Below are positions 1-42,867 of a stretch of 42,867 nucleotides of DNA, in pieces. The DNA lies in contig JAGVYS010000038.1 of assembly GCA_018303125.1 (NCBI GenBank), positions 1 through 42,867 on the forward strand. Reading direction: 5' to 3'. This DNA comes from Candidatus Woesearchaeota archaeon. Its GTDB lineage: Archaea > Nanobdellota > Nanobdellia > Woesearchaeales > WJIZ01. Each line of letters opens with the position of its first letter. Positions within the stretch are counted from its first letter, which is position 1. Under the pieces are notes generated by a model that did not search any database, had not been told where the DNA came from, and saw only the letters and a list, made by a program, of their open reading frames with translations. A program made the translations under genes and the position numbers.

Positions 1-2
1 AC

Positions 3-458
3 AGTAAAAACGTTCTTACAAAAGTAGGGAGTGTAAATGAATTTGTGCTTTCAGATAATACGTTTATTGGCAATGAGTGCATGTATAGAACACAGATTGC
101 CGGGCAGTGTTCAGGCTCTGATGCAACATCTCCTGGAAGAATAAATGATTTAAGGGTTTATTACATAGAGGGCAATGTTCCAAAGCTTACATGGACCGCT
201 CCCGGGGATGATGGCGGCGTAGGAAAGGCAAAGAAATACATAGTAAAATTAAGCAGGGACAATCCAATAACTGATGCCGATAAGTGGGTAGACCTTCCGA
301 CATTTACCCCTAATAATGTGCCGCTTGAGGCAGGTTCAAAGGAAGAAGTGGTTATAAGGGGGCAGGGGGCAAAGGATTTCAGGTATTTCGTAATAAAGGC
401 AGTGGATGATAATGATTTCATATCACCTATATCCAATAACGCAGAATACATAAGTTAG
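3..458 (+). CDS. C-terminal part of a surface protein with a fibronectin type III-like domain (5' truncated by window edge)
   Basis: The reading frame is open to the left edge, so the true start lies outside the window; internal GTG codons are probably not starts. About 150 residues are visible. The first ~40, with the short NTFIGNE stretch, resemble a turn of a parallel beta-helix. From about residue 45 there is an FN3/Ig-like beta-sandwich pattern: PGRINDLRV, then LTWTAPGDDG, and a closing FVIKAVDD strand. This layout is common at the C-termini of secreted archaeal and bacterial surface proteins, where FN3 domains act as spacers or adhesive modules. No membrane anchor is visible at the C-terminus. 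A short perfect inverted repeat follows the stop. The beta-sandwich assignment is by eye and the function is unknown. Confidence 0.6.
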   Translation, partial: SKNVLTKVGSVNEFVLSDNTFIGNECMYRTQIAGQCSGSDATSPGRINDLRVYYIEGNVPKLTWTAPGDDGGVGKAKKYIVKLSRDNPITDADKWVDLPTFTPNNVPLEAGSKEEVVIRGQGAKDFRYFVIKAVDDNDFISPISNNAEYIS

Positions 459-461
459 AAT

Positions 462-480
462 AGCTAAAGATTCTTTAGCT
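462..480 (+). terminator. Inverted repeat just after the surface-protein gene
   Basis: Nine bases (agctaaaga) are followed by one base and their exact reverse complement (tctttagct), starting four nt after the stop codon at 458. Only a short T-poor tail follows, so this may be a 3'-end RNA hairpin rather than a classical archaeal T-tract terminator. Confidence 0.4.
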
Positions 481-868
481 TAATTCATATAAGAATTCCA
501 TCAATCTTTTGTGGGAGATTATACAATTGGCATAATGCCCCCTATTTTTCTACAATCTCTCATTTATTCAACGTAATTTATCCGGGTAAAGCAGGTAACA
601 ATAGAAAGTAACACTAGCTGCATAGATGGCACTAGAAAGAGGGCCAAAGAATGATTGGATACTCAAGTGAAATCGCTTCAATTTATAGCAAGGAATTTAA
701 TAACCGTAATGGTCTTTCCTTGCCTATATCAGGCGAACCGTTAACAAATTCATACGGATATTAACGTCCGCCGCCATAGTTGCAGTCATTACAAGTTGAA
801 GATATTTACAGTCTTGAAGGATAGTAATCTAAACTTGAAATAATCTATGGATATATCCCAATTATGCT
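481..868. other. Intergenic stretch, no gene recognised
   Basis: About 390 nt between convergent genes. There is no open frame of useful length and no RNA gene recognised. On the minus strand around 690-800 short peptide-like stretches with Cys and Gly appear, broken by stops. They could be a decayed end of a surface gene, but the signal is too weak to call. Confidence 0.4.
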
Positions 869-1522
869 TTACCTTACTTCAAATTGGTTTGAGTAGATTC
901 TTCCATTAATAGAATATCCGCCCTCTACTTCTTTAGCCGAACCATCCGTAGCATAATCATAGTAAGCAGGCTTAAGCTCATTAGAGTAGAGTAGATTATG
1001 ATTTGTATCCTGCACCTCAAGGTATAGCCTATATGTTCCTTTATCCCCTACAGCCGGTGTGAATCCTCCTTCAGACGACCAGAAACCCTGCAGCAATATA
1101 TGATACTTTTTACTGCTATCTCCAAATGGACCAAACTGTTCCAGTGAAGCACTGGAATACACTTCTTTGAAATCCTTCCAGACACCGCCATTAAGCTTTT
1201 GTACACCTAACAGGATATATGCAGATTTGGCAGCTCTCTTATTATTCTGTATAAAGCTTATTTCATGAACATCCTTTCCATCGCAGTCATCATCAAGGCC
1301 ATTCCCATCCTCCTCTGGACCTTGAGGTACACAAGTCAGAATAATTCCAGCAATTGCTGAAAAGTCAGCTGCATTAGTTTTTGTGAATTCAAATTCTATA
1401 AAACCATCAACAGAAGCAACTAACTCTTTATCTTGTTCAGTAACATACTTTAGTTTACCATTGACCACAGAAGGAATATCTGTTTTATAAGCGAACTTAA
1501 TTTCTTTTACAGTAACTGTCAT
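869..1522 (-). CDS. Surface-associated protein with an acidic MopE-like motif, overlapping the giant surface gene
   Basis: This 217-residue protein starts with ATG inside an ATGA overlap with the stop of the 1850-residue gene upstream. It has no signal peptide or membrane segment, although its composition is typical of an exported beta-rich protein. Around residues 71-83 it carries DGNGLDDDCDG, which resembles the acidic Cys-containing motif of MopE/PF11617 surface proteins, thought to bind metal. The missing signal peptide and the start within the final codons of a secreted protein suggest two possibilities: a translationally coupled partner, or the true C-terminus of the upstream protein separated by a frameshift. 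The sequence alone does not decide. The function is unknown. Confidence 0.6.
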   Translation of the reverse strand: MTVTVKEIKFAYKTDIPSVVNGKLKYVTEQDKELVASVDGFIEFEFTKTNAADFSAIAGIILTCVPQGPEEDGNGLDDDCDGKDVHEISFIQNNKRAAKSAYILLGVQKLNGGVWKDFKEVYSSASLEQFGPFGDSSKKYHILLQGFWSSEGGFTPAVGDKGTYRLYLEVQDTNHNLLYSNELKPAYYDYATDGSAKEVEGGYSINGRIYSNQFEVR

Positions 1523-4500
1523 CTCATCTTGCCTCCAATAACATAAGTTATGTTGTAAGTCGCATTGACAGGCAGCTTAAACCTGTAAGTGGCTTTCTGC
1601 GAATTAAAGTTATGGAAATCAACAACTAGCGCCTGAGGCCCTGCTGTTGGGTTTGGCCATTCAGTAATCTCATGCTCAGACACCCAACTCTGCCATGTCC
1701 CGTAATCCTTATCCCAACTGTCAATAACCCAGCCGCCCCAGCCAGGTGTGGCAGGAACAGCCCTTACGCCAAACCATGAGCTAATCGGATTGTAGACTAT
1801 ATTATTAAACTCTCCAAGAGCATTAAAGTCTATTACATATCCTTTTGGATTAAGCTTGCATGTATTAGAGCACAAGTCACCATCATTTGTGTTGCGATCA
1901 TCGCACTGCTCATTATCTAAATCTGTGGCATAATCACCATCTTCCCCTGCAAGATCAGTTATGCCGTCCCCACAGAAAGATCCTAGTAGTGAATTGATAG
2001 ACATGTCCGCAAACTTGAAAGACCCTTGAGCCTGAATATAATTGCTTATCTCAGACTCTGGGGTATCTGGCGTATTATACCTCATGACAGCAGTCTGTGC
2101 AAAGACTGTTTTTCCTTTGCATTCATCGGGTATTATTGGTATTCTCCACTCTCCAGATAGCTTAGAGCCGGAAATTATTGGCCCTCCTTCATAATATATC
2201 CCCTGCAACGGAGTATTTTCCCATTGTATCACACATTTTGCTTCAGGGTCCAGTAAAAGTGAACTTAAGGACATTGAGCCAGGTGCAGGGCCTGCAGGAG
2301 GAACCTCAGACGCATCAACCTGTATATGGTTTGCGCCCTCGCAGATTGAGTCAGGACTTATATCTCCCCTTATGTTTATGTACTCACCTATATCAGCATA
2401 CCCGTTCTTGGTTAAAGGATTTTCTTGAAGGTATATGTCCACTCTTGTAATTTCGCACTTTTCCCTGCAGATTTTGAATGTTCCTGAAGGCTCGACAGGA
2501 TTCGACCTAAGTCTCTTGTGGATATCCTCACTCGCTACAGGCGCAGTAGCAGGAGGAGCTAAAAGCAGGAAAGCTTCCTTGCTATAAATATCCTTTCCCT
2601 TGCAGTAATAGGGTACATTGTTAGGCGGCGGGTTATTAGGCACACCCCATATGCCCATAAAATTCCTTAATGCATAATTAAATATCTGATAATATCCTAC
2701 ATAGCCCCTCTGTGTTTTAAACCACATTCCCGGAAGGTTCAACTGATTCCATCGCACCTTGCACTGTCCAGTGCCGTCAGAAGCTGACGCATAGAAATAT
2801 TCTGCATTGTTGCACGCAAGTGCATTCTCCACTCTTCCCTTTATCAAAACCATTTCATTAGGGTTATCAAGGTCAATGCAGCCATTGTCATTCTTGTCTA
2901 TTAGTTCAATGGATGACTCTTCCAAAACACAGCTCGGCACGCCTCCACACTTTATGCCAAAATCTCCTGAAGCATTCACATAATTGCTTACTTCAGTGCC
3001 CGGAACAGTATTCGGGGCAAAAAGCGCTGCCTCCATTGCATAAACTCTTTTTCCACAACATGAACCTGGAGTTTGCGATGGGAACGGCCACATCGGTGCA
3101 CTTATGTCATCTGCGATAAATTGGTTGCCTGAAAATTTCACAGGGGCGCTGATGCCTGTAATCCCACCACTAGTACCGCCATTCCATGTAATCGAGCAAA
3201 ATTCGCTTGAACTGTAGCTGGTTGGGTAATTCCTTGCATTAACTTGTATATTTTTTGCATTGGCGCATGCTACGGCATCAACTACCTCTCCGGTAATCTT
3301 CACCTTGTCCCCATAATTTGCCCCGTCATGGTTATTGTCTATAAGCTCTATGTAGGCACTCTTGAGCGTGCATGGCTTGGCAAATGTAAACTTTCCTCCT
3401 GCATCTGCTGTATTGCTCTGGATATTGCCTAATTCTGGCTCACCACGATACAATCTTCCAATGCCAAAAATCATTGTTTTTCCTTTGCATTCATTTGGCA
3501 CAACAGGTATTTCCCAGTAACCAACAAAAGCTCCCTGGTTTTCATTAAGGCCCCAGCCGTCAAAATGCTGTGGCAGCTCGCTTGGCTTTTTCAGCTCAAT
3601 CCTGGAATACATCCCTTTGTTAATGGATGCATCTCTAAGTGCGATGGTGCAAACTCCGTCAGTGCTTTTAGTTTCCATCAATGCGTAATCAGCCATAGTG
3701 CACTTATCCTTTAATTCCACATGCCCTTTCAGCTTTATCCTGTCTCCCGTCCATCCATATTGAATGATATTGCCATTCTTATCCTGAAGCTCCATTTCAA
3801 TATACTGAAACTTGCATAGCTGTGTGCTGGGCCCTGATCCGCCGAAAGTGATTGAGCCTGTGGCTTTTCCAGTTTCCCTTGTTACATAGTTGCTCACTAC
3901 CTGGCTTGTTAAAGAAGGTGGAGATGCCCTTAATACTGCTATGGTTGCATTTACTGTCTTGTCTGTGCAATCAGCCGGTATGCTGCTTGTAAGTTGCCAT
4001 TCTGTCGTTATTACATTGCTGGTCGCAGATGCAAGATTCAAGTTACTATTGTATATTCCGCTGATTTTGGCCAAATCCCATTGCACGGTGCACTCGCTCT
4101 GGCCTGCAGTGCTACTAAATTCCTTTGCATCAACCTGTATGTGCTTTGCAGCAAGGCAATTCTGTGGGTTATTGACCTCAAAAAGGATGGTTACTTTCTC
4201 ATTCTGGTCAACCTTGCCATTCTTTAATACGGTATCCTGTGAAGGTGAAAAGCTTATGGATGCTTTCTTCAGCTCGCAGGTTTGTGAGGCAAATGTGAAT
4301 AAGCCTGTTGATTGGAAGTAATTGCTGATAACTTTTGTACTACTGAGCAAAGGACCACCGTCCCTAAGGGCTGACAGGCCTGCATAAACTGTCTTTCCGC
4401 TGCATGCAGAAACTATTACAGGAACTTTCCAGTTAAGCCTAACGTAAGCACTGCCATCTGGTATGGTTGAATCTACAGGAATGAAATCTGCCGCACTAAT

Positions 4501-7071
4501 AGGATAATAATTTACGCCATTAAGAGTTGCCGAAGAACCGAAGCCGAGAATGCAACTATTTTGTAGGTCAACTGCATCAACCTGTATATGTCTTGCAGCA
4601 ATACATGCAGCCTTGGAGTTTACATAGCCTAGGATTATAACATTCTCGTCAGAATCTGCAACCCCATTACCCCGTGTTGCAATATTGCCGCTATAATCAT
4701 CATGCCTTATAGTAACAGACGTAATGATACAAGGTTCATCTATTTTTTTAGGAGAAGGTATGCCGCAGCAAACCTTGTAAGGATATGCCGTCCCTGCAAT
4801 TCCTGCATGTGCATTCGTTGTTTCTGTAAGGGCTGCAACCTCTTTTTCATTAGAAAGGCAGAACGATGATGAAAGTCTGCAGTCCAGATTTCCATAGCAT
4901 ATATAATCATAGCCTGCAGTCTTGCTACTTCTCTTTGGGTCTTCTGCATGCGCGTTTTTCGTTCCTGATGCAGCAATAACCCTATTGGCGTTGTTTTGGG
5001 AGCATAGCCATGGGTTTACTCCTGTGTATTTTTGCCCAAAGATTTCATCGTAGCATACTGGCACGGGCGCAGATGTGTCGCCATGCGAGTAGACATGCGC
5101 ATTTTTCTCAGATGAAATCCTGAACATCTCCTGATTGGCATCTGAACATCTGTAATAAACAGGCTCTGGAACAGTTTTTTTAACACATTCTTTTAGGTCA
5201 TTAGAAGTCATGGTGCTTTTCCACTTGTGCATGCCAGTCAATACATAGTAGGATTCCCACCTCTGAAGTGGCCAGTCATCATAGGATCCCCACACTTCAT
5301 AGTTTGAAAGAGGGTTGTAGCTGACTTCAAAAGTAACCGGTTCGGAAGTAGAGATACTTGCAGCTTTGCTTGCAACAACTGAACCATCCTTAAATACTTT
5401 AAAGTCAGGAAAAAGATGAGGAATATTAGTAGAAGTGTAGTAATCGTAGACATGGGGCAGGGAGGAGTAAAGTGGTACGGAGGAGATAGAAATATGTAAT
5501 TTATCACCGCGTACTTCATAAGAGATTTTTGGAGGATTTTGGCAAAAAAAATCCAAGTATTCAAGTGTTAACTGATCTGGGGAGGAGGCTGGGCATGAAT
5601 GCCAAAGTGTATCTGGCGAAGGACCGCTAAATTCGTACATAGTGCTAGCGGCGAATGTCCCAGAGCATGCTTCTGGCTTAATTGTCGATATGTCATAAAA
5701 GTAGAGTCTGGAATGCAAATCATATGTTGGGCTTGCTGCACCGTAGCCTGCTTCAGTTGGATATATCTTTGGGTGTGGAAAACCGCTTGCCTCGCTTGCA
5801 GACCATTCAATCAAGGCAACATCATTGAATATCTTCAGCAATCTCATTTCTGAGATTCCCTTGCTTGTGTCCTTGCCAGGGTCAGAGTATTTCTCTGTCC
5901 ATGCACTGCCATCATACTTTAGCAGTTTAAAGTCGCGGCTATCCTCCTCAACCAGAAGGTCGCCTCCCCTAAGCTCAGTACTAACAAAAAGAGACGTTCC
6001 ATCATCTGCGAAGGAAACTATTCTTGATTTGGAAAAATCATAGTTTACCTCAGTAAAGGCAGTTCCATCATAGGAATAAAGCTTTGAATGGTATACTCCA
6101 GTTGATGATCCTATTGTGACGCAACCGACTGCCAGATAAAGCTTATTGCCGAAAGAGTAGAGAAGGGAATCAACATATTTTGTCTGATACCACTTCAGTG
6201 AATTTTGCGTGTCCAGATATGATTCTGTCCTTGTGTCCTTGCAGACATCTGCCTGGTTCAAAGGAGAGGTAAGCACATTAAAAAGGTTCAAAGTATAGGT
6301 TGTATCTCCTTTTACATATATATTATCTCGCCATGATGAAGGGTACCCTTCTATGTTTGGCTCTTTCACAACTGGAGAAGGGTAAGCTGTTAAGTACATC
6401 TTATTGTTATACACTACCATATTTCTGGGATTTCTCCAGCTGTTTGTGTCTCCATATGGATAGATCCCCTGTATGCTTGTAAGCCGTGCGCCCGAGCTAG
6501 GTAATTCAACAGTATAAACCCCTCTCTTGGTCTGGCTTATATACAGCACGTTGTTAAACACTTTAAAATCATTCAGTATTTCGTATTGGGGACTGGACGT
6601 ATATATGCCTGCATTTACGTCATAAATAATCACTCCTCCTGTTCCATCTGTATTGTACCTGAATATCCTGCCACTTACATCGCCTACATAAAGCTTGCCT
6701 CCCTCAAACTGGAATGTAAGTATCCTCGCATCTTTGTAACTCTGGCCATTCGGCTGCACCTGTGGCAGGGAAAGAAGTGCTCTCCATGAAGTGCCATCAA
6801 ATGAATATATTTCAGCATTAGTGTCATAAGTGTTGGTTATCCCATCAGGGTCATAGTTATGTGAGTAATAGAGCTTCCCATTGTACTCTTCTGCGTGACC
6901 AACATCAACCTTCCAGTATTTTGTATGCTTGTATGTATCCCATAATCCGTCTGCACTTGCCTGTTCCAATGTAAAACTCTCGGCAAAAGCAAGGGAAGAA
7001 GCCACTGATAAAATAGTACACATAGTAACCAAAAATCCAATTCCGTGTCCATTAATTTTTTTGGCCTGCAT
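1519..7071 (-). CDS. Giant secreted repeat protein (1850 aa): propeller-like region, NAH/CC motifs, six Ig-like repeats, DUF4215-like motif
   Basis: The protein begins with a clear signal peptide: basic start, hydrophobic core, and a probable cleavage after SLAFA near residue 31. Residues ~35-470 show repeated YNGKLYY, EGGKLYVG and FNNVLYIS blocks, suggesting a beta-propeller. A Cys-rich section at about 640-770 contains three copies of an NAH motif, each followed by a Tyr/Cys pair. Six diverged copies of a ~150-residue module follow, then a DUF4215-like Cys motif (CGDG...CDDRNT.DGD) and a last beta-rich stretch. There is no obvious C-terminal transmembrane anchor. It lies one nt after the stop of a pilin-like gene (7073-7771) and overlaps the next gene by ATGA, so the three probably form one operon. 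The likely role is envelope or adhesion. The propeller call is by pattern only. Confidence 0.85.
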   Translation of the reverse strand: MQAKKINGHGIGFLVTMCTILSVASSLAFAESFTLEQASADGLWDTYKHTKYWKVDVGHAEEYNGKLYYSHNYDPDGITNTYDTNAEIYSFDGTSWRALLSLPQVQPNGQSYKDARILTFQFEGGKLYVGDVSGRIFRYNTDGTGGVIIYDVNAGIYTSSPQYEILNDFKVFNNVLYISQTKRGVYTVELPSSGARLTSIQGIYPYGDTNSWRNPRNMVVYNNKMYLTAYPSPVVKEPNIEGYPSSWRDNIYVKGDTTYTLNLFNVLTSPLNQADVCKDTRTESYLDTQNSLKWYQTKYVDSLLYSFGNKLYLAVGCVTIGSSTGVYHSKLYSYDGTAFTEVNYDFSKSRIVSFADDGTSLFVSTELRGGDLLVEEDSRDFKLLKYDGSAWTEKYSDPGKDTSKGISEMRLLKIFNDVALIEWSASEASGFPHPKIYPTEAGYGAASPTYDLHSRLYFYDISTIKPEACSGTFAASTMYEFSGPSPDTLWHSCPASSPDQLTLEYLDFFCQNPPKISYEVRGDKLHISISSVPLYSSLPHVYDYYTSTNIPHLFPDFKVFKDGSVVASKAASISTSEPVTFEVSYNPLSNYEVWGSYDDWPLQRWESYYVLTGMHKWKSTMTSNDLKECVKKTVPEPVYYRCSDANQEMFRISSEKNAHVYSHGDTSAPVPVCYDEIFGQKYTGVNPWLCSQNNANRVIAASGTKNAHAEDPKRSSKTAGYDYICYGNLDCRLSSSFCLSNEKEVAALTETTNAHAGIAGTAYPYKVCCGIPSPKKIDEPCIITSVTIRHDDYSGNIATRGNGVADSDENVIILGYVNSKAACIAARHIQVDAVDLQNSCILGFGSSATLNGVNYYPISAADFIPVDSTIPDGSAYVRLNWKVPVIVSACSGKTVYAGLSALRDGGPLLSSTKVISNYFQSTGLFTFASQTCELKKASISFSPSQDTVLKNGKVDQNEKVTILFEVNNPQNCLAAKHIQVDAKEFSSTAGQSECTVQWDLAKISGIYNSNLNLASATSNVITTEWQLTSSIPADCTDKTVNATIAVLRASPPSLTSQVVSNYVTRETGKATGSITFGGSGPSTQLCKFQYIEMELQDKNGNIIQYGWTGDRIKLKGHVELKDKCTMADYALMETKSTDGVCTIALRDASINKGMYSRIELKKPSELPQHFDGWGLNENQGAFVGYWEIPVVPNECKGKTMIFGIGRLYRGEPELGNIQSNTADAGGKFTFAKPCTLKSAYIELIDNNHDGANYGDKVKITGEVVDAVACANAKNIQVNARNYPTSYSSSEFCSITWNGGTSGGITGISAPVKFSGNQFIADDISAPMWPFPSQTPGSCCGKRVYAMEAALFAPNTVPGTEVSNYVNASGDFGIKCGGVPSCVLEESSIELIDKNDNGCIDLDNPNEMVLIKGRVENALACNNAEYFYASASDGTGQCKVRWNQLNLPGMWFKTQRGYVGYYQIFNYALRNFMGIWGVPNNPPPNNVPYYCKGKDIYSKEAFLLLAPPATAPVASEDIHKRLRSNPVEPSGTFKICREKCEITRVDIYLQENPLTKNGYADIGEYINIRGDISPDSICEGANHIQVDASEVPPAGPAPGSMSLSSLLLDPEAKCVIQWENTPLQGIYYEGGPIISGSKLSGEWRIPIIPDECKGKTVFAQTAVMRYNTPDTPESEISNYIQAQGSFKFADMSINSLLGSFCGDGITDLAGEDGDYATDLDNEQCDDRNTNDGDLCSNTCKLNPKGYVIDFNALGEFNNIVYNPISSWFGVRAVPATPGWGGWVIDSWDKDYGTWQSWVSEHEITEWPNPTAGPQALVVDFHNFNSQKATYRFKLPVNATYNITYVIGGKMR
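1990..4740 (-). repeat. Six tandem protein-level repeats (~150 aa each) inside the giant surface gene
   Basis: Each unit begins with a Cys followed by an alternating hydrophobic strand and an Asp/Asn-rich loop (for example IELIDKNDNG). It continues with a second Cys, then HIQVDA or a variant, a third Cys before a Trp, a P.ECKGKTVYA segment, and ends with SNY(V/I) and G.F.FA. The copies are diverged at DNA level but keep Cys spacing, suggesting disulfide-stapled Ig-like domains. The third and fifth copies are the most divergent. Confidence 0.75.
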
Positions 7072-7072
7072 A

Positions 7073-7771
7073 TTACTCTGTTATCCCCACTGTCTCACCA
7101 ACCGAATATATCTCCTTGTCTGTCTTAAGGAAAGCCAAAAAGTCAAATGATGAATCAGACTCTGTAACCGTACCGGATGCAAAGTCCCATACAAGGGTTA
7201 CGAGCCTGACAGGCTTTAATTGATCCGTTCCATCTATGCGTGCATCCAGAACTGTGAGCTTTTCAGTCTTGACTATGTTTGCGCTCCCGCTGTTAAGTAT
7301 TTCCAATACATCTTCTAAGTTCTCTCCGCCATTGCCGCCCTCATTCCTCCCATTCCAGCCAAAGTACTGTGTATCCCTCCCTATAATTATAGGAGTTGGA
7401 AGGTTTTGTATCTTTATATCCTCTATATCCTTCTCATCTTGCGTTGTAAAAAAGAAAAGGTACTCTTTCTGTATGCCCAATAATATTTTTGTCCTTGGGT
7501 AATCAATTTCAGCAAATTTAAGCAATACCTCATCAGTTATAGTATCATCCTTGACAAGACCAACTTTCAGGACGCTGTCCTTATTCCAGTCATCAGGAAA
7601 TGCTTCACCTAAAAGAACAGTGCTTATGTGCGAGCCTTCGCTCTGGAGGGCCCCGAAATCATCTTGGCCCTTCTGAAGGCTCACTACTTGAAAATAGAAT
7701 ACAGCTATCCCAATCATGATAACTACGATAAGGAAAATTGTACTAATAATCAGCGCTTGTGATTTCCTCAT
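7073..7771 (-). CDS. Membrane-anchored pilin-like / class III-type N-terminus protein
   Basis: The 232-residue protein opens with MRKSQAL followed by a single ~22-residue hydrophobic helix and then a soluble domain. This organisation is seen in archaeal pilins and in N-terminally anchored pseudopilins. A Gly/Asn-rich loop lies near residue 145. A purine-rich ribosome binding site (agagga) is just upstream of the ATG, and a TATA-like tttttaaaag lies further upstream near 7806-7816. It is the first gene of the operon with the giant surface protein, whose start is one nt after this stop. It may help display or export that protein. The family was not identified. Confidence 0.65.
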   Translation of the reverse strand: MRKSQALIISTIFLIVVIMIGIAVFYFQVVSLQKGQDDFGALQSEGSHISTVLLGEAFPDDWNKDSVLKVGLVKDDTITDEVLLKFAEIDYPRTKILLGIQKEYLFFFTTQDEKDIEDIKIQNLPTPIIIGRDTQYFGWNGRNEGGNGGENLEDVLEILNSGSANIVKTEKLTVLDARIDGTDQLKPVRLVTLVWDFASGTVTESDSSFDFLAFLKTDKEIYSVGETVGITE

Positions 7772-7953
7772 TCTGTCCTCTTTTTGATATTATTGGCACT
7801 TCCCTTTTAAAAATCTTACTAATCTTCCAAAAGGGCATTCATCGAAAAAACCATGAAAGGACTGCTTTTTCGTTCCTGTTCTTTGCTGCACATTTTTCTC
7901 TGAACCTTGAGAGAATGAATGACAACTCGCGGCAACTTGATATTGGGTATAAG

Positions 7954-8030
7954 ATATACCTAAAAAAGGTATAAAATAACCGAAAAATATTTAAGGATTA
8001 AAATATACCTAAAAAAGGTATAAAATAACC
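7954..8030 (+). promoter_or_regulatory. Two identical 28-bp repeats with internal palindromes flanking a TATA-like box
   Basis: The same 28 bases occur at 7954-7981 and 8003-8030. Each contains the 7-5-7 inverted repeat tatacctaaaaaaggtata (7955-7973 and 8004-8022). Between them lies a TATA-like aatatttaa (7986-7994). The second copy ends at the base before the ATG of the HEPN-like gene, so transcription would start within it. This is the expected geometry for autorepression of a toxin-antitoxin operon. The repeats are direct observation; regulator identity is inference. Confidence 0.75.
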
Positions 8031-8459
8031 ATGACTTCAGTTGAGGAGCATATCAGGAAAATACAGGAGCATCTTGAAGGACTCAATGAATCCATTGAGA
8101 GAGGCATTGAAAAGCGCCCTGCTACCATAGCGTTCCATTGCTCGGCTTGCTCGCTGCAATTGCTTGAATTGTACTTTCATGCTGCCAGAAAGATTGACAT
8201 GGGAAAGACGCTCAACCATGAATGGTTCAAGCGGCCGACAAAAGAGCAAAGGAAGGAACCGATTGCTAAACGGCACCTCAAAATAGATATACCTGAAAAG
8301 AGCATTATCTACGAGCTGCTCTACGAAATAGAAGAAGAGCGCGGTTCGCTTATGTATAGCAAGCCGACAGAAGGGCAAACAAAGAAGGTTATAGTGGCAT
8401 TCAACAAATTCAAGGGAATAATAGGGAGGTTGCTGCGCAATGAGGGAATCGAAATCTAG
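8031..8459 (+). CDS. HEPN-like helical protein, partner of an overlapping nucleotidyltransferase
   Basis: This 142-residue, all-helical, charged protein has the layout of HEPN domains that pair with minimal nucleotidyltransferases (MNT). The helix 3/4 region reads EEERGSLMYSKP. This matches the position of the usual R-x4-6-H ribonuclease motif, but Tyr stands where His is expected, so catalytic activity is doubtful. The gene begins directly after the second operator-like repeat and probably has an almost leaderless transcript. It overlaps the nucleotidyltransferase gene by 20 nt, implying tight co-expression. In known HEPN/MNT pairs the HEPN protein is an RNase toxin that the MNT partner silences by AMPylation. 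That role is inferred here from the gene pair, not shown. Confidence 0.65.
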   Translation: MTSVEEHIRKIQEHLEGLNESIERGIEKRPATIAFHCSACSLQLLELYFHAARKIDMGKTLNHEWFKRPTKEQRKEPIAKRHLKIDIPEKSIIYELLYEIEEERGSLMYSKPTEGQTKKVIVAFNKFKGIIGRLLRNEGIEI

Positions 8460-9063
8460 GGAACTGATTGCTTACGCATCCGCATTTGCATCATGGATCA
8501 TACCTAAAGTAGAAGCAGAAGAGGTAATCCTGTTTGGCTCGGTTGCACGCGGTGATTTCGCCGAAGAGAGCGATATCGACATCTTCATCAATGTAAGTGG
8601 AGATGTGAAGAAACAGGAATCTGCTGAGAAAACTGCACGAAAGGAGCTTGAGCTTTTTTACGCCTCCAAGATAGGTGAGATTTGGAAGCTTAAAGGAATA
8701 AATCATAAAATCTCGCTCAAAGTAGGAAATCTTGAGCAATGGCAGCTCAAGCGCAGTATCGTTGCAAATGGCATTGTTCTCTATGGCCGGTATAAAAGCA
8801 TGCCTAAAAATACAAAGGCATATACTCAGTTTGTGCTAAAACCTGTGCAAAAAATTTCTGCAAGAAACAGGGTTATTCGCACATTGTTCGGAAGAAAAGA
8901 AAAGGGCTACATGACAAATGGCTTGGTCTCAGAATGGGGCGGAAAAAAGCTTACTCCCCTTTCCTTCGTTATCCCTCATGCCCATACACAGGAAATAATA
9001 ATGTACCTCAATGAGGACAAAGTCAGCTATACGCTTTTTGAGTTCTGGACTGACGCATTCTGA
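8440..9063 (+). CDS. MNT-type nucleotidyltransferase with an extra C-terminal region
   Basis: The 207-residue protein has the pol-beta-superfamily nucleotidyltransferase signature near residues 28-50: LFGSVARGDF followed by SDIDIF, giving the GS and the paired catalytic acidic residues. A GGGAGG-like ribosome binding site (8423-8428) lies about 11 nt before the ATG inside the HEPN gene. After the NTase core (~1-125) is a basic stretch and a ~75-residue C-terminal segment (KGYMTNGLVSEWGG...) not typical of the shortest MNT antitoxins. It may bind the HEPN partner or DNA. The likely role is an AMPylating antitoxin or a two-gene nucleotidyltransferase system. The family call is good; the biological role is inferred. 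Confidence 0.75.
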   Translation: MRESKSRELIAYASAFASWIIPKVEAEEVILFGSVARGDFAEESDIDIFINVSGDVKKQESAEKTARKELELFYASKIGEIWKLKGINHKISLKVGNLEQWQLKRSIVANGIVLYGRYKSMPKNTKAYTQFVLKPVQKISARNRVIRTLFGRKEKGYMTNGLVSEWGGKKLTPLSFVIPHAHTQEIIMYLNEDKVSYTLFEFWTDAF

Positions 9064-9173
9064 TGCCTTCTGATTTACCTTCTTAGTGTACAGTTGCACA
9101 ACAACAAAAAGTACAGTTCATGGATTTAAAGCGGAAACTTAGGCAAAGGAAAATCGTACGTTTTAACAAAGCA

Positions 9174-9453
9174 TCAACCATTCTCAATACAATAACCCTT
9201 ATAATGGAAATAAATATACTGTTCTGTGTCATGCTTATCTTCAACATCGGTTAAGTAAGTCAATATAGGGCTGCCATCTGTACAATAAGTATCAATTACT
9301 CTATAATAATTAAATATTAGTAAGCTTCTGAGTACAGCTACCTGTGCCTGTTGTTGCTCCACACTTAAAAATTTTGGCACCCCAATCATTAGTGTGACCA
9401 CCAGTTTTAAGACCTTCAGCCCATTCTATAGTCCCTGTCGTTGCCCCACTGCC
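9174..9453 (-). pseudogene. Decayed C-terminal extension of the adjacent exported protein
   Basis: Directly after the TGA of the gene at 9454-10116, the same frame stays open for 47 protein-like codons (GSGATTGTIEWAEG..., KIFKCGATTGTG...) before a TAA. The neighbouring frame then continues with about 40 convincing codons (VIDTYCTDGSPIL..., EQYIYFHYKGYCIENG) ending in TGA near 9174. Both blocks look like a Cys-containing beta-rich surface domain. The simplest reading is that the ancestral protein was ~100 residues longer and has gained a nonsense mutation and a frameshift. Sequencing error or real truncation cannot be separated here. The rest of 9064-9173 shows nothing recognisable. Confidence 0.5.
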
Positions 9454-10116
9454 TCAGGTCCCCGTACCGCCTGAGCCAATCTCGACTATAGACATAGTAG
9501 ACACTCCATGAGTTTGACCTAATCTTGTTGTAGGCGCACGATTTATGACACAGGATCCCATCACTCCTTCTTTACGAACCTTAATTTTATAGTTCCTGCT
9601 TGAAGAATCTATGGCTGTATCCACATAACTGATACTTCCTTGTTCTGAATCACCATTCCATGACTGATCAGATACAGCAAATGGTGCTATTAGCTCTGTA
9701 TCTCCTTTAAACAAACCAACAAAACAACTTCCTGAACTTTGAGGATTTCTAGCAATCACATTTGCGTTTATTAAAAACTTGGAATTTGAAGCAGAAGGAA
9801 CAACAGTAATGCTTAGCTCAGGTAGTTCAACCCAAGAACCGGAAATAGTGTCACTTATTGTAGAAGAAACTGAATTATACACGTTTAGTACTCCGGTAAC
9901 TGCCCCCGCAGCCCCACATGTAATCAAGCCATCCGTTCCAACTTTCAGTACCTGCCCAGCTGAGCATCCTGTTGGTGCTACAAGCTCGCTTGTTAAATGA
10001 CCAGGATTTGGCTTGACACCAAATTGTGCATAAACCACTAGTATACCTGCAAGAAAAACCGCTACTACAAAAAGAGCATAAAACTTCTTCTTTGTAAGAT
10101 TCACCTCAATTTTCAT
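9454..10116 (-). CDS. Exported or membrane-anchored surface protein, probably truncated
   Basis: The 220-residue protein starts with a basic N-terminus (MKIEVNLTKKKFYAL) and one hydrophobic helix (residues ~13-31), then QFGVKPNPGHLTSE. A Cys-containing region (GCSAGQVLKVGTDGLITCG) resembles a motif common in phage-tail and bacterial surface proteins. The remaining ~150 residues are a beta-rich domain with isolated Cys residues. It ends in a Gly/Thr-rich stretch at a TGA, beyond which protein-like sequence continues, so the present stop may be recent. It is divergent from the PssA-like gene, separated by a short AT-rich promoter region. The function is unknown; surface display is inferred from the N-terminal helix. 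Confidence 0.65.
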   Translation of the reverse strand: MKIEVNLTKKKFYALFVVAVFLAGILVVYAQFGVKPNPGHLTSELVAPTGCSAGQVLKVGTDGLITCGAAGAVTGVLNVYNSVSSTISDTISGSWVELPELSITVVPSASNSKFLINANVIARNPQSSGSCFVGLFKGDTELIAPFAVSDQSWNGDSEQGSISYVDTAIDSSSRNYKIKVRKEGVMGSCVINRAPTTRLGQTHGVSTMSIVEIGSGGTGT

Positions 10117-10136
10117 TATTCAGCCATAACATCAGA

Positions 10137-10150
10137 TATATTTAAATATT
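10137..10150 (+). promoter_or_regulatory. TATA-like box of the lipid operon
   Basis: The AT-rich tatatttaaatatt lies about 35 nt before the ATG at 10184, in the 67-nt gap between two divergent genes. Its position supports ATG 10184 as the start of the PssA-like gene rather than the in-frame TTG at 10151. Confidence 0.55.
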
Positions 10151-10183
10151 TTGTTTAATGCAAAAAAGTGTTCAGAAGCCAAA

Positions 10184-10705
10184 ATGAAAAATCTCAGGAA
10201 TTTCAAGCTGCAAAGCATGATTAATGCCCCGGATTCTATCACCTTCCTCAATCTTTTGTGCGGCGTATCATCAATCATTTTTTCCATGAATTCGATGTTC
10301 AGGGAGGCTGCATTAGCCATCCTGCTTGCAGCCCTATTTGACTATCTCGACGGTAAAACTGCCTCAATGCTCAGGATGAAAACAGATTTCGGGAAAGAGC
10401 TTGACTCTATAGCAGATGTTGTGAGCTTTGGCGTTGCACCCTTTGTATTTGGGCTTTCGTATATTGAATATGATGCATTTCTTTTGATTTCTTCTGCCTT
10501 CTTTGTTATCTGCGGTGCGGCAAGGCTGGCAAGATACAACATAATGAATTACAAGCAAGGGTTCCTGGGCATGCCAATAACAATGAATGCCTTTATTTTC
10601 CCATTGATTTACTTTTTAGCTCTGCCTGACATAGTATACCCAATAGCATATGCACTTGCCGGCTTCCTCATGGTTTCAAGCATAAGGTTCAGGAGATTGT
10701 CATGA
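10184..10705 (+). CDS. pssA: CDP-alcohol phosphatidyltransferase, PssA-like (archaetidylserine synthase candidate)
   Basis: A 173-residue polytopic membrane protein of the CDP-alcohol phosphatidyltransferase family. The family motif DGxxARx8Gx3Dx3D is visible as DYLDGKTAS...GKELDSIAD near residues 52-78, with Ser in place of the usual Arg after the Ala. The IAD-VVSFGVAP continuation is typical of phosphatidylserine/archaetidylserine synthases. Expected chemistry is transfer of serine (or another alcohol) onto CDP-archaeol in the membrane. It overlaps the CDP-archaeol synthase gene by ATGA, so product and substrate enzymes are co-translated. Substrate specificity is inferred from family resemblance. 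Confidence 0.8.
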   Translation: MKNLRNFKLQSMINAPDSITFLNLLCGVSSIIFSMNSMFREAALAILLAALFDYLDGKTASMLRMKTDFGKELDSIADVVSFGVAPFVFGLSYIEYDAFLLISSAFFVICGAARLARYNIMNYKQGFLGMPITMNAFIFPLIYFLALPDIVYPIAYALAGFLMVSSIRFRRLS

Positions 10706-11250
10706 TAATCCTTCTCTTGCAGAGCTTCTATATTATGCTCCCAGCTTATTTCGCCAATATGGCCCCTGTAATAGCAAAAAGGCTCAAGATTCTGCCTGGG
10801 ATGAATAAGCCCATTGACATGGACATAAAAATGGAGGATGGCAAGCCAATATTCGGAAAACACAAGACATACAGGGGAGTAGCGGTTGGGATATTGATGG
10901 GCATAGTTGTTGCTTTTGTGCAATGGCTTTTGTCTCCCCTCATTGGAAGCGTGAGCATCTTAGATTATTCTTCCTATGTATTAATAGGCTTCCTTATGGG
11001 TTCTGGTGCCATAATAGGGGATATGGTAAAGAGCTTTGCAAAGAGAAGATGCGGAATAATGCCAGGCCACAAGTTCATTCCATTCGACCAAATAGATTTT
11101 ATATTGGGGGCTTATCTGTTCACGCTGCCTTTTTACGGCGATTTTATAACTATGGAGCTATTAGCGAGTTCAATCATAATTACATTTTTCCTGCATATAA
11201 TAGTAAACCATGCCGCTTTTTACCTTGGCATAAGAAATGAAAAATGGTAG
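10702..11250 (+). CDS. carS: CDP-archaeol synthase
   Basis: A 182-residue integral membrane protein of the CarS (former DUF46) family, which makes CDP-archaeol from CTP and unsaturated archaetidic acid. Visible family features are PIDMDIKMEDGKPIFGKHK followed by KTYRGVAVG near residues 36-62, and later RRCGIMPGHKFIPFDQIDF around 115-135, with conserved Gly and acidic residues between membrane helices. Several hydrophobic helices fit the usual topology, and the length is normal for the family. It overlaps both neighbours by a few bases, placing it in the middle of a three-gene lipid head-group operon. It is strong evidence for archaeal ether lipids. Confidence 0.92.
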   Translation: MIILLLQSFYIMLPAYFANMAPVIAKRLKILPGMNKPIDMDIKMEDGKPIFGKHKTYRGVAVGILMGIVVAFVQWLLSPLIGSVSILDYSSYVLIGFLMGSGAIIGDMVKSFAKRRCGIMPGHKFIPFDQIDFILGAYLFTLPFYGDFITMELLASSIIITFFLHIIVNHAAFYLGIRNEKW

Positions 11251-12314
11251 GCAAAAAAGAAACTAGCGGTATAAATTTTGCCAATTGGCTCTCTATAACA
11301 AGGATGCTTCTTGCCCCTATCTTTATGTGGGCGATATTCAGCGGGTATTACATAACCGGCCTTGTGCTTATATTCCTTGCCATATCAACTGATTTCATAG
11401 ATGGCCATATAGCCAGAGCATGGAAAATGCAGACAAGGCTTGGAAAGATGCTTGACCCTATAGCTGATAAGGTTATCATATTTTTCGCTGTCCTTGCCCT
11501 GATGCTTAAGTTCAATTTCCCTATATGGGTGGGCCTTATTATAATATCAAGGGACCTTATCCTGTTTTTCGGCAGCATGGTCTTTCTTTACAGGAACAGG
11601 AAAAAAACTCTTGTTCCCAATCTCCTTGGTAAAATTACTACGTTCATACAGATGACAACTATAGTTATCTATCCTCTTGATACAGGAGAAATAGTAAAGG
11701 TAACTGCAATTTCCTTAACAGTAATTTTTACCTTGCTTTCTGGCTTTGTTTATTTCGTAAAAGGGTACAAGCTGCTCTCAAGGAAACCAAGCATAAAAAT
11801 AAACTTGCCGAACAAGATTACCATAACAAGGATACTTGCCATACCTGTTTTTATTGCAATCATGCTAACCGATTTACCTTATACCCACATACTGGCAGCA
11901 ATAGTATTCATAATGCTGGCCCTTACCGATGCACTCGATGGATACATGGCCAGAAAGAGAAGGCAGATAACCAGCTTCGGAAAATTCATTGACCCGCTTG
12001 CGGACAAGCTGCTTATTTCTGCAGCGCTTATTTTTCTCATAGGAAAAGGAGTAGAGCCTTGGATTGCTTTTGTCATAATAGCGAGGGAATTTGCTGTTAC
12101 GGGCTTAAGGACAGTTGCAATGGCAAGGAACATTGAGCTTCCAGCAAAGATGTCTGGAAAGGTAAAAACAGTCTCTCAGGTAATAGCCATCACAGCTGTA
12201 TTTGTCAAATTGCCCATTTCTACGAATTTGATGGCTATTGCTGTCATCATAACGATATACTCGGGAATAGAATATTTCTGGAACAGCAGGCACCTGCTTA
12301 AGGAGCTTGCATAA
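11244..12314 (+). CDS. Tandem fusion of two CDP-alcohol phosphatidyltransferase domains (PgsA-like)
   Basis: A 356-residue membrane protein with two full copies of the family motif. The first is at residues ~48-72 (DFIDGHIAR...LGKMLDPIAD), the second at ~230-255 (DALDGYMAR...FGKFIDPLAD). Each half is ~170-180 residues with its own helices and its own start-like LPNK/ANWLSITR segment. The second half closely resembles bacterial-type phosphatidylglycerophosphate synthase, so archaetidylglycerophosphate or archaetidylinositol-phosphate synthesis is likely. Both active sites look intact. Usual family members have one domain, so the protein may be an intramolecular version of the normal homodimer or carry two head-group specificities. 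It overlaps carS by 7 nt and converges with the next gene, overlapping 17 nt. Confidence 0.85.
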   Translation: MVGKKETSGINFANWLSITRMLLAPIFMWAIFSGYYITGLVLIFLAISTDFIDGHIARAWKMQTRLGKMLDPIADKVIIFFAVLALMLKFNFPIWVGLIIISRDLILFFGSMVFLYRNRKKTLVPNLLGKITTFIQMTTIVIYPLDTGEIVKVTAISLTVIFTLLSGFVYFVKGYKLLSRKPSIKINLPNKITITRILAIPVFIAIMLTDLPYTHILAAIVFIMLALTDALDGYMARKRRQITSFGKFIDPLADKLLISAALIFLIGKGVEPWIAFVIIAREFAVTGLRTVAMARNIELPAKMSGKVKTVSQVIAITAVFVKLPISTNLMAIAVIITIYSGIEYFWNSRHLLKELA

Positions 12315-12735
12315 TCATTATGGCAATGCTGACAGCAGGATAATATGCATAGCTCAGGATTTTCTTCAGCTTGCTTTCTCCTCTCCTGAATATCAATGCA
12401 CCTGCTGATAATCCGTAAAAGAATATTGCAATGGATATTGAGATAATCGCGTCAGAGCTAGGAAGAAATGGGATTAATGCTGAAAAAAAAATATATGCTA
12501 TGTTGTTCGTCCTGAAAAAAGAAAAAAGCACTGCAAACAGTATAGGCAGGAAAACAAAAGCTGGTTTTAGGAAGTAAATGGAAAGAAATGCTATTGCATA
12601 GAATGCGGTAAAGGAAGCAAGGCTAAAATATTTTTCACCCTGCTTTCTCTCCTCGGGTACAAACATAAGTATCACATAGCCTGATACAATGCCTAGATAT
12701 GAGATTATTATTATGGCTGCATGCTCAAAAATCAT
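12298..12735 (-). CDS. Polytopic membrane protein of unknown function
   Basis: The 145-residue protein is almost entirely hydrophobic, with about four or five predicted transmembrane helices separated by short charged turns such as PEERKQGEK and FRRGESKLKK. No catalytic motif is recognised. Its 3' end overlaps that of the tandem phosphatidyltransferase gene on the other strand by 17 nt. It is probably the last gene of the minus-strand series starting at RpiB or beyond. It may be a lineage-specific small membrane protein. Confidence 0.6.
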   Translation of the reverse strand: MIFEHAAIIIISYLGIVSGYVILMFVPEERKQGEKYFSLASFTAFYAIAFLSIYFLKPAFVFLPILFAVLFSFFRTNNIAYIFFSALIPFLPSSDAIISISIAIFFYGLSAGALIFRRGESKLKKILSYAYYPAVSIAIMIMQAP

Positions 12736-12749
12736 TATTATCCACCAAT

Positions 12750-13199
12750 TTATTTGAAATTTTCTTCTTCAATTTCAGCTATCTTGTCCAGCCTTTTCCT
12801 GTGCCTGTCTACTGGGCTTGCTTTTGTCTGAATGAATGTGTCAACTATCTCCTTAGCCTTGCCCTCATCGGTTGTTCTGCCGCCCAGGCAGAGGACATTT
12901 GCATTATTATGCTCCCTTGCCATCCTTGCATCATTGGCGTCCCTGCATGTGGCAGCCCTTACTTCTCTGAATTTGTTGGCTGCCATGCACATACCCAATC
13001 CTGTCCCACATATAAGAATTCCAAGTCCTCCGGATTTCCCGACATACAAAGCAACTGATTTAGCATAATCTGGGTAATCTGTACTCTCGCTGCTGTCAGT
13101 TCCAATATCTTTAAAGCTGATTTTTTTTGAGGAAAGGTGCTTCTTTATTGCTTCCTTCAGCTCATAGCCTGCATGGTCCGAGCCTATTACTATTTTCAT
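12750..13199 (-). CDS. rpiB: Ribose-5-phosphate isomerase B
   Basis: The 149-residue protein matches the RpiB/LacAB family. It starts MKIVIGSDHAGYELK, has the sugar-phosphate loop ICGTGLGMCMAANK near residues 65-80, then VRAATCRD with the conserved Arg, and NVLCLGGR near 100. It interconverts ribulose-5-phosphate and ribose-5-phosphate in the cytoplasm to supply nucleotide synthesis. ATG 13199 is preferred over the in-frame ATG at 13217 because family members begin at this beta strand and because the upstream gene ends at 13214. Archaea more often use RpiA, so RpiB is a mild oddity. The length is normal. Confidence 0.92.
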   Translation of the reverse strand: MKIVIGSDHAGYELKEAIKKHLSSKKISFKDIGTDSSESTDYPDYAKSVALYVGKSGGLGILICGTGLGMCMAANKFREVRAATCRDANDARMAREHNNANVLCLGGRTTDEGKAKEIVDTFIQTKASPVDRHRKRLDKIAEIEEENFK

Positions 13200-13213
13200 G
13201 TCACTATTCTCTT

Positions 13214-13687
13214 TCATTTGACATATTGTTTTAATACTTTCTTCAAATTTTCTAATAGCGACGGCTGGGCATTCTCTGATTCTACCGGCTTTGTTAACGC
13301 TGCATTTAAAGACTGCAATTGCCCTGGCTGGTAGGCTCTTGCTTGTATATCTTCGCTAAGAAATGCCTCTTCGAGCGACATACGCGGATAGAGTTCTTCA
13401 ATATTGGCAACAGTTGCATCAATAGTCTTAATTGCGCTGTCGTCTTTCTCATAAAACACAAATAAGCCATCCGCGATTCTTTCGAATCTTGATTGTGTTA
13501 GATTATTGGGCGCTTGCCGCGTCATCTCCCCTTGGAAGTATTCCAAAAACGTGTTCCCATGCTTACGAAGTGCCTGAGTCAAATCTCCTTCATTAAATTC
13601 TGTTCCTGTAAGAATTTCATGCGCTACTAAAGCGAACTCAGGATTCGCATCTTCCCTTACCCTGTAACAATTTGATTGCCCCTGCAT
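13214..13687 (-). CDS. Hypothetical soluble protein
   Basis: The 157-residue protein has no signal peptide, membrane helix or known catalytic motif. It is mixed helical and moderately acidic, with a Gln/Ala/Leu-rich C-terminal stretch (RAYQPGQLQSLNAALTK) and a Lys-rich end. It sits between rpiB and the tRNA thiolase gene on the same strand with short gaps, so it may be part of the same transcript. The family was not recognised and no function is proposed. Confidence 0.55.
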   Translation of the reverse strand: MQGQSNCYRVREDANPEFALVAHEILTGTEFNEGDLTQALRKHGNTFLEYFQGEMTRQAPNNLTQSRFERIADGLFVFYEKDDSAIKTIDATVANIEELYPRMSLEEAFLSEDIQARAYQPGQLQSLNAALTKPVESENAQPSLLENLKKVLKQYVK

Positions 13688-13710
13688 ATTTCTTTTCCTG
13701 GCTCCCGGAT

Positions 13711-14706
13711 TTAAAAAATTTTCGACGGCAATTTAATGGCCTCATCGGCATCGCCATGCCCGCATGAGAAAAGGCTTATTTGCTGGCGTTTCACTCCAAG
13801 CTGCTCCTCAAGTGTGCAGGCATTGCAAATCTTTCCTGCGCATGGCTCACCGCATCTCTCGCAAATCATGAACTGCTTTCCCTTGTATTTCTCCTTAAGC
13901 TCAGGCAATATCTCAAGGAAAGAATTCACTATGCTGTTCTTTGCGCCTGGAAGCTTTGCCTCTATCTCGTTAAGTGCATCTCGTACAACTGCCCTGAAAG
14001 ACATTCCAATGTTTGGGCACTCGGCAAAATTGACATCGAATCCTTTAAGCAATGCAAAGAGCCTTGTCTCCTTCTCGCTCACGAAATAAAGTGGCTTTAC
14101 TCTGGGAACGAACATGCTGTTCTCGCTTAGGCCTGTTATTGGTCCCATCGCGGCATTATGCCTCATATTCCCGAGAAGGGTATTCATCATGAATGACTGC
14201 GACTCATCGTCGAGGTTATGCCCTGTTACAAGCTTTGTCGCACCAAGTTTCCTTGCATTCTTGTTTAGGAATGACCTCCTTAGTATGCCGCATACAGTGC
14301 AAGGTTTCTTTCCAAATTCTTTGATTGCGCTTTCCTTCATCTCATCGAGCGTTACTCCCATAGTTTCTTTTATTTGGACAACATGAAGGTTTATTCCATT
14401 ATCACCGCAAAATTTTCTGAGGTCTGTAAGTGTTGCATCCCTGTATCCTGATATGCCTTCATCTATTGCAAGGGCAAAAAAATCTATTTTGTTCCTTCTG
14501 CAGTATACCATCGTCATGAAAAGCACGGCCAACGAGTCTTTCCCGCCAGAAGTAGCAACGCACACTATGTCATTTTTCTTTATCAATCCATATCGGTTTA
14601 TTGTCCTGATTACCTTTGCCTCGAAATAACTTAGAAAATGATTCTTGCAAAGCAGCATCCCGCAATTGCTGTAGATGGCTTTTTCATTGCACTTTGAGCA
14701 ATTCAT
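13711..14706 (-). CDS. ttuA: TtuA/NcsA-family tRNA 2-thiolation enzyme
   Basis: A 331-residue PP-loop ATPase of the TtuA/CTU1 family. Features in order are an N-terminal zinc ribbon (CSKC, then C and H, residues 3-23), the ATP-binding loop TSGGKDSLA near 53, the CTVC pair near 137-140, GHNLDDESQ near 162, a further Cys in AECPNIG near 229, and a C-terminal zinc ribbon (CERCGEPC...CNAC). The three central Cys residues fit the [4Fe-4S] cluster used by TtuA-type enzymes to thiolate a tRNA uridine (U54 in thermophiles; U34 for NcsA/Ctu1 relatives). It overlaps the gene for a GG-ending ubiquitin-like sulfur carrier by ATGA, which strongly supports the role. Which uridine is the target cannot be told from sequence. 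Confidence 0.88.
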   Translation of the reverse strand: MNCSKCNEKAIYSNCGMLLCKNHFLSYFEAKVIRTINRYGLIKKNDIVCVATSGGKDSLAVLFMTMVYCRRNKIDFFALAIDEGISGYRDATLTDLRKFCGDNGINLHVVQIKETMGVTLDEMKESAIKEFGKKPCTVCGILRRSFLNKNARKLGATKLVTGHNLDDESQSFMMNTLLGNMRHNAAMGPITGLSENSMFVPRVKPLYFVSEKETRLFALLKGFDVNFAECPNIGMSFRAVVRDALNEIEAKLPGAKNSIVNSFLEILPELKEKYKGKQFMICERCGEPCAGKICNACTLEEQLGVKRQQISLFSCGHGDADEAIKLPSKIF

Positions 14707-14897
14707 CCTCCAGACACCACCGATATGATTACTATATCATCCTTATTAGATAGCGTTTCTTCTGGAAGGGTTACCTCCCCATTCCTGACAAGAATAACAG
14801 TTGTCGGATTTATCTTAAGCTCCGCAAGAAGCTCATGCCCTTTGCATTCCTTTGACAGCTCTAACTGCTTGCCTTCCTTCTCAATAAATATTTTCAT
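14703..14897 (-). CDS. Ubiquitin-like sulfur carrier (TtuB/MoaD/ThiS type)
   Basis: The 64-residue protein is a complete beta-grasp domain. It starts MKIFIEKEG, has the central TTVILVRNGEV strand-turn-strand, and ends VIISVVSGG with the free C-terminal di-glycine that is adenylated and converted to a thiocarboxylate. Its stop overlaps the start of the TtuA-like gene (ATGA), so it is very probably the sulfur donor for that tRNA thiolase. It might also serve other sulfur pathways or protein conjugation, as seen for archaeal SAMPs. A TATA-like atttaaaag (14944-14952) and a short palindrome (14905-14919) precede the gene. Confidence 0.88.
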   Translation of the reverse strand: MKIFIEKEGKQLELSKECKGHELLAELKINPTTVILVRNGEVTLPEETLSNKDDIVIISVVSGG

Positions 14898-14904
14898 TTT
14901 TGGT

Positions 14905-14919
14905 CGGGACTAGTTCCCG
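14905..14919 (-). promoter_or_regulatory. Short palindrome in the leader of the sulfur-carrier gene
   Basis: The bases cggga-ctagt-tcccg form a 5-bp stem around a 5-nt centre, ending 8 nt before the ATG (14897) and lying between a TATA-like box (14944-14952) and the gene. It could be an RNA hairpin affecting translation or a small operator. It is a direct observation with no known counterpart recognised. Confidence 0.35.
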
Positions 14920-14981
14920 GGTATAGTAAAAGAATCACATTCCATTTAAAAGCCTATCCTGAAAAATTATCTTATGGAAGA

Positions 14982-15191
14982 CTATCTTTTAAGAATTCTG
15001 GGATACCCATTGACATTCCTTATTTTGTAAGCTGCAATGATTTTCTTCCTGCCCGACTCTGTCTTCGAGAGCCTCTCAATGAACATATGTGACTTATCAA
15101 ATTGCGCGTTTATGAATTGGGAATGGATTTTCTTCCATTCTTTAGGATGCTCTTTCATAAACTTAATCCACCTATCTATTTCCTCACTCAT
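14982..15191 (-). CDS. Small basic protein coupled to an AbiEii-like nucleotidyltransferase
   Basis: The 69-residue helical, Lys/Arg-rich protein contains HPKEWKKIHSQFINAQF and ends in a basic NGYPRILKR tail. The start overlaps the stop of the nucleotidyltransferase gene upstream (ATGA), so the two are translationally coupled. No family was recognised. By position it may be a partner or antidote of the nucleotidyltransferase, or a small nucleic-acid-binding subunit. This is inference from gene order only. Confidence 0.6.
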   Translation of the reverse strand: MSEEIDRWIKFMKEHPKEWKKIHSQFINAQFDKSHMFIERLSKTESGRKKIIAAYKIRNVNGYPRILKR

Positions 15192-15742
15192 AGCCTCTTC
15201 TCTCTTATTATTCTTTTGTATTCCCTTATCTCCGGTTCATCTATTAGCTCGGGATATATTTTCCTCAAATGTTCTGCATCCTTTATGTCCTTATCTGATT
15301 TTAGCAGCTCTTCCTTAAAGGCTATGTTCATGTTTACATTGCTAAACCAGACATCTATTCCAGTCAGCAGAAGCTTTGTCCTAGATTGTATCTGCAGCAT
15401 ATCAAGTTCATCCTTAGCAAATTTAACTTCCATATCAGGCAGCGGACTGTTCTTTAAGGTATACCTTACAGCAACATTATTCTTTAGATAATCATATATT
15501 TCCCTTGGCTTTTCCGACTGTATGCAGACAAACCCGTTAGCGATTAAGTCTTGATGCATTTTTCCGAAATTTATCATGTTTAGACGTTCTATAATCATGT
15601 CTATATCCTCAGTTGCCCTTGACCTTCCAGAAGAAATGGCTACAAATCCTGAAACAACAATGTATTTGCAATGCTTCTCCACAATAGAGGAAAATTTAAT
15701 GCAAAAATCATCCAGAATGTTCCTGTCACCTATCCCCCTCAT
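15188..15742 (-). CDS. AbiEii/AbiGii-like nucleotidyltransferase
   Basis: The 184-residue protein has the AbiEii-type nucleotidyltransferase signature near residues 32-50: VVSGFVAISSGRSRATEDIDMII, read here as SG...A..GR.RATEDID, with the paired Asp residues for metal binding. The rest is helical with a basic end. ATG 15742 is preferred over the in-frame TTG at 15760 because a TATA-like aatttataac lies about 30 nt upstream, near 15770. Members of this superfamily act as toxins (AbiE systems) or as stand-alone nucleotidyltransferases. The paired 69-residue gene fits a two-gene module, but no classical AbiEi antitoxin is present. Confidence 0.7.
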   Translation of the reverse strand: MRGIGDRNILDDFCIKFSSIVEKHCKYIVVSGFVAISSGRSRATEDIDMIIERLNMINFGKMHQDLIANGFVCIQSEKPREIYDYLKNNVAVRYTLKNSPLPDMEVKFAKDELDMLQIQSRTKLLLTGIDVWFSNVNMNIAFKEELLKSDKDIKDAEHLRKIYPELIDEPEIREYKRIIREKRL

Positions 15743-15766
15743 TTTATCGGAGTATCTCAATAACTG

Positions 15767-16498
15767 TTATAAATTTTTCTCCCTGATTATTTCCCCATTG
15801 TCAATCGGCTGCTCATGCTTTCTTATCATAGCAAAAGCAATGTATTTGCCATATTTTTTTGAATAGCTACAAGTTGTAATCTGGCCTATTTTCTCGCCTT
15901 TTGAACTTACATCTTTAACTGGCGAATCATAAAGTATCCTGACAATTTTTCTTGCTGGCCTAGTAAGATTATGTGCCCTTGCCATGACCTCCTGTCCGAG
16001 ATAGCATCCCTTGGTGAAAGATACTGCATCATATAATCCAGTATCAAGGAACATTGGCCTGTCAAAATCAACTCCCTGGACAGGTATATTATTTTCGAGC
16101 CTGATTAGATTATATTCTTCTTCTGACAACTTTGGCAGGTCAGGCAATTCATCAGCCAATGCAAGATATCCGAGGTTCTGCTGGAATTTTATCCTGCCTA
16201 TTCCTTGTGGGCTTATTACATGTATGACTATCCCTGAATCTTTTTTCACGTCTGCCTTTGCCAACCTTGCGTATTTCATGATATGCTCCAGAAATGCTTC
16301 CTCATATTTTTCTTCAAGCACAATGTAAGCTTTTCCATCCTCTATTTTCTGCTCAAAAAGCGCAATGAGCTTTCCAAACCTGTCAAGAAATGCATTCCTT
16401 GGTTTAGAGAGCTCATTTGAAGTTATGCCATTAAGCAGAGTATCTACGTTTCCTGAGATAGCATAGCATACCTTTGAAAGCTTCCTGTACCCATTCAT
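15767..16498 (-). CDS. ygfZ: YgfZ/GcvT-like folate-binding protein (Fe-S cluster maintenance)
   Basis: The 243-residue protein carries the YgfZ fingerprint KGCYLGQE near residue 163, with the conserved Cys, followed by RAHNLTRPARKIV. YgfZ/IBA57 proteins are distant relatives of the glycine-cleavage T-protein; they bind tetrahydrofolate and support assembly or repair of certain Fe-S enzymes, notably radical-SAM proteins such as lipoyl synthase. A lipA gene is present in this window, which fits. The protein is shorter than E. coli YgfZ but covers both the N-terminal folate domain and the C-terminal barrel. It is divergent from aRF1, with starts 56 nt apart. The family call is firm because of the motif; the role in this organism is inferred. 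Confidence 0.85.
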   Translation of the reverse strand: MNGYRKLSKVCYAISGNVDTLLNGITSNELSKPRNAFLDRFGKLIALFEQKIEDGKAYIVLEEKYEEAFLEHIMKYARLAKADVKKDSGIVIHVISPQGIGRIKFQQNLGYLALADELPDLPKLSEEEYNLIRLENNIPVQGVDFDRPMFLDTGLYDAVSFTKGCYLGQEVMARAHNLTRPARKIVRILYDSPVKDVSSKGEKIGQITTCSYSKKYGKYIAFAMIRKHEQPIDNGEIIREKNL

Positions 16499-16553
16499 GT
16501 TTCAGGAGGACAATAAGCCAAATTTTATAAATTCTCCTCAACTCTGGAGAATA

Positions 16554-17123
16554 ATGTCATTAACAGAAAAACAAAGGTATGACCTTAAGAAATTCATAAA
16601 AGAGCTTGACCAGCATAGAGGCAGGCATACAGAATTCGTGAGCGTCCTTATACCTGCCGGATATGACATGAACAAGGTAATTGGCCATCTCAGCCAGGAG
16701 CAGGGCACAGCCACTAACATAAAGTCTGCATCAACGAGAAAGAACGTTATAGATGCCCTTGAAAGGATGATACAGCACTTGAGGCTGTTCAAGCAGACTC
16801 CTCAAAATGGACTTGCTGCATACTCAGGAAACATCGCCTCTGCAGAAGGCCAGTCAGACGTTAGGGTATGGAGCATTGAGCCACCATTGTCATTAAACAT
16901 GCGCATATACAGGTGCGACAAGGATTTCAAGCTTGATGTGCTAAGGGAGATGCTCGAGGCAAAGGAAGTTTATGGCCTGATAGTCCTTGACAGGAGGGAT
17001 GCAAACATAGCTATTTTGAAGGGTAAAACTATAATTCCGCTGTTAAAAACTCACAGCGAAGTCCCGGGAAAAATGAGGGCTGGTGGGCAAAAGGCGCTGC
17101 AAAGGAGCATTACAAGAAGGTAG
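16554..17123 (+). CDS. prf1: Peptide chain release factor aRF1, N-terminal and GGQ part (frame broken after GGQ)
   Basis: The 189 residues begin MSLTEKQRYDLKKFI. They contain the stop-codon recognition motif TNIKSASTR near residue 60 and YR/CDK landmarks of domain 1, then the domain-2 segment VPGKMRAGGQ ending at position 17090. The GGQ loop enters the peptidyl-transferase centre and triggers hydrolysis. Directly after GGQ the frame runs into KALQRSITRR and a TAG, whereas normal aRF1 continues with roughly SAxRFxRxRE. ATG 16554 is chosen over 16497 because family members start here; the earlier ATG overlaps the divergent ygfZ start. The rest of the protein is encoded in another frame directly downstream. 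Without a normal junction this fragment alone could not be a functional release factor. Confidence 0.9.
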   Translation: MSLTEKQRYDLKKFIKELDQHRGRHTEFVSVLIPAGYDMNKVIGHLSQEQGTATNIKSASTRKNVIDALERMIQHLRLFKQTPQNGLAAYSGNIASAEGQSDVRVWSIEPPLSLNMRIYRCDKDFKLDVLREMLEAKEVYGLIVLDRRDANIAILKGKTIIPLLKTHSEVPGKMRAGGQKALQRSITRR

Positions 17124-17623
17124 CGGAATATGTGAAGCAGCAATTTCTTACTTACGAAGGCCTGAAAGGCATAATAGTCGGCGGCCCTGGCCCGACAAAA
17201 TACGACTGGGTTGACGGAGATTTCCTAACCAATGAACTGAAGAAAAAGATAATAGCGATAAAGGACCTGAGCTACACTGGAGATTTCGGCCTCGAAGAGC
17301 TGCTCGAGAAATCTGATGATGTCCTGGCATCAGAAGCAGTTTCAGGGGAAAAGAAAATAATGAACACCTTCTTTGACAGGCTTGCCAAGAGCCCATTAGG
17401 CGTTGCATATGGCAAAGACGATGTCATGTCAAAGCTGAAAATGGGGGCAGTAGACAAGATACTTGTTTCAGAAGCCATGGATGAAAAAACAATAGAAGAA
17501 TTTGAGACAGAGGCAAAAAATTACGGCACAGAAGTAGTCATAATTTCAACAGAAACAAGGGAAGGCGTGCAGCTTAAGGAAATTGGAAGGGTGGCAGCAT
17601 TGCTAAGGTATGAGGTGCATTAA
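17093..17623 (+). CDS. prf1: Peptide chain release factor aRF1, C-terminal part (second fragment)
   Basis: From 17093 the frame continues as GAAKEHYKKVAEYVK, which is the expected sequence following the GGQ helix. It then has the hallmark GGPGPTKYDW and GDFLTNELKKKI, DLSYTGDFGLEELLEKS, and a domain-3 end (GAVDKILVSE...EGVQLKEIGRVAALLRY). The first possible separate start is GTG at 17132, which would drop the helix after GGQ. Compared with archaeal homologues about ten codons after GGQ are missing, and the frame changes by a net loss near 28 nt. No other aRF1 copy is in the window. Either the assembly is wrong here, or the gene is truly broken or split. Confidence 0.85.
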   Translation, partial: GAAKEHYKKVAEYVKQQFLTYEGLKGIIVGGPGPTKYDWVDGDFLTNELKKKIIAIKDLSYTGDFGLEELLEKSDDVLASEAVSGEKKIMNTFFDRLAKSPLGVAYGKDDVMSKLKMGAVDKILVSEAMDEKTIEEFETEAKNYGTEVVIISTETREGVQLKEIGRVAALLRYEVH

Positions 17624-17629
17624 GGCAGA

Positions 17630-18283
17630 ATGCTTGCTGAACGCGCCTATCTGGAGCTCTACCCTGAAGCAAGGCTGGGCGAGTACAGTTTTTCTCTCGA
17701 GTACTCAGGAAAATTCTCAGGATATAATGCCAACATAAGAAAAAAGCCAGGCAAGATACATTTCTCCCTAAGCAGGAAATGGGAAAGGATTGACGAAGAC
17801 ATAAAGATAGGCATAATGCAAACGCTTCTTAACAGGCTAATGAAAACAAAGGTTACTACAAGGAGCATCGAGCTCTATGAGATTTTCCTGAAAAAGGTAC
17901 ATATTGCAATACCCAAGGTCAAGACAGATGCTATCCTGGAGGAATCATACAATTATGTGAATGAACTGTACCTTAATGGCATCATAGAGAAGCCTAATCT
18001 GCAATGGGGTTCTCGCTCAATGAGAACACTTGGAAGGTATGATTATGGCACAGATACGATAACTATAAGCACAATTTTCAGAAATGCTGAAAAAACCCTC
18101 CTAAATTATGTGATGTACCACGAAGTGCTGCATAAGAAGCATAAATTCCTAACTAAAGGTGCAAGAAATTTTCACCATACCAAGGATTTTCTTAAGGATG
18201 AGGCAAGGTTCGGGGATATTGAAAAGATAAACAAGGATATAAGCAGGCTTGTCAGGAGGGCAGGCTTCAATGACCTATTCTGA
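17630..18283 (+). CDS. SprT-like zinc metalloprotease
   Basis: The 217-residue soluble protein has a zinc-protease motif HEVLHKKH near residue 164 (HExxH), followed ~20 residues later by NFHHTKDF, which could supply the third zinc ligand. The arrangement resembles SprT/Spartan-like and YgjP-type proteases; the N-terminal half (residues 1-110) is helical and basic with no clear match. It follows aRF1 by six nt and probably shares its transcript. A role in DNA-protein crosslink repair or protein quality control is only suggested by the fold family. Confidence 0.7.
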   Translation: MLAERAYLELYPEARLGEYSFSLEYSGKFSGYNANIRKKPGKIHFSLSRKWERIDEDIKIGIMQTLLNRLMKTKVTTRSIELYEIFLKKVHIAIPKVKTDAILEESYNYVNELYLNGIIEKPNLQWGSRSMRTLGRYDYGTDTITISTIFRNAEKTLLNYVMYHEVLHKKHKFLTKGARNFHHTKDFLKDEARFGDIEKINKDISRLVRRAGFNDLF

Positions 18284-18324
18284 TGCAAAGAAATATTTAA
18301 AAATGCACAGGTTATCTGTGCCTT

Positions 18325-18543
18325 ATGGATGAAAGACTTATACCATTGGCAGCTATGGAGAAGATAATCAGGGATGCTGGCGCAGAAAGGGTATCAGATG
18401 ATGCAAAGGAAGCCCTTAAGGAACTGCTTGAGAAAAAGGCAGAAGAAATCTCGAAAAAAGCTGTAATGCTGTCTATTCATGCAGGCAGGAAAACAGTAAA
18501 ATCAAGCGATGTCAAGCTGGCCTTGAAATCAAGTGAGAGATAG
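18325..18543 (+). CDS. Archaeal histone
   Basis: The 72-residue protein is a single histone fold. It starts with LIPLAAMEKIIRDAGAERVSDDA, the typical helix 1-loop, continues through KELLEKKAEEISKKAVMLSIHAGRKTVKSSDV, and ends LALKSSER. It packages DNA as dimers or longer filaments. A TATA-like atatttaaaaat at 18293-18304 is about 20 nt before the ATG, so the transcript is probably leaderless. It has no tail and is of normal length for archaeal histones. Confidence 0.95.
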   Translation: MDERLIPLAAMEKIIRDAGAERVSDDAKEALKELLEKKAEEISKKAVMLSIHAGRKTVKSSDVKLALKSSER

Positions 18544-18575
18544 GTTTTTATATATCTGACAAATCCGATAAGACT

Positions 18576-18971
18576 ATGGGAGAAACAAGGTCAGCATCAA
18601 TAGGTTCGATGAAAAAAGGCAGCTATATAGTTTTAGAGGGAGTTGCCTCAAGAGTGGTAGATATACAGGTCAGCAAGCCAGGAAAGCACGGCCATGCCAA
18701 GATAAGGCTTACTGGTGTAGGATTGATTGACAACAAGAAAAGGGTCATAGTTGCACCAGGCCATGATAATGTTGAAACTCCTATAGTGGAGAAGAAAAAC
18801 GCACAGGTCCTGTCAATATCCGGCGAAGTTGCAAATATCATGGATTCTGAAAACTTTGAAACTTTCGACCTCCCGATTCCGGAAGAGTTGAAGGGCCAGG
18901 TAAAGGAAGGGTCACAGGTCATGTACTGGATAGTGCTTGACGAAAAGGTTATGAAGCAGGTGAATGGCTGA
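18576..18971 (+). CDS. eif5A: Translation initiation factor 5A
   Basis: The 131-residue protein is aIF5A. The SH3-like N-domain carries the hypusination loop SKPGKHGHAK near residues 45-54, in which the Lys between Gly and His is the modification site. The OB-like C-domain ends VMYWIVLDEKV. It relieves ribosome stalling and helps peptide-bond formation and termination. A strong TATA-like tttttatatatc (18545-18556) sits 20 nt before the ATG, indicating its own promoter and a leaderless transcript. L40e follows two nt later. No deoxyhypusine synthase is visible in the window. Confidence 0.96.
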   Translation: MGETRSASIGSMKKGSYIVLEGVASRVVDIQVSKPGKHGHAKIRLTGVGLIDNKKRVIVAPGHDNVETPIVEKKNAQVLSISGEVANIMDSENFETFDLPIPEELKGQVKEGSQVMYWIVLDEKVMKQVNG

Positions 18972-18973
18972 AC

Positions 18974-19135
18974 ATGACAAGATTCCCTGAGGCAGAAGCA
19001 AGGAAATTCAGGAATATATTCGTATGTAGGCGCTGCAAGTCAAAGATAAGGTCAAGCAGCATGAAAGTAATACAGGGCAAGATTACATGCAGGAAATGCG
19101 GCGGAAGGGCCCTAAGAACAATAAAGAAAAAGTGA
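18974..19135 (+). CDS. rpl40e: Ribosomal protein L40e
   Basis: The 53-residue protein (starts MTRFPEAEARKF) has two CxxC pairs, CRRC at residues 18-21 and CRKC at 39-42, forming a zinc ribbon, with a very basic composition and the end ALRTIKKK. This matches archaeal/eukaryotic L40e (without the ubiquitin fusion found in eukaryotes), a large-subunit ribosomal protein. It begins two nt after the aIF5A stop and is clearly cotranscribed. It is easily missed because of its length. Confidence 0.93.
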   Translation: MTRFPEAEARKFRNIFVCRRCKSKIRSSSMKVIQGKITCRKCGGRALRTIKKK

Positions 19136-19177
19136 TTAATGCGAACTTTTAAATAACTGTTTGTTTATTAAAAAAGT

Positions 19178-20458
19178 ATGGCCAACGCAAAACTCTTTAC
19201 TACTGTGCTGGCAGTGCCAACATTCTTCTTTGTCATTAGCCCATATCTTAATTTCGATACAGCAAGTGCTGTACTGTTCCTTGCTTTCCTTATCTTTCTC
19301 ATAATCAAGCACAGGAAAAAACTTGATTTTCAGTCTATGTTGAAAATCGGTAAAATACCTATAGTCTATGCTGTGCTATGGAGAACAAAATTCGGTATAA
19401 GTTTCATGGAAAGTTTTGCGTCAAAGCGCAAGGAGCTGGTTAAGCTATTTGGGTACTGTTCAATAGGCCTTGGGTTCTTTGGCATGATTTTCATATCTTT
19501 GCAGATAGCCTACCTTCTTTTCAGGCTTTTCATCTCACCGAAAGAAGCCTCCCAGGGAGTTTCTTTGGTTCTTCCCCTCACGCACATACCTGGCCTTGGC
19601 TATCTTTCTTTCTGGCATTTCCTGATTGCGCTTTTTATAACCATACTTGTGCATGAGTTTGCCCATGGCATAGTTGCCAAGGCGCACAATATACACATCA
19701 AGTCAAGTGGGCTTGGCGTATTTTCACCAATTCTTCCAATACTTCCGCTGGCATTCGTTGAGCCGGATGAAAAACAGCTGCAGAAATCACCTGACATAGT
19801 GCAATATTCAATATACGCTGCAGGCCCAATTGTAAATGTTATCCTGTCTATTTTGGTGATGTTAGTCATGGTTTGGGCAATAACCCCAGTGGAGAATGCA
19901 ATAACCCATCCAATTGGATTTTCATTTACTGGAGTGATGAAGGACTTTCCGGCAGACGAAGCAGGTCTTTTGCCTGGAACAGTGATAAAGAAGGCCAATG
20001 GAATTGAAATCCTTGATTATGGCTCATTCTCTAAGGAAGTTGGAGTTCTCAAGCCAGGGGATATAGTGACTCTTGAAGCAGAAGACAGCAAAGTTTACAT
20101 GCTTACAGCGAAGGAGTCAGTTGAAAATCCTGGCACAGGCTACATAGGCATAACAGGAATACAGAACGAGAGAAGGATCAATGATGGTTTCGAGCTTATA
20201 GACTCACCCTTCTTCTGGCTCAAGGGCTTGCTCAGGTGGCTACTCATAATTAATTTTGCAGTTGGCCTGATAAACCTGCTTCCAATGATAATAACGGATG
20301 GTGGCAGGATGCTAAAAGTTGCACTAGAGAAACTTATCGGGAAGGGCAGGAAAGCCGACTCAGCATGGGCATTTGTAGGCCTTGTATTCTTATTCACCAT
20401 AATACTTGCCTTGGCAATGAACTATGGATTCAAGATACTATCAGTTATTGGAAACTAA
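19178..20458 (+). CDS. Site-2 protease family membrane zinc metalloprotease (M50)
   Basis: A 426-residue polytopic protein. The metal-binding HEFAHG motif lies in a hydrophobic helix near residue 161, and the second M50 signature appears as NLLPMIITDGG near residue 369, supplying the Asp ligand. Between them lies a PDZ-like domain (about 245-315: DEAGLLPGTVIKKANG...LKPGDIV). Four N-terminal and several later helices surround the active site. Site-2 proteases cleave transmembrane regulators in regulated intramembrane proteolysis. A TATA-like cttttaaata (19146-19155) precedes the ATG. Its 3' end overlaps the convergent PadR-like gene by four nt. The substrate is unknown. Confidence 0.92.
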   Translation: MANAKLFTTVLAVPTFFFVISPYLNFDTASAVLFLAFLIFLIIKHRKKLDFQSMLKIGKIPIVYAVLWRTKFGISFMESFASKRKELVKLFGYCSIGLGFFGMIFISLQIAYLLFRLFISPKEASQGVSLVLPLTHIPGLGYLSFWHFLIALFITILVHEFAHGIVAKAHNIHIKSSGLGVFSPILPILPLAFVEPDEKQLQKSPDIVQYSIYAAGPIVNVILSILVMLVMVWAITPVENAITHPIGFSFTGVMKDFPADEAGLLPGTVIKKANGIEILDYGSFSKEVGVLKPGDIVTLEAEDSKVYMLTAKESVENPGTGYIGITGIQNERRINDGFELIDSPFFWLKGLLRWLLIINFAVGLINLLPMIITDGGRMLKVALEKLIGKGRKADSAWAFVGLVFLFTIILALAMNYGFKILSVIGN

Positions 20459-20766
20459 TTCTTAGAAAAATATTCCTTCGCTTCCTTTACTATTGCCGGC
20501 TTTGCCTTTGGGCCAAGTGCATAATAAGTCTTTGTTACCAGGCTACCCCAAGAATAGTCTCCTTCTTCTTTCCTTACTGAATCAATCTTGAACTCATCTG
20601 TCTTGACTCCCTTGCTGAGATGGTAATAAATGGAGCGCATAGTGACAGGCGGGAATATCTCAATATACTTCCTGTAGATATCATAGCCATAGCCCTTGCC
20701 CATAAAATGGAGTACCTCTATTATGTTCTGCCTTATGTTGGAGCCTACAGGCCTGCCTCTCGTCAT
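20455..20766 (-). CDS. PadR-like winged-helix transcriptional regulator
   Basis: The 103-residue protein begins MTRGRPVGSNIRQNIIEVL. A winged-helix DNA-binding domain (residues 8-75) includes GYDIYRKY and MRSIYYHLSKGV, typical of PadR-type helices 2-3. It contains no ligand domain. ATG 20766 is favoured over 20817 because a TATA-like box (20790-20799 on the minus strand) lies 25-30 nt upstream, giving a leaderless mRNA. The neighbours are a site-2 protease and a membrane protein, but target genes cannot be named. Confidence 0.75.
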   Translation of the reverse strand: MTRGRPVGSNIRQNIIEVLHFMGKGYGYDIYRKYIEIFPPVTMRSIYYHLSKGVKTDEFKIDSVRKEEGDYSWGSLVTKTYYALGPKAKPAIVKEAKEYFSKN

Positions 20767-20857
20767 GGGTATTTTCTTCCAAGCCAGACTTATAAATTTT
20801 TCCCACGATGGAGACAAAGCACTAAGATTTAAATAGAACTCTGCCTTATATTAAGTC

Positions 20858-21439
20858 ATGGACATAAGAAAGATAATCATAATTTTCGTCGTTGCAATAC
20901 TTTTCAGCATTTTTGTCTTCTCTACGATAGAGGCAGTTTATCCTGAGCCGAAATGGGACGACTTCTGCAATAAGAGTCCATTTATGCCCTTGTTGGAAAA
21001 GCCTGTTGAGCCAGACAAATGCACCAATATTAACGTAAGCAAGGAAGATGCTGAGTCCTGCGCAGAGAAAAAGGGCTACATTGAATATGAACGCGGCCAG
21101 AATGGTTGCGCAATAAGTTATTATTGTGAAACATGCCAGGAAGAATATGAGAGCAAAAGTGAAACCCATAATGTTTATGTTTTTTACATCTCCGCCTTCT
21201 TTGCCCTTATTGCAGTTTTCCTGGGGCTCTATCTCCCTGCAGGGAAGAACCCGCTCAACGAATGGATAGGCACGGGCTTGATGCTCGGAGGCACTTTCGT
21301 GCTGTTCTTCGGCACACTTCGCTCTTTCCAGTCGCTTGACAGGTACGTTAGGCCAATTGTCATTTTGATTGAGCTGCTTATAGTGATTTTTATTTCTTAC
21401 AGGAAGATTGGCAACTTAAGAAAAAAAAAGCTAGAATGA
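20858..21439 (+). CDS. Membrane protein of unknown function with Cys-rich extracytoplasmic loop
   Basis: The 193-residue protein has an N-terminal membrane helix (residues 5-25), a ~90-residue loop with six Cys (CNKS, DKCTN, SCAEKKG, GCAISYYCETC) that could form disulfides outside the cell, and then three hydrophobic helices ending in a basic tail. A TATA-like gatttaaata at 20826-20834 precedes the ATG. It overlaps the tRNA methyltransferase gene by ATGA, which may reflect operon economy only. The family was not identified. Confidence 0.65.
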   Translation: MDIRKIIIIFVVAILFSIFVFSTIEAVYPEPKWDDFCNKSPFMPLLEKPVEPDKCTNINVSKEDAESCAEKKGYIEYERGQNGCAISYYCETCQEEYESKSETHNVYVFYISAFFALIAVFLGLYLPAGKNPLNEWIGTGLMLGGTFVLFFGTLRSFQSLDRYVRPIVILIELLIVIFISYRKIGNLRKKKLE

Positions 21440-22395
21440 AATACATATTCCTTCTTTCAAAGGAGCATCCTGAATTGCCTATGGCCGAGCTTGAGGCTTT
21501 GCTCGGCAAGCAGAAAAGAAAAGGCGATTTGGCGATAGTTGAAACAGGAAGCATCGGCAGGATTTACAAAAGGCTTGCCTTTACGAAGTTCGCTTATAGG
21601 ATTCTCTTTGAGTGTAAGGCAGCCGATGTAATGCGTATTATGCATGGATTAAAATGGGGCAACATCTGCAAGGGGAGTTTTAGTCTGAGGATAATTGGAA
21701 AGGTATATAATTTTTCAGAGAGGGATCTGGCTACCGTAATATGGGGCTCTCTGGCCAAGCCAAAGGTTGATTTGAAAGATGCTGATACGGAGTTTTTTCT
21801 CATAACCCATGGCAATAAATCTTATTTTACAATAAAGGAAAAAAAGGAAAAAGAGGACTATGAAAGCAGGAGGCCTAACAAAAGGCCTTTCATGCATCCT
21901 TCATCTCTTGGCCCTAAGCTTGCAAGATGTCTTGTGAACCTCACAGGAATAAAGAAAGGAAGAATTGTTGATGCCTTCTGCGGCACAGGAGGGATATTGA
22001 TAGAAGCCGGTCTAATGGGCCTCTTGCCTGTCGGGCATGACATAAGCACTGAAATGCTTGAGATGAGCAGGAAAAATCTTGAGTCATTGGGGATACGCAA
22101 ATATTGCCTCCTTAACCAGGATGCCTGCACAATAAGGAAAAAAATAGAATATCTTGTATCTGACATGCCATACGGAAAAAACACAGGGAAAATTGACATA
22201 GATTCTCTCTACAATAATTTCCTATCTAACTTGAGAAAAGTGCTTGGAAAAAAGGCGGTGATTGTCCTTCCTTTGTTCAGTGGCAAAGTCCGTAATTATG
22301 AAAAAGTCATGAAATCCAATGGGTTCAAAATTCTGAACAGCTTCGAATGCTATGTGCATAAGTCTCTTTCAAGAATGATATATGTTATTGAGTAG
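21436..22395 (+). CDS. trmG10: tRNA (guanine-10-N2) methyltransferase, Trm-G10/Trm11 type
   Basis: The 319-residue protein combines an N-terminal THUMP-like RNA-binding region (residues 1-145) with a Rossmann-type SAM methyltransferase. Motif I is VDAFCGTGGILIEAG near 175-190, followed by GHDIS and the catalytic DMPYGKN near 240 (the N-methyltransferase (D/N)PPY-type motif with Met at position 2). The RRPNKRPFMHPSSLGPKLAR linker is typical of Trm11-like enzymes. It is expected to make m2G10 or m2,2G10 in tRNA. The length fits. Confidence 0.88.
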   Translation: MKYIFLLSKEHPELPMAELEALLGKQKRKGDLAIVETGSIGRIYKRLAFTKFAYRILFECKAADVMRIMHGLKWGNICKGSFSLRIIGKVYNFSERDLATVIWGSLAKPKVDLKDADTEFFLITHGNKSYFTIKEKKEKEDYESRRPNKRPFMHPSSLGPKLARCLVNLTGIKKGRIVDAFCGTGGILIEAGLMGLLPVGHDISTEMLEMSRKNLESLGIRKYCLLNQDACTIRKKIEYLVSDMPYGKNTGKIDIDSLYNNFLSNLRKVLGKKAVIVLPLFSGKVRNYEKVMKSNGFKILNSFECYVHKSLSRMIYVIE

Positions 22396-22397
22396 CA

Positions 22398-22652
22398 TCA
22401 GTATTTCAGCTTAACCGCGCCTGATTTTATCCTGCACTGGCAGGCAAGCCTGTTCTTGCCGTCAACGCCCATGTTTTTCTCTGCTTCAGTAAGTTCTGAA
22501 AGGTTATCCTGGCCTTCATCTACCTCTACCATGCACGTCCCGCACAAACCGTCTTCGCAGCCGAATATTACGCCAAGCTCCTTGGCTGCTTCTTTTATCT
22601 GCCCGCCATCTGGAACTTCCTTTCCCTGCCCTTCTACTATAATCTTAGCCAT
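22398..22652 (-). CDS. Plant-type [2Fe-2S] ferredoxin
   Basis: The 84-residue protein MAKIIVEGQGKEV... has the cluster loop FGCEDGLCGTCMVEV near residues 31-45 and the fourth ligand in LACQCRI near 71-74, the standard C-x4-C-x2-C plus C pattern. It is an electron carrier. The ATG at 22652 is chosen because the protein starts at the first beta strand; a longer in-frame extension to 22763 overlaps the upstream gene. A TATA-like gttaaaaat lies about 25-30 nt before the start (near 22675-22684). Its redox partners are not evident from the neighbours. Confidence 0.9.
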   Translation of the reverse strand: MAKIIVEGQGKEVPDGGQIKEAAKELGVIFGCEDGLCGTCMVEVDEGQDNLSELTEAEKNMGVDGKNRLACQCRIKSGAVKLKY

Positions 22653-22713
22653 CCGGACAAGAATAAGACAGGTATTTTTAACTCTTTTGGCATAGCATAT
22701 TAACATAATTGTT

Positions 22714-23379
22714 TTATGCATTAATGCAGTGACCATCCTCTGAGCAACGACCTGGTTTTCCATCAGGTTGCATACAGGTAGCTAGGAAAGGTAGTTGCTC
22801 ATACTGGCAATCAAGCCCGCTTCCACTTTTTTTAACAAAGCAGCCATTGCCAAGTTTATCAGGGCATTGGGTAGGGCAGGATGCTTCGCTAATAAATGAA
22901 AATGCCTTGCCATTTACTTGAAGTGAGCAGCATGCCTGTGACTTTATTTGTTCTGTTCCATCCTCTTTCACATCCTTACATGTATAAGGCTTATTCGGAA
23001 TAAGGTTGGTAGGTACCGGTTCATCATAATCGTAATTACATCCATCTCCGGGATATTTTGAACATGTCGGGGGAGGACACATTCCTCCGGGCTGAGAAAA
23101 TTGACCAGGGTCAATAGAATCACCAGATTCAAAGAGAAAAACAGGACAACACATTTGTGTGGTCTTAACACCGTTCTTATCGATGCAAGAATGAGCGATA
23201 GCTTTAGGTGGAGAGCAGCTACCTTCTTCTTCAGCACAGGAAAGGGGTGTCTTAGAAATGCAGCTCGAGGAAAGAACCACTCTTCTTTTCAATGTACACT
23301 TAAAAATCTGATCATCTTCTTCTTCGCTCATCTCTCCATTAAGAATGTTGCCCTCTATATCTACCTTATAATCATCACA
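22714..23379 (-). pseudogene. 3' portion of the discoidin-domain surface gene, cut off by an IS element
   Basis: This 221-codon frame has no proper start; its upstream end runs into IS200-type sequence, where the continuing open frame is only antisense-like read-through of the element. It encodes a Cys-rich exported-type sequence with several CC pairs (TQMCCPVF, SQACCSLQ), Pro/Gly loops and a final CINA. If the 608-bp element (23381-23988) is removed, the frame joins the upstream ORF exactly: ...YLV, then a rebuilt Ser codon, then CDDYKVDIEG. That makes a continuous protein of about 891 residues. The fragment is probably not translated on its own. Confidence 0.75.
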
Positions 23380-23394
23380 TGACCTCCTCCGCGG

Positions 23395-23422
23395 CCTAAA
23401 GCAGCGGTTTCCGGTGCTTAGG
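23395..23422 (-). repeat. Right-end subterminal hairpin of the IS element
   Basis: The arms cctaaagca (23395-23403) and tgcttagg (23415-23422) pair over 8 bp with one bulged A, with a small inner cgg/ccg pairing in the loop. The hairpin overlaps the tnpA stop codon at 23418. In this family such hairpins are bound by TnpA and guide strand cleavage. Confidence 0.6.
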
Positions 23423-23843
23423 TAAATACTACGCCATAGTGTTCTGCCTGTCCTTGAATGTAAGTAATCATGCTGTTGAGGTCGTTGTATCCGACTGTTA
23501 CTGCGAATCCTCCAGGTGACCAAAAATGTCCTTTCGGGTAGCGGAGCCTGAATTTTTCTTTGACTCGGAACAAGATGTGGGCTGATCGGCCTTTGAGGAG
23601 TTGAAACGCTTCTGAGTCTGTCATGCCGTGTGGCAGCGTGACAAGGGCGTGTACATGGTCGGGCATGACAGCGATGTAATGGATGATGATGCCATGTTCA
23701 TGGGCTGCCTTGCGGATGGCTGCTTCAACAAGATTTTTATTCTCAAGCTTTCTCATCATCTTGTAACGGTACTTTGGGCACCATTCAAGATGCCAGAAAT
23801 TCGTTCCCTTTTTGTGGGAAAAATGGGTTAGGCTTATTTGCAT
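23418..23843 (-). CDS. tnpA: IS200-type TnpA, Y1 HUH single-strand transposase
   Basis: The 141-residue protein has the family's features: FWHLEWCPKYRY near the N-terminus, the HUH metal site MPDHVHALV near residues 59-67, FWSPGGFAVTVG, and the C-terminal helix with the candidate nucleophilic Tyr (MITYIQGQ, about residue 128). It cuts and joins single-stranded DNA through a 5'-phosphotyrosine. ATG 23843 has a good GGAGG site (23852-23857) upstream and is preferred over GTG 23858. The gene looks intact, so the element could be active. Confidence 0.92.
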   Translation of the reverse strand: MQISLTHFSHKKGTNFWHLEWCPKYRYKMMRKLENKNLVEAAIRKAAHEHGIIIHYIAVMPDHVHALVTLPHGMTDSEAFQLLKGRSAHILFRVKEKFRLRYPKGHFWSPGGFAVTVGYNDLNSMITYIQGQAEHYGVVFT

Positions 23844-23984
23844 TTTCTCGTCCTCCACGGACGAGAGCTCACGCTACTTTGATTTGGTAGATTCGTGCGC
23901 AGATACGGCCGCAGGTCACTCCTGCGGCTCTGCCGCACAAAAATTTTTCTAAGAAAACGACCTAAAGGTCGGGGGTTTAAACCC

Positions 23985-25997
23985 TCAGGACACTAAGTAA
24001 GGCTGCAGCCAGCTTAAGTGCCTGTCTATGCCTTCTTCGGAGCTAAATGCCTGACATGACTCTCCACCATAAAAAATGCTTCTTCCCGGGAAGTTCTGGA
24101 GGCAAATCTCCGTAATGTCTGTAAATGTCGAACAAGTCAGGGTAAAATCCCTATCTTCATCAGGCTCTGTTCGAAGATCAGGATCATAATGCCCGTGGGA
24201 AACAACAGTAAATGCTATGGGGTCTTTGCAGGAATATTTTTCACTAAGCTCTTTGATATTGGATTCCCACTCCAAAATAGGAATAACCTCTTTAACATCA
24301 CATCGGAATGAGGGGTCTCTTTGTTTAAGCCCTAATCCTCCGCTAAAGAACTCGTTGCACCATTTCTGGGTTACATTAGCTATGCCTTCTCCTTTACCAT
24401 CAGTTTCAGAATAAAAACCTGCATCTATCTTAGTGTCATAACCGCAGAAACAGCATCTTTGACCATCCTCTTGCAGAATCTTCTGCTTTAGTTGGTCTGC
24501 TCCTCCTCCTGCCGGTGAGCCGCCATTTAACGGGCCGCTGCAGAATGGCTCTTCCCAATCACATAAGGCTCCATTAAGCTGGGCAGCACATTCTCCTTTT
24601 AAGTAGCTCTGGCATGCACTTACCGGTTCTGATTCCCCATCTCCTCCCCCGATAGGGCACAGTGTAGGATCATTACATGCCAAAACAGGGAGCCTGAACC
24701 CAACGCTTACTTCCGTGCCAAATATCCAATGGTCCTCATCAAGAATCTCTTGAACAGTTAGGGAAGGACAATCAAGCCCCCCTGCTGCATTGCCGTGCAC
24801 TCGCACAATTCCTTCAAAAATAAATGGAACACTTCCGACTCCTGTGACACGAACAACCTGTACATCAGAAAGTGATAGAGAAAGGTCATATATACCGGAG
24901 CAGTGTTTGGTTGTTCTCAAGATACCCTTTACATTAAATCTCCCAAAATCTTCCGGCACAGGACTGGCACTCAGCTTCTCAAAACGAAATGCACATTTTC
25001 CAGATTGAGGAAATTGGGGAGCTAATTTAAGGGGGACATTAAAATTAGAGTCTGAAAATGCATCTCCGGAATTTGCTTCCGAAGAAGGTATTAGCTCTTT
25101 GAGTGCAACAGCATATCCGGTAATGCCAAAGCCAGTTGTATCCTTGGAAAGGTAAACTGTTGCCTCTGAATCCTTGCCTTCAGTAAAATACCAGCTTATT
25201 AGCTTTGGCTCATACCCCGGAGCAGCAACATCAGCAAAATATTCCCTTGAATCGAACCTGTTTATTTTTGGAGCCTTTTCTCCATTTTCTCTATATAATG
25301 CAAGTATGCCCTCTTCAAACAGTATAGGATAGTTTTGGAACGTTACCTTTCCATTTCCTGTTTTAACCTCAATTTCTGTCAGAGAATCATCATAAATCCT
25401 TACTTCTGCATTCTTAACCAGCTTTTCTGTATCTGCATCAAGAATAGTTATATGCATTAAACCGGCATTATTCTCAGTTATTGCATCAGCGTTTGAGATT
25501 TTAACCTCGCTTAGGCTGCCATATGTTCCATCAACTCCTTTAATCTCAAATATTCTAACAAATCTTGCCTTGGCCTGAAAATCCTTTCTTGCAAAAATGC
25601 CACCTTTTCCGATTTTCCATTCAGGCACAGCCTTAGACCATTTTTGCCCATCATCAGATATCTCTATTGCAACTGTTAATGGAGCATAGTCCGGATAGAA
25701 ATATGCCTGTATGCTGTTAATGCACTTTATTTCTCCCAAATCAAGGGATATCCAATGAGGAAATTTTGTGTTGTGCCCACCTATCCACATTGTCCCGGTA
25801 TCCCCATCTATTGATTTTAAGGCGGTATATGCCGCACTATACTCTGAATCTGCAGTTGCAAAAACAGGAGCAGATAATGAATACTCGCCGCATCCAATAT
25901 TAGCTATTGCACTGCCTGTTTTTTTGTCAGAATTCATCGCAAGAAAAGGGATAAGAAAGACAATTAGGATAAGGATTATAGCAACATAACTCTTCAT
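23985..25997 (-). CDS. Discoidin (F5/8 type C) domain surface protein, 5' part interrupted by an IS
   Basis: The 670-residue protein starts with a signal peptide or membrane helix (MKSYVAIILILIVFLIPFLA). Residues ~40-170 form an F5/8 type C-like domain (SIDGDTGTMWIGG, PHWISLDLGE, IEISDDGQKW, ARFVRIFEI), a carbohydrate- or surface-binding module. Residues ~180-290 resemble a carboxypeptidase-regulatory beta-sandwich (TILDADTEKLVKNAEVRIYDD). The rest is beta-rich with Cys pairs such as QRCCFCGY. The last codons YLVS* lie at the IS boundary and the stop is supplied by the element. Removing the IS adds 221 residues in frame. A TATA-like box is near 26021-26029. Likely role: envelope adhesion. Confidence 0.82.
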   Translation of the reverse strand: MKSYVAIILILIVFLIPFLAMNSDKKTGSAIANIGCGEYSLSAPVFATADSEYSAAYTALKSIDGDTGTMWIGGHNTKFPHWISLDLGEIKCINSIQAYFYPDYAPLTVAIEISDDGQKWSKAVPEWKIGKGGIFARKDFQAKARFVRIFEIKGVDGTYGSLSEVKISNADAITENNAGLMHITILDADTEKLVKNAEVRIYDDSLTEIEVKTGNGKVTFQNYPILFEEGILALYRENGEKAPKINRFDSREYFADVAAPGYEPKLISWYFTEGKDSEATVYLSKDTTGFGITGYAVALKELIPSSEANSGDAFSDSNFNVPLKLAPQFPQSGKCAFRFEKLSASPVPEDFGRFNVKGILRTTKHCSGIYDLSLSLSDVQVVRVTGVGSVPFIFEGIVRVHGNAAGGLDCPSLTVQEILDEDHWIFGTEVSVGFRLPVLACNDPTLCPIGGGDGESEPVSACQSYLKGECAAQLNGALCDWEEPFCSGPLNGGSPAGGGADQLKQKILQEDGQRCCFCGYDTKIDAGFYSETDGKGEGIANVTQKWCNEFFSGGLGLKQRDPSFRCDVKEVIPILEWESNIKELSEKYSCKDPIAFTVVSHGHYDPDLRTEPDEDRDFTLTCSTFTDITEICLQNFPGRSIFYGGESCQAFSSEEGIDRHLSWLQPYLVS

Positions 25998-26125
25998 ATG
26001 GATTCTTCATATATCGTGTATATAAAAGTTTTTAATAGTCCTATCAGCCTACCATGAAATCGTTTAGATGCCCCAAGGGAAAACATTTTAAATGCCTTTA
26101 TTTTCACCCTCTATGGTGATGAACA

Positions 26126-26407
26126 ATGGAAAATAAGCTAATAATGTTTACTGGTACGGAATGCTTTCACTGCAAGCAGATGCACCCTCTTATTGACAGG
26201 CTGGAAAAAGAAGAAGGAGTCAAGGTAGAAAAGATGGAGATATGGCATAATGCTGAAAATGCCTCCTTCATGGAAAAGGTAGATACAGAGCCTGACGGCT
26301 CAAGATTCTGCAGGTCAATACCCATGTTCTACAATGAGAAGACAGGCAAAAGGCTCTGCGGAAACCAGGAATACGAAAAGCTGAAAGAATGGGCCAAGGG
26401 GAATTAG
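26126..26407 (+). CDS. Thioredoxin/glutaredoxin-like small protein
   Basis: The 93-residue protein has a CFHC redox motif at residues 13-16 after the first beta strand (LIMFTGTECFHCKQM), and SIPMF with a cis-Pro near residue 65, as in the thioredoxin fold. Two further Cys (RFCRS, RLCGN) flank the core. A perfect Shine-Dalgarno GGTGAT (26115-26120) lies five nt upstream of the ATG and a TATA-like cattttaaat is at 26084-26093. It is followed after five nt by lipoyl synthase. It may reduce disulfides for Fe-S or lipoyl chemistry, which is inference. Confidence 0.8.
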   Translation: MENKLIMFTGTECFHCKQMHPLIDRLEKEEGVKVEKMEIWHNAENASFMEKVDTEPDGSRFCRSIPMFYNEKTGKRLCGNQEYEKLKEWAKGN

Positions 26408-26412
26408 CCCAA

Positions 26413-27300
26413 ATGGAACAGGCTTTAATAAAGCCAGAATGGCTGAAGGTCAAGCTTTCTGCAAAAGATGAGTTTCATTCTGTAAAGCAAAGCATCAAGG
26501 CAAATGGCCTGCATACTGTATGCGAAGAGGCTCATTGCCCGAACATATCAGAATGCTGGAACTCAGGAACTGCCACCTTCATGCTTATGGGAGATGTCTG
26601 CACCAGGTCATGCAAGTTTTGTGCTGTCAAGTCAGGCAATCCGAAAAAAGCCCTTGATGCAGATGAGCCGAGAAAGCTGGCAAAGTCAATAGCTGAAATC
26701 TCGCTGTTTGATTATGTTGTGCTTACATCTGTCACCAGGGATGACTTGGAAGATGGGGGAGCGTCTCATTTTGCAGAATGCATAAGGGAAGTAAAAAAAG
26801 CCTATCCGAGTATAATTATAGAAGTGCTTATACCTGATTTCAGGGGAAACATTGATTCCCTAAAGATGATTGCAGATGCCCATCCTGAGGTAATAGCCCA
26901 TAATATAGAAACTGTTGAGCGCCTTCAGAGAAAAGCAAGGGATATAAGGGCCAACTATTCTCAGTCCTTAGGGGTTCTTAGGAACGCAAAGGAAATAGGC
27001 TCGCCTTATACAAAATCATCAATAATGTTAGGCATAGGCGAGGAAGATAAGGAGGTAATCAAGGCAATGGAGGATTTAAGGAATGTTAATGTTGATTTCC
27101 TAACCATAGGCCAATATATGCGACCTAGTTCATGGCATCTCCCAATAAAAGAATATGTAAGGCCTGAAAAATTCGAATATTTCAGGAGAAAAGGGCTTGA
27201 AATGGGCTTCCTTTATGTCGCATCAGGCCCTTTTGTAAGGAGCTCATACAAGGCAGGGGAAAACTTTGTCAAAAGCGCTCTCAAAAAACTTTATAAATGA
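26413..27300 (+). CDS. lipA: Lipoyl synthase (radical SAM)
   Basis: The 295-residue protein shows both clusters of LipA. The auxiliary [4Fe-4S] motif is CEEAHCPNISEC (CX4CX5C) near residue 38. The radical-SAM motif is CTRSCKFC (CX3CX2C) near 66. The C-terminal RSSY serine ligand occurs as VRSSYKAGE near 280. It inserts two sulfurs into octanoyl groups on the E2 lipoyl domain. ATG 26413 is chosen because it follows the upstream stop and matches the family start; the in-frame ATG at 26389 overlaps the previous gene. It is directly upstream of the E1/E2 genes whose product it modifies. The length is normal. Confidence 0.95.
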   Translation: MEQALIKPEWLKVKLSAKDEFHSVKQSIKANGLHTVCEEAHCPNISECWNSGTATFMLMGDVCTRSCKFCAVKSGNPKKALDADEPRKLAKSIAEISLFDYVVLTSVTRDDLEDGGASHFAECIREVKKAYPSIIIEVLIPDFRGNIDSLKMIADAHPEVIAHNIETVERLQRKARDIRANYSQSLGVLRNAKEIGSPYTKSSIMLGIGEEDKEVIKAMEDLRNVNVDFLTIGQYMRPSSWHLPIKEYVRPEKFEYFRRKGLEMGFLYVASGPFVRSSYKAGENFVKSALKKLYK

Positions 27301-27326
27301 AAGCTTAAAACGTTAAAGAGGAAAAA

Positions 27327-28382
27327 ATGGCCAAAAAACAAGAAGAAAACAAATCAGACATTGTAAGCGTGCTTGATGAAAACGGCAAATCAGATGAGCA
27401 ATACCTATCTAAGATTTCGAATGACAAGATAAAGGAGTTTTATAAGGCAATGGTCCTCATAAGGGCTTTTGACCAGAAGGCTTTCAACATGCAAAGGCAG
27501 GGCAGGATAGGCACCTATATCTCATATAAAGGCCAGGAGGCCTCACAGGCAGGTACCGCATTAGCCTTGGAAGACAAGGATTTCATATTTCCGACATACC
27601 GGGATTCTGGTGTTCTTCTACTTAGGAAGCAGCCAATAGTACAGATATTGCAATATTGGGGAGGGGACGAAAGGGGCCTGAAAAGCCCGGATTCTGTCAA
27701 TAATTTCCCAATTGCAATTCCAGTTGGAACCCAGATACCTCATGCTGCTGGTGCTGGCTGGGCTGCCACAATAAGGAAATCCGGCCAAGTTGCGGTAGGT
27801 TTTTTTGGCGACGGCGCGACATCAAAGGGAGATTTCCACGAGGGTCTTAATTTTGCATCTGTATTCAATGCCGCAACTATATTCCTGTGCCAGAACAACC
27901 AATATGCGATTTCTGTCCCAAGAGCCAAGCAGACAAAGTCTGAAAGCATTTCCAAGAAGGCTGTTGCATACGGCATGGAAGGAATTGAGGTTGATGGCAA
28001 TGATATTTTTGCAGTTTACAAGGCAGTAAAGGAAGCTGCGGATAAGGCAAGGAAAGGCAATGGCCCTACGCTCATAGAATGCTACACGTATCGAATATCT
28101 GACCATTCAACATCAGATGATGCGTCAAGATACAGGAGCAAAAGTGAAGTTGAACAATGGGAAAAGAAGGACCCTATTGCAAGGGTTGAAAAGTACATGC
28201 AGAGGAGAGGTATAAAGATAGACAAGGATGCCATTCTTGAAGAAGCCAAGGCAAAGATAGAGAAAGAAATCGAGGCATTCGAAAAGATATCTGCCCCTGA
28301 CCCGAAGGATATGTTCAAATATGTCTTTGCAGAGATGACACCTGCGCAGAATAAGCAAATGAAGGATTTGCTGGGTGAATAA
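27327..28382 (+). CDS. pdhA: 2-oxoacid (pyruvate) dehydrogenase E1 alpha subunit
   Basis: The 351-residue protein has the thiamine-diphosphate motif GDGATSKGDFHEGLNFA...CQNNQYAIS near residues 157-195. It also has YISYKGQEASQAG near 57 and the phosphorylation-loop region YRISDHSTSDDASRY near 253-268, as in pyruvate or branched-chain E1 alpha. It decarboxylates the 2-oxoacid and transfers the acyl group to lipoyl-E2. A TATA-like tttataaat (27290-27298) and a purine-rich RBS (agagga) precede the ATG, so it can have its own promoter. The pyruvate versus branched-chain substrate is not certain. Confidence 0.92.
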   Translation: MAKKQEENKSDIVSVLDENGKSDEQYLSKISNDKIKEFYKAMVLIRAFDQKAFNMQRQGRIGTYISYKGQEASQAGTALALEDKDFIFPTYRDSGVLLLRKQPIVQILQYWGGDERGLKSPDSVNNFPIAIPVGTQIPHAAGAGWAATIRKSGQVAVGFFGDGATSKGDFHEGLNFASVFNAATIFLCQNNQYAISVPRAKQTKSESISKKAVAYGMEGIEVDGNDIFAVYKAVKEAADKARKGNGPTLIECYTYRISDHSTSDDASRYRSKSEVEQWEKKDPIARVEKYMQRRGIKIDKDAILEEAKAKIEKEIEAFEKISAPDPKDMFKYVFAEMTPAQNKQMKDLLGE

Positions 28383-28383
28383 G

Positions 28384-29355
28384 ATGGTAGTGGCAAACAT
28401 AATACAAGCAGTAAACATGGCACTTAAGCAGGAGATGCAGAGGGACAGCAAGGTAGTTGTCCTTGGCGAAGATGTCGGAGTTAACGGCGGTGTTTTCAGG
28501 GCCACTGATGGACTATACAAGGAATTTCCTGGAAGAGTATTTGACACCCCTCTTGCCGAATTGGGCATTGTCGGTACCTCAGTTGGCATGGCTGTCAATG
28601 GCCTAAAGCCCATAGCGGAAATACAGTTCTCTGGCTTCATGTACGGTCCATTTGACCAGATATTTTCCCATGCTGCAAGGATAAGGATGAGGAGCAGGGG
28701 AAGGTTTACCTGTCCATTAGTTATCAGGACACCTTACGGAGGAGGTATAAGGGCATTAGAGCTTCACGGAGAATCTGGAGAAGCAATATTCGCTCACACT
28801 CCGGGCTTAAAGATGGTTGTCCCTTCAAACCCGTATGATGCAAAAGGTTTGCTTGCATCTGCAATAAGGGACCCTGACCCGGTGATATTCTACGAGCCCA
28901 TGAGGATTTACAGGGCAATAAAGCAGGACATACCTGAAAAGGAGTACCTTATACCGATAGGCAAGGCAAACATAGTTCAGGAAGGCAATGATTTGACGTT
29001 AATCGCATGGGGCGCAAGCCTGAAGATGTGCAAGGATTTGCTTGAGGAGATGAAGGGCCGTTACAGTGTAGAGCTTATAGACCTGAGGACAATAAGCCCG
29101 TATGACAGGGAAACTGTGATAAATTCAGTAAAGAAAACAGGAAGATGTGTAATAGTCCATGAGGCAATACAGACATGCGGCTTCGCTGCAGAGCTTATCG
29201 CTGCAATAAATGAGGATGCAATGCTAAGCCTGCATGGGCCTGTTGTAAGGGTTACATCTCCTGATGTGCCCTTCCCGCTATACAGGCTGGAAAATGATTT
29301 CCTGCCAAGCATGGCCAGGATAAAAAAAGGCATTGAAAAAGTGATGGAGTTCTAG
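28384..29355 (+). CDS. pdhB: 2-oxoacid (pyruvate) dehydrogenase E1 beta subunit
   Basis: The 323-residue transketolase-type protein has VLGEDVGVNGGVFRAT near residues 27-42 with the Glu contacting thiamine, then TPLAELGIVGTSVGMA and EIQFSGFMYGPFDQI, and ends in the transketolase C-terminal domain with VHEAIQTCGFAAE. It pairs with the alpha subunit to form the heterotetrameric E1. ATG 28384, one nt after the alpha stop, is chosen over GTG 28375. The length is standard. Confidence 0.93.
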   Translation: MVVANIIQAVNMALKQEMQRDSKVVVLGEDVGVNGGVFRATDGLYKEFPGRVFDTPLAELGIVGTSVGMAVNGLKPIAEIQFSGFMYGPFDQIFSHAARIRMRSRGRFTCPLVIRTPYGGGIRALELHGESGEAIFAHTPGLKMVVPSNPYDAKGLLASAIRDPDPVIFYEPMRIYRAIKQDIPEKEYLIPIGKANIVQEGNDLTLIAWGASLKMCKDLLEEMKGRYSVELIDLRTISPYDRETVINSVKKTGRCVIVHEAIQTCGFAAELIAAINEDAMLSLHGPVVRVTSPDVPFPLYRLENDFLPSMARIKKGIEKVMEF

Positions 29356-29356
29356 G

Positions 29357-30571
29357 ATGCCATACGATTTTATATTTCCTGATGTCGGCGAAGGGATACA
29401 TGAAGGAGAGATAGTAAAGTGGTTTGTCAAGGAGAAGGATTCTGTAAAGGTTGACCAGCCGTTATGCGAAGTTGAAACAGACAAGGCAGTTGTTGAGATG
29501 CCTTCTCCAAAATCTGGAACGATTCTGAAGATACATTTTGAAGCAGGCAAGACTATAAAGGTGGGAGAGCCGCTTGTCACGATATTGATGGAAGGGGAAA
29601 GCAAGGATTCTGTTAAGCAGAAAAAGCCCAATGAGGAAAGGTACACCGGCTCTGTTGTTGGCTTCCTGCAGGAAGCAGAAAAAGTTGAGCCTATACATTC
29701 AAGAGAATCATCTGTGCAAATCACCTCAACAGGAATACTGGCCACGCCAGCTGTAAGGAACCTTGCAAAGCAGAAAGGCATTGACCTCTCAAAGATAAAA
29801 GGCTCAGGCCCAGAAGGCAGGATAACTGTCCAGGACCTGGACAAGGCACAGCCTGTAGAGAAGAAGGTTGCCATAAAAGTAAAGCCAAAATATGACTTGT
29901 TCGGATACATCGACAGGGTACCGCTTAAAGGAGTTAAAAGAATCACAGCTGACAAGATGTCGGAATCCATATACACTGCACCCCAAGTCACAAACATGCA
30001 TGAAGTTGACGTTACTTTACTCGACGACCTAAGGAAGAAGGACAAGCAGAAAAACAAGGACGTTACATTCATTGCCTACTTAATAAAGGCGGTTGCATTG
30101 ACATTGAAGGAGCATCTATACCTTAATGCAACAATAGAAGAGGACGAGATTATACTCAGGAAATACCAGAACATAGGATTTGCAGTTGATACTGAAAATG
30201 GGCTCATGGTTCCTGTCATAAAAGGTGCGCAGGAAAAAGAGGTATTTGCAATAGCCCAGGAAGTAAGAAAGCTTGCTGAGGATGCAAAAAGCAGGAAGAT
30301 AAACCCAATGGAGCTTAAGGGAGGCACATTCACGATAAGCAATCTTGGCTCTGTCGGAGTTGACTATTTCACCCCTATACTTAATTTCCCTGAAAGCGCT
30401 CTCATGGGAGTTGGAAAGCTATCAGAAAAGCCGGTTGTAAGGGATGGAAAGATAGTGATAAGGAAGATAATGCCTTTCTCGCTGACTTATGACCATCGCA
30501 TAGTTGATGGCGCACAAGCAGCAAGGTTCATGAAGGAATTCATAGAAAAGGTAGAAAGCTGCAAATTTTAG
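29357..30571 (+). CDS. pdhC: Dihydrolipoamide acyltransferase E2 component
   Basis: The 404-residue E2 shows all modules in order. A single lipoyl domain (residues 1-80) has the modifiable Lys in ETDKAVVEM near residue 44. After a linker comes the peripheral-subunit-binding domain (ATPAVRNLAKQKGIDL, ~127-165). The catalytic domain ends with DHRIVDGAQAARF near 375-390, holding the active-site His and Asp. It forms the core of the complex and passes the acyl group to CoA. The start is one nt after E1 beta. E3 (dihydrolipoamide dehydrogenase) is not present downstream. Confidence 0.95.
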   Translation: MPYDFIFPDVGEGIHEGEIVKWFVKEKDSVKVDQPLCEVETDKAVVEMPSPKSGTILKIHFEAGKTIKVGEPLVTILMEGESKDSVKQKKPNEERYTGSVVGFLQEAEKVEPIHSRESSVQITSTGILATPAVRNLAKQKGIDLSKIKGSGPEGRITVQDLDKAQPVEKKVAIKVKPKYDLFGYIDRVPLKGVKRITADKMSESIYTAPQVTNMHEVDVTLLDDLRKKDKQKNKDVTFIAYLIKAVALTLKEHLYLNATIEEDEIILRKYQNIGFAVDTENGLMVPVIKGAQEKEVFAIAQEVRKLAEDAKSRKINPMELKGGTFTISNLGSVGVDYFTPILNFPESALMGVGKLSEKPVVRDGKIVIRKIMPFSLTYDHRIVDGAQAARFMKEFIEKVESCKF

Positions 30572-31296
30572 CGAACATAGCATGCTCCTCTTTTTTTGAC
30601 CGCGTTCTCATTATATGGATTACTGTATATTTTCTCGGCAATTTTTTTCGCCGCCAGCAACTCTTCTTTGCTTAGTTTTCTTGTATAACACTCCCTGCCT
30701 GAGCTAAATGATGCTATCATGGCATTGTACAGGTCATCCTGGGACGCGCTTGAATTTAGCTTTACAGATGTAACGCTTCTCCTAATCTGCGCTTCATCAG
30801 CCTTAAGAATCTCGGACATTCTGGCGCTGTTCAAATCATAGATTATAGTTCCGTGCTGCAGATAGTTTCCTTTGCTTGTCTTTGCGGCATTCCCTGAAAT
30901 TTTCTTGTTTCCGACGCATACATCGTTGCTGTTCCTCATACTTGAGTTTATTCCTATTCCCGCCAAAGCAGCGATAATGCCTTGGCATATTTCCCTATAT
31001 GCCTCGCTTATGTTCCCTCCAAAATTTTTAAGCGGTGCGGCAACGCTATATGTAAAATCATAAGGCTCATGGAGTATGGCGCTTCCGCCAGTCATTCTCC
31101 GCACAATACCTATGCCTTTAATCTTGCACGCTTCAATGTTTATCTCGTTCTGGTCTTGGAGAGCACCCATTGAAACCCCGCCAGACTCCCATTTGTAAAA
31201 CCTTATTGTTGGCTCGCTAGCAGAGAAGAGCATATGGTCTATGGCCATGTTCATACTGGCCGAGAATTTCTCCTGCGGGATAATCCTCCATTTCAT
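30568..31296 (-). CDS. lplA: Lipoate-protein ligase A / octanoyltransferase family protein
   Basis: The 242-residue BPL/LplA/LipB-fold protein has IGIVRRMTGGSAILHEPYDFTYS near residues 57-80, corresponding to the RR(x)(S/T)GG(G/R)AV.H loop, and NKKISGNAAKTSKGNYLQHGTI near 125-147 with the active-site Lys. The TGG.A.LHE..FTYS wording is close to LipM-type octanoyltransferases, and a Cys sits just before the Lys loop. With lipA nearby, an octanoyl-transfer role is as likely as lipoate ligation. It lacks the C-terminal LplA accessory domain, like bipartite archaeal LplA. ATG 31296 is preferred; an upstream extension overlaps the RHH gene. It converges on E2 with a 4-nt overlap. Confidence 0.85.
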   Translation of the reverse strand: MKWRIIPQEKFSASMNMAIDHMLFSASEPTIRFYKWESGGVSMGALQDQNEINIEACKIKGIGIVRRMTGGSAILHEPYDFTYSVAAPLKNFGGNISEAYREICQGIIAALAGIGINSSMRNSNDVCVGNKKISGNAAKTSKGNYLQHGTIIYDLNSARMSEILKADEAQIRRSVTSVKLNSSASQDDLYNAMIASFSSGRECYTRKLSKEELLAAKKIAEKIYSNPYNENAVKKRGACYVR

Positions 31297-31331
31297 AATT
31301 AAAAGGGAATTCTGGCAGGATAATAATATTT

Positions 31332-31469
31332 CTAAATATCGCTGTCCATCCTTTTCTTTATTAGGTACTCTATCGCATGGCTCCTGTTTGCGAATATTTT
31401 TTCCCCTACCTTGGAGTCTATCCACTTAAGAAGCTCTTTTTCTATAGTAATGGTTATTCTTTCTTTCAT
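31332..31469 (-). CDS. Ribbon-helix-helix (CopG/Arc-like) protein, 45 aa
   Basis: The small protein MKERITITIEKELLKWID... (45 residues) reads as a beta strand (RITITIEKEL), then two helices with the turn ANRSHAIEYLIKK, typical of RHH DNA-binding dimers. It lies 35 nt upstream of lplA on the same strand and is divergent from the gene at 31648. The shared upstream region is AT-rich and contains a 17-nt perfect palindrome. RHH proteins of this size are often autorepressors or antitoxins; no toxin-like partner is adjacent. Confidence 0.8.
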   Translation of the reverse strand: MKERITITIEKELLKWIDSKVGEKIFANRSHAIEYLIKKRMDSDI

Positions 31470-31647
31470 AATACGCTATAGTATTACTAAATAGTATAAA
31501 AATATATCTATTTTAATTATATTATACATATTAAATATGTAAAAATATTACTATTATATATAAAGTATGAAATAGGTATTCCTCTATTAATATACAGAAA
31601 AGGAAATTTTATATAGTAGTTTCCGAAATAAGTCAATCGGGGGTACA
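31470..31647. promoter_or_regulatory. AT-rich divergent control region with a 17-nt palindrome
   Basis: A perfect palindrome tacatatt-a-aatatgta occupies 31525-31541. Repeated tactat/atagta words occur on both sides (31470-31500, 31548-31566, 31610-31620), candidate half-sites for the divergent RHH protein. For the plus-strand gene a TATA-like tttatata lies near 31607-31615 and a G-rich RBS (gggggt) near 31638-31643. Operator function is inference. Confidence 0.5.
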
Positions 31648-32034
31648 ATGGTAATACTGTTCGATATATTCAATCTTCCAGATGATATTTACGGAATACT
31701 ATTCGCTACAAACCAGCAGATGATAATAGCCAAGGTGCTGGTGAAAGCAATGAAAGAAAACGGCAATTCCTTCAACAAGACTGAGATGAGCTTCCTCGCT
31801 ACGCAGTTGCATGAAGGCAAGTATATTACCCAGATAGACCTGCCTGAGTTCAGGGGGAAAAAGGTAAAGCTCAGCTACAACAAGAGGCAGTTCTATGACA
31901 GGATTCTCACCCCGATGAAAAGCATGGGGCTCATCTATTACGACCTTTACAAGAAGACCTATACCTTATCCGACAGGTTCAGCAAGGAGCTCCAGAGCGT
32001 TGGAATAATGTGGTCACAGGAGATTAAGAGATAA
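31648..32034 (+). CDS. Small conserved-looking protein, possible winged-helix
   Basis: The 128-residue soluble protein begins MVILFDIFNLPDDIYG. Helices around residues 20-60 are followed by a basic segment (RGKKVKLSYNKRQFYDRI) and a beta-hairpin-like LIYYDLYKKTYTLSDRF, which together resemble a winged-helix layout. There is no catalytic motif. It is divergent from the RHH gene and converges with metH, its stop one nt from the metH stop. The family was not recognised. Confidence 0.6.
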   Translation: MVILFDIFNLPDDIYGILFATNQQMIIAKVLVKAMKENGNSFNKTEMSFLATQLHEGKYITQIDLPEFRGKKVKLSYNKRQFYDRILTPMKSMGLIYYDLYKKTYTLSDRFSKELQSVGIMWSQEIKR

Positions 32035-32035
32035 A

Positions 32036-35000
32036 CTAAACTCTAAAGTACTTTGCTTGTGGATGATGGAACACAAGTGCTGAAACGCTGGCTTCTGGGT
32101 CCATCATCATTCCCTCTGTCAGATACACTCCTATCTGTTCTGGCTTCAGGAGCTTGAAAAGCTTCTGCTGGTCGTCGAGGTTCGGACAGGCAGGATAGCC
32201 GTAGCTCAGCCTTATTCCTGTATACTTTGCCTTGAAAATATCTTCCATCGAAATATCCTTGTCAGGAATCCCCCATGATTCTCTTATCTTCCTGTGCACA
32301 ATCTCAGCAAAGGCTTCGGCAGATTCAATGGCAAGTACTTGCAGCATATGGCTCTTGAGATATTCTCCTTTCTCCCTCAACTCTGTGCATTTATTCAATA
32401 TCCCTTCGCCACAGCAAGTAACAAACAATGCCATGCTATCCGTCTCTCTGGAAGAGACAAAATCAGGGACAGAAAGAAATTCATCCTGCTTTTGCCTTGG
32501 AAACTCAAGCCTCTCAATCTCCTTCCCTTTATCGTAGATTAAGATACTATTCTTTTCTGACTTGCACTCAAAAAACCTGTAGACTGCTTTTGGTTTTATA
32601 AGCCTGTTATGGATGGCATATGCCTTTACATCATCAACCTGCTGCTTCAGCTTAATTGCCCTTTCATTGCCTTTTGCAATCAAAGCTGAGAGATGTCCTT
32701 TCAATCCAAGATGCTTGTTGTAAAGCATTATCGGGTTGATGTAGGAAAAAACCTCATCAAGACTGTAATCTTTTATTATGTGCTCCTTGAAATCAGGAGC
32801 TGCTTTTACCTTTGTTTCCTCGACAAATGTGCTTCTTTCAGTTCTTACTTCGCTGCTTTCTTCCTTTGCTTCATTTTCCTCTTCAACAAATTCAGGCTGC
32901 AATTTATTGTAAGCTTGCGGATCTTTCAAAATCTCACCTATTACTTTAAGCCCTTCCATCGCATTATTTGCATATGCAACTATATTCCCATATGCTGGCT
33001 GGATTTTTAGCGATGTAAATTTCCTGGTAAGCGCTGCTCCCCCTACAACAAGAGGGACATCCATCTTTGCTGCCCTGAAATCTTCTGCAGTTGTAACCAT
33101 CATCTGCGCTGATTTTACCAAGAGGCCGCTCAGTCCCATCACATCAGGCTTGTGCTTCCTGTACTCGGAAATAAGAACTTCCGGAGGGACTTTTATGCCG
33201 AGATTGATTACCTCATAGCCATTGTTCTTCAATATTATTTCAAGCAAATTCTTGCCTATGTCGTGCACATCTCCCTTTACCGTGGCAATAATTACTTTTC
33301 CTTTGTTGACCTTGTCTGTTCCATGCATGAAATTCTCAAGATGCGAGACAGCTGCCTTCATGCTTTCCGCGCTTTGGAGCACCTCAGATACAATGAGCTT
33401 GTTTTCGCTGAATAGCTTGCCGACAACGCCCATTCCCTCTATCAATGGCCCATTTATTATATCCATGGGTTTCATTGTCTCCCTTGCTTTTTCAAGGTCT
33501 CCTATAAGGCCATCCTTCCTCCCTTCCATTATGTACCTTTTCAGCCTTTCATTTAGAGGAAGCTTGTCCATGTCCTGGGTTGCCGCTTTTTTTCCTCTGT
33601 AAAAATCACTGAAAGGCGTTATGGGGTCTTTTACATTCCAGAACAACAAGTCTTCTGCAAGCTTTTTTTCCTCTTCAGATATTGAAGGGTACCTCATCAG
33701 CTTCTCTGAATTTACAATGGCATAATCCAAGCCTGCCTTTGTTGCATGATAAAGATAAACTGAATTTAGCACTTCCCTGCCTGATGGTGGCAGGCCAAAT
33801 GATACATTGCTGACTCCAAGTATTGTTTTGGCTCCTTTCAGTTCCTTTTTTATTCTGGATATGGCATCAAGAGTTGGCTTTGCCGTATCCTTATACTTTT
33901 CATCCCCTGTTGCTACAGGAAAAACTAAAGAATCAAAAATGATGTTCTCTTCGCCGAAATCCCATTCCTTCTTGAGGTATTCAGCAGCCCGCTTTGCTAT
34001 GCTGAGCTTTCTCTCCGCAGTCAGTGCCATGGCCTGTTCCTTGTCCTCGTCTATCGTGCCGAATATTACTGATGCTCCATATTGCTTCACCAAGGGCATT
34101 ATTTTTTCTATGCGCTCTGTTCCATCCTCAAAATTTATTGAGTTGATGATGCTCTTTCCTTGGGTTCTTTTCAGGGCTATTTCTATGACTTTAGGGTCAG
34201 TCGAGTCTATCATAATCGGCAGCCTGACTTTCTTTGTTATTAGGTCATAGAACTTTATGGAGTCTGCTACCTCATCCCTATCAGGATTCGCAAGGCAAAC
34301 ATCAAGAACCTGGGCACCTTTTCTTTTTTGCTCAATGCCTATTTCAGAGGCTGCATCAAAATTCTCTGATGAAATTAAATCCTTGAAAATCCTGCTTCCG
34401 ATTACATTAGTCCTTTCTCCTACAATTATAGGCCTGTTGTCCTCTTCAGCAACTAGTGTTTCAGAGCCAGAAACCCTTGCCTTTCTTCCGGATGGAATCC
34501 TCCTTGGCTTTTTTCCTTCTATGGCCTTGCTTAGCTCCATGATATATTCAGGAGTTGTCCCGCAGCATCCTCCCACAAGGTTCAGCCACCCTTCATCCGC
34601 AAACTCACTCATGTGCCTTGCAAACTCCTTTGGCTTCAGCGGAAAAGTTCCATCTTCAAGCGGCAGCCCTGCATTCGGGTAACAGAAAACATTTGTCCGT
34701 GCGATGCCGGCACATGTCCTTAGATGGTCCCTCATGAGATCCGGGCCTGTAGCACAGTTCATGCCAATAGCAAGAAGATCATGGTGCTCCATGGAAGTGC
34801 AGAAAGCCTCTATGTCCTGCCCTGCCAGCATCCTGCCATTCTGCTCTATTGTTGTGGAAAGCATTATAGGCAATGCCGGCCTTTCCTTGAAAAGCCTGTG
34901 AATGGCATTCATTGCAGCCTTAGCGTTCAGCGTGTCAAAAATAGTCTCAACCAGGAATATGTCAATCCCCCCATCTGCAAGTGCTTTGGCTTGCCTGTAA

Positions 35001-35425
35001 TATGCCTCCGCAAGATCTTCAAAGCTGATGTTGCATGTAACAGATATGGTCCTATTGGTAGGCCCGATTGAGCCTGCCAGAAACCTGGGCTTTTTAGCAG
35101 AAGTAAATTTTTCTATGGCTTTCCTTCCAAGCTCTGCAGCTGCTTTGTTAATCTCATAATCCATATGCCCAAGGCCGTATTCAGACAATGTGACTGAAGT
35201 GCCACCAAAGGTATTCGTGGATATAATGTCAGAGCCTGCCTTAAGGTAGTCTTCATAGATTTTCCTTATGGCTTCAGGCTTCACAAGGTTAAGGTACTCA
35301 TTGCATCCTTCATAGCCCTCCCCTCCAAAATCTGCTGCCCCGAGCCTTAGCTTTTGTATTGTTGTGCCCATAGCGCCATCTAGGAGCATTATGCGCTTCT
35401 TCAGGATTTCACGAAGTATTGTCAT
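32036..35425 (-). CDS. metH: Cobalamin-dependent methionine synthase, full-length
   Basis: The 1129-residue protein contains all four MetH modules. The homocysteine-binding barrel (1-~320) has zinc ligands in GMNCATGP (~223) and VGGCCGTTP (~287). The methyl-H4folate barrel (~335-620) contains GERTNVIGSR. The cap plus B12-binding domain (~640-870) has the DVHDIGKN motif with the cobalt-ligating His. The C-terminal reactivation domain (~900-1129) ends PEASVSALVFHHPQAKYF. It transfers a methyl group from methyl-THF through cobalamin to homocysteine. A TATA-like cttaaata (35449-35456) is upstream. It follows metF on the same strand. The bacterial-type complete architecture is unusual in an archaeon. 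Confidence 0.95.
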   Translation of the reverse strand: MTILREILKKRIMLLDGAMGTTIQKLRLGAADFGGEGYEGCNEYLNLVKPEAIRKIYEDYLKAGSDIISTNTFGGTSVTLSEYGLGHMDYEINKAAAELGRKAIEKFTSAKKPRFLAGSIGPTNRTISVTCNISFEDLAEAYYRQAKALADGGIDIFLVETIFDTLNAKAAMNAIHRLFKERPALPIMLSTTIEQNGRMLAGQDIEAFCTSMEHHDLLAIGMNCATGPDLMRDHLRTCAGIARTNVFCYPNAGLPLEDGTFPLKPKEFARHMSEFADEGWLNLVGGCCGTTPEYIMELSKAIEGKKPRRIPSGRKARVSGSETLVAEEDNRPIIVGERTNVIGSRIFKDLISSENFDAASEIGIEQKRKGAQVLDVCLANPDRDEVADSIKFYDLITKKVRLPIMIDSTDPKVIEIALKRTQGKSIINSINFEDGTERIEKIMPLVKQYGASVIFGTIDEDKEQAMALTAERKLSIAKRAAEYLKKEWDFGEENIIFDSLVFPVATGDEKYKDTAKPTLDAISRIKKELKGAKTILGVSNVSFGLPPSGREVLNSVYLYHATKAGLDYAIVNSEKLMRYPSISEEEKKLAEDLLFWNVKDPITPFSDFYRGKKAATQDMDKLPLNERLKRYIMEGRKDGLIGDLEKARETMKPMDIINGPLIEGMGVVGKLFSENKLIVSEVLQSAESMKAAVSHLENFMHGTDKVNKGKVIIATVKGDVHDIGKNLLEIILKNNGYEVINLGIKVPPEVLISEYRKHKPDVMGLSGLLVKSAQMMVTTAEDFRAAKMDVPLVVGGAALTRKFTSLKIQPAYGNIVAYANNAMEGLKVIGEILKDPQAYNKLQPEFVEEENEAKEESSEVRTERSTFVEETKVKAAPDFKEHIIKDYSLDEVFSYINPIMLYNKHLGLKGHLSALIAKGNERAIKLKQQVDDVKAYAIHNRLIKPKAVYRFFECKSEKNSILIYDKGKEIERLEFPRQKQDEFLSVPDFVSSRETDSMALFVTCCGEGILNKCTELREKGEYLKSHMLQVLAIESAEAFAEIVHRKIRESWGIPDKDISMEDIFKAKYTGIRLSYGYPACPNLDDQQKLFKLLKPEQIGVYLTEGMMMDPEASVSALVFHHPQAKYFRV

Positions 35426-35500
35426 TAACTATACATAATATGGTGCGTCTTAAATACGTTGCTACTCCGCTTATTCCCAAAAGAATATTTTTACAAAGAA

Positions 35501-36379
35501 TCAGACCATATCGAGCAGTTCAAGAGTTAGGTCAATCTCATTGAGTATGAATAAATGCGCGCCTAATGCGCCGTAATTCCTAAGCTTTCTTATCATTTCT
35601 GCACAATATTTCATGCCGAAATCCCTGCCTCCTTTCGCAAGGCCTTTCTTCAGCTCATTGCATACCTTCAATCCAAAAAATTTCTCAGTTGATTCTGCCT
35701 GCTGCAGCGAAGTAAGTGGCCTTATCCCTGCAAGTGCAGGAAGTTTTATACCGTTCTTTTTTAGGCTTTCAGCATATTTCTTATACTCCTCGAATGAAAA
35801 CACCATTTGTGTGATTATTACCTCTGCTCCTGCATCTGCTTTGCATTTCATATGCTTTATTTCTTCCTCTATTGGGTCTTCCGGATGGCCTGCAACTATT
35901 ATGCAAAAGTCAGTTTTCATCCCTTCCCTGAAATTCTCATCCTGCCCTTTCCTTGGCAAGTATCTTCCTTTGTTCATTTCCGCTATTTGTTTTACAAGCA
36001 GGTAGGCGTATTTGTATTCGCCCCTCCATTCCTCATTTGACATTGCAGGAGGATCCCCTCTGAGGGCGAGAATATTTTTTATGTTTAGATAGTTTAAGTC
36101 GCATAACTCATTTTCAATCTCTTCCTTAGTCCTCTCCCTGCAGACGAAATGGGCGATGGTGTTTATCCCATACTTTTCTTTGACTAGGTAGGATATTGGA
36201 AGCGTTCCACCCCTTAAGCTTCCTCCTGCACCTTTAGTAACTGAAAGAAAATCAACCCTATTCCTTATTTTGTGTAACTTGCCGAAGAGCTCATTTGGGT
36301 CTGTGCCATTTCGCGGAGGCACAATTTCAACAGATATAGTGAACTTCTTCTCTTTTAGTATCTCAGTAATTTTCTTCAT
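35501..36379 (-). CDS. metF: Methylenetetrahydrofolate reductase
   Basis: The 292-residue FAD-dependent TIM-barrel protein starts MKKITEILKEKKFTISVEIVPPRN, with the conserved Glu near residue 20. LSVTKGAGGS and NILALRGDPP near 100-110 are family hallmarks, and ITQMVFSFEEY and LPALAGIRPL appear later. It reduces methylene-THF to methyl-THF, the substrate of MetH. ATG 36379 is preferred to TTG 36385 because an aaaagga RBS lies at suitable distance. A TATA-like sequence is near 36417-36427. metH, with its own promoter, follows at a 75-nt gap. Confidence 0.93.
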   Translation of the reverse strand: MKKITEILKEKKFTISVEIVPPRNGTDPNELFGKLHKIRNRVDFLSVTKGAGGSLRGGTLPISYLVKEKYGINTIAHFVCRERTKEEIENELCDLNYLNIKNILALRGDPPAMSNEEWRGEYKYAYLLVKQIAEMNKGRYLPRKGQDENFREGMKTDFCIIVAGHPEDPIEEEIKHMKCKADAGAEVIITQMVFSFEEYKKYAESLKKNGIKLPALAGIRPLTSLQQAESTEKFFGLKVCNELKKGLAKGGRDFGMKYCAEMIRKLRNYGALGAHLFILNEIDLTLELLDMV

Positions 36380-36525
36380 TATCAATTCCTTTTTTATGCA
36401 TGAGTAATTATGCAGACATAAAAAGCACTTAAATTAGACCAATTTGGCTTTCCACCGGAGTTCGGATAAATGCTTAAAAAGATTGCGATTTATGAATAGA
36501 AAAGCATTTAAACAATTTGCGATGA

Positions 36526-38922
36526 ATGGATTCTGTGATTGAAGCACTATATGCAAAAGCTGATTCAGCTCAAATAGTTTCTTTTCCGATAGCTGACTTA
36601 TGGAGCGCGGATTCATCTGGCTTTCCCAGGCCTCCTCAAGACTCTGCAGCTGAAGCAGCAAAAAAGCCAATAGTTGCAATAAAATCTCTTTCATTGGAAG
36701 AGATGCTTGCCCCTCAAGGAATGGGAGGCATATCAGGGATTATTGTTAAGGCTCATCCTGAGTATTCTTCCAGATATAATCCTGCAGTTGTTCCTATCAC
36801 CATATATCTTGCTTATCAGAACCAACCAAGCATATTGAGGACATGGGAAAATAATTTTTCTTTTAATTCCGGTTTAAGCATAGCAGCTTATCAATATGGG
36901 GAAGATGCGGCCTACCTAAACAACAGCGCCTCTAATGTGTCTTCCTATTCAGAACTAAGAACTCCTCAGAGCTCCATAAGATATAGTGAAACTAAATCAT
37001 ACGGCAATGTAGCTGCAAGTGAAACAATTGTTAATGTTCCGCAACTGCTCGTGAGAGAGGATTACGAAGAAAGAACATATGTTTCTGACAACACAAGTAA
37101 CAGCGGTATTTCAAGCCTATCTAGCACAGATGCCTTAACACAGCCTTCAGTTATGTATGTTGCGCCAATTAGCGAAAATAGCAGAGTTTCATATTATGAT
37201 GCTTCAGAAATTTCTCAAATTGCAATGCCAACAATGGTTAATTTGCCGTTTACCATGGCTTATGAAAACAAAATAGCTTCTTCTGAGATAAATAGCCAGG
37301 CAGAAATAAAGATTGTAGAAAGGCAATACTCGACACTATCCAGCGAAAATTCATTTATCCAATCAGCACAGTTTTTTGTCTTAGGTGAAGAGCCTATTTC
37401 TTCCATAGTAAGCAATGCTTCATCAACAATAACCAAATCTAACAAGTTAGAATACTCAGAACCAATTGCTGTAAATTATTCGATTGAAATAGCAAAAGAC
37501 AGCACGAATAATCTGCCATCGCAATTCACAAATGCTCCAGTAACAGAATCTGTTGCTGTAACACAATATGTCAATGTTGCGCTTAGTGATAGGATTGGAG
37601 TAAATTACTATGCTCAATTAGATTCCTCGCATGAGCCTTTACAGGAATTAGCGCAAGCAGTATACAGAGAACTTGAGCTATCGGTAAATGCAGATAATGT
37701 AACTCCAAAAACAAGGAATACTGTAGCGAGCGAAAACACAGTAACTGCAGATAGTGGTTATGTTAGCAGTATAAATTCTGAATTAAGGGATAGTGTGCTT
37801 CTCTTAGGGACTGAAAAGGTTAGGCCTATTATAACAATTGACACTATGGTCGCTACTCCAAGCATATCTTATCTGGCAGATAGAACAATCGTAGCAAGTA
37901 GCCCTAGTGAAACGAGCAACTCTCTAGATAGCCTCCTTCTACAAAATAAAGTAGAGGAGCCGTATAGGCAGGACAAGATAAAGAGAGAAGACCTATGTGC
38001 AGTGAGGGCAGATATCAAAGATGGGGAAATAACACTTGGCAGCATAGATGATGCAGTTAGCGAAAGGCTGGTAAGGTATTTTGGGAAAGATAACATCAGC
38101 TCGCTTGAGGCAGATGGAACATACAAAGCACCTGAAAACACTGTCTTGGCAGCAATTATTTATCTTCTGGACAAGCAAGGATTAGTTACGAAGTATGTGC
38201 AGAAAGAAGATGGAATGTACATACACAGTATACAAGGAATAGAAGGAAGCATTAGGGTTGCAAAAGTAAACAAGAAAACAGGGGAGAAAAGATATATTAC
38301 CATAGGCCTTGAGAGGGAACAATTCAATCCAACACTCGAAAGAATGGTTGTTGAGACAGATGGAAAAGTTAGCTACACTAACACTTTTGACATGAGGTAT
38401 TTCTCACAAATTAAGAATTATAAAGGGGATGTTGTTGAAGGTGCTTATGATCTTGGAGTTTTATCAGGCAGAGTAAGCTTGGAAGAGGCAAACGATACAA
38501 GAACGATTGCGATATATGGCAAAACAGAGAATGGAGAATTGAAGGCATCTGCCATAGCGGCAAATTCTGTTTTAGGCATAATTTACAAAAGGGCGGAGAA
38601 ATTAAAAGAAGGCGGGCTGGATATAAAATTGGATTTAGGAATTTCAGAATTCCAGATGAAGGACGGAAAACTGCTTCCAACAGACTATTCAAACATTTAT
38701 TTAAGGGACATAGATGTCTTTGGAAGAAGCATTGTAAACAGGAACGGAAACAATGGTTTGGTAGTGCACAGCGTCGATGGTTTAATGCAAAGGTCTGAAT
38801 TGCTGAAAAATGGAAGGTCTGTAGGAGCTGCAGATTATATAGCTCAGCATAGAGAACACCTCTCAGTGACAGGCATTTTGCAGGGTGTATTTGACAATAA
38901 CAATACCCAGATTGGCTATTAG
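36526..38922 (+). CDS. Large orphan protein with Ser/Asn/Tyr-rich N-terminal two thirds
   Basis: The 798-residue protein has no signal peptide, no transmembrane helix and only one Cys (near residue 490). Residues ~1-480 are low in complexity: Ser, Asn, Thr, Val and Tyr dominate, with recurring short phrases such as SYSE, SSEN, VASEN and YVAP, suggesting a disordered or fibrous region. Residues ~485-798 are normal globular sequence with alternating strands (KDGEITLGSIDD, RYITIGLEREQ, GAYDLGVLSGRVS). The long clean frame and codon pattern support a real gene. AT-rich gcatttaaac lies just upstream (36505-36514). No family was recognised, and no function is proposed. Confidence 0.75.
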   Translation: MDSVIEALYAKADSAQIVSFPIADLWSADSSGFPRPPQDSAAEAAKKPIVAIKSLSLEEMLAPQGMGGISGIIVKAHPEYSSRYNPAVVPITIYLAYQNQPSILRTWENNFSFNSGLSIAAYQYGEDAAYLNNSASNVSSYSELRTPQSSIRYSETKSYGNVAASETIVNVPQLLVREDYEERTYVSDNTSNSGISSLSSTDALTQPSVMYVAPISENSRVSYYDASEISQIAMPTMVNLPFTMAYENKIASSEINSQAEIKIVERQYSTLSSENSFIQSAQFFVLGEEPISSIVSNASSTITKSNKLEYSEPIAVNYSIEIAKDSTNNLPSQFTNAPVTESVAVTQYVNVALSDRIGVNYYAQLDSSHEPLQELAQAVYRELELSVNADNVTPKTRNTVASENTVTADSGYVSSINSELRDSVLLLGTEKVRPIITIDTMVATPSISYLADRTIVASSPSETSNSLDSLLLQNKVEEPYRQDKIKREDLCAVRADIKDGEITLGSIDDAVSERLVRYFGKDNISSLEADGTYKAPENTVLAAIIYLLDKQGLVTKYVQKEDGMYIHSIQGIEGSIRVAKVNKKTGEKRYITIGLEREQFNPTLERMVVETDGKVSYTNTFDMRYFSQIKNYKGDVVEGAYDLGVLSGRVSLEEANDTRTIAIYGKTENGELKASAIAANSVLGIIYKRAEKLKEGGLDIKLDLGISEFQMKDGKLLPTDYSNIYLRDIDVFGRSIVNRNGNNGLVVHSVDGLMQRSELLKNGRSVGAADYIAQHREHLSVTGILQGVFDNNNTQIGY

Positions 38923-39155
38923 CTTCTTTGGCATTTTATAATCATTTATAAAGACTTGTCAAATGGGAAAGAAAGGTTCATAAGGTTGGCAAATGTCCAT
39001 ACTTGCAGTTATTCCCAATGAGCAAGATTATAGAATATTGTTCATTCATATTGAGGATTTTTGAATACTTTCCCCATTTTGCTGTTTTTTTGCAAGCTCA
39101 TCTTTATTGGTATTCTGCAAAAAACTTAAAAGAGTGCTGTAACATTGCCTAATCA

Positions 39156-40277
39156 ATGGTAAGGAACAGCAAGATAGAAAAGGCAAAAAGCAGCATTCCT
39201 GACAGGATAAGGGAGCTGGAAAAAGAGATAGAGAACACAAAGTACAACAAAAGGACACAGAGCCATATTGGCCTCGTAAAGGCAAAAATTGCCATGCTGA
39301 GGGAAAAGCAGGTTTCTAGGAAAAAAGGCTCTGGCAAAACTTATGGTTACACAACAAAGAGAAGCGGAGATGCATCAGCAATTATTGTTGGCTTCCCTTC
39401 AGCAGGAAAAAGCACATTGCTGAACAAGCTTACAAATGCCAATTCAAAGACAGCTGCCTATGAATTCACAACTCTTACCTGCATTCCTGGCATGATGGAT
39501 TACAACGGCGCAAGGATACAGATTCTTGATGTGCCTGGCATAGTAGAGGGCGCAGCATCAGGCAAGGGAAGGGGAAAAGAAGTCCTTTCAGTGGCAATAA
39601 ACGCTGACCTTGTTCTTTTGCTTATTGACGTATTCCATACAGAGCACTACCCTGTCCTAATGAAAGAAGTAAGGGATTCCTACATAAGGATGAATGAAGA
39701 AAGGCCTGACATAAGGATAAAGGCAACAATTAAAGGAGGAATTTCAATAGGTTCAACTGTTAGGCTAACTAATATAGACGAGGAAACAATAAAGGCAATA
39801 TTGCATGAGTTCAGGATAACGAATGCAGATGTTCTGATAAGGTCAGACATAAATGCTGACCAACTGATAGATTCCATAGAAGGGAACAGGAAGTACATTC
39901 CTGGCATAGTTGCCATAAACAAGATAGACATAGCAGACGAAGGTACCTTAAGAAAGGCAAAGGCAATACCCCATGATATATTGATTAGCTGCGAGAAAGG
40001 CACAAACATGGATGGGCTTAAGGAGATTATATACAGGAAACTGAGATTCATGAAGGTCTATTGCAAACAGCAGAGCAGGAAAGCAGACATGGACACTCCT
40101 TTGATAATGAGAGAAGGCTCAACATTGCAGGACATGTGCGACAGGTTGCATAGGGATTTTGTGAAAAGGTTCAGGTTCGCAAGGGTATGGGGAAGCTCAA
40201 AGTTTGCCGGCCAGGTAATAAGAAACCTTAAGCATGAGATAAAGGATAAGGATATCGTAGAGCTTGTATTGGATTAG
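39156..40277 (+). CDS. drg: DRG-family GTPase with TGS domain
   Basis: The 373-residue protein is a developmentally-regulated-GTP-binding (Rbg) GTPase. An N-terminal basic helical domain (1-65: LEKEIENTKYNKRTQSHIG) precedes the G domain, with G1 GFPSAGKST near 78, the DVPGIVEGAASGKGRGKE switch near 125 and G4 NKID near 250. The protein ends in a TGS domain (~300-373, SRKADMDTPLIMREGSTLQDM). DRG proteins associate with translating ribosomes and relieve pausing. A TATA-like acttaaaag (39124-39132) precedes the ATG. The preceding 233 nt (38923-39155) show no gene. Confidence 0.94.
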   Translation: MVRNSKIEKAKSSIPDRIRELEKEIENTKYNKRTQSHIGLVKAKIAMLREKQVSRKKGSGKTYGYTTKRSGDASAIIVGFPSAGKSTLLNKLTNANSKTAAYEFTTLTCIPGMMDYNGARIQILDVPGIVEGAASGKGRGKEVLSVAINADLVLLLIDVFHTEHYPVLMKEVRDSYIRMNEERPDIRIKATIKGGISIGSTVRLTNIDEETIKAILHEFRITNADVLIRSDINADQLIDSIEGNRKYIPGIVAINKIDIADEGTLRKAKAIPHDILISCEKGTNMDGLKEIIYRKLRFMKVYCKQQSRKADMDTPLIMREGSTLQDMCDRLHRDFVKRFRFARVWGSSKFAGQVIRNLKHEIKDKDIVELVLD

Positions 40278-40356
40278 CCAATACACAAAAACGTAACATT
40301 TAAATATTAAAGATTTTATAAAGCATAGAAGTTAAAAATAAAGAGGTGTGTGTAGT

Positions 40357-40953
40357 ATGTTCAATAGAAAAGCGCAGGCTGCCATGGAATTCTTGATGAC
40401 CTATGGCTGGGCTATATTGGTTGTTCTCGTCGCAATAGGTGCATTGGCTTATTTTGGTGTTCTTACTCCTGATAAATTGCTGCCTTACAGGTGCATTGGT
40501 CCTGCAGGATTTGACTGCATTGAGAAGGCGAGTATATCCACTGGAACAGATACTGGGGGAATAGCATTAAGTAATAACTATGTTGAATTCACAGTTAAAA
40601 ACAATTTAGGTTATAACATAGTTATAAGAGACCAAGATTCTGGTCCTGCATACGGAGGAAGCGTCACGTCAGGAAACAGTTTTACATGGGCTGGCGGAGG
40701 CACAGCAGCTCCGGGTACTGGGCATTTTACGGCTTCTACACCACCTGCAGGCGGTGTAGTACCACCTGCACCTACCGATATTGGTAGTGGTGGAATGACA
40801 GTAGCTGCTGGAGACTTGCTGAAAATAAGGATACTTGCATCTGCTGTAATTCCTCCTGGAAGGTTCTCCGGAGATTTCAGGATATGGTATGATAACGTCT
40901 ATACTGGTCAGAAGCATCCTGCAACCTTCACAATAACTGGAAGGACAAACTAA
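40357..40953 (+). CDS. Pilin-like protein with class III signal peptide
   Basis: The 198-residue protein starts MFNRKAQAAMEFLMTYGWA, a class III (prepilin-type) signal: basic NRK, then QAAMEF at the cleavage site and a ~20-residue hydrophobic helix. The mature part is a beta-rich domain with a Gly/Thr/Pro-rich segment (~110-145). It would be processed by an archaeal prepilin peptidase and assembled into, or anchored at, the cell surface. Expression signals are strong: TATA-like catttaaatatt (40297-40308) and a gaggtg ribosome-binding site 12 nt before ATG 40357. The in-frame GTG at 40348 overlaps the RBS and is rejected. Confidence 0.9.
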   Translation: MFNRKAQAAMEFLMTYGWAILVVLVAIGALAYFGVLTPDKLLPYRCIGPAGFDCIEKASISTGTDTGGIALSNNYVEFTVKNNLGYNIVIRDQDSGPAYGGSVTSGNSFTWAGGGTAAPGTGHFTASTPPAGGVVPPAPTDIGSGGMTVAAGDLLKIRILASAVIPPGRFSGDFRIWYDNVYTGQKHPATFTITGRTN

Positions 40954-40970
40954 AATAGACGTTATTTTTT
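40952..40970 (+). terminator. Hairpin and T-tract after the pilin-like gene
   Basis: aaaata (40952-40957) pairs with tatttt (40963-40968) around a 5-nt loop, followed by more T residues. It lies at the stop codon, before the promoter of the next gene (TATA-like gtatataaat, 40979-40988). T-rich tracts alone suffice for archaeal termination. Confidence 0.5.
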
Positions 40971-41018
40971 ATTGTTTTGTATATAAATCTTTATTAATTA
41001 AGTTTAAATCCTGTATAT

Positions 41019-42200
41019 ATGCGAAATTTTATTCTGCTAATAATTATCCTAATCTTATTTGGATTCTTTTTTCTAGTATATAATTACGCACCATTGGTTG
41101 ATGAAAACCTCCATTTTACACAAATAAAAAGGTTCATGTTTGGAAACTACACTCAGGACATAACTGCTGTAATGCCTGGTTACCATTTCTTCATGTCTAC
41201 TGTATCAAAGGCATTTGGATTAAATCACATTGGAGAAATGCGATTCATTCAGCTTATTATCTCTATAGCGACTATATTGATATTTTTCCATCTGGTAAAG
41301 ACTTTGCACTTGCCTCACTCAAGAGGATTAATGTTTTCCTCCTTTCCCCTTTTTTTCCCTTTTTTCTTCCTAATCTACACCGACATGTTATCATTAATGT
41401 TTGTGTTGCTTGGATTTTATTTTACAATAAGACAAAATTATGCAGCAGCAGGGATATTAACCACCATAAGCATTTTTATCAGACAAAATAATGTTATATG
41501 GCTTATTTTTCTACTTTCAATCGCCATAAAATTGCAGAACAATGGTACTGGTTCTCTTGCTATTTTGATAAAGACAATTAAAAAAAATTGGGCATATTTT
41601 CTTGGCATAGTTAGTTTCATTATATTCCTGGTAATTAATAAAGGAATAGTTTTGGGCGACAAGGACATGTATAAATCACTCTACATTTACTTTGGAAATA
41701 TATATTTTTTCCTGTTCCTTTTTTTCTTCCTTTTTTTACCGCTAAATATACATAATTTTAGAAAAATCATGCAACTGTTAAAGAATAAAATAGCATGGGT
41801 TATGATAGCGCTATTATTCATAGTTTATTTACTAACTTTTAAGAATACTAACCCATACAATGTAATCGCAGCAAACTATCTTTTATCAGGCTCCATTCTT
41901 GCTTATTTCTCTTCTTTAATATTGCTTAAGTCATTTTTCTTCCTTCCTATTATTTATTCAGCGCTTTCTATCAGTGTAACAAAAATTGAGCATAAAAATC
42001 TTCTTTGCCTCTTTACTTTTTTATTTCTCATACCGTTTTGGTTCATCCAGCCAAGATATTACTTCATTCCCTTTACTTTTTTTATCATCTTCTTCAAGTC
42101 AGAGTCAAAAAAAGTCATAAACGATACTATAACACTTTGGATAATCGCTTCTATTACTATATTCTTATTGATACTAAGGGGAAACGTATTTCCATTCTAG
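41019..42200 (+). CDS. Polytopic glycosyltransferase resembling ALG10/DIE2
   Basis: The 393-residue protein has about ten or more transmembrane helices. The first extracytoplasmic loop APLVDENLHFTQIKRFMFGNY followed by MPGYHF matches the acidic DE(x)FH...Q loop and PG(L/Y) turn of the eukaryotic ALG10/DIE2 alpha-1,2-glucosyltransferase. FFFLIYTDMLS, then IFIRQNNVIW near residue 150, and FIQPRYYFIPFTFF near the end, correspond to other landmark phrases (YYTD, RQTNI.W, PRYF..P). Such enzymes transfer sugar from a lipid-phosphate donor to a lipid-linked oligosaccharide. It may act in archaeal N-glycosylation. Overall identity is modest and specificity is unknown. Confidence 0.65.
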   Translation: MRNFILLIIILILFGFFFLVYNYAPLVDENLHFTQIKRFMFGNYTQDITAVMPGYHFFMSTVSKAFGLNHIGEMRFIQLIISIATILIFFHLVKTLHLPHSRGLMFSSFPLFFPFFFLIYTDMLSLMFVLLGFYFTIRQNYAAAGILTTISIFIRQNNVIWLIFLLSIAIKLQNNGTGSLAILIKTIKKNWAYFLGIVSFIIFLVINKGIVLGDKDMYKSLYIYFGNIYFFLFLFFFLFLPLNIHNFRKIMQLLKNKIAWVMIALLFIVYLLTFKNTNPYNVIAANYLLSGSILAYFSSLILLKSFFFLPIIYSALSISVTKIEHKNLLCLFTFLFLIPFWFIQPRYYFIPFTFFIIFFKSESKKVINDTITLWIIASITIFLLILRGNVFPF

Positions 42201-42212
42201 AACGCAAGATTT

Positions 42213-42231
42213 ATATATCATAACGATATAT
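42213..42231 (+). promoter_or_regulatory. Palindromic operator-like site before a small RHH gene
   Basis: The sequence atatatc-ataac-gatatat is a perfect 7-5-7 inverted repeat that includes the only plausible TATA-like sequence (tttatatat, 42210-42218), 14-32 nt before the ATG at 42245. A repressor bound here would block the promoter, consistent with autoregulation by the RHH protein. Confidence 0.6.
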
Positions 42232-42244
42232 TTAGTATATCAAA

Positions 42245-42397
42245 ATGAAACAGAATCTTATTCATATAAGGGTTGGAGAAGAAATGAAGAGCCAGATGAA
42301 AAAGCTGATAGGCTCTGGCTTATTTTCAACAGAGGCAGAGATAGCGAGGGAAGGCATAAGGAACGTAATAATGAAGTATTCTGAGAAGAAGGCATGA
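42245..42397 (+). CDS. Ribbon-helix-helix small protein, 50 aa
   Basis: The 50-residue protein MKQNLIHIRVGEEM... has a beta strand (NLIHIRVGEE), helix 1 (MKSQMKKLIGSG) and helix 2 (TEAEIAREGIRNVIMKY), the RHH/CopG fold found in archaeal and plasmid repressors and antitoxins. The gene follows a palindromic operator-like site and overlaps the next small gene by four nt (ATGA). Confidence 0.82.
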   Translation: MKQNLIHIRVGEEMKSQMKKLIGSGLFSTEAEIAREGIRNVIMKYSEKKA

Positions 42398-42543
42398 TGC
42401 AGCAGAAAATCATAGAACATGATATTTTGTATACTATAGTAAGCATAAAACATAACAAATATTGCATTTCCACATATATTCAAATGCTTGAAATCTCACA
42501 GGAGGCTTGCGTTAGATGGTATCAAGTCATGTTGAAAGAATAA
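42394..42543 (+). CDS. 49-aa protein coupled to the RHH gene
   Basis: The 49 residues begin MMQQKIIEHDILYTIVSIKHNKYC and end VRWYQVMLKE. The start lies in the RHH stop (ATGA). The protein is helical and slightly basic. The segment STYIQMLEISQEACVRWYQ could be a helix-turn-helix, but there is no clear family. By position it is either a partner (toxin or co-regulator) of the RHH protein or an incidental open frame. Confidence 0.5.
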   Translation: MMQQKIIEHDILYTIVSIKHNKYCISTYIQMLEISQEACVRWYQVMLKE

Positions 42544-42578
42544 GATTGAATAACTCTAAGAGCTTGTAAAAACTAAAA

Positions 42579-42622
42579 GGGCGGCTATCTGAAGGTTTCA
42601 ACCTTCAGCGTTTCCGCCGCCC
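42579..42622 (-). repeat. Two-part hairpin at the 3' end of a second IS200/IS605 element
   Basis: The outer arms gggcggc (42579-42585) and gccgccc (42616-42622) enclose inner arms ctgaaggt (42589-42596) and accttcag (42601-42608). Both stems are perfect. The hairpin lies just past the tnpA stop at 42630 and is the expected subterminal structure bound by the transposase, so the element's end should be close to 42570-42580. Confidence 0.7.
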
Positions 42623-42629
42623 GCGAAAT

Positions 42630-42867
42630 TCAAAACCCCATTAAACTCTTCTGTTCTCTTGTTTTATTCCAGTGTTTTTCTTGGCATTCTTCTATATAAT
42701 GTTTCATGGTATCTTTTGTTACCATACCAACGCTTCGATAGAAGTGACCTTCACTCCAGAATTTTTTCCCCCAAAGCTTGTGCCGAAACATGTCCCAATG
42801 CCCCTTTCTCATCATATAAGAGCTGAATCCCTTTATTTGCCTGACGAGTTCAATTTCTCCGAGATAC
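42630..42867 (-). CDS. tnpA: IS200/IS605-type TnpA, C-terminal part (runs off the window)
   Basis: The frame is open to the right edge, giving about 78 residues: YLGEIELVRQIKGFSSYMMR, then KGHWDMFRHKLWGKKFWSEGHF, RSVGMVT and TMKHYIEECQEKHW. The KKFWSEGHFYRSVG phrase and the Tyr in KHYIEECQ match the C-terminal catalytic region of Y1 HUH transposases. The HUH histidines would lie beyond the window. It differs from the IS copy at 23381-23988, so two different elements of this family occur here. Confidence 0.88.
   Translation of the reverse strand, partial: YLGEIELVRQIKGFSSYMMRKGHWDMFRHKLWGKKFWSEGHFYRSVGMVTKDTMKHYIEECQEKHWNKTREQKSLMGF

Follow-up and report, generated by a model that had tools for sequence, protein, structure and literature searches.

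In the available text of PMC5934647, IS608 (ISHp608) pairs the left cleavage tetranucleotide TTAC with the guide AAAG and the right cleavage tetranucleotide TCAA with the guide GAAT, keeps a target of the form TTAN in its left flank, and ends on the right with TCAN. The same portion of that source gives the ISDra2 target as the pentanucleotide TTGAT, unlike the tetranucleotide of the element analyzed here. The Salmonella IS200, which consists of tnpA only, has a highly structured 5' tnpA RNA and is described as apparently not mobile in the available part of PMC12594629. The element described below resembles IS608 in its Y1 transposase of the HUH type, its subterminal hairpins, the four-base guides located 5' of these hairpins, and the TTAN and TCAN layout of target and right end; it differs from IS608 in the absence of tnpB and in the last guide/target pair, being TTAG/AAAC on the left and TCAT/GAAA on the right. 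Our literature search found no report of such guide/target covariation in this group, although the review of He et al. (2015) may contain it.

The analyzed window, a 42,867-nt contig of a Candidatus Woesearchaeota archaeon, contains a 614-bp insertion sequence of the IS200 type on the minus strand, with probable ends at 23379-23992 that were delimited by the guide code, a comparison of boundary pairs, and the copies in relatives. The space between these ends is occupied by tnpA alone (23418-23843, minus strand, 141 aa), and no tnpB is present, which places the element in the IS200 group. The TnpA protein matches Y1_Tnp (PF01797) with an E value of 7.9e-22, and its alignment with the solved structure 2xm3 brings together the HUH (HVH) and catalytic tyrosine motifs, mpdhvh and tyiqgq in TnpA against mpdhvh and kyiesq in 2xm3. 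These motifs, together with the hairpins, bear out the assignment to the IS200/IS605 family that had been made in an earlier note on this DNA. The solved relatives of TnpA include the ISHp608 transposase and other Y1 transposases, the closest by sequence being 2xm3, which we take to be, together with 2xma and 2xo6, the transposase of ISDra2. The latter transposon carries tnpB, unlike the element studied here. The insertion may be recent, as the earlier note suggested; its nearest counterpart elsewhere in the genome shows 73% identity along only a part of the sequence. The right edge of the window carries a partial second Y1_Tnp match (42687-42851). A search for TnpA in viral contigs gave nothing useful, and a search of positions 23300-24100 against Rfam returned one chance match only.

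All signals are read on the minus strand, starting with the predicted left cleavage and target tetranucleotide TTAG (23993-23996), which is assigned from the guide code and retained in the flank. The left guide AAAC (23975-23978), identified by the guide alignment of left ends, is followed by the left subterminal hairpin CGACC-TTTA-GGTCG (23958-23971), which was obtained by folding the aligned left ends; in 6 of these 16 ends, both bases of one pair have changed. At the other end, the right guide GAAA (23408-23411) precedes a right subterminal hairpin with a TTTAG loop (23389-23407), recognized by right-end comparison, and the predicted right cleavage tetranucleotide TCAT (23379-23382) forms the final four bases of the element; both the guide and the tetranucleotide were assigned from the right-end guide code. 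The left hairpin is conserved, and the right one is imperfect in this copy.

We further assessed the guide code in relatives from the same order, where element-like DNA was detected in 32 of 287 genomes and a closely related TnpA (E of at most 1e-25) in 38 of 352 genomes. Left ends were aligned by the motif GGGTTT-NNNN-CCCC, in which NNNN is the guide, and by the left hairpin. The last bases of the guide and of the left target tetranucleotide are complementary: the guide AAAC is found with the left-tip word TTAG, AATT and AAAT with TTAA, AATA, AAAA, and GAAA with TTAT, and AAAG with TTAC. Under a strict hairpin filter, the predicted word, TTA plus the complement, was present within 45 nt in 38 of 42 left ends, the code having been formulated after inspection of these same ends. 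The four misses are G001:C7, G199:C68, G223:C47, and G188:C44, the last of which is probably not a left end at all. When each combination of genome and guide was counted once, 28 of 31 ends fit, compared to 15.25 with shuffled guides, and none of 20000 shuffles did as well; an earlier and noisier count, made before the hairpin filter was tightened, gave 30 of 38 unique ends versus 16.0. The subset of guides that do not end in T, which removes the influence of the common word TTAA, fit in all 14 cases (8.71 with shuffling; 16 of 20000 shuffles as good). Four genomes (the genome studied here, G000, as well as G208, G238, and G254) each contain two elements with different guides, and each element lies at its own predicted target. 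Thus, all four possible last target bases occur within one order with matching targets, and the association over relatives is consistent with insertion 3' of a tetranucleotide chosen by the guide.

The right ends follow the same pairing. In 23 of the 24 readable right ends (26 in total), GTCA is followed by the complement of the right guide's final base, with GATA and GAAA found with T and GAAG and AAAG with C; this count was obtained after the distance from guide to cleavage site had been fixed, the leftmost candidate guides having given 19 of 24. The sole exception is a decayed copy in the same genome (G000:C23). With one end counted per genome and pair, 22 of 23 fit versus 13.6 after shuffling, and 1 of 20000 shuffles did as well.

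Short elements of approximately 60 bases provide the best fresh test of the code, although 3 of their 16 copies had been seen beforehand. They consist of a left tip and guide, one hairpin, and the right tail GGAGGAGGTCA, contain no transposase, and resemble REP- or PATE-like non-autonomous elements, the one hairpin apparently being used for both ends. The 16 copies (L118-L133) are distributed over 5 of 352 genomes (G254, G223, G112, G045, and G091), and a control search with the reversed pattern yielded none among the matches listed. Twelve of the 16 copies, as judged by eye, lie beside the word predicted by their guide.

The comparison with relatives bears directly on the ends of the element. 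The earlier note had placed them at GTGTC/CTGAGG and GGTC/ATGTG (a slash marks the cut), giving an element of 608 bp with a GTC-type target. Excision of 23381-23988 indeed leaves an 891-codon frame without a stop (predicted empty-site joint GTGTC/ATGTGATG), and GTC is shared by flank and element. However, 36 boundary pairs were tried and 12 of them proved to be in frame, the one-in-three expectation, so the frame by itself is weak evidence and cannot fix the ends. The copies in G330 and G153, located at unrelated sites, have in common the sequence TGTYYTRA in the 8 bases left of GGGTTTAAAC, and these bases are therefore part of the element, whose left tip TGTCCTGA has the counterparts TGTTTTAA in G330 and TGTTCTAA in G153 at other places. 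On the right, the guide code assigns to the element the AT that follows GGTC, giving the end GGTCAT, because the right guide predicts the base next to GGTCA in all readable ends save the one noted above. Most relatives have a left flank other than GTC, and the comparison with them indicates TTAG as the target here. The occurrence of GTC on both sides is coincidental: the left tip opens with TGTC, and GGTCAT contains the same three bases in its middle. The 608-bp ends are thus largely refuted by the other copies, the kind of evidence that the earlier note had itself named as refuting, and we consider them very unlikely. The ends predicted from those copies, TTAG on the left and TCAT on the right, lie a few bases away from the earlier ones, and the likely element, with the left target TTAG/ and the right end GGTCAT/, spans 23379-23992. 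The joined frame remains open with these ends and encodes 889 residues rather than 891, with the joint ...QPYLGDDYK... and the predicted empty site CTTAG/GTGATGATTATAAG. The cuts would thus fall exactly after TTAG and TCAT. Slightly shifted cleavage points, such as TTAGT/ with GGTC/, are in frame too (890 residues) and compatible with the TTAGT common to three copies, but they fit neither the last-base pairing, at either end, nor the IS608 layout, which makes them highly improbable. The stretch GCGAGCGTAGCGAGC, found left of many relatives, was considered as a target repeat and rejected, since copy pairs from the same genome share GCGAGCGTAGCGAGC up to the predicted target; it presumably belongs to the left tip of these relatives.

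The region between the left end and tnpA (23844-23992) forms a structured tnpA leader that is conserved across genera. In several genomes, the DNA match is limited to the first 100-150 bases of the element, with 75-81% identity, and matches that run through tnpA have 66-74% identity. When the 16 aligned left ends were folded, the left hairpin was joined by another stem of greater length, and 6 of the 27 predicted pairs had both partners changed. The aligned left ends place a hairpin containing a GGAGG ribosome-binding-like motif just 5' of the tnpA start (23846-23866, minus strand), and the GGA of this motif lies in a stem of at least 5 pairs in all 16. The leader resembles the structured 5' tnpA RNA of the Salmonella IS200 as given in the available part of PMC12594629, the resemblance here being known from sequence alone. 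A related copy in another genome (L045, G005:C59, positions 1500-3155) is apparently split within tnpA by approximately 1.27 kb of other DNA, its tnpA pieces lying at 1670-1750 and 3023-3114.

The gene that hosts the element encodes a putative surface protein. The 670 residues encoded by the open reading frame at 23985-25997 (minus strand) include a hydrophobic segment at the N-terminus and, at residues 47-150 (25548-25859, minus strand), an F5/8 type C (discoidin) domain, which matches PF00754 with an E value of 1.1e-13 and a score of 51.9 bits against the cut-off of 28.2, and thus belongs to this family. The structure predicted for this 670-residue part has a mean pLDDT of 38.9. The frame and the boundary analysis assign 23993-25997 (minus strand) to the upstream part of the gene, and the TGA that ends the frame lies two codons into the element, after V-S. 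Beyond the element, the frame 22714-23380 (minus strand) is open over 221 cysteine-rich codons without a credible start of its own; together with the boundary analysis, it delimits the downstream part of the gene at 22714-23378 (minus strand). In the 891-codon numbering, the cysteine content rises from 1.6% before residue 449 to 5.9% in residues 449-670 and 9.5% in residues 671-891. Separate paralogue pieces in the same genome match both halves.

Because the joined frame is open, the cysteine content rises through both halves, and paralogue pieces exist for each of them, we infer that the two halves were formerly one gene, in support of the earlier proposal of a single interrupted gene with an in-frame empty site. 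No homologue spanning the junction was found, the profile matching only the genome studied here among 352 of the order, and two scans of the genome_contigs collection gave no match to the interrupted protein; continuity therefore rests on the frame, the composition, and the piecewise paralogues. The missing homologue would also suit two neighboring genes, the upstream one ending near YLVS and a separate cysteine-rich one following, with the element between them. Such an arrangement would draw further on the one-in-three chance of a frame match and on an in-frame ATG (MSEEEDD) 17 codons into the downstream part. We regard it as unlikely, given that the downstream part shows no export signal of its own despite a richness in cysteine that it shares with the end of the upstream part, that the upstream frame stays open until it enters the element, and that the joined halves contain no intervening stop. 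An assembly chimera without any real insertion appears exceedingly improbable: the assembly consists of 54 contigs that break at another repeat, but the element is single-copy at this identity, leaving the assembler no reason to join here, and both flanks are in one reading frame.

We thus consider it probable that a 614-bp IS200-type element, guide-targeted to TTAG, split one long surface-protein gene. Single-strand transposition would have placed the element 3' of TTAG inside the gene for an exported, cysteine-rich protein with an F5/8 type C domain, cutting the gene after codon 668. The guide AAAC beside the left hairpin would read the target TTAG by DNA pairing, and the guide GAAA beside the right hairpin would do likewise with TCAT, the end of the element itself. 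If excised precisely and without a target duplication, as is typical of the IS200/IS605 family, the element would leave TTA-G/GT-GAT in frame and restore the 889-residue protein; an actual empty site did not come to light. The element is presumably active.

Other pieces of the surface family, located at C40:1-2696 (L022) and at C22:102706-103217 and C22:107642-108174 (L034), all adjoin transposases of other types. Paralogue 2 (C40) has 46% identity across residues 176-448 and breaks off precisely where the terminal repeat (GGGTCTGTCC...GGACAGACCC) of an IS1-like element (C40:3-1078) lies, a label that comes from an InsA-type zinc ribbon scoring 26.2 bits, with the cut-off at 26.1. For paralogue 3 (C22), the break coincides exactly with the repeat CCCAACTTTGACAG belonging to a DDE_Tnp_1 element (L034:1190-2730), and the C-terminal family piece on C22 starts approximately 85 bases away from a different DDE_Tnp_1 gene. 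We looked for the remaining half of paralogue 2 by way of its insertion sequence, whose only second place is the end of C46, a contig end that shares an overlap of exactly 99 bases with the beginning of C40; this route leads to an unrelated gene, and paralogue 2 may therefore be truncated rather than split. The genome contains 19 transposase places when three types are counted: 10 for Y1_Tnp (from 11 hits, one pair being adjacent on C19), 7 for DDE_Tnp_1, and 2 for the IS1-like element, whose copy on C46 may be the C40 copy seen twice. Four of the 19 touch the surface family, which makes up 5.3 kb, or 0.39% of the genome; with the place in the window omitted, 3 of 18 do so, for which the binomial chance, calculated post hoc, is 5e-5.

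Genes that can be lost always gather such elements, and we read the transposon-ridden state of the family as decay of dispensable surface proteins, with selective or reversible silencing as a possible alternative. In a tentative and rather doubtful form of the latter, a lineage-specific surface family would be switched off selectively, and perhaps reversibly, by unrelated transposable elements, forming a preferred or tolerated insertion sink in which the IS200-type copy might slowly turn its gene off and on. Elsewhere in the window, one open reading frame (11244-12314) fuses two phosphatidyltransferase-type domains, the N-terminal half being ClsA-like and the C-terminal half PgsA-like. A search of the genome for archaeal SSU rRNA found none, and its domain of life is suggested by family names such as NcsA and TIGR01177.

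The element itself is a neat but unexceptional example from a known transposon family. Its analysis nevertheless indicated, by reading DNA alone, where a transposon of an uncultured organism probably ends and which word it targets, and its relatives allow the IS608 guide code to be checked in nature across one order. It also draws attention to a surface-protein family in which every located member is damaged beside transposons.

Follow-up and report, generated by a model that had tools for sequence, protein, structure and literature searches.

The product of an open reading frame at positions 41019..42200 of the forward strand belongs to the GT-C glycosyltransferases as a divergent prokaryotic representative of the DIE2/ALG10 (PF04922) branch, and this explanation, taken as a whole with a role in surface glycosylation and a horizontal origin, is considered reasonably probable. 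The window, i.e. the whole stretch of 42,867 nucleotides that was analyzed, is one entire contig (G000:C21) of a 1.35-Mb genome that is 94.7% complete and 1.2% contaminated. The frame begins with ATG and extends over 393 codons with no internal stop, and its product of 393 amino acids is hydrophobic. Comparison of the protein with all of Pfam resulted in a match to PF04922 (DIE2_ALG10) with an E value of 9.4e-29 and 101.3 bits, covering profile positions 4–390 of 391; this was the sole match at E ≤ 10, with the PMT, PMT_2, ArnT, EpsG, and GT87 models absent. The curated gathering cut-off of PF04922 is 27 bits, and a score of this size over a nearly full-length profile indicates that the motif resemblance is not a product of chance. 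The first-pass annotation had proposed an ALG10/DIE2-like protein in an archaeon, to be abandoned if an HMM search favored PMT, ArnT, or EpsG; the PF04922 score and the archaeal contig bear the proposal out, and no better match to those families occurred. A search of NCBIfam with the window protein gave no matching model, and PDB sequence searches with the protein and two profiles gave no relative, so that an ALG10 structure was not found by sequence.

The motifs that had been read in the order of the eukaryotic family are all present in the window protein, as DENLHFTQ (28–35), MPGYH (52–56), IYTD (119–122), RQNNVIW (155–161), and QPRYYFIP (345–351). In an alignment of 21 prokaryotic rows, comprised of the window protein and 20 homologues, nearly all of them from other phyla, Asp-28, Glu-29, His-32, Pro-53, Tyr-120, Thr-121, Arg-155, Gln-156, Asn-158, Asn-281, Arg-346, and Tyr-347 are invariant, and Gly-54, His-56, Arg-75, Asp-122, and Pro-351 are nearly so. 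Judged from this conservation, these positions are likely to mark the active site. In GT-C enzymes, the first extracytoplasmic loop, which follows TM1, carries an acidic DxD/DE motif, and an Rx4-14P motif is located in the loop of the final four TM helices (PMC6801728). In the window protein, Asp-28 and Glu-29 follow directly after helix 2–20 of the predicted model, within the DxD-like first-loop motif D28-E29-xx-H32-xx-Q35 (41100..41123, forward strand), of which D28, E29, and H32 are found in 21/21 rows. The donor-phosphate motif is represented by RYYFIP (R346-P351; 42054..42071, forward strand), where R346-x4-P351 lies in the last helices and Arg-346 and Tyr-347 are conserved in all 21 rows and Pro-351 in 20. 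A putative second luminal loop acidic motif is formed by YTD (residues 120–122; 41376..41384, forward strand), with the Tyr and Thr in 21/21 and the Asp in 20/21 rows, and it is followed by RQNN (residues 155–158; 41481..41492, forward strand), with R155, Q156, and N158 in every row. Asn-281 of NPYN (41859..41861, forward strand) is aligned at the place of the eukaryotic HP(Y/F)LLADNRHY, and the window protein lacks the ADNRHY. We take the loop HP(Y/F)LLADNRHYxFY to be the signature of eukaryotic ALG10. In place of the eukaryotic HPFLLADNRHYTFY loop the prokaryotic proteins have a short segment, which in most of them has N followed by a terminal (L/I)RN and in the window protein reads NPYNVIAANYLLSGS, with LSG at the (L/I)RN position.

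The AlphaFold model of the window protein (pLDDT 84, pTM 0.87) has ~12–13 membrane helices according to DSSP, a count that comes from a predicted model, and eukaryotic ALG10 is characterized by 13 TM helices in a 1-8-4 arrangement. The leading Foldseek matches in the PDB are GT-C enzymes, including ALG3, EmbA/B, Pmt2/Pmt4, ALG12, GPI-MT-I, ALG9, AglB, PglB, and ArnT, with probabilities of up to 1.00 but a best E value of only 0.057 and TM-scores of ~0.42. Because of these weak E values and TM-scores, the model backs the GT-C superfamily and not a subfamily. A fold search of BFVD with the model gave weak matches only. The AglB/STT3 oligosaccharyltransferase (GT66) shares the GT-C fold and is among these Foldseek matches, whereas the window protein shows no match to STT3 in sequence, is devoid of the long soluble domain at the C terminus, and is encoded separately from the AglB of the same genome.

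Homologues were searched for with a profile of two woesearchaeal proteins over genome contigs; a single-sequence pattern search of the contigs had missed every homologue that this profile recovered. A clear member is present in 2 of the 353 genomes of the window's order, the source genome and Woesearchaeota RIFCSPHIGHO2_01_FULL_47_16. The other members found belong to Omnitrophota, Gottesmanbacteria, Peribacteraceae, Microbulbifer, another gammaproteobacterium, a deltaproteobacterium, Corallococcus, Myxococcaceae, and an unclassified bacterium. All 10 members tested from this set or its genomes passed the PF04922 cut-off, and the prokaryotic scores range over 70–141 bits (Peribacteraceae 141, Microbulbifer 134). 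The archaeal emphasis of the first-pass annotation was not supported, as bacterial proteins score as high as the archaeal one or higher. Carriers are sparse in every sample, with 2/237 for Omnitrophota, 2/333 for the phylum of the Gottesmanbacteria genome, 4/195 for the phylum of Corallococcus, and 2/369 for the class of Microbulbifer, and the true rates are lower than these counts since each sample includes its center genome, which was gene-positive by choice. No ALG10-family gene was present in 14 named control genomes, and none was found in the viral contigs, phages, and plasmids searched. Such counts are the pattern expected of a gene that is rarely kept and moves horizontally, and the two carriers in the order, together with bacterial scores that are equal or higher, fit rare horizontally spread genes better than an ancestral archaeal gene. 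Weak PF04922 matches in related genomes (L004 and L006) were attributed to other proteins of the GT-C type and not counted; the L004 protein is a PMT_2 protein by Pfam, with no PF04922 match at E ≤ 1. In Woesearchaeota RIFCSPHIGHO2_01_FULL_47_16, the region 1648–6685, 3 kb from the ALG10-family gene, contains a gene of the MraY type (Glycos_transf_4) along with a pair of Mur ligases, of which one is fused to a peptidase M23 domain; these may be peptidoglycan-like genes in an archaeal bin or may reflect contamination of the bin.

Surface glycosylation is the role we infer as the best fit for the window protein, and here the earlier proposal was supported; the pilin-like neighbor that had been cited for it counts for little. 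Homology predicts a protein of the cell membrane whose active site points to the outside. A dolichyl (polyprenyl) monophosphate hexose, in which the sugar is most likely glucose, would be bound by the conserved arginine in RYYFIP, and the first-loop DE motif may act as the catalytic acidic site, so that one sugar would be added to a surface glycan, either lipid-linked or already attached. Synthesis of the donor would take place at the cytoplasmic face and require a Dol-P-sugar synthase, for example the homologue found in this genome, whose AglB could then transfer the glycan to protein. Activity, sugar, acceptor, and topology are all predictions. The source genome encodes an AglB/STT3 (128.6 bits) and 15 GT2 genes, one of which matches Dol-P-Man synthase 5mlz with 171 bits, and a surface-glycan cluster of ~60 kb with many GT2 and nucleotide-sugar enzymes begins near AglB (G000:C22, ~41–98 kb). 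The ALG10-family gene lies outside this cluster. The protein would share its GT-C fold, donor type, membrane location, and surface-glycan role with the archaeal and bacterial polyprenyl-phosphate donor enzymes of the AglS, ArnT, PMT_2, and GT87 families, and is distinguished from them by the lack of a Pfam match to the PMT, PMT_2, GT87, EpsG, and ArnT models.

GT2 genes of the polyprenyl-phosphate-sugar synthase type occur next to the ALG10-family gene, or a short distance from it, in five bacterial lineages. The distance between open frames is 32 bp in Microbulbifer, where the GT2 matches the GtrB structure 5ekp with 339 bits, and 4 bp in a Patescibacterium, where the two genes are on the same strand and the best PDB match is the Dol-P-Man synthase (DPMS) 5mlz. 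The GT2 is adjacent and divergent in Myxococcota, with a weak match only, 222 bp away in a gammaproteobacterium, and 1.8 kb away in Peribacteraceae. The profile with which neighbors were ranked was built from these neighbors themselves, and the synthase type is accordingly taken from independent NCBIfam and PDB matches only. The C-terminal GSK motif of the GT2 neighbors in Patescibacteria and Myxococcota presumably resembles that of ALG5 (Dol-P-Glc synthase). No GT2 adjoins the ALG10-family gene in the window or in the other Woesearchaeota. A GT-C enzyme of the same family that uses mannose, galactose, arabinose, or another sugar, or that acts on a protein or polysaccharide acceptor instead of a lipid-linked glycan, is less probable than the role proposed above and is the strongest of the alternatives. 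The neighboring synthases are of several subtypes (GtrB-like, DPMS-like, and unassigned), and the copy of RIFCSPHIGHO2_01_FULL_47_16 has as its neighbors genes for a Wzx-type flippase and a protein like the Wzy_C O-antigen ligases. The same direction is indicated by Omnitrophota RA.bin19, where seven or eight ALG10-family genes, mostly head to tail, occupy ~11.5 kb (G526:C20:109034-120405), an array that suggests local duplication with diversified acceptors or sugars. The best neighbor match is to GtrB, a polyisoprenyl-phosphate glucosyltransferase, which favors glucose over this alternative. Glucose is also the only donor sugar known for the family (ALG10, Dol-P-Glc; PMC6801728).

Horizontal gain, by a route that we infer, is a more probable origin of the window gene than descent from an archaeal ancestor. 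The gene starts 741 bp downstream of a DRG-type GTPase gene (MMR_HSR1, MMR_HSR1_Xtn, TGS by Pfam; 39156..40277, forward strand), which marks the flank as archaeal; its identity to counterparts within the family is 65–71% for four genomes and 61% for one more. Between the two lies a gene for a small protein (40348..40953, forward strand) with an N terminus, KAQAAMEFLMTYGWAILVV, that reads as an archaeal class III signal peptide or pilin-like start and with no match in Pfam. The DRG loci read in relatives contain neither the pilin gene nor the ALG10-family gene, although some of these contigs end soon after DRG. The first-pass annotation had linked the two genes; with a neighborhood that is not conserved at these loci, the functional link was dropped. 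An IS200-like (Y1) transposase fragment (42630..42866, reverse strand; PF01797, E 1.6e-10), cut by the contig end, lies ~430 bp downstream of the gene. A second transposase-like gene at 23418–23858 (reverse strand) has 28% identity to this fragment over 65 residues. The GC content of the frame is 30.5%, compared with 40.4 ± 2.6% for 78 ORFs of the genome, which is partly due to its hydrophobic codon make-up, and its GC3 of 0.34 is only mildly low relative to 0.41 ± 0.05. The low GC, the nearby transposase, and the absence at the DRG loci of relatives agree with horizontal gain. Low GC and a nearby transposase, together with the lack of a clear copy in family-level relatives, would also be seen if the gene had been gained recently or were decaying and did nothing for its host at present. 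This is improbable for a full-length frame that retains all conserved residues but one motif and is preceded by a TATA-box-like gtatataaat (40979..40988, forward strand), read from the sequence ~30 bp before the ATG. The element suggests that the gene may be transcribed from a promoter of its own into an mRNA that is short or leaderless.

In a 2016 survey of the pathway, Alg10 and other lumenal enzymes appear unique to eukaryotes, with only distant PMT-like relatives in prokaryotes (PMC4973528). Our literature search found no report of prokaryotic ALG10 homologues, and a listing of such members in Pfam, without comment, may already be in place. Yeast Die2 (GT59), the Dol-P-Glc:Glc2Man9GlcNAc2-PP-Dol alpha-1,2-glucosyltransferase, and its eukaryotic ALG10 counterparts are like the window protein in matching PF04922 above the cut-off over the full length and in having DE-x2-H in the first loop, PG, YTD, RQxN, GDK, and RYYxxP in the same order. 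The yeast sequence used here is one that we presume to be correct, and the results obtained with it are leads. It scores 387 bits against PF04922 and 83 bits with the prokaryotic profile, and has ~24% pairwise identity to the window protein, which is ~130 residues shorter and lacks the ADNRHY loop. The window archaeon is not known to make the glycan that serves as the eukaryotic acceptor. The tree is an unresolved star in which the two woesearchaeal proteins form no supported clade and the presumed yeast sequence is on a very long branch. In AU tests, clades of the window protein with G011, of the window protein with yeast (p-AU 0.44), and of Patescibacteria with yeast were none of them rejected, indicating that the tree cannot place the eukaryotic gene. 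Nor does it put the archaeal proteins closer to eukaryotes than their bacterial homologues.

Inheritance of a true ALG10 orthologue from the archaeal ancestry of the eukaryotic pathway, with the enzyme placing the terminal alpha-1,2-glucose on a lipid-linked oligosaccharide like that of eukaryotes, would be consistent with PF04922 membership, the AglB of the genome, and the unrejected clade with the presumed yeast sequence. It is nevertheless very unlikely, as bacterial members score up to 141 bits, so few genomes of the order carry the gene, the branch leading to the eukaryotic sequence is very long, and none of the groupings, alternatives included, is rejected by the AU test. Because the ADNRHY signature is missing, we did not classify the window protein as an orthologue of ALG10 that shares its acceptor. 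A divergent family member of horizontal origin remains the preferred reading. Somewhat speculatively, these proteins may form an unrecognized prokaryotic ALG10 family that is often paired with a polyprenyl-phosphate-hexose synthase and spreads horizontally, and eukaryotic ALG10 might descend from one of its members, perhaps along with an ALG5-like partner. Given its sporadic occurrence in unrelated bacteria, the family is older or has been exchanged more widely than had been assumed. The prokaryotic PF04922 proteins, several with the synthase gene adjoining, provide sequences for testing the origin of the ER glucosylation step and study systems for an enzyme family for which the searches here found no solved structure.

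Contamination, with a contig of bacterial or eukaryotic origin placed in the archaeal bin, is the least credible explanation: the contig ends 667 bp past the gene, but it carries CDP-archaeol synthase (10702–11247), aRF1 (16497–17620), and aIF5A (18576–18968), the DRG GTPase just upstream has 61–71% identity to archaea of the same family, and the gene itself is a single open frame behind a TATA-like element. Elsewhere on the contig, a gene at 36526–38922 (forward strand) encodes a 798-amino acid protein with a serine-rich N-terminal part and no Pfam match. The aRF1 gene (forward strand) reads in two frames, interrupted within the eRF1_2 domain directly behind the GGQ motif; this is probably an assembly or sequencing error, a genuine split of the gene being less likely.
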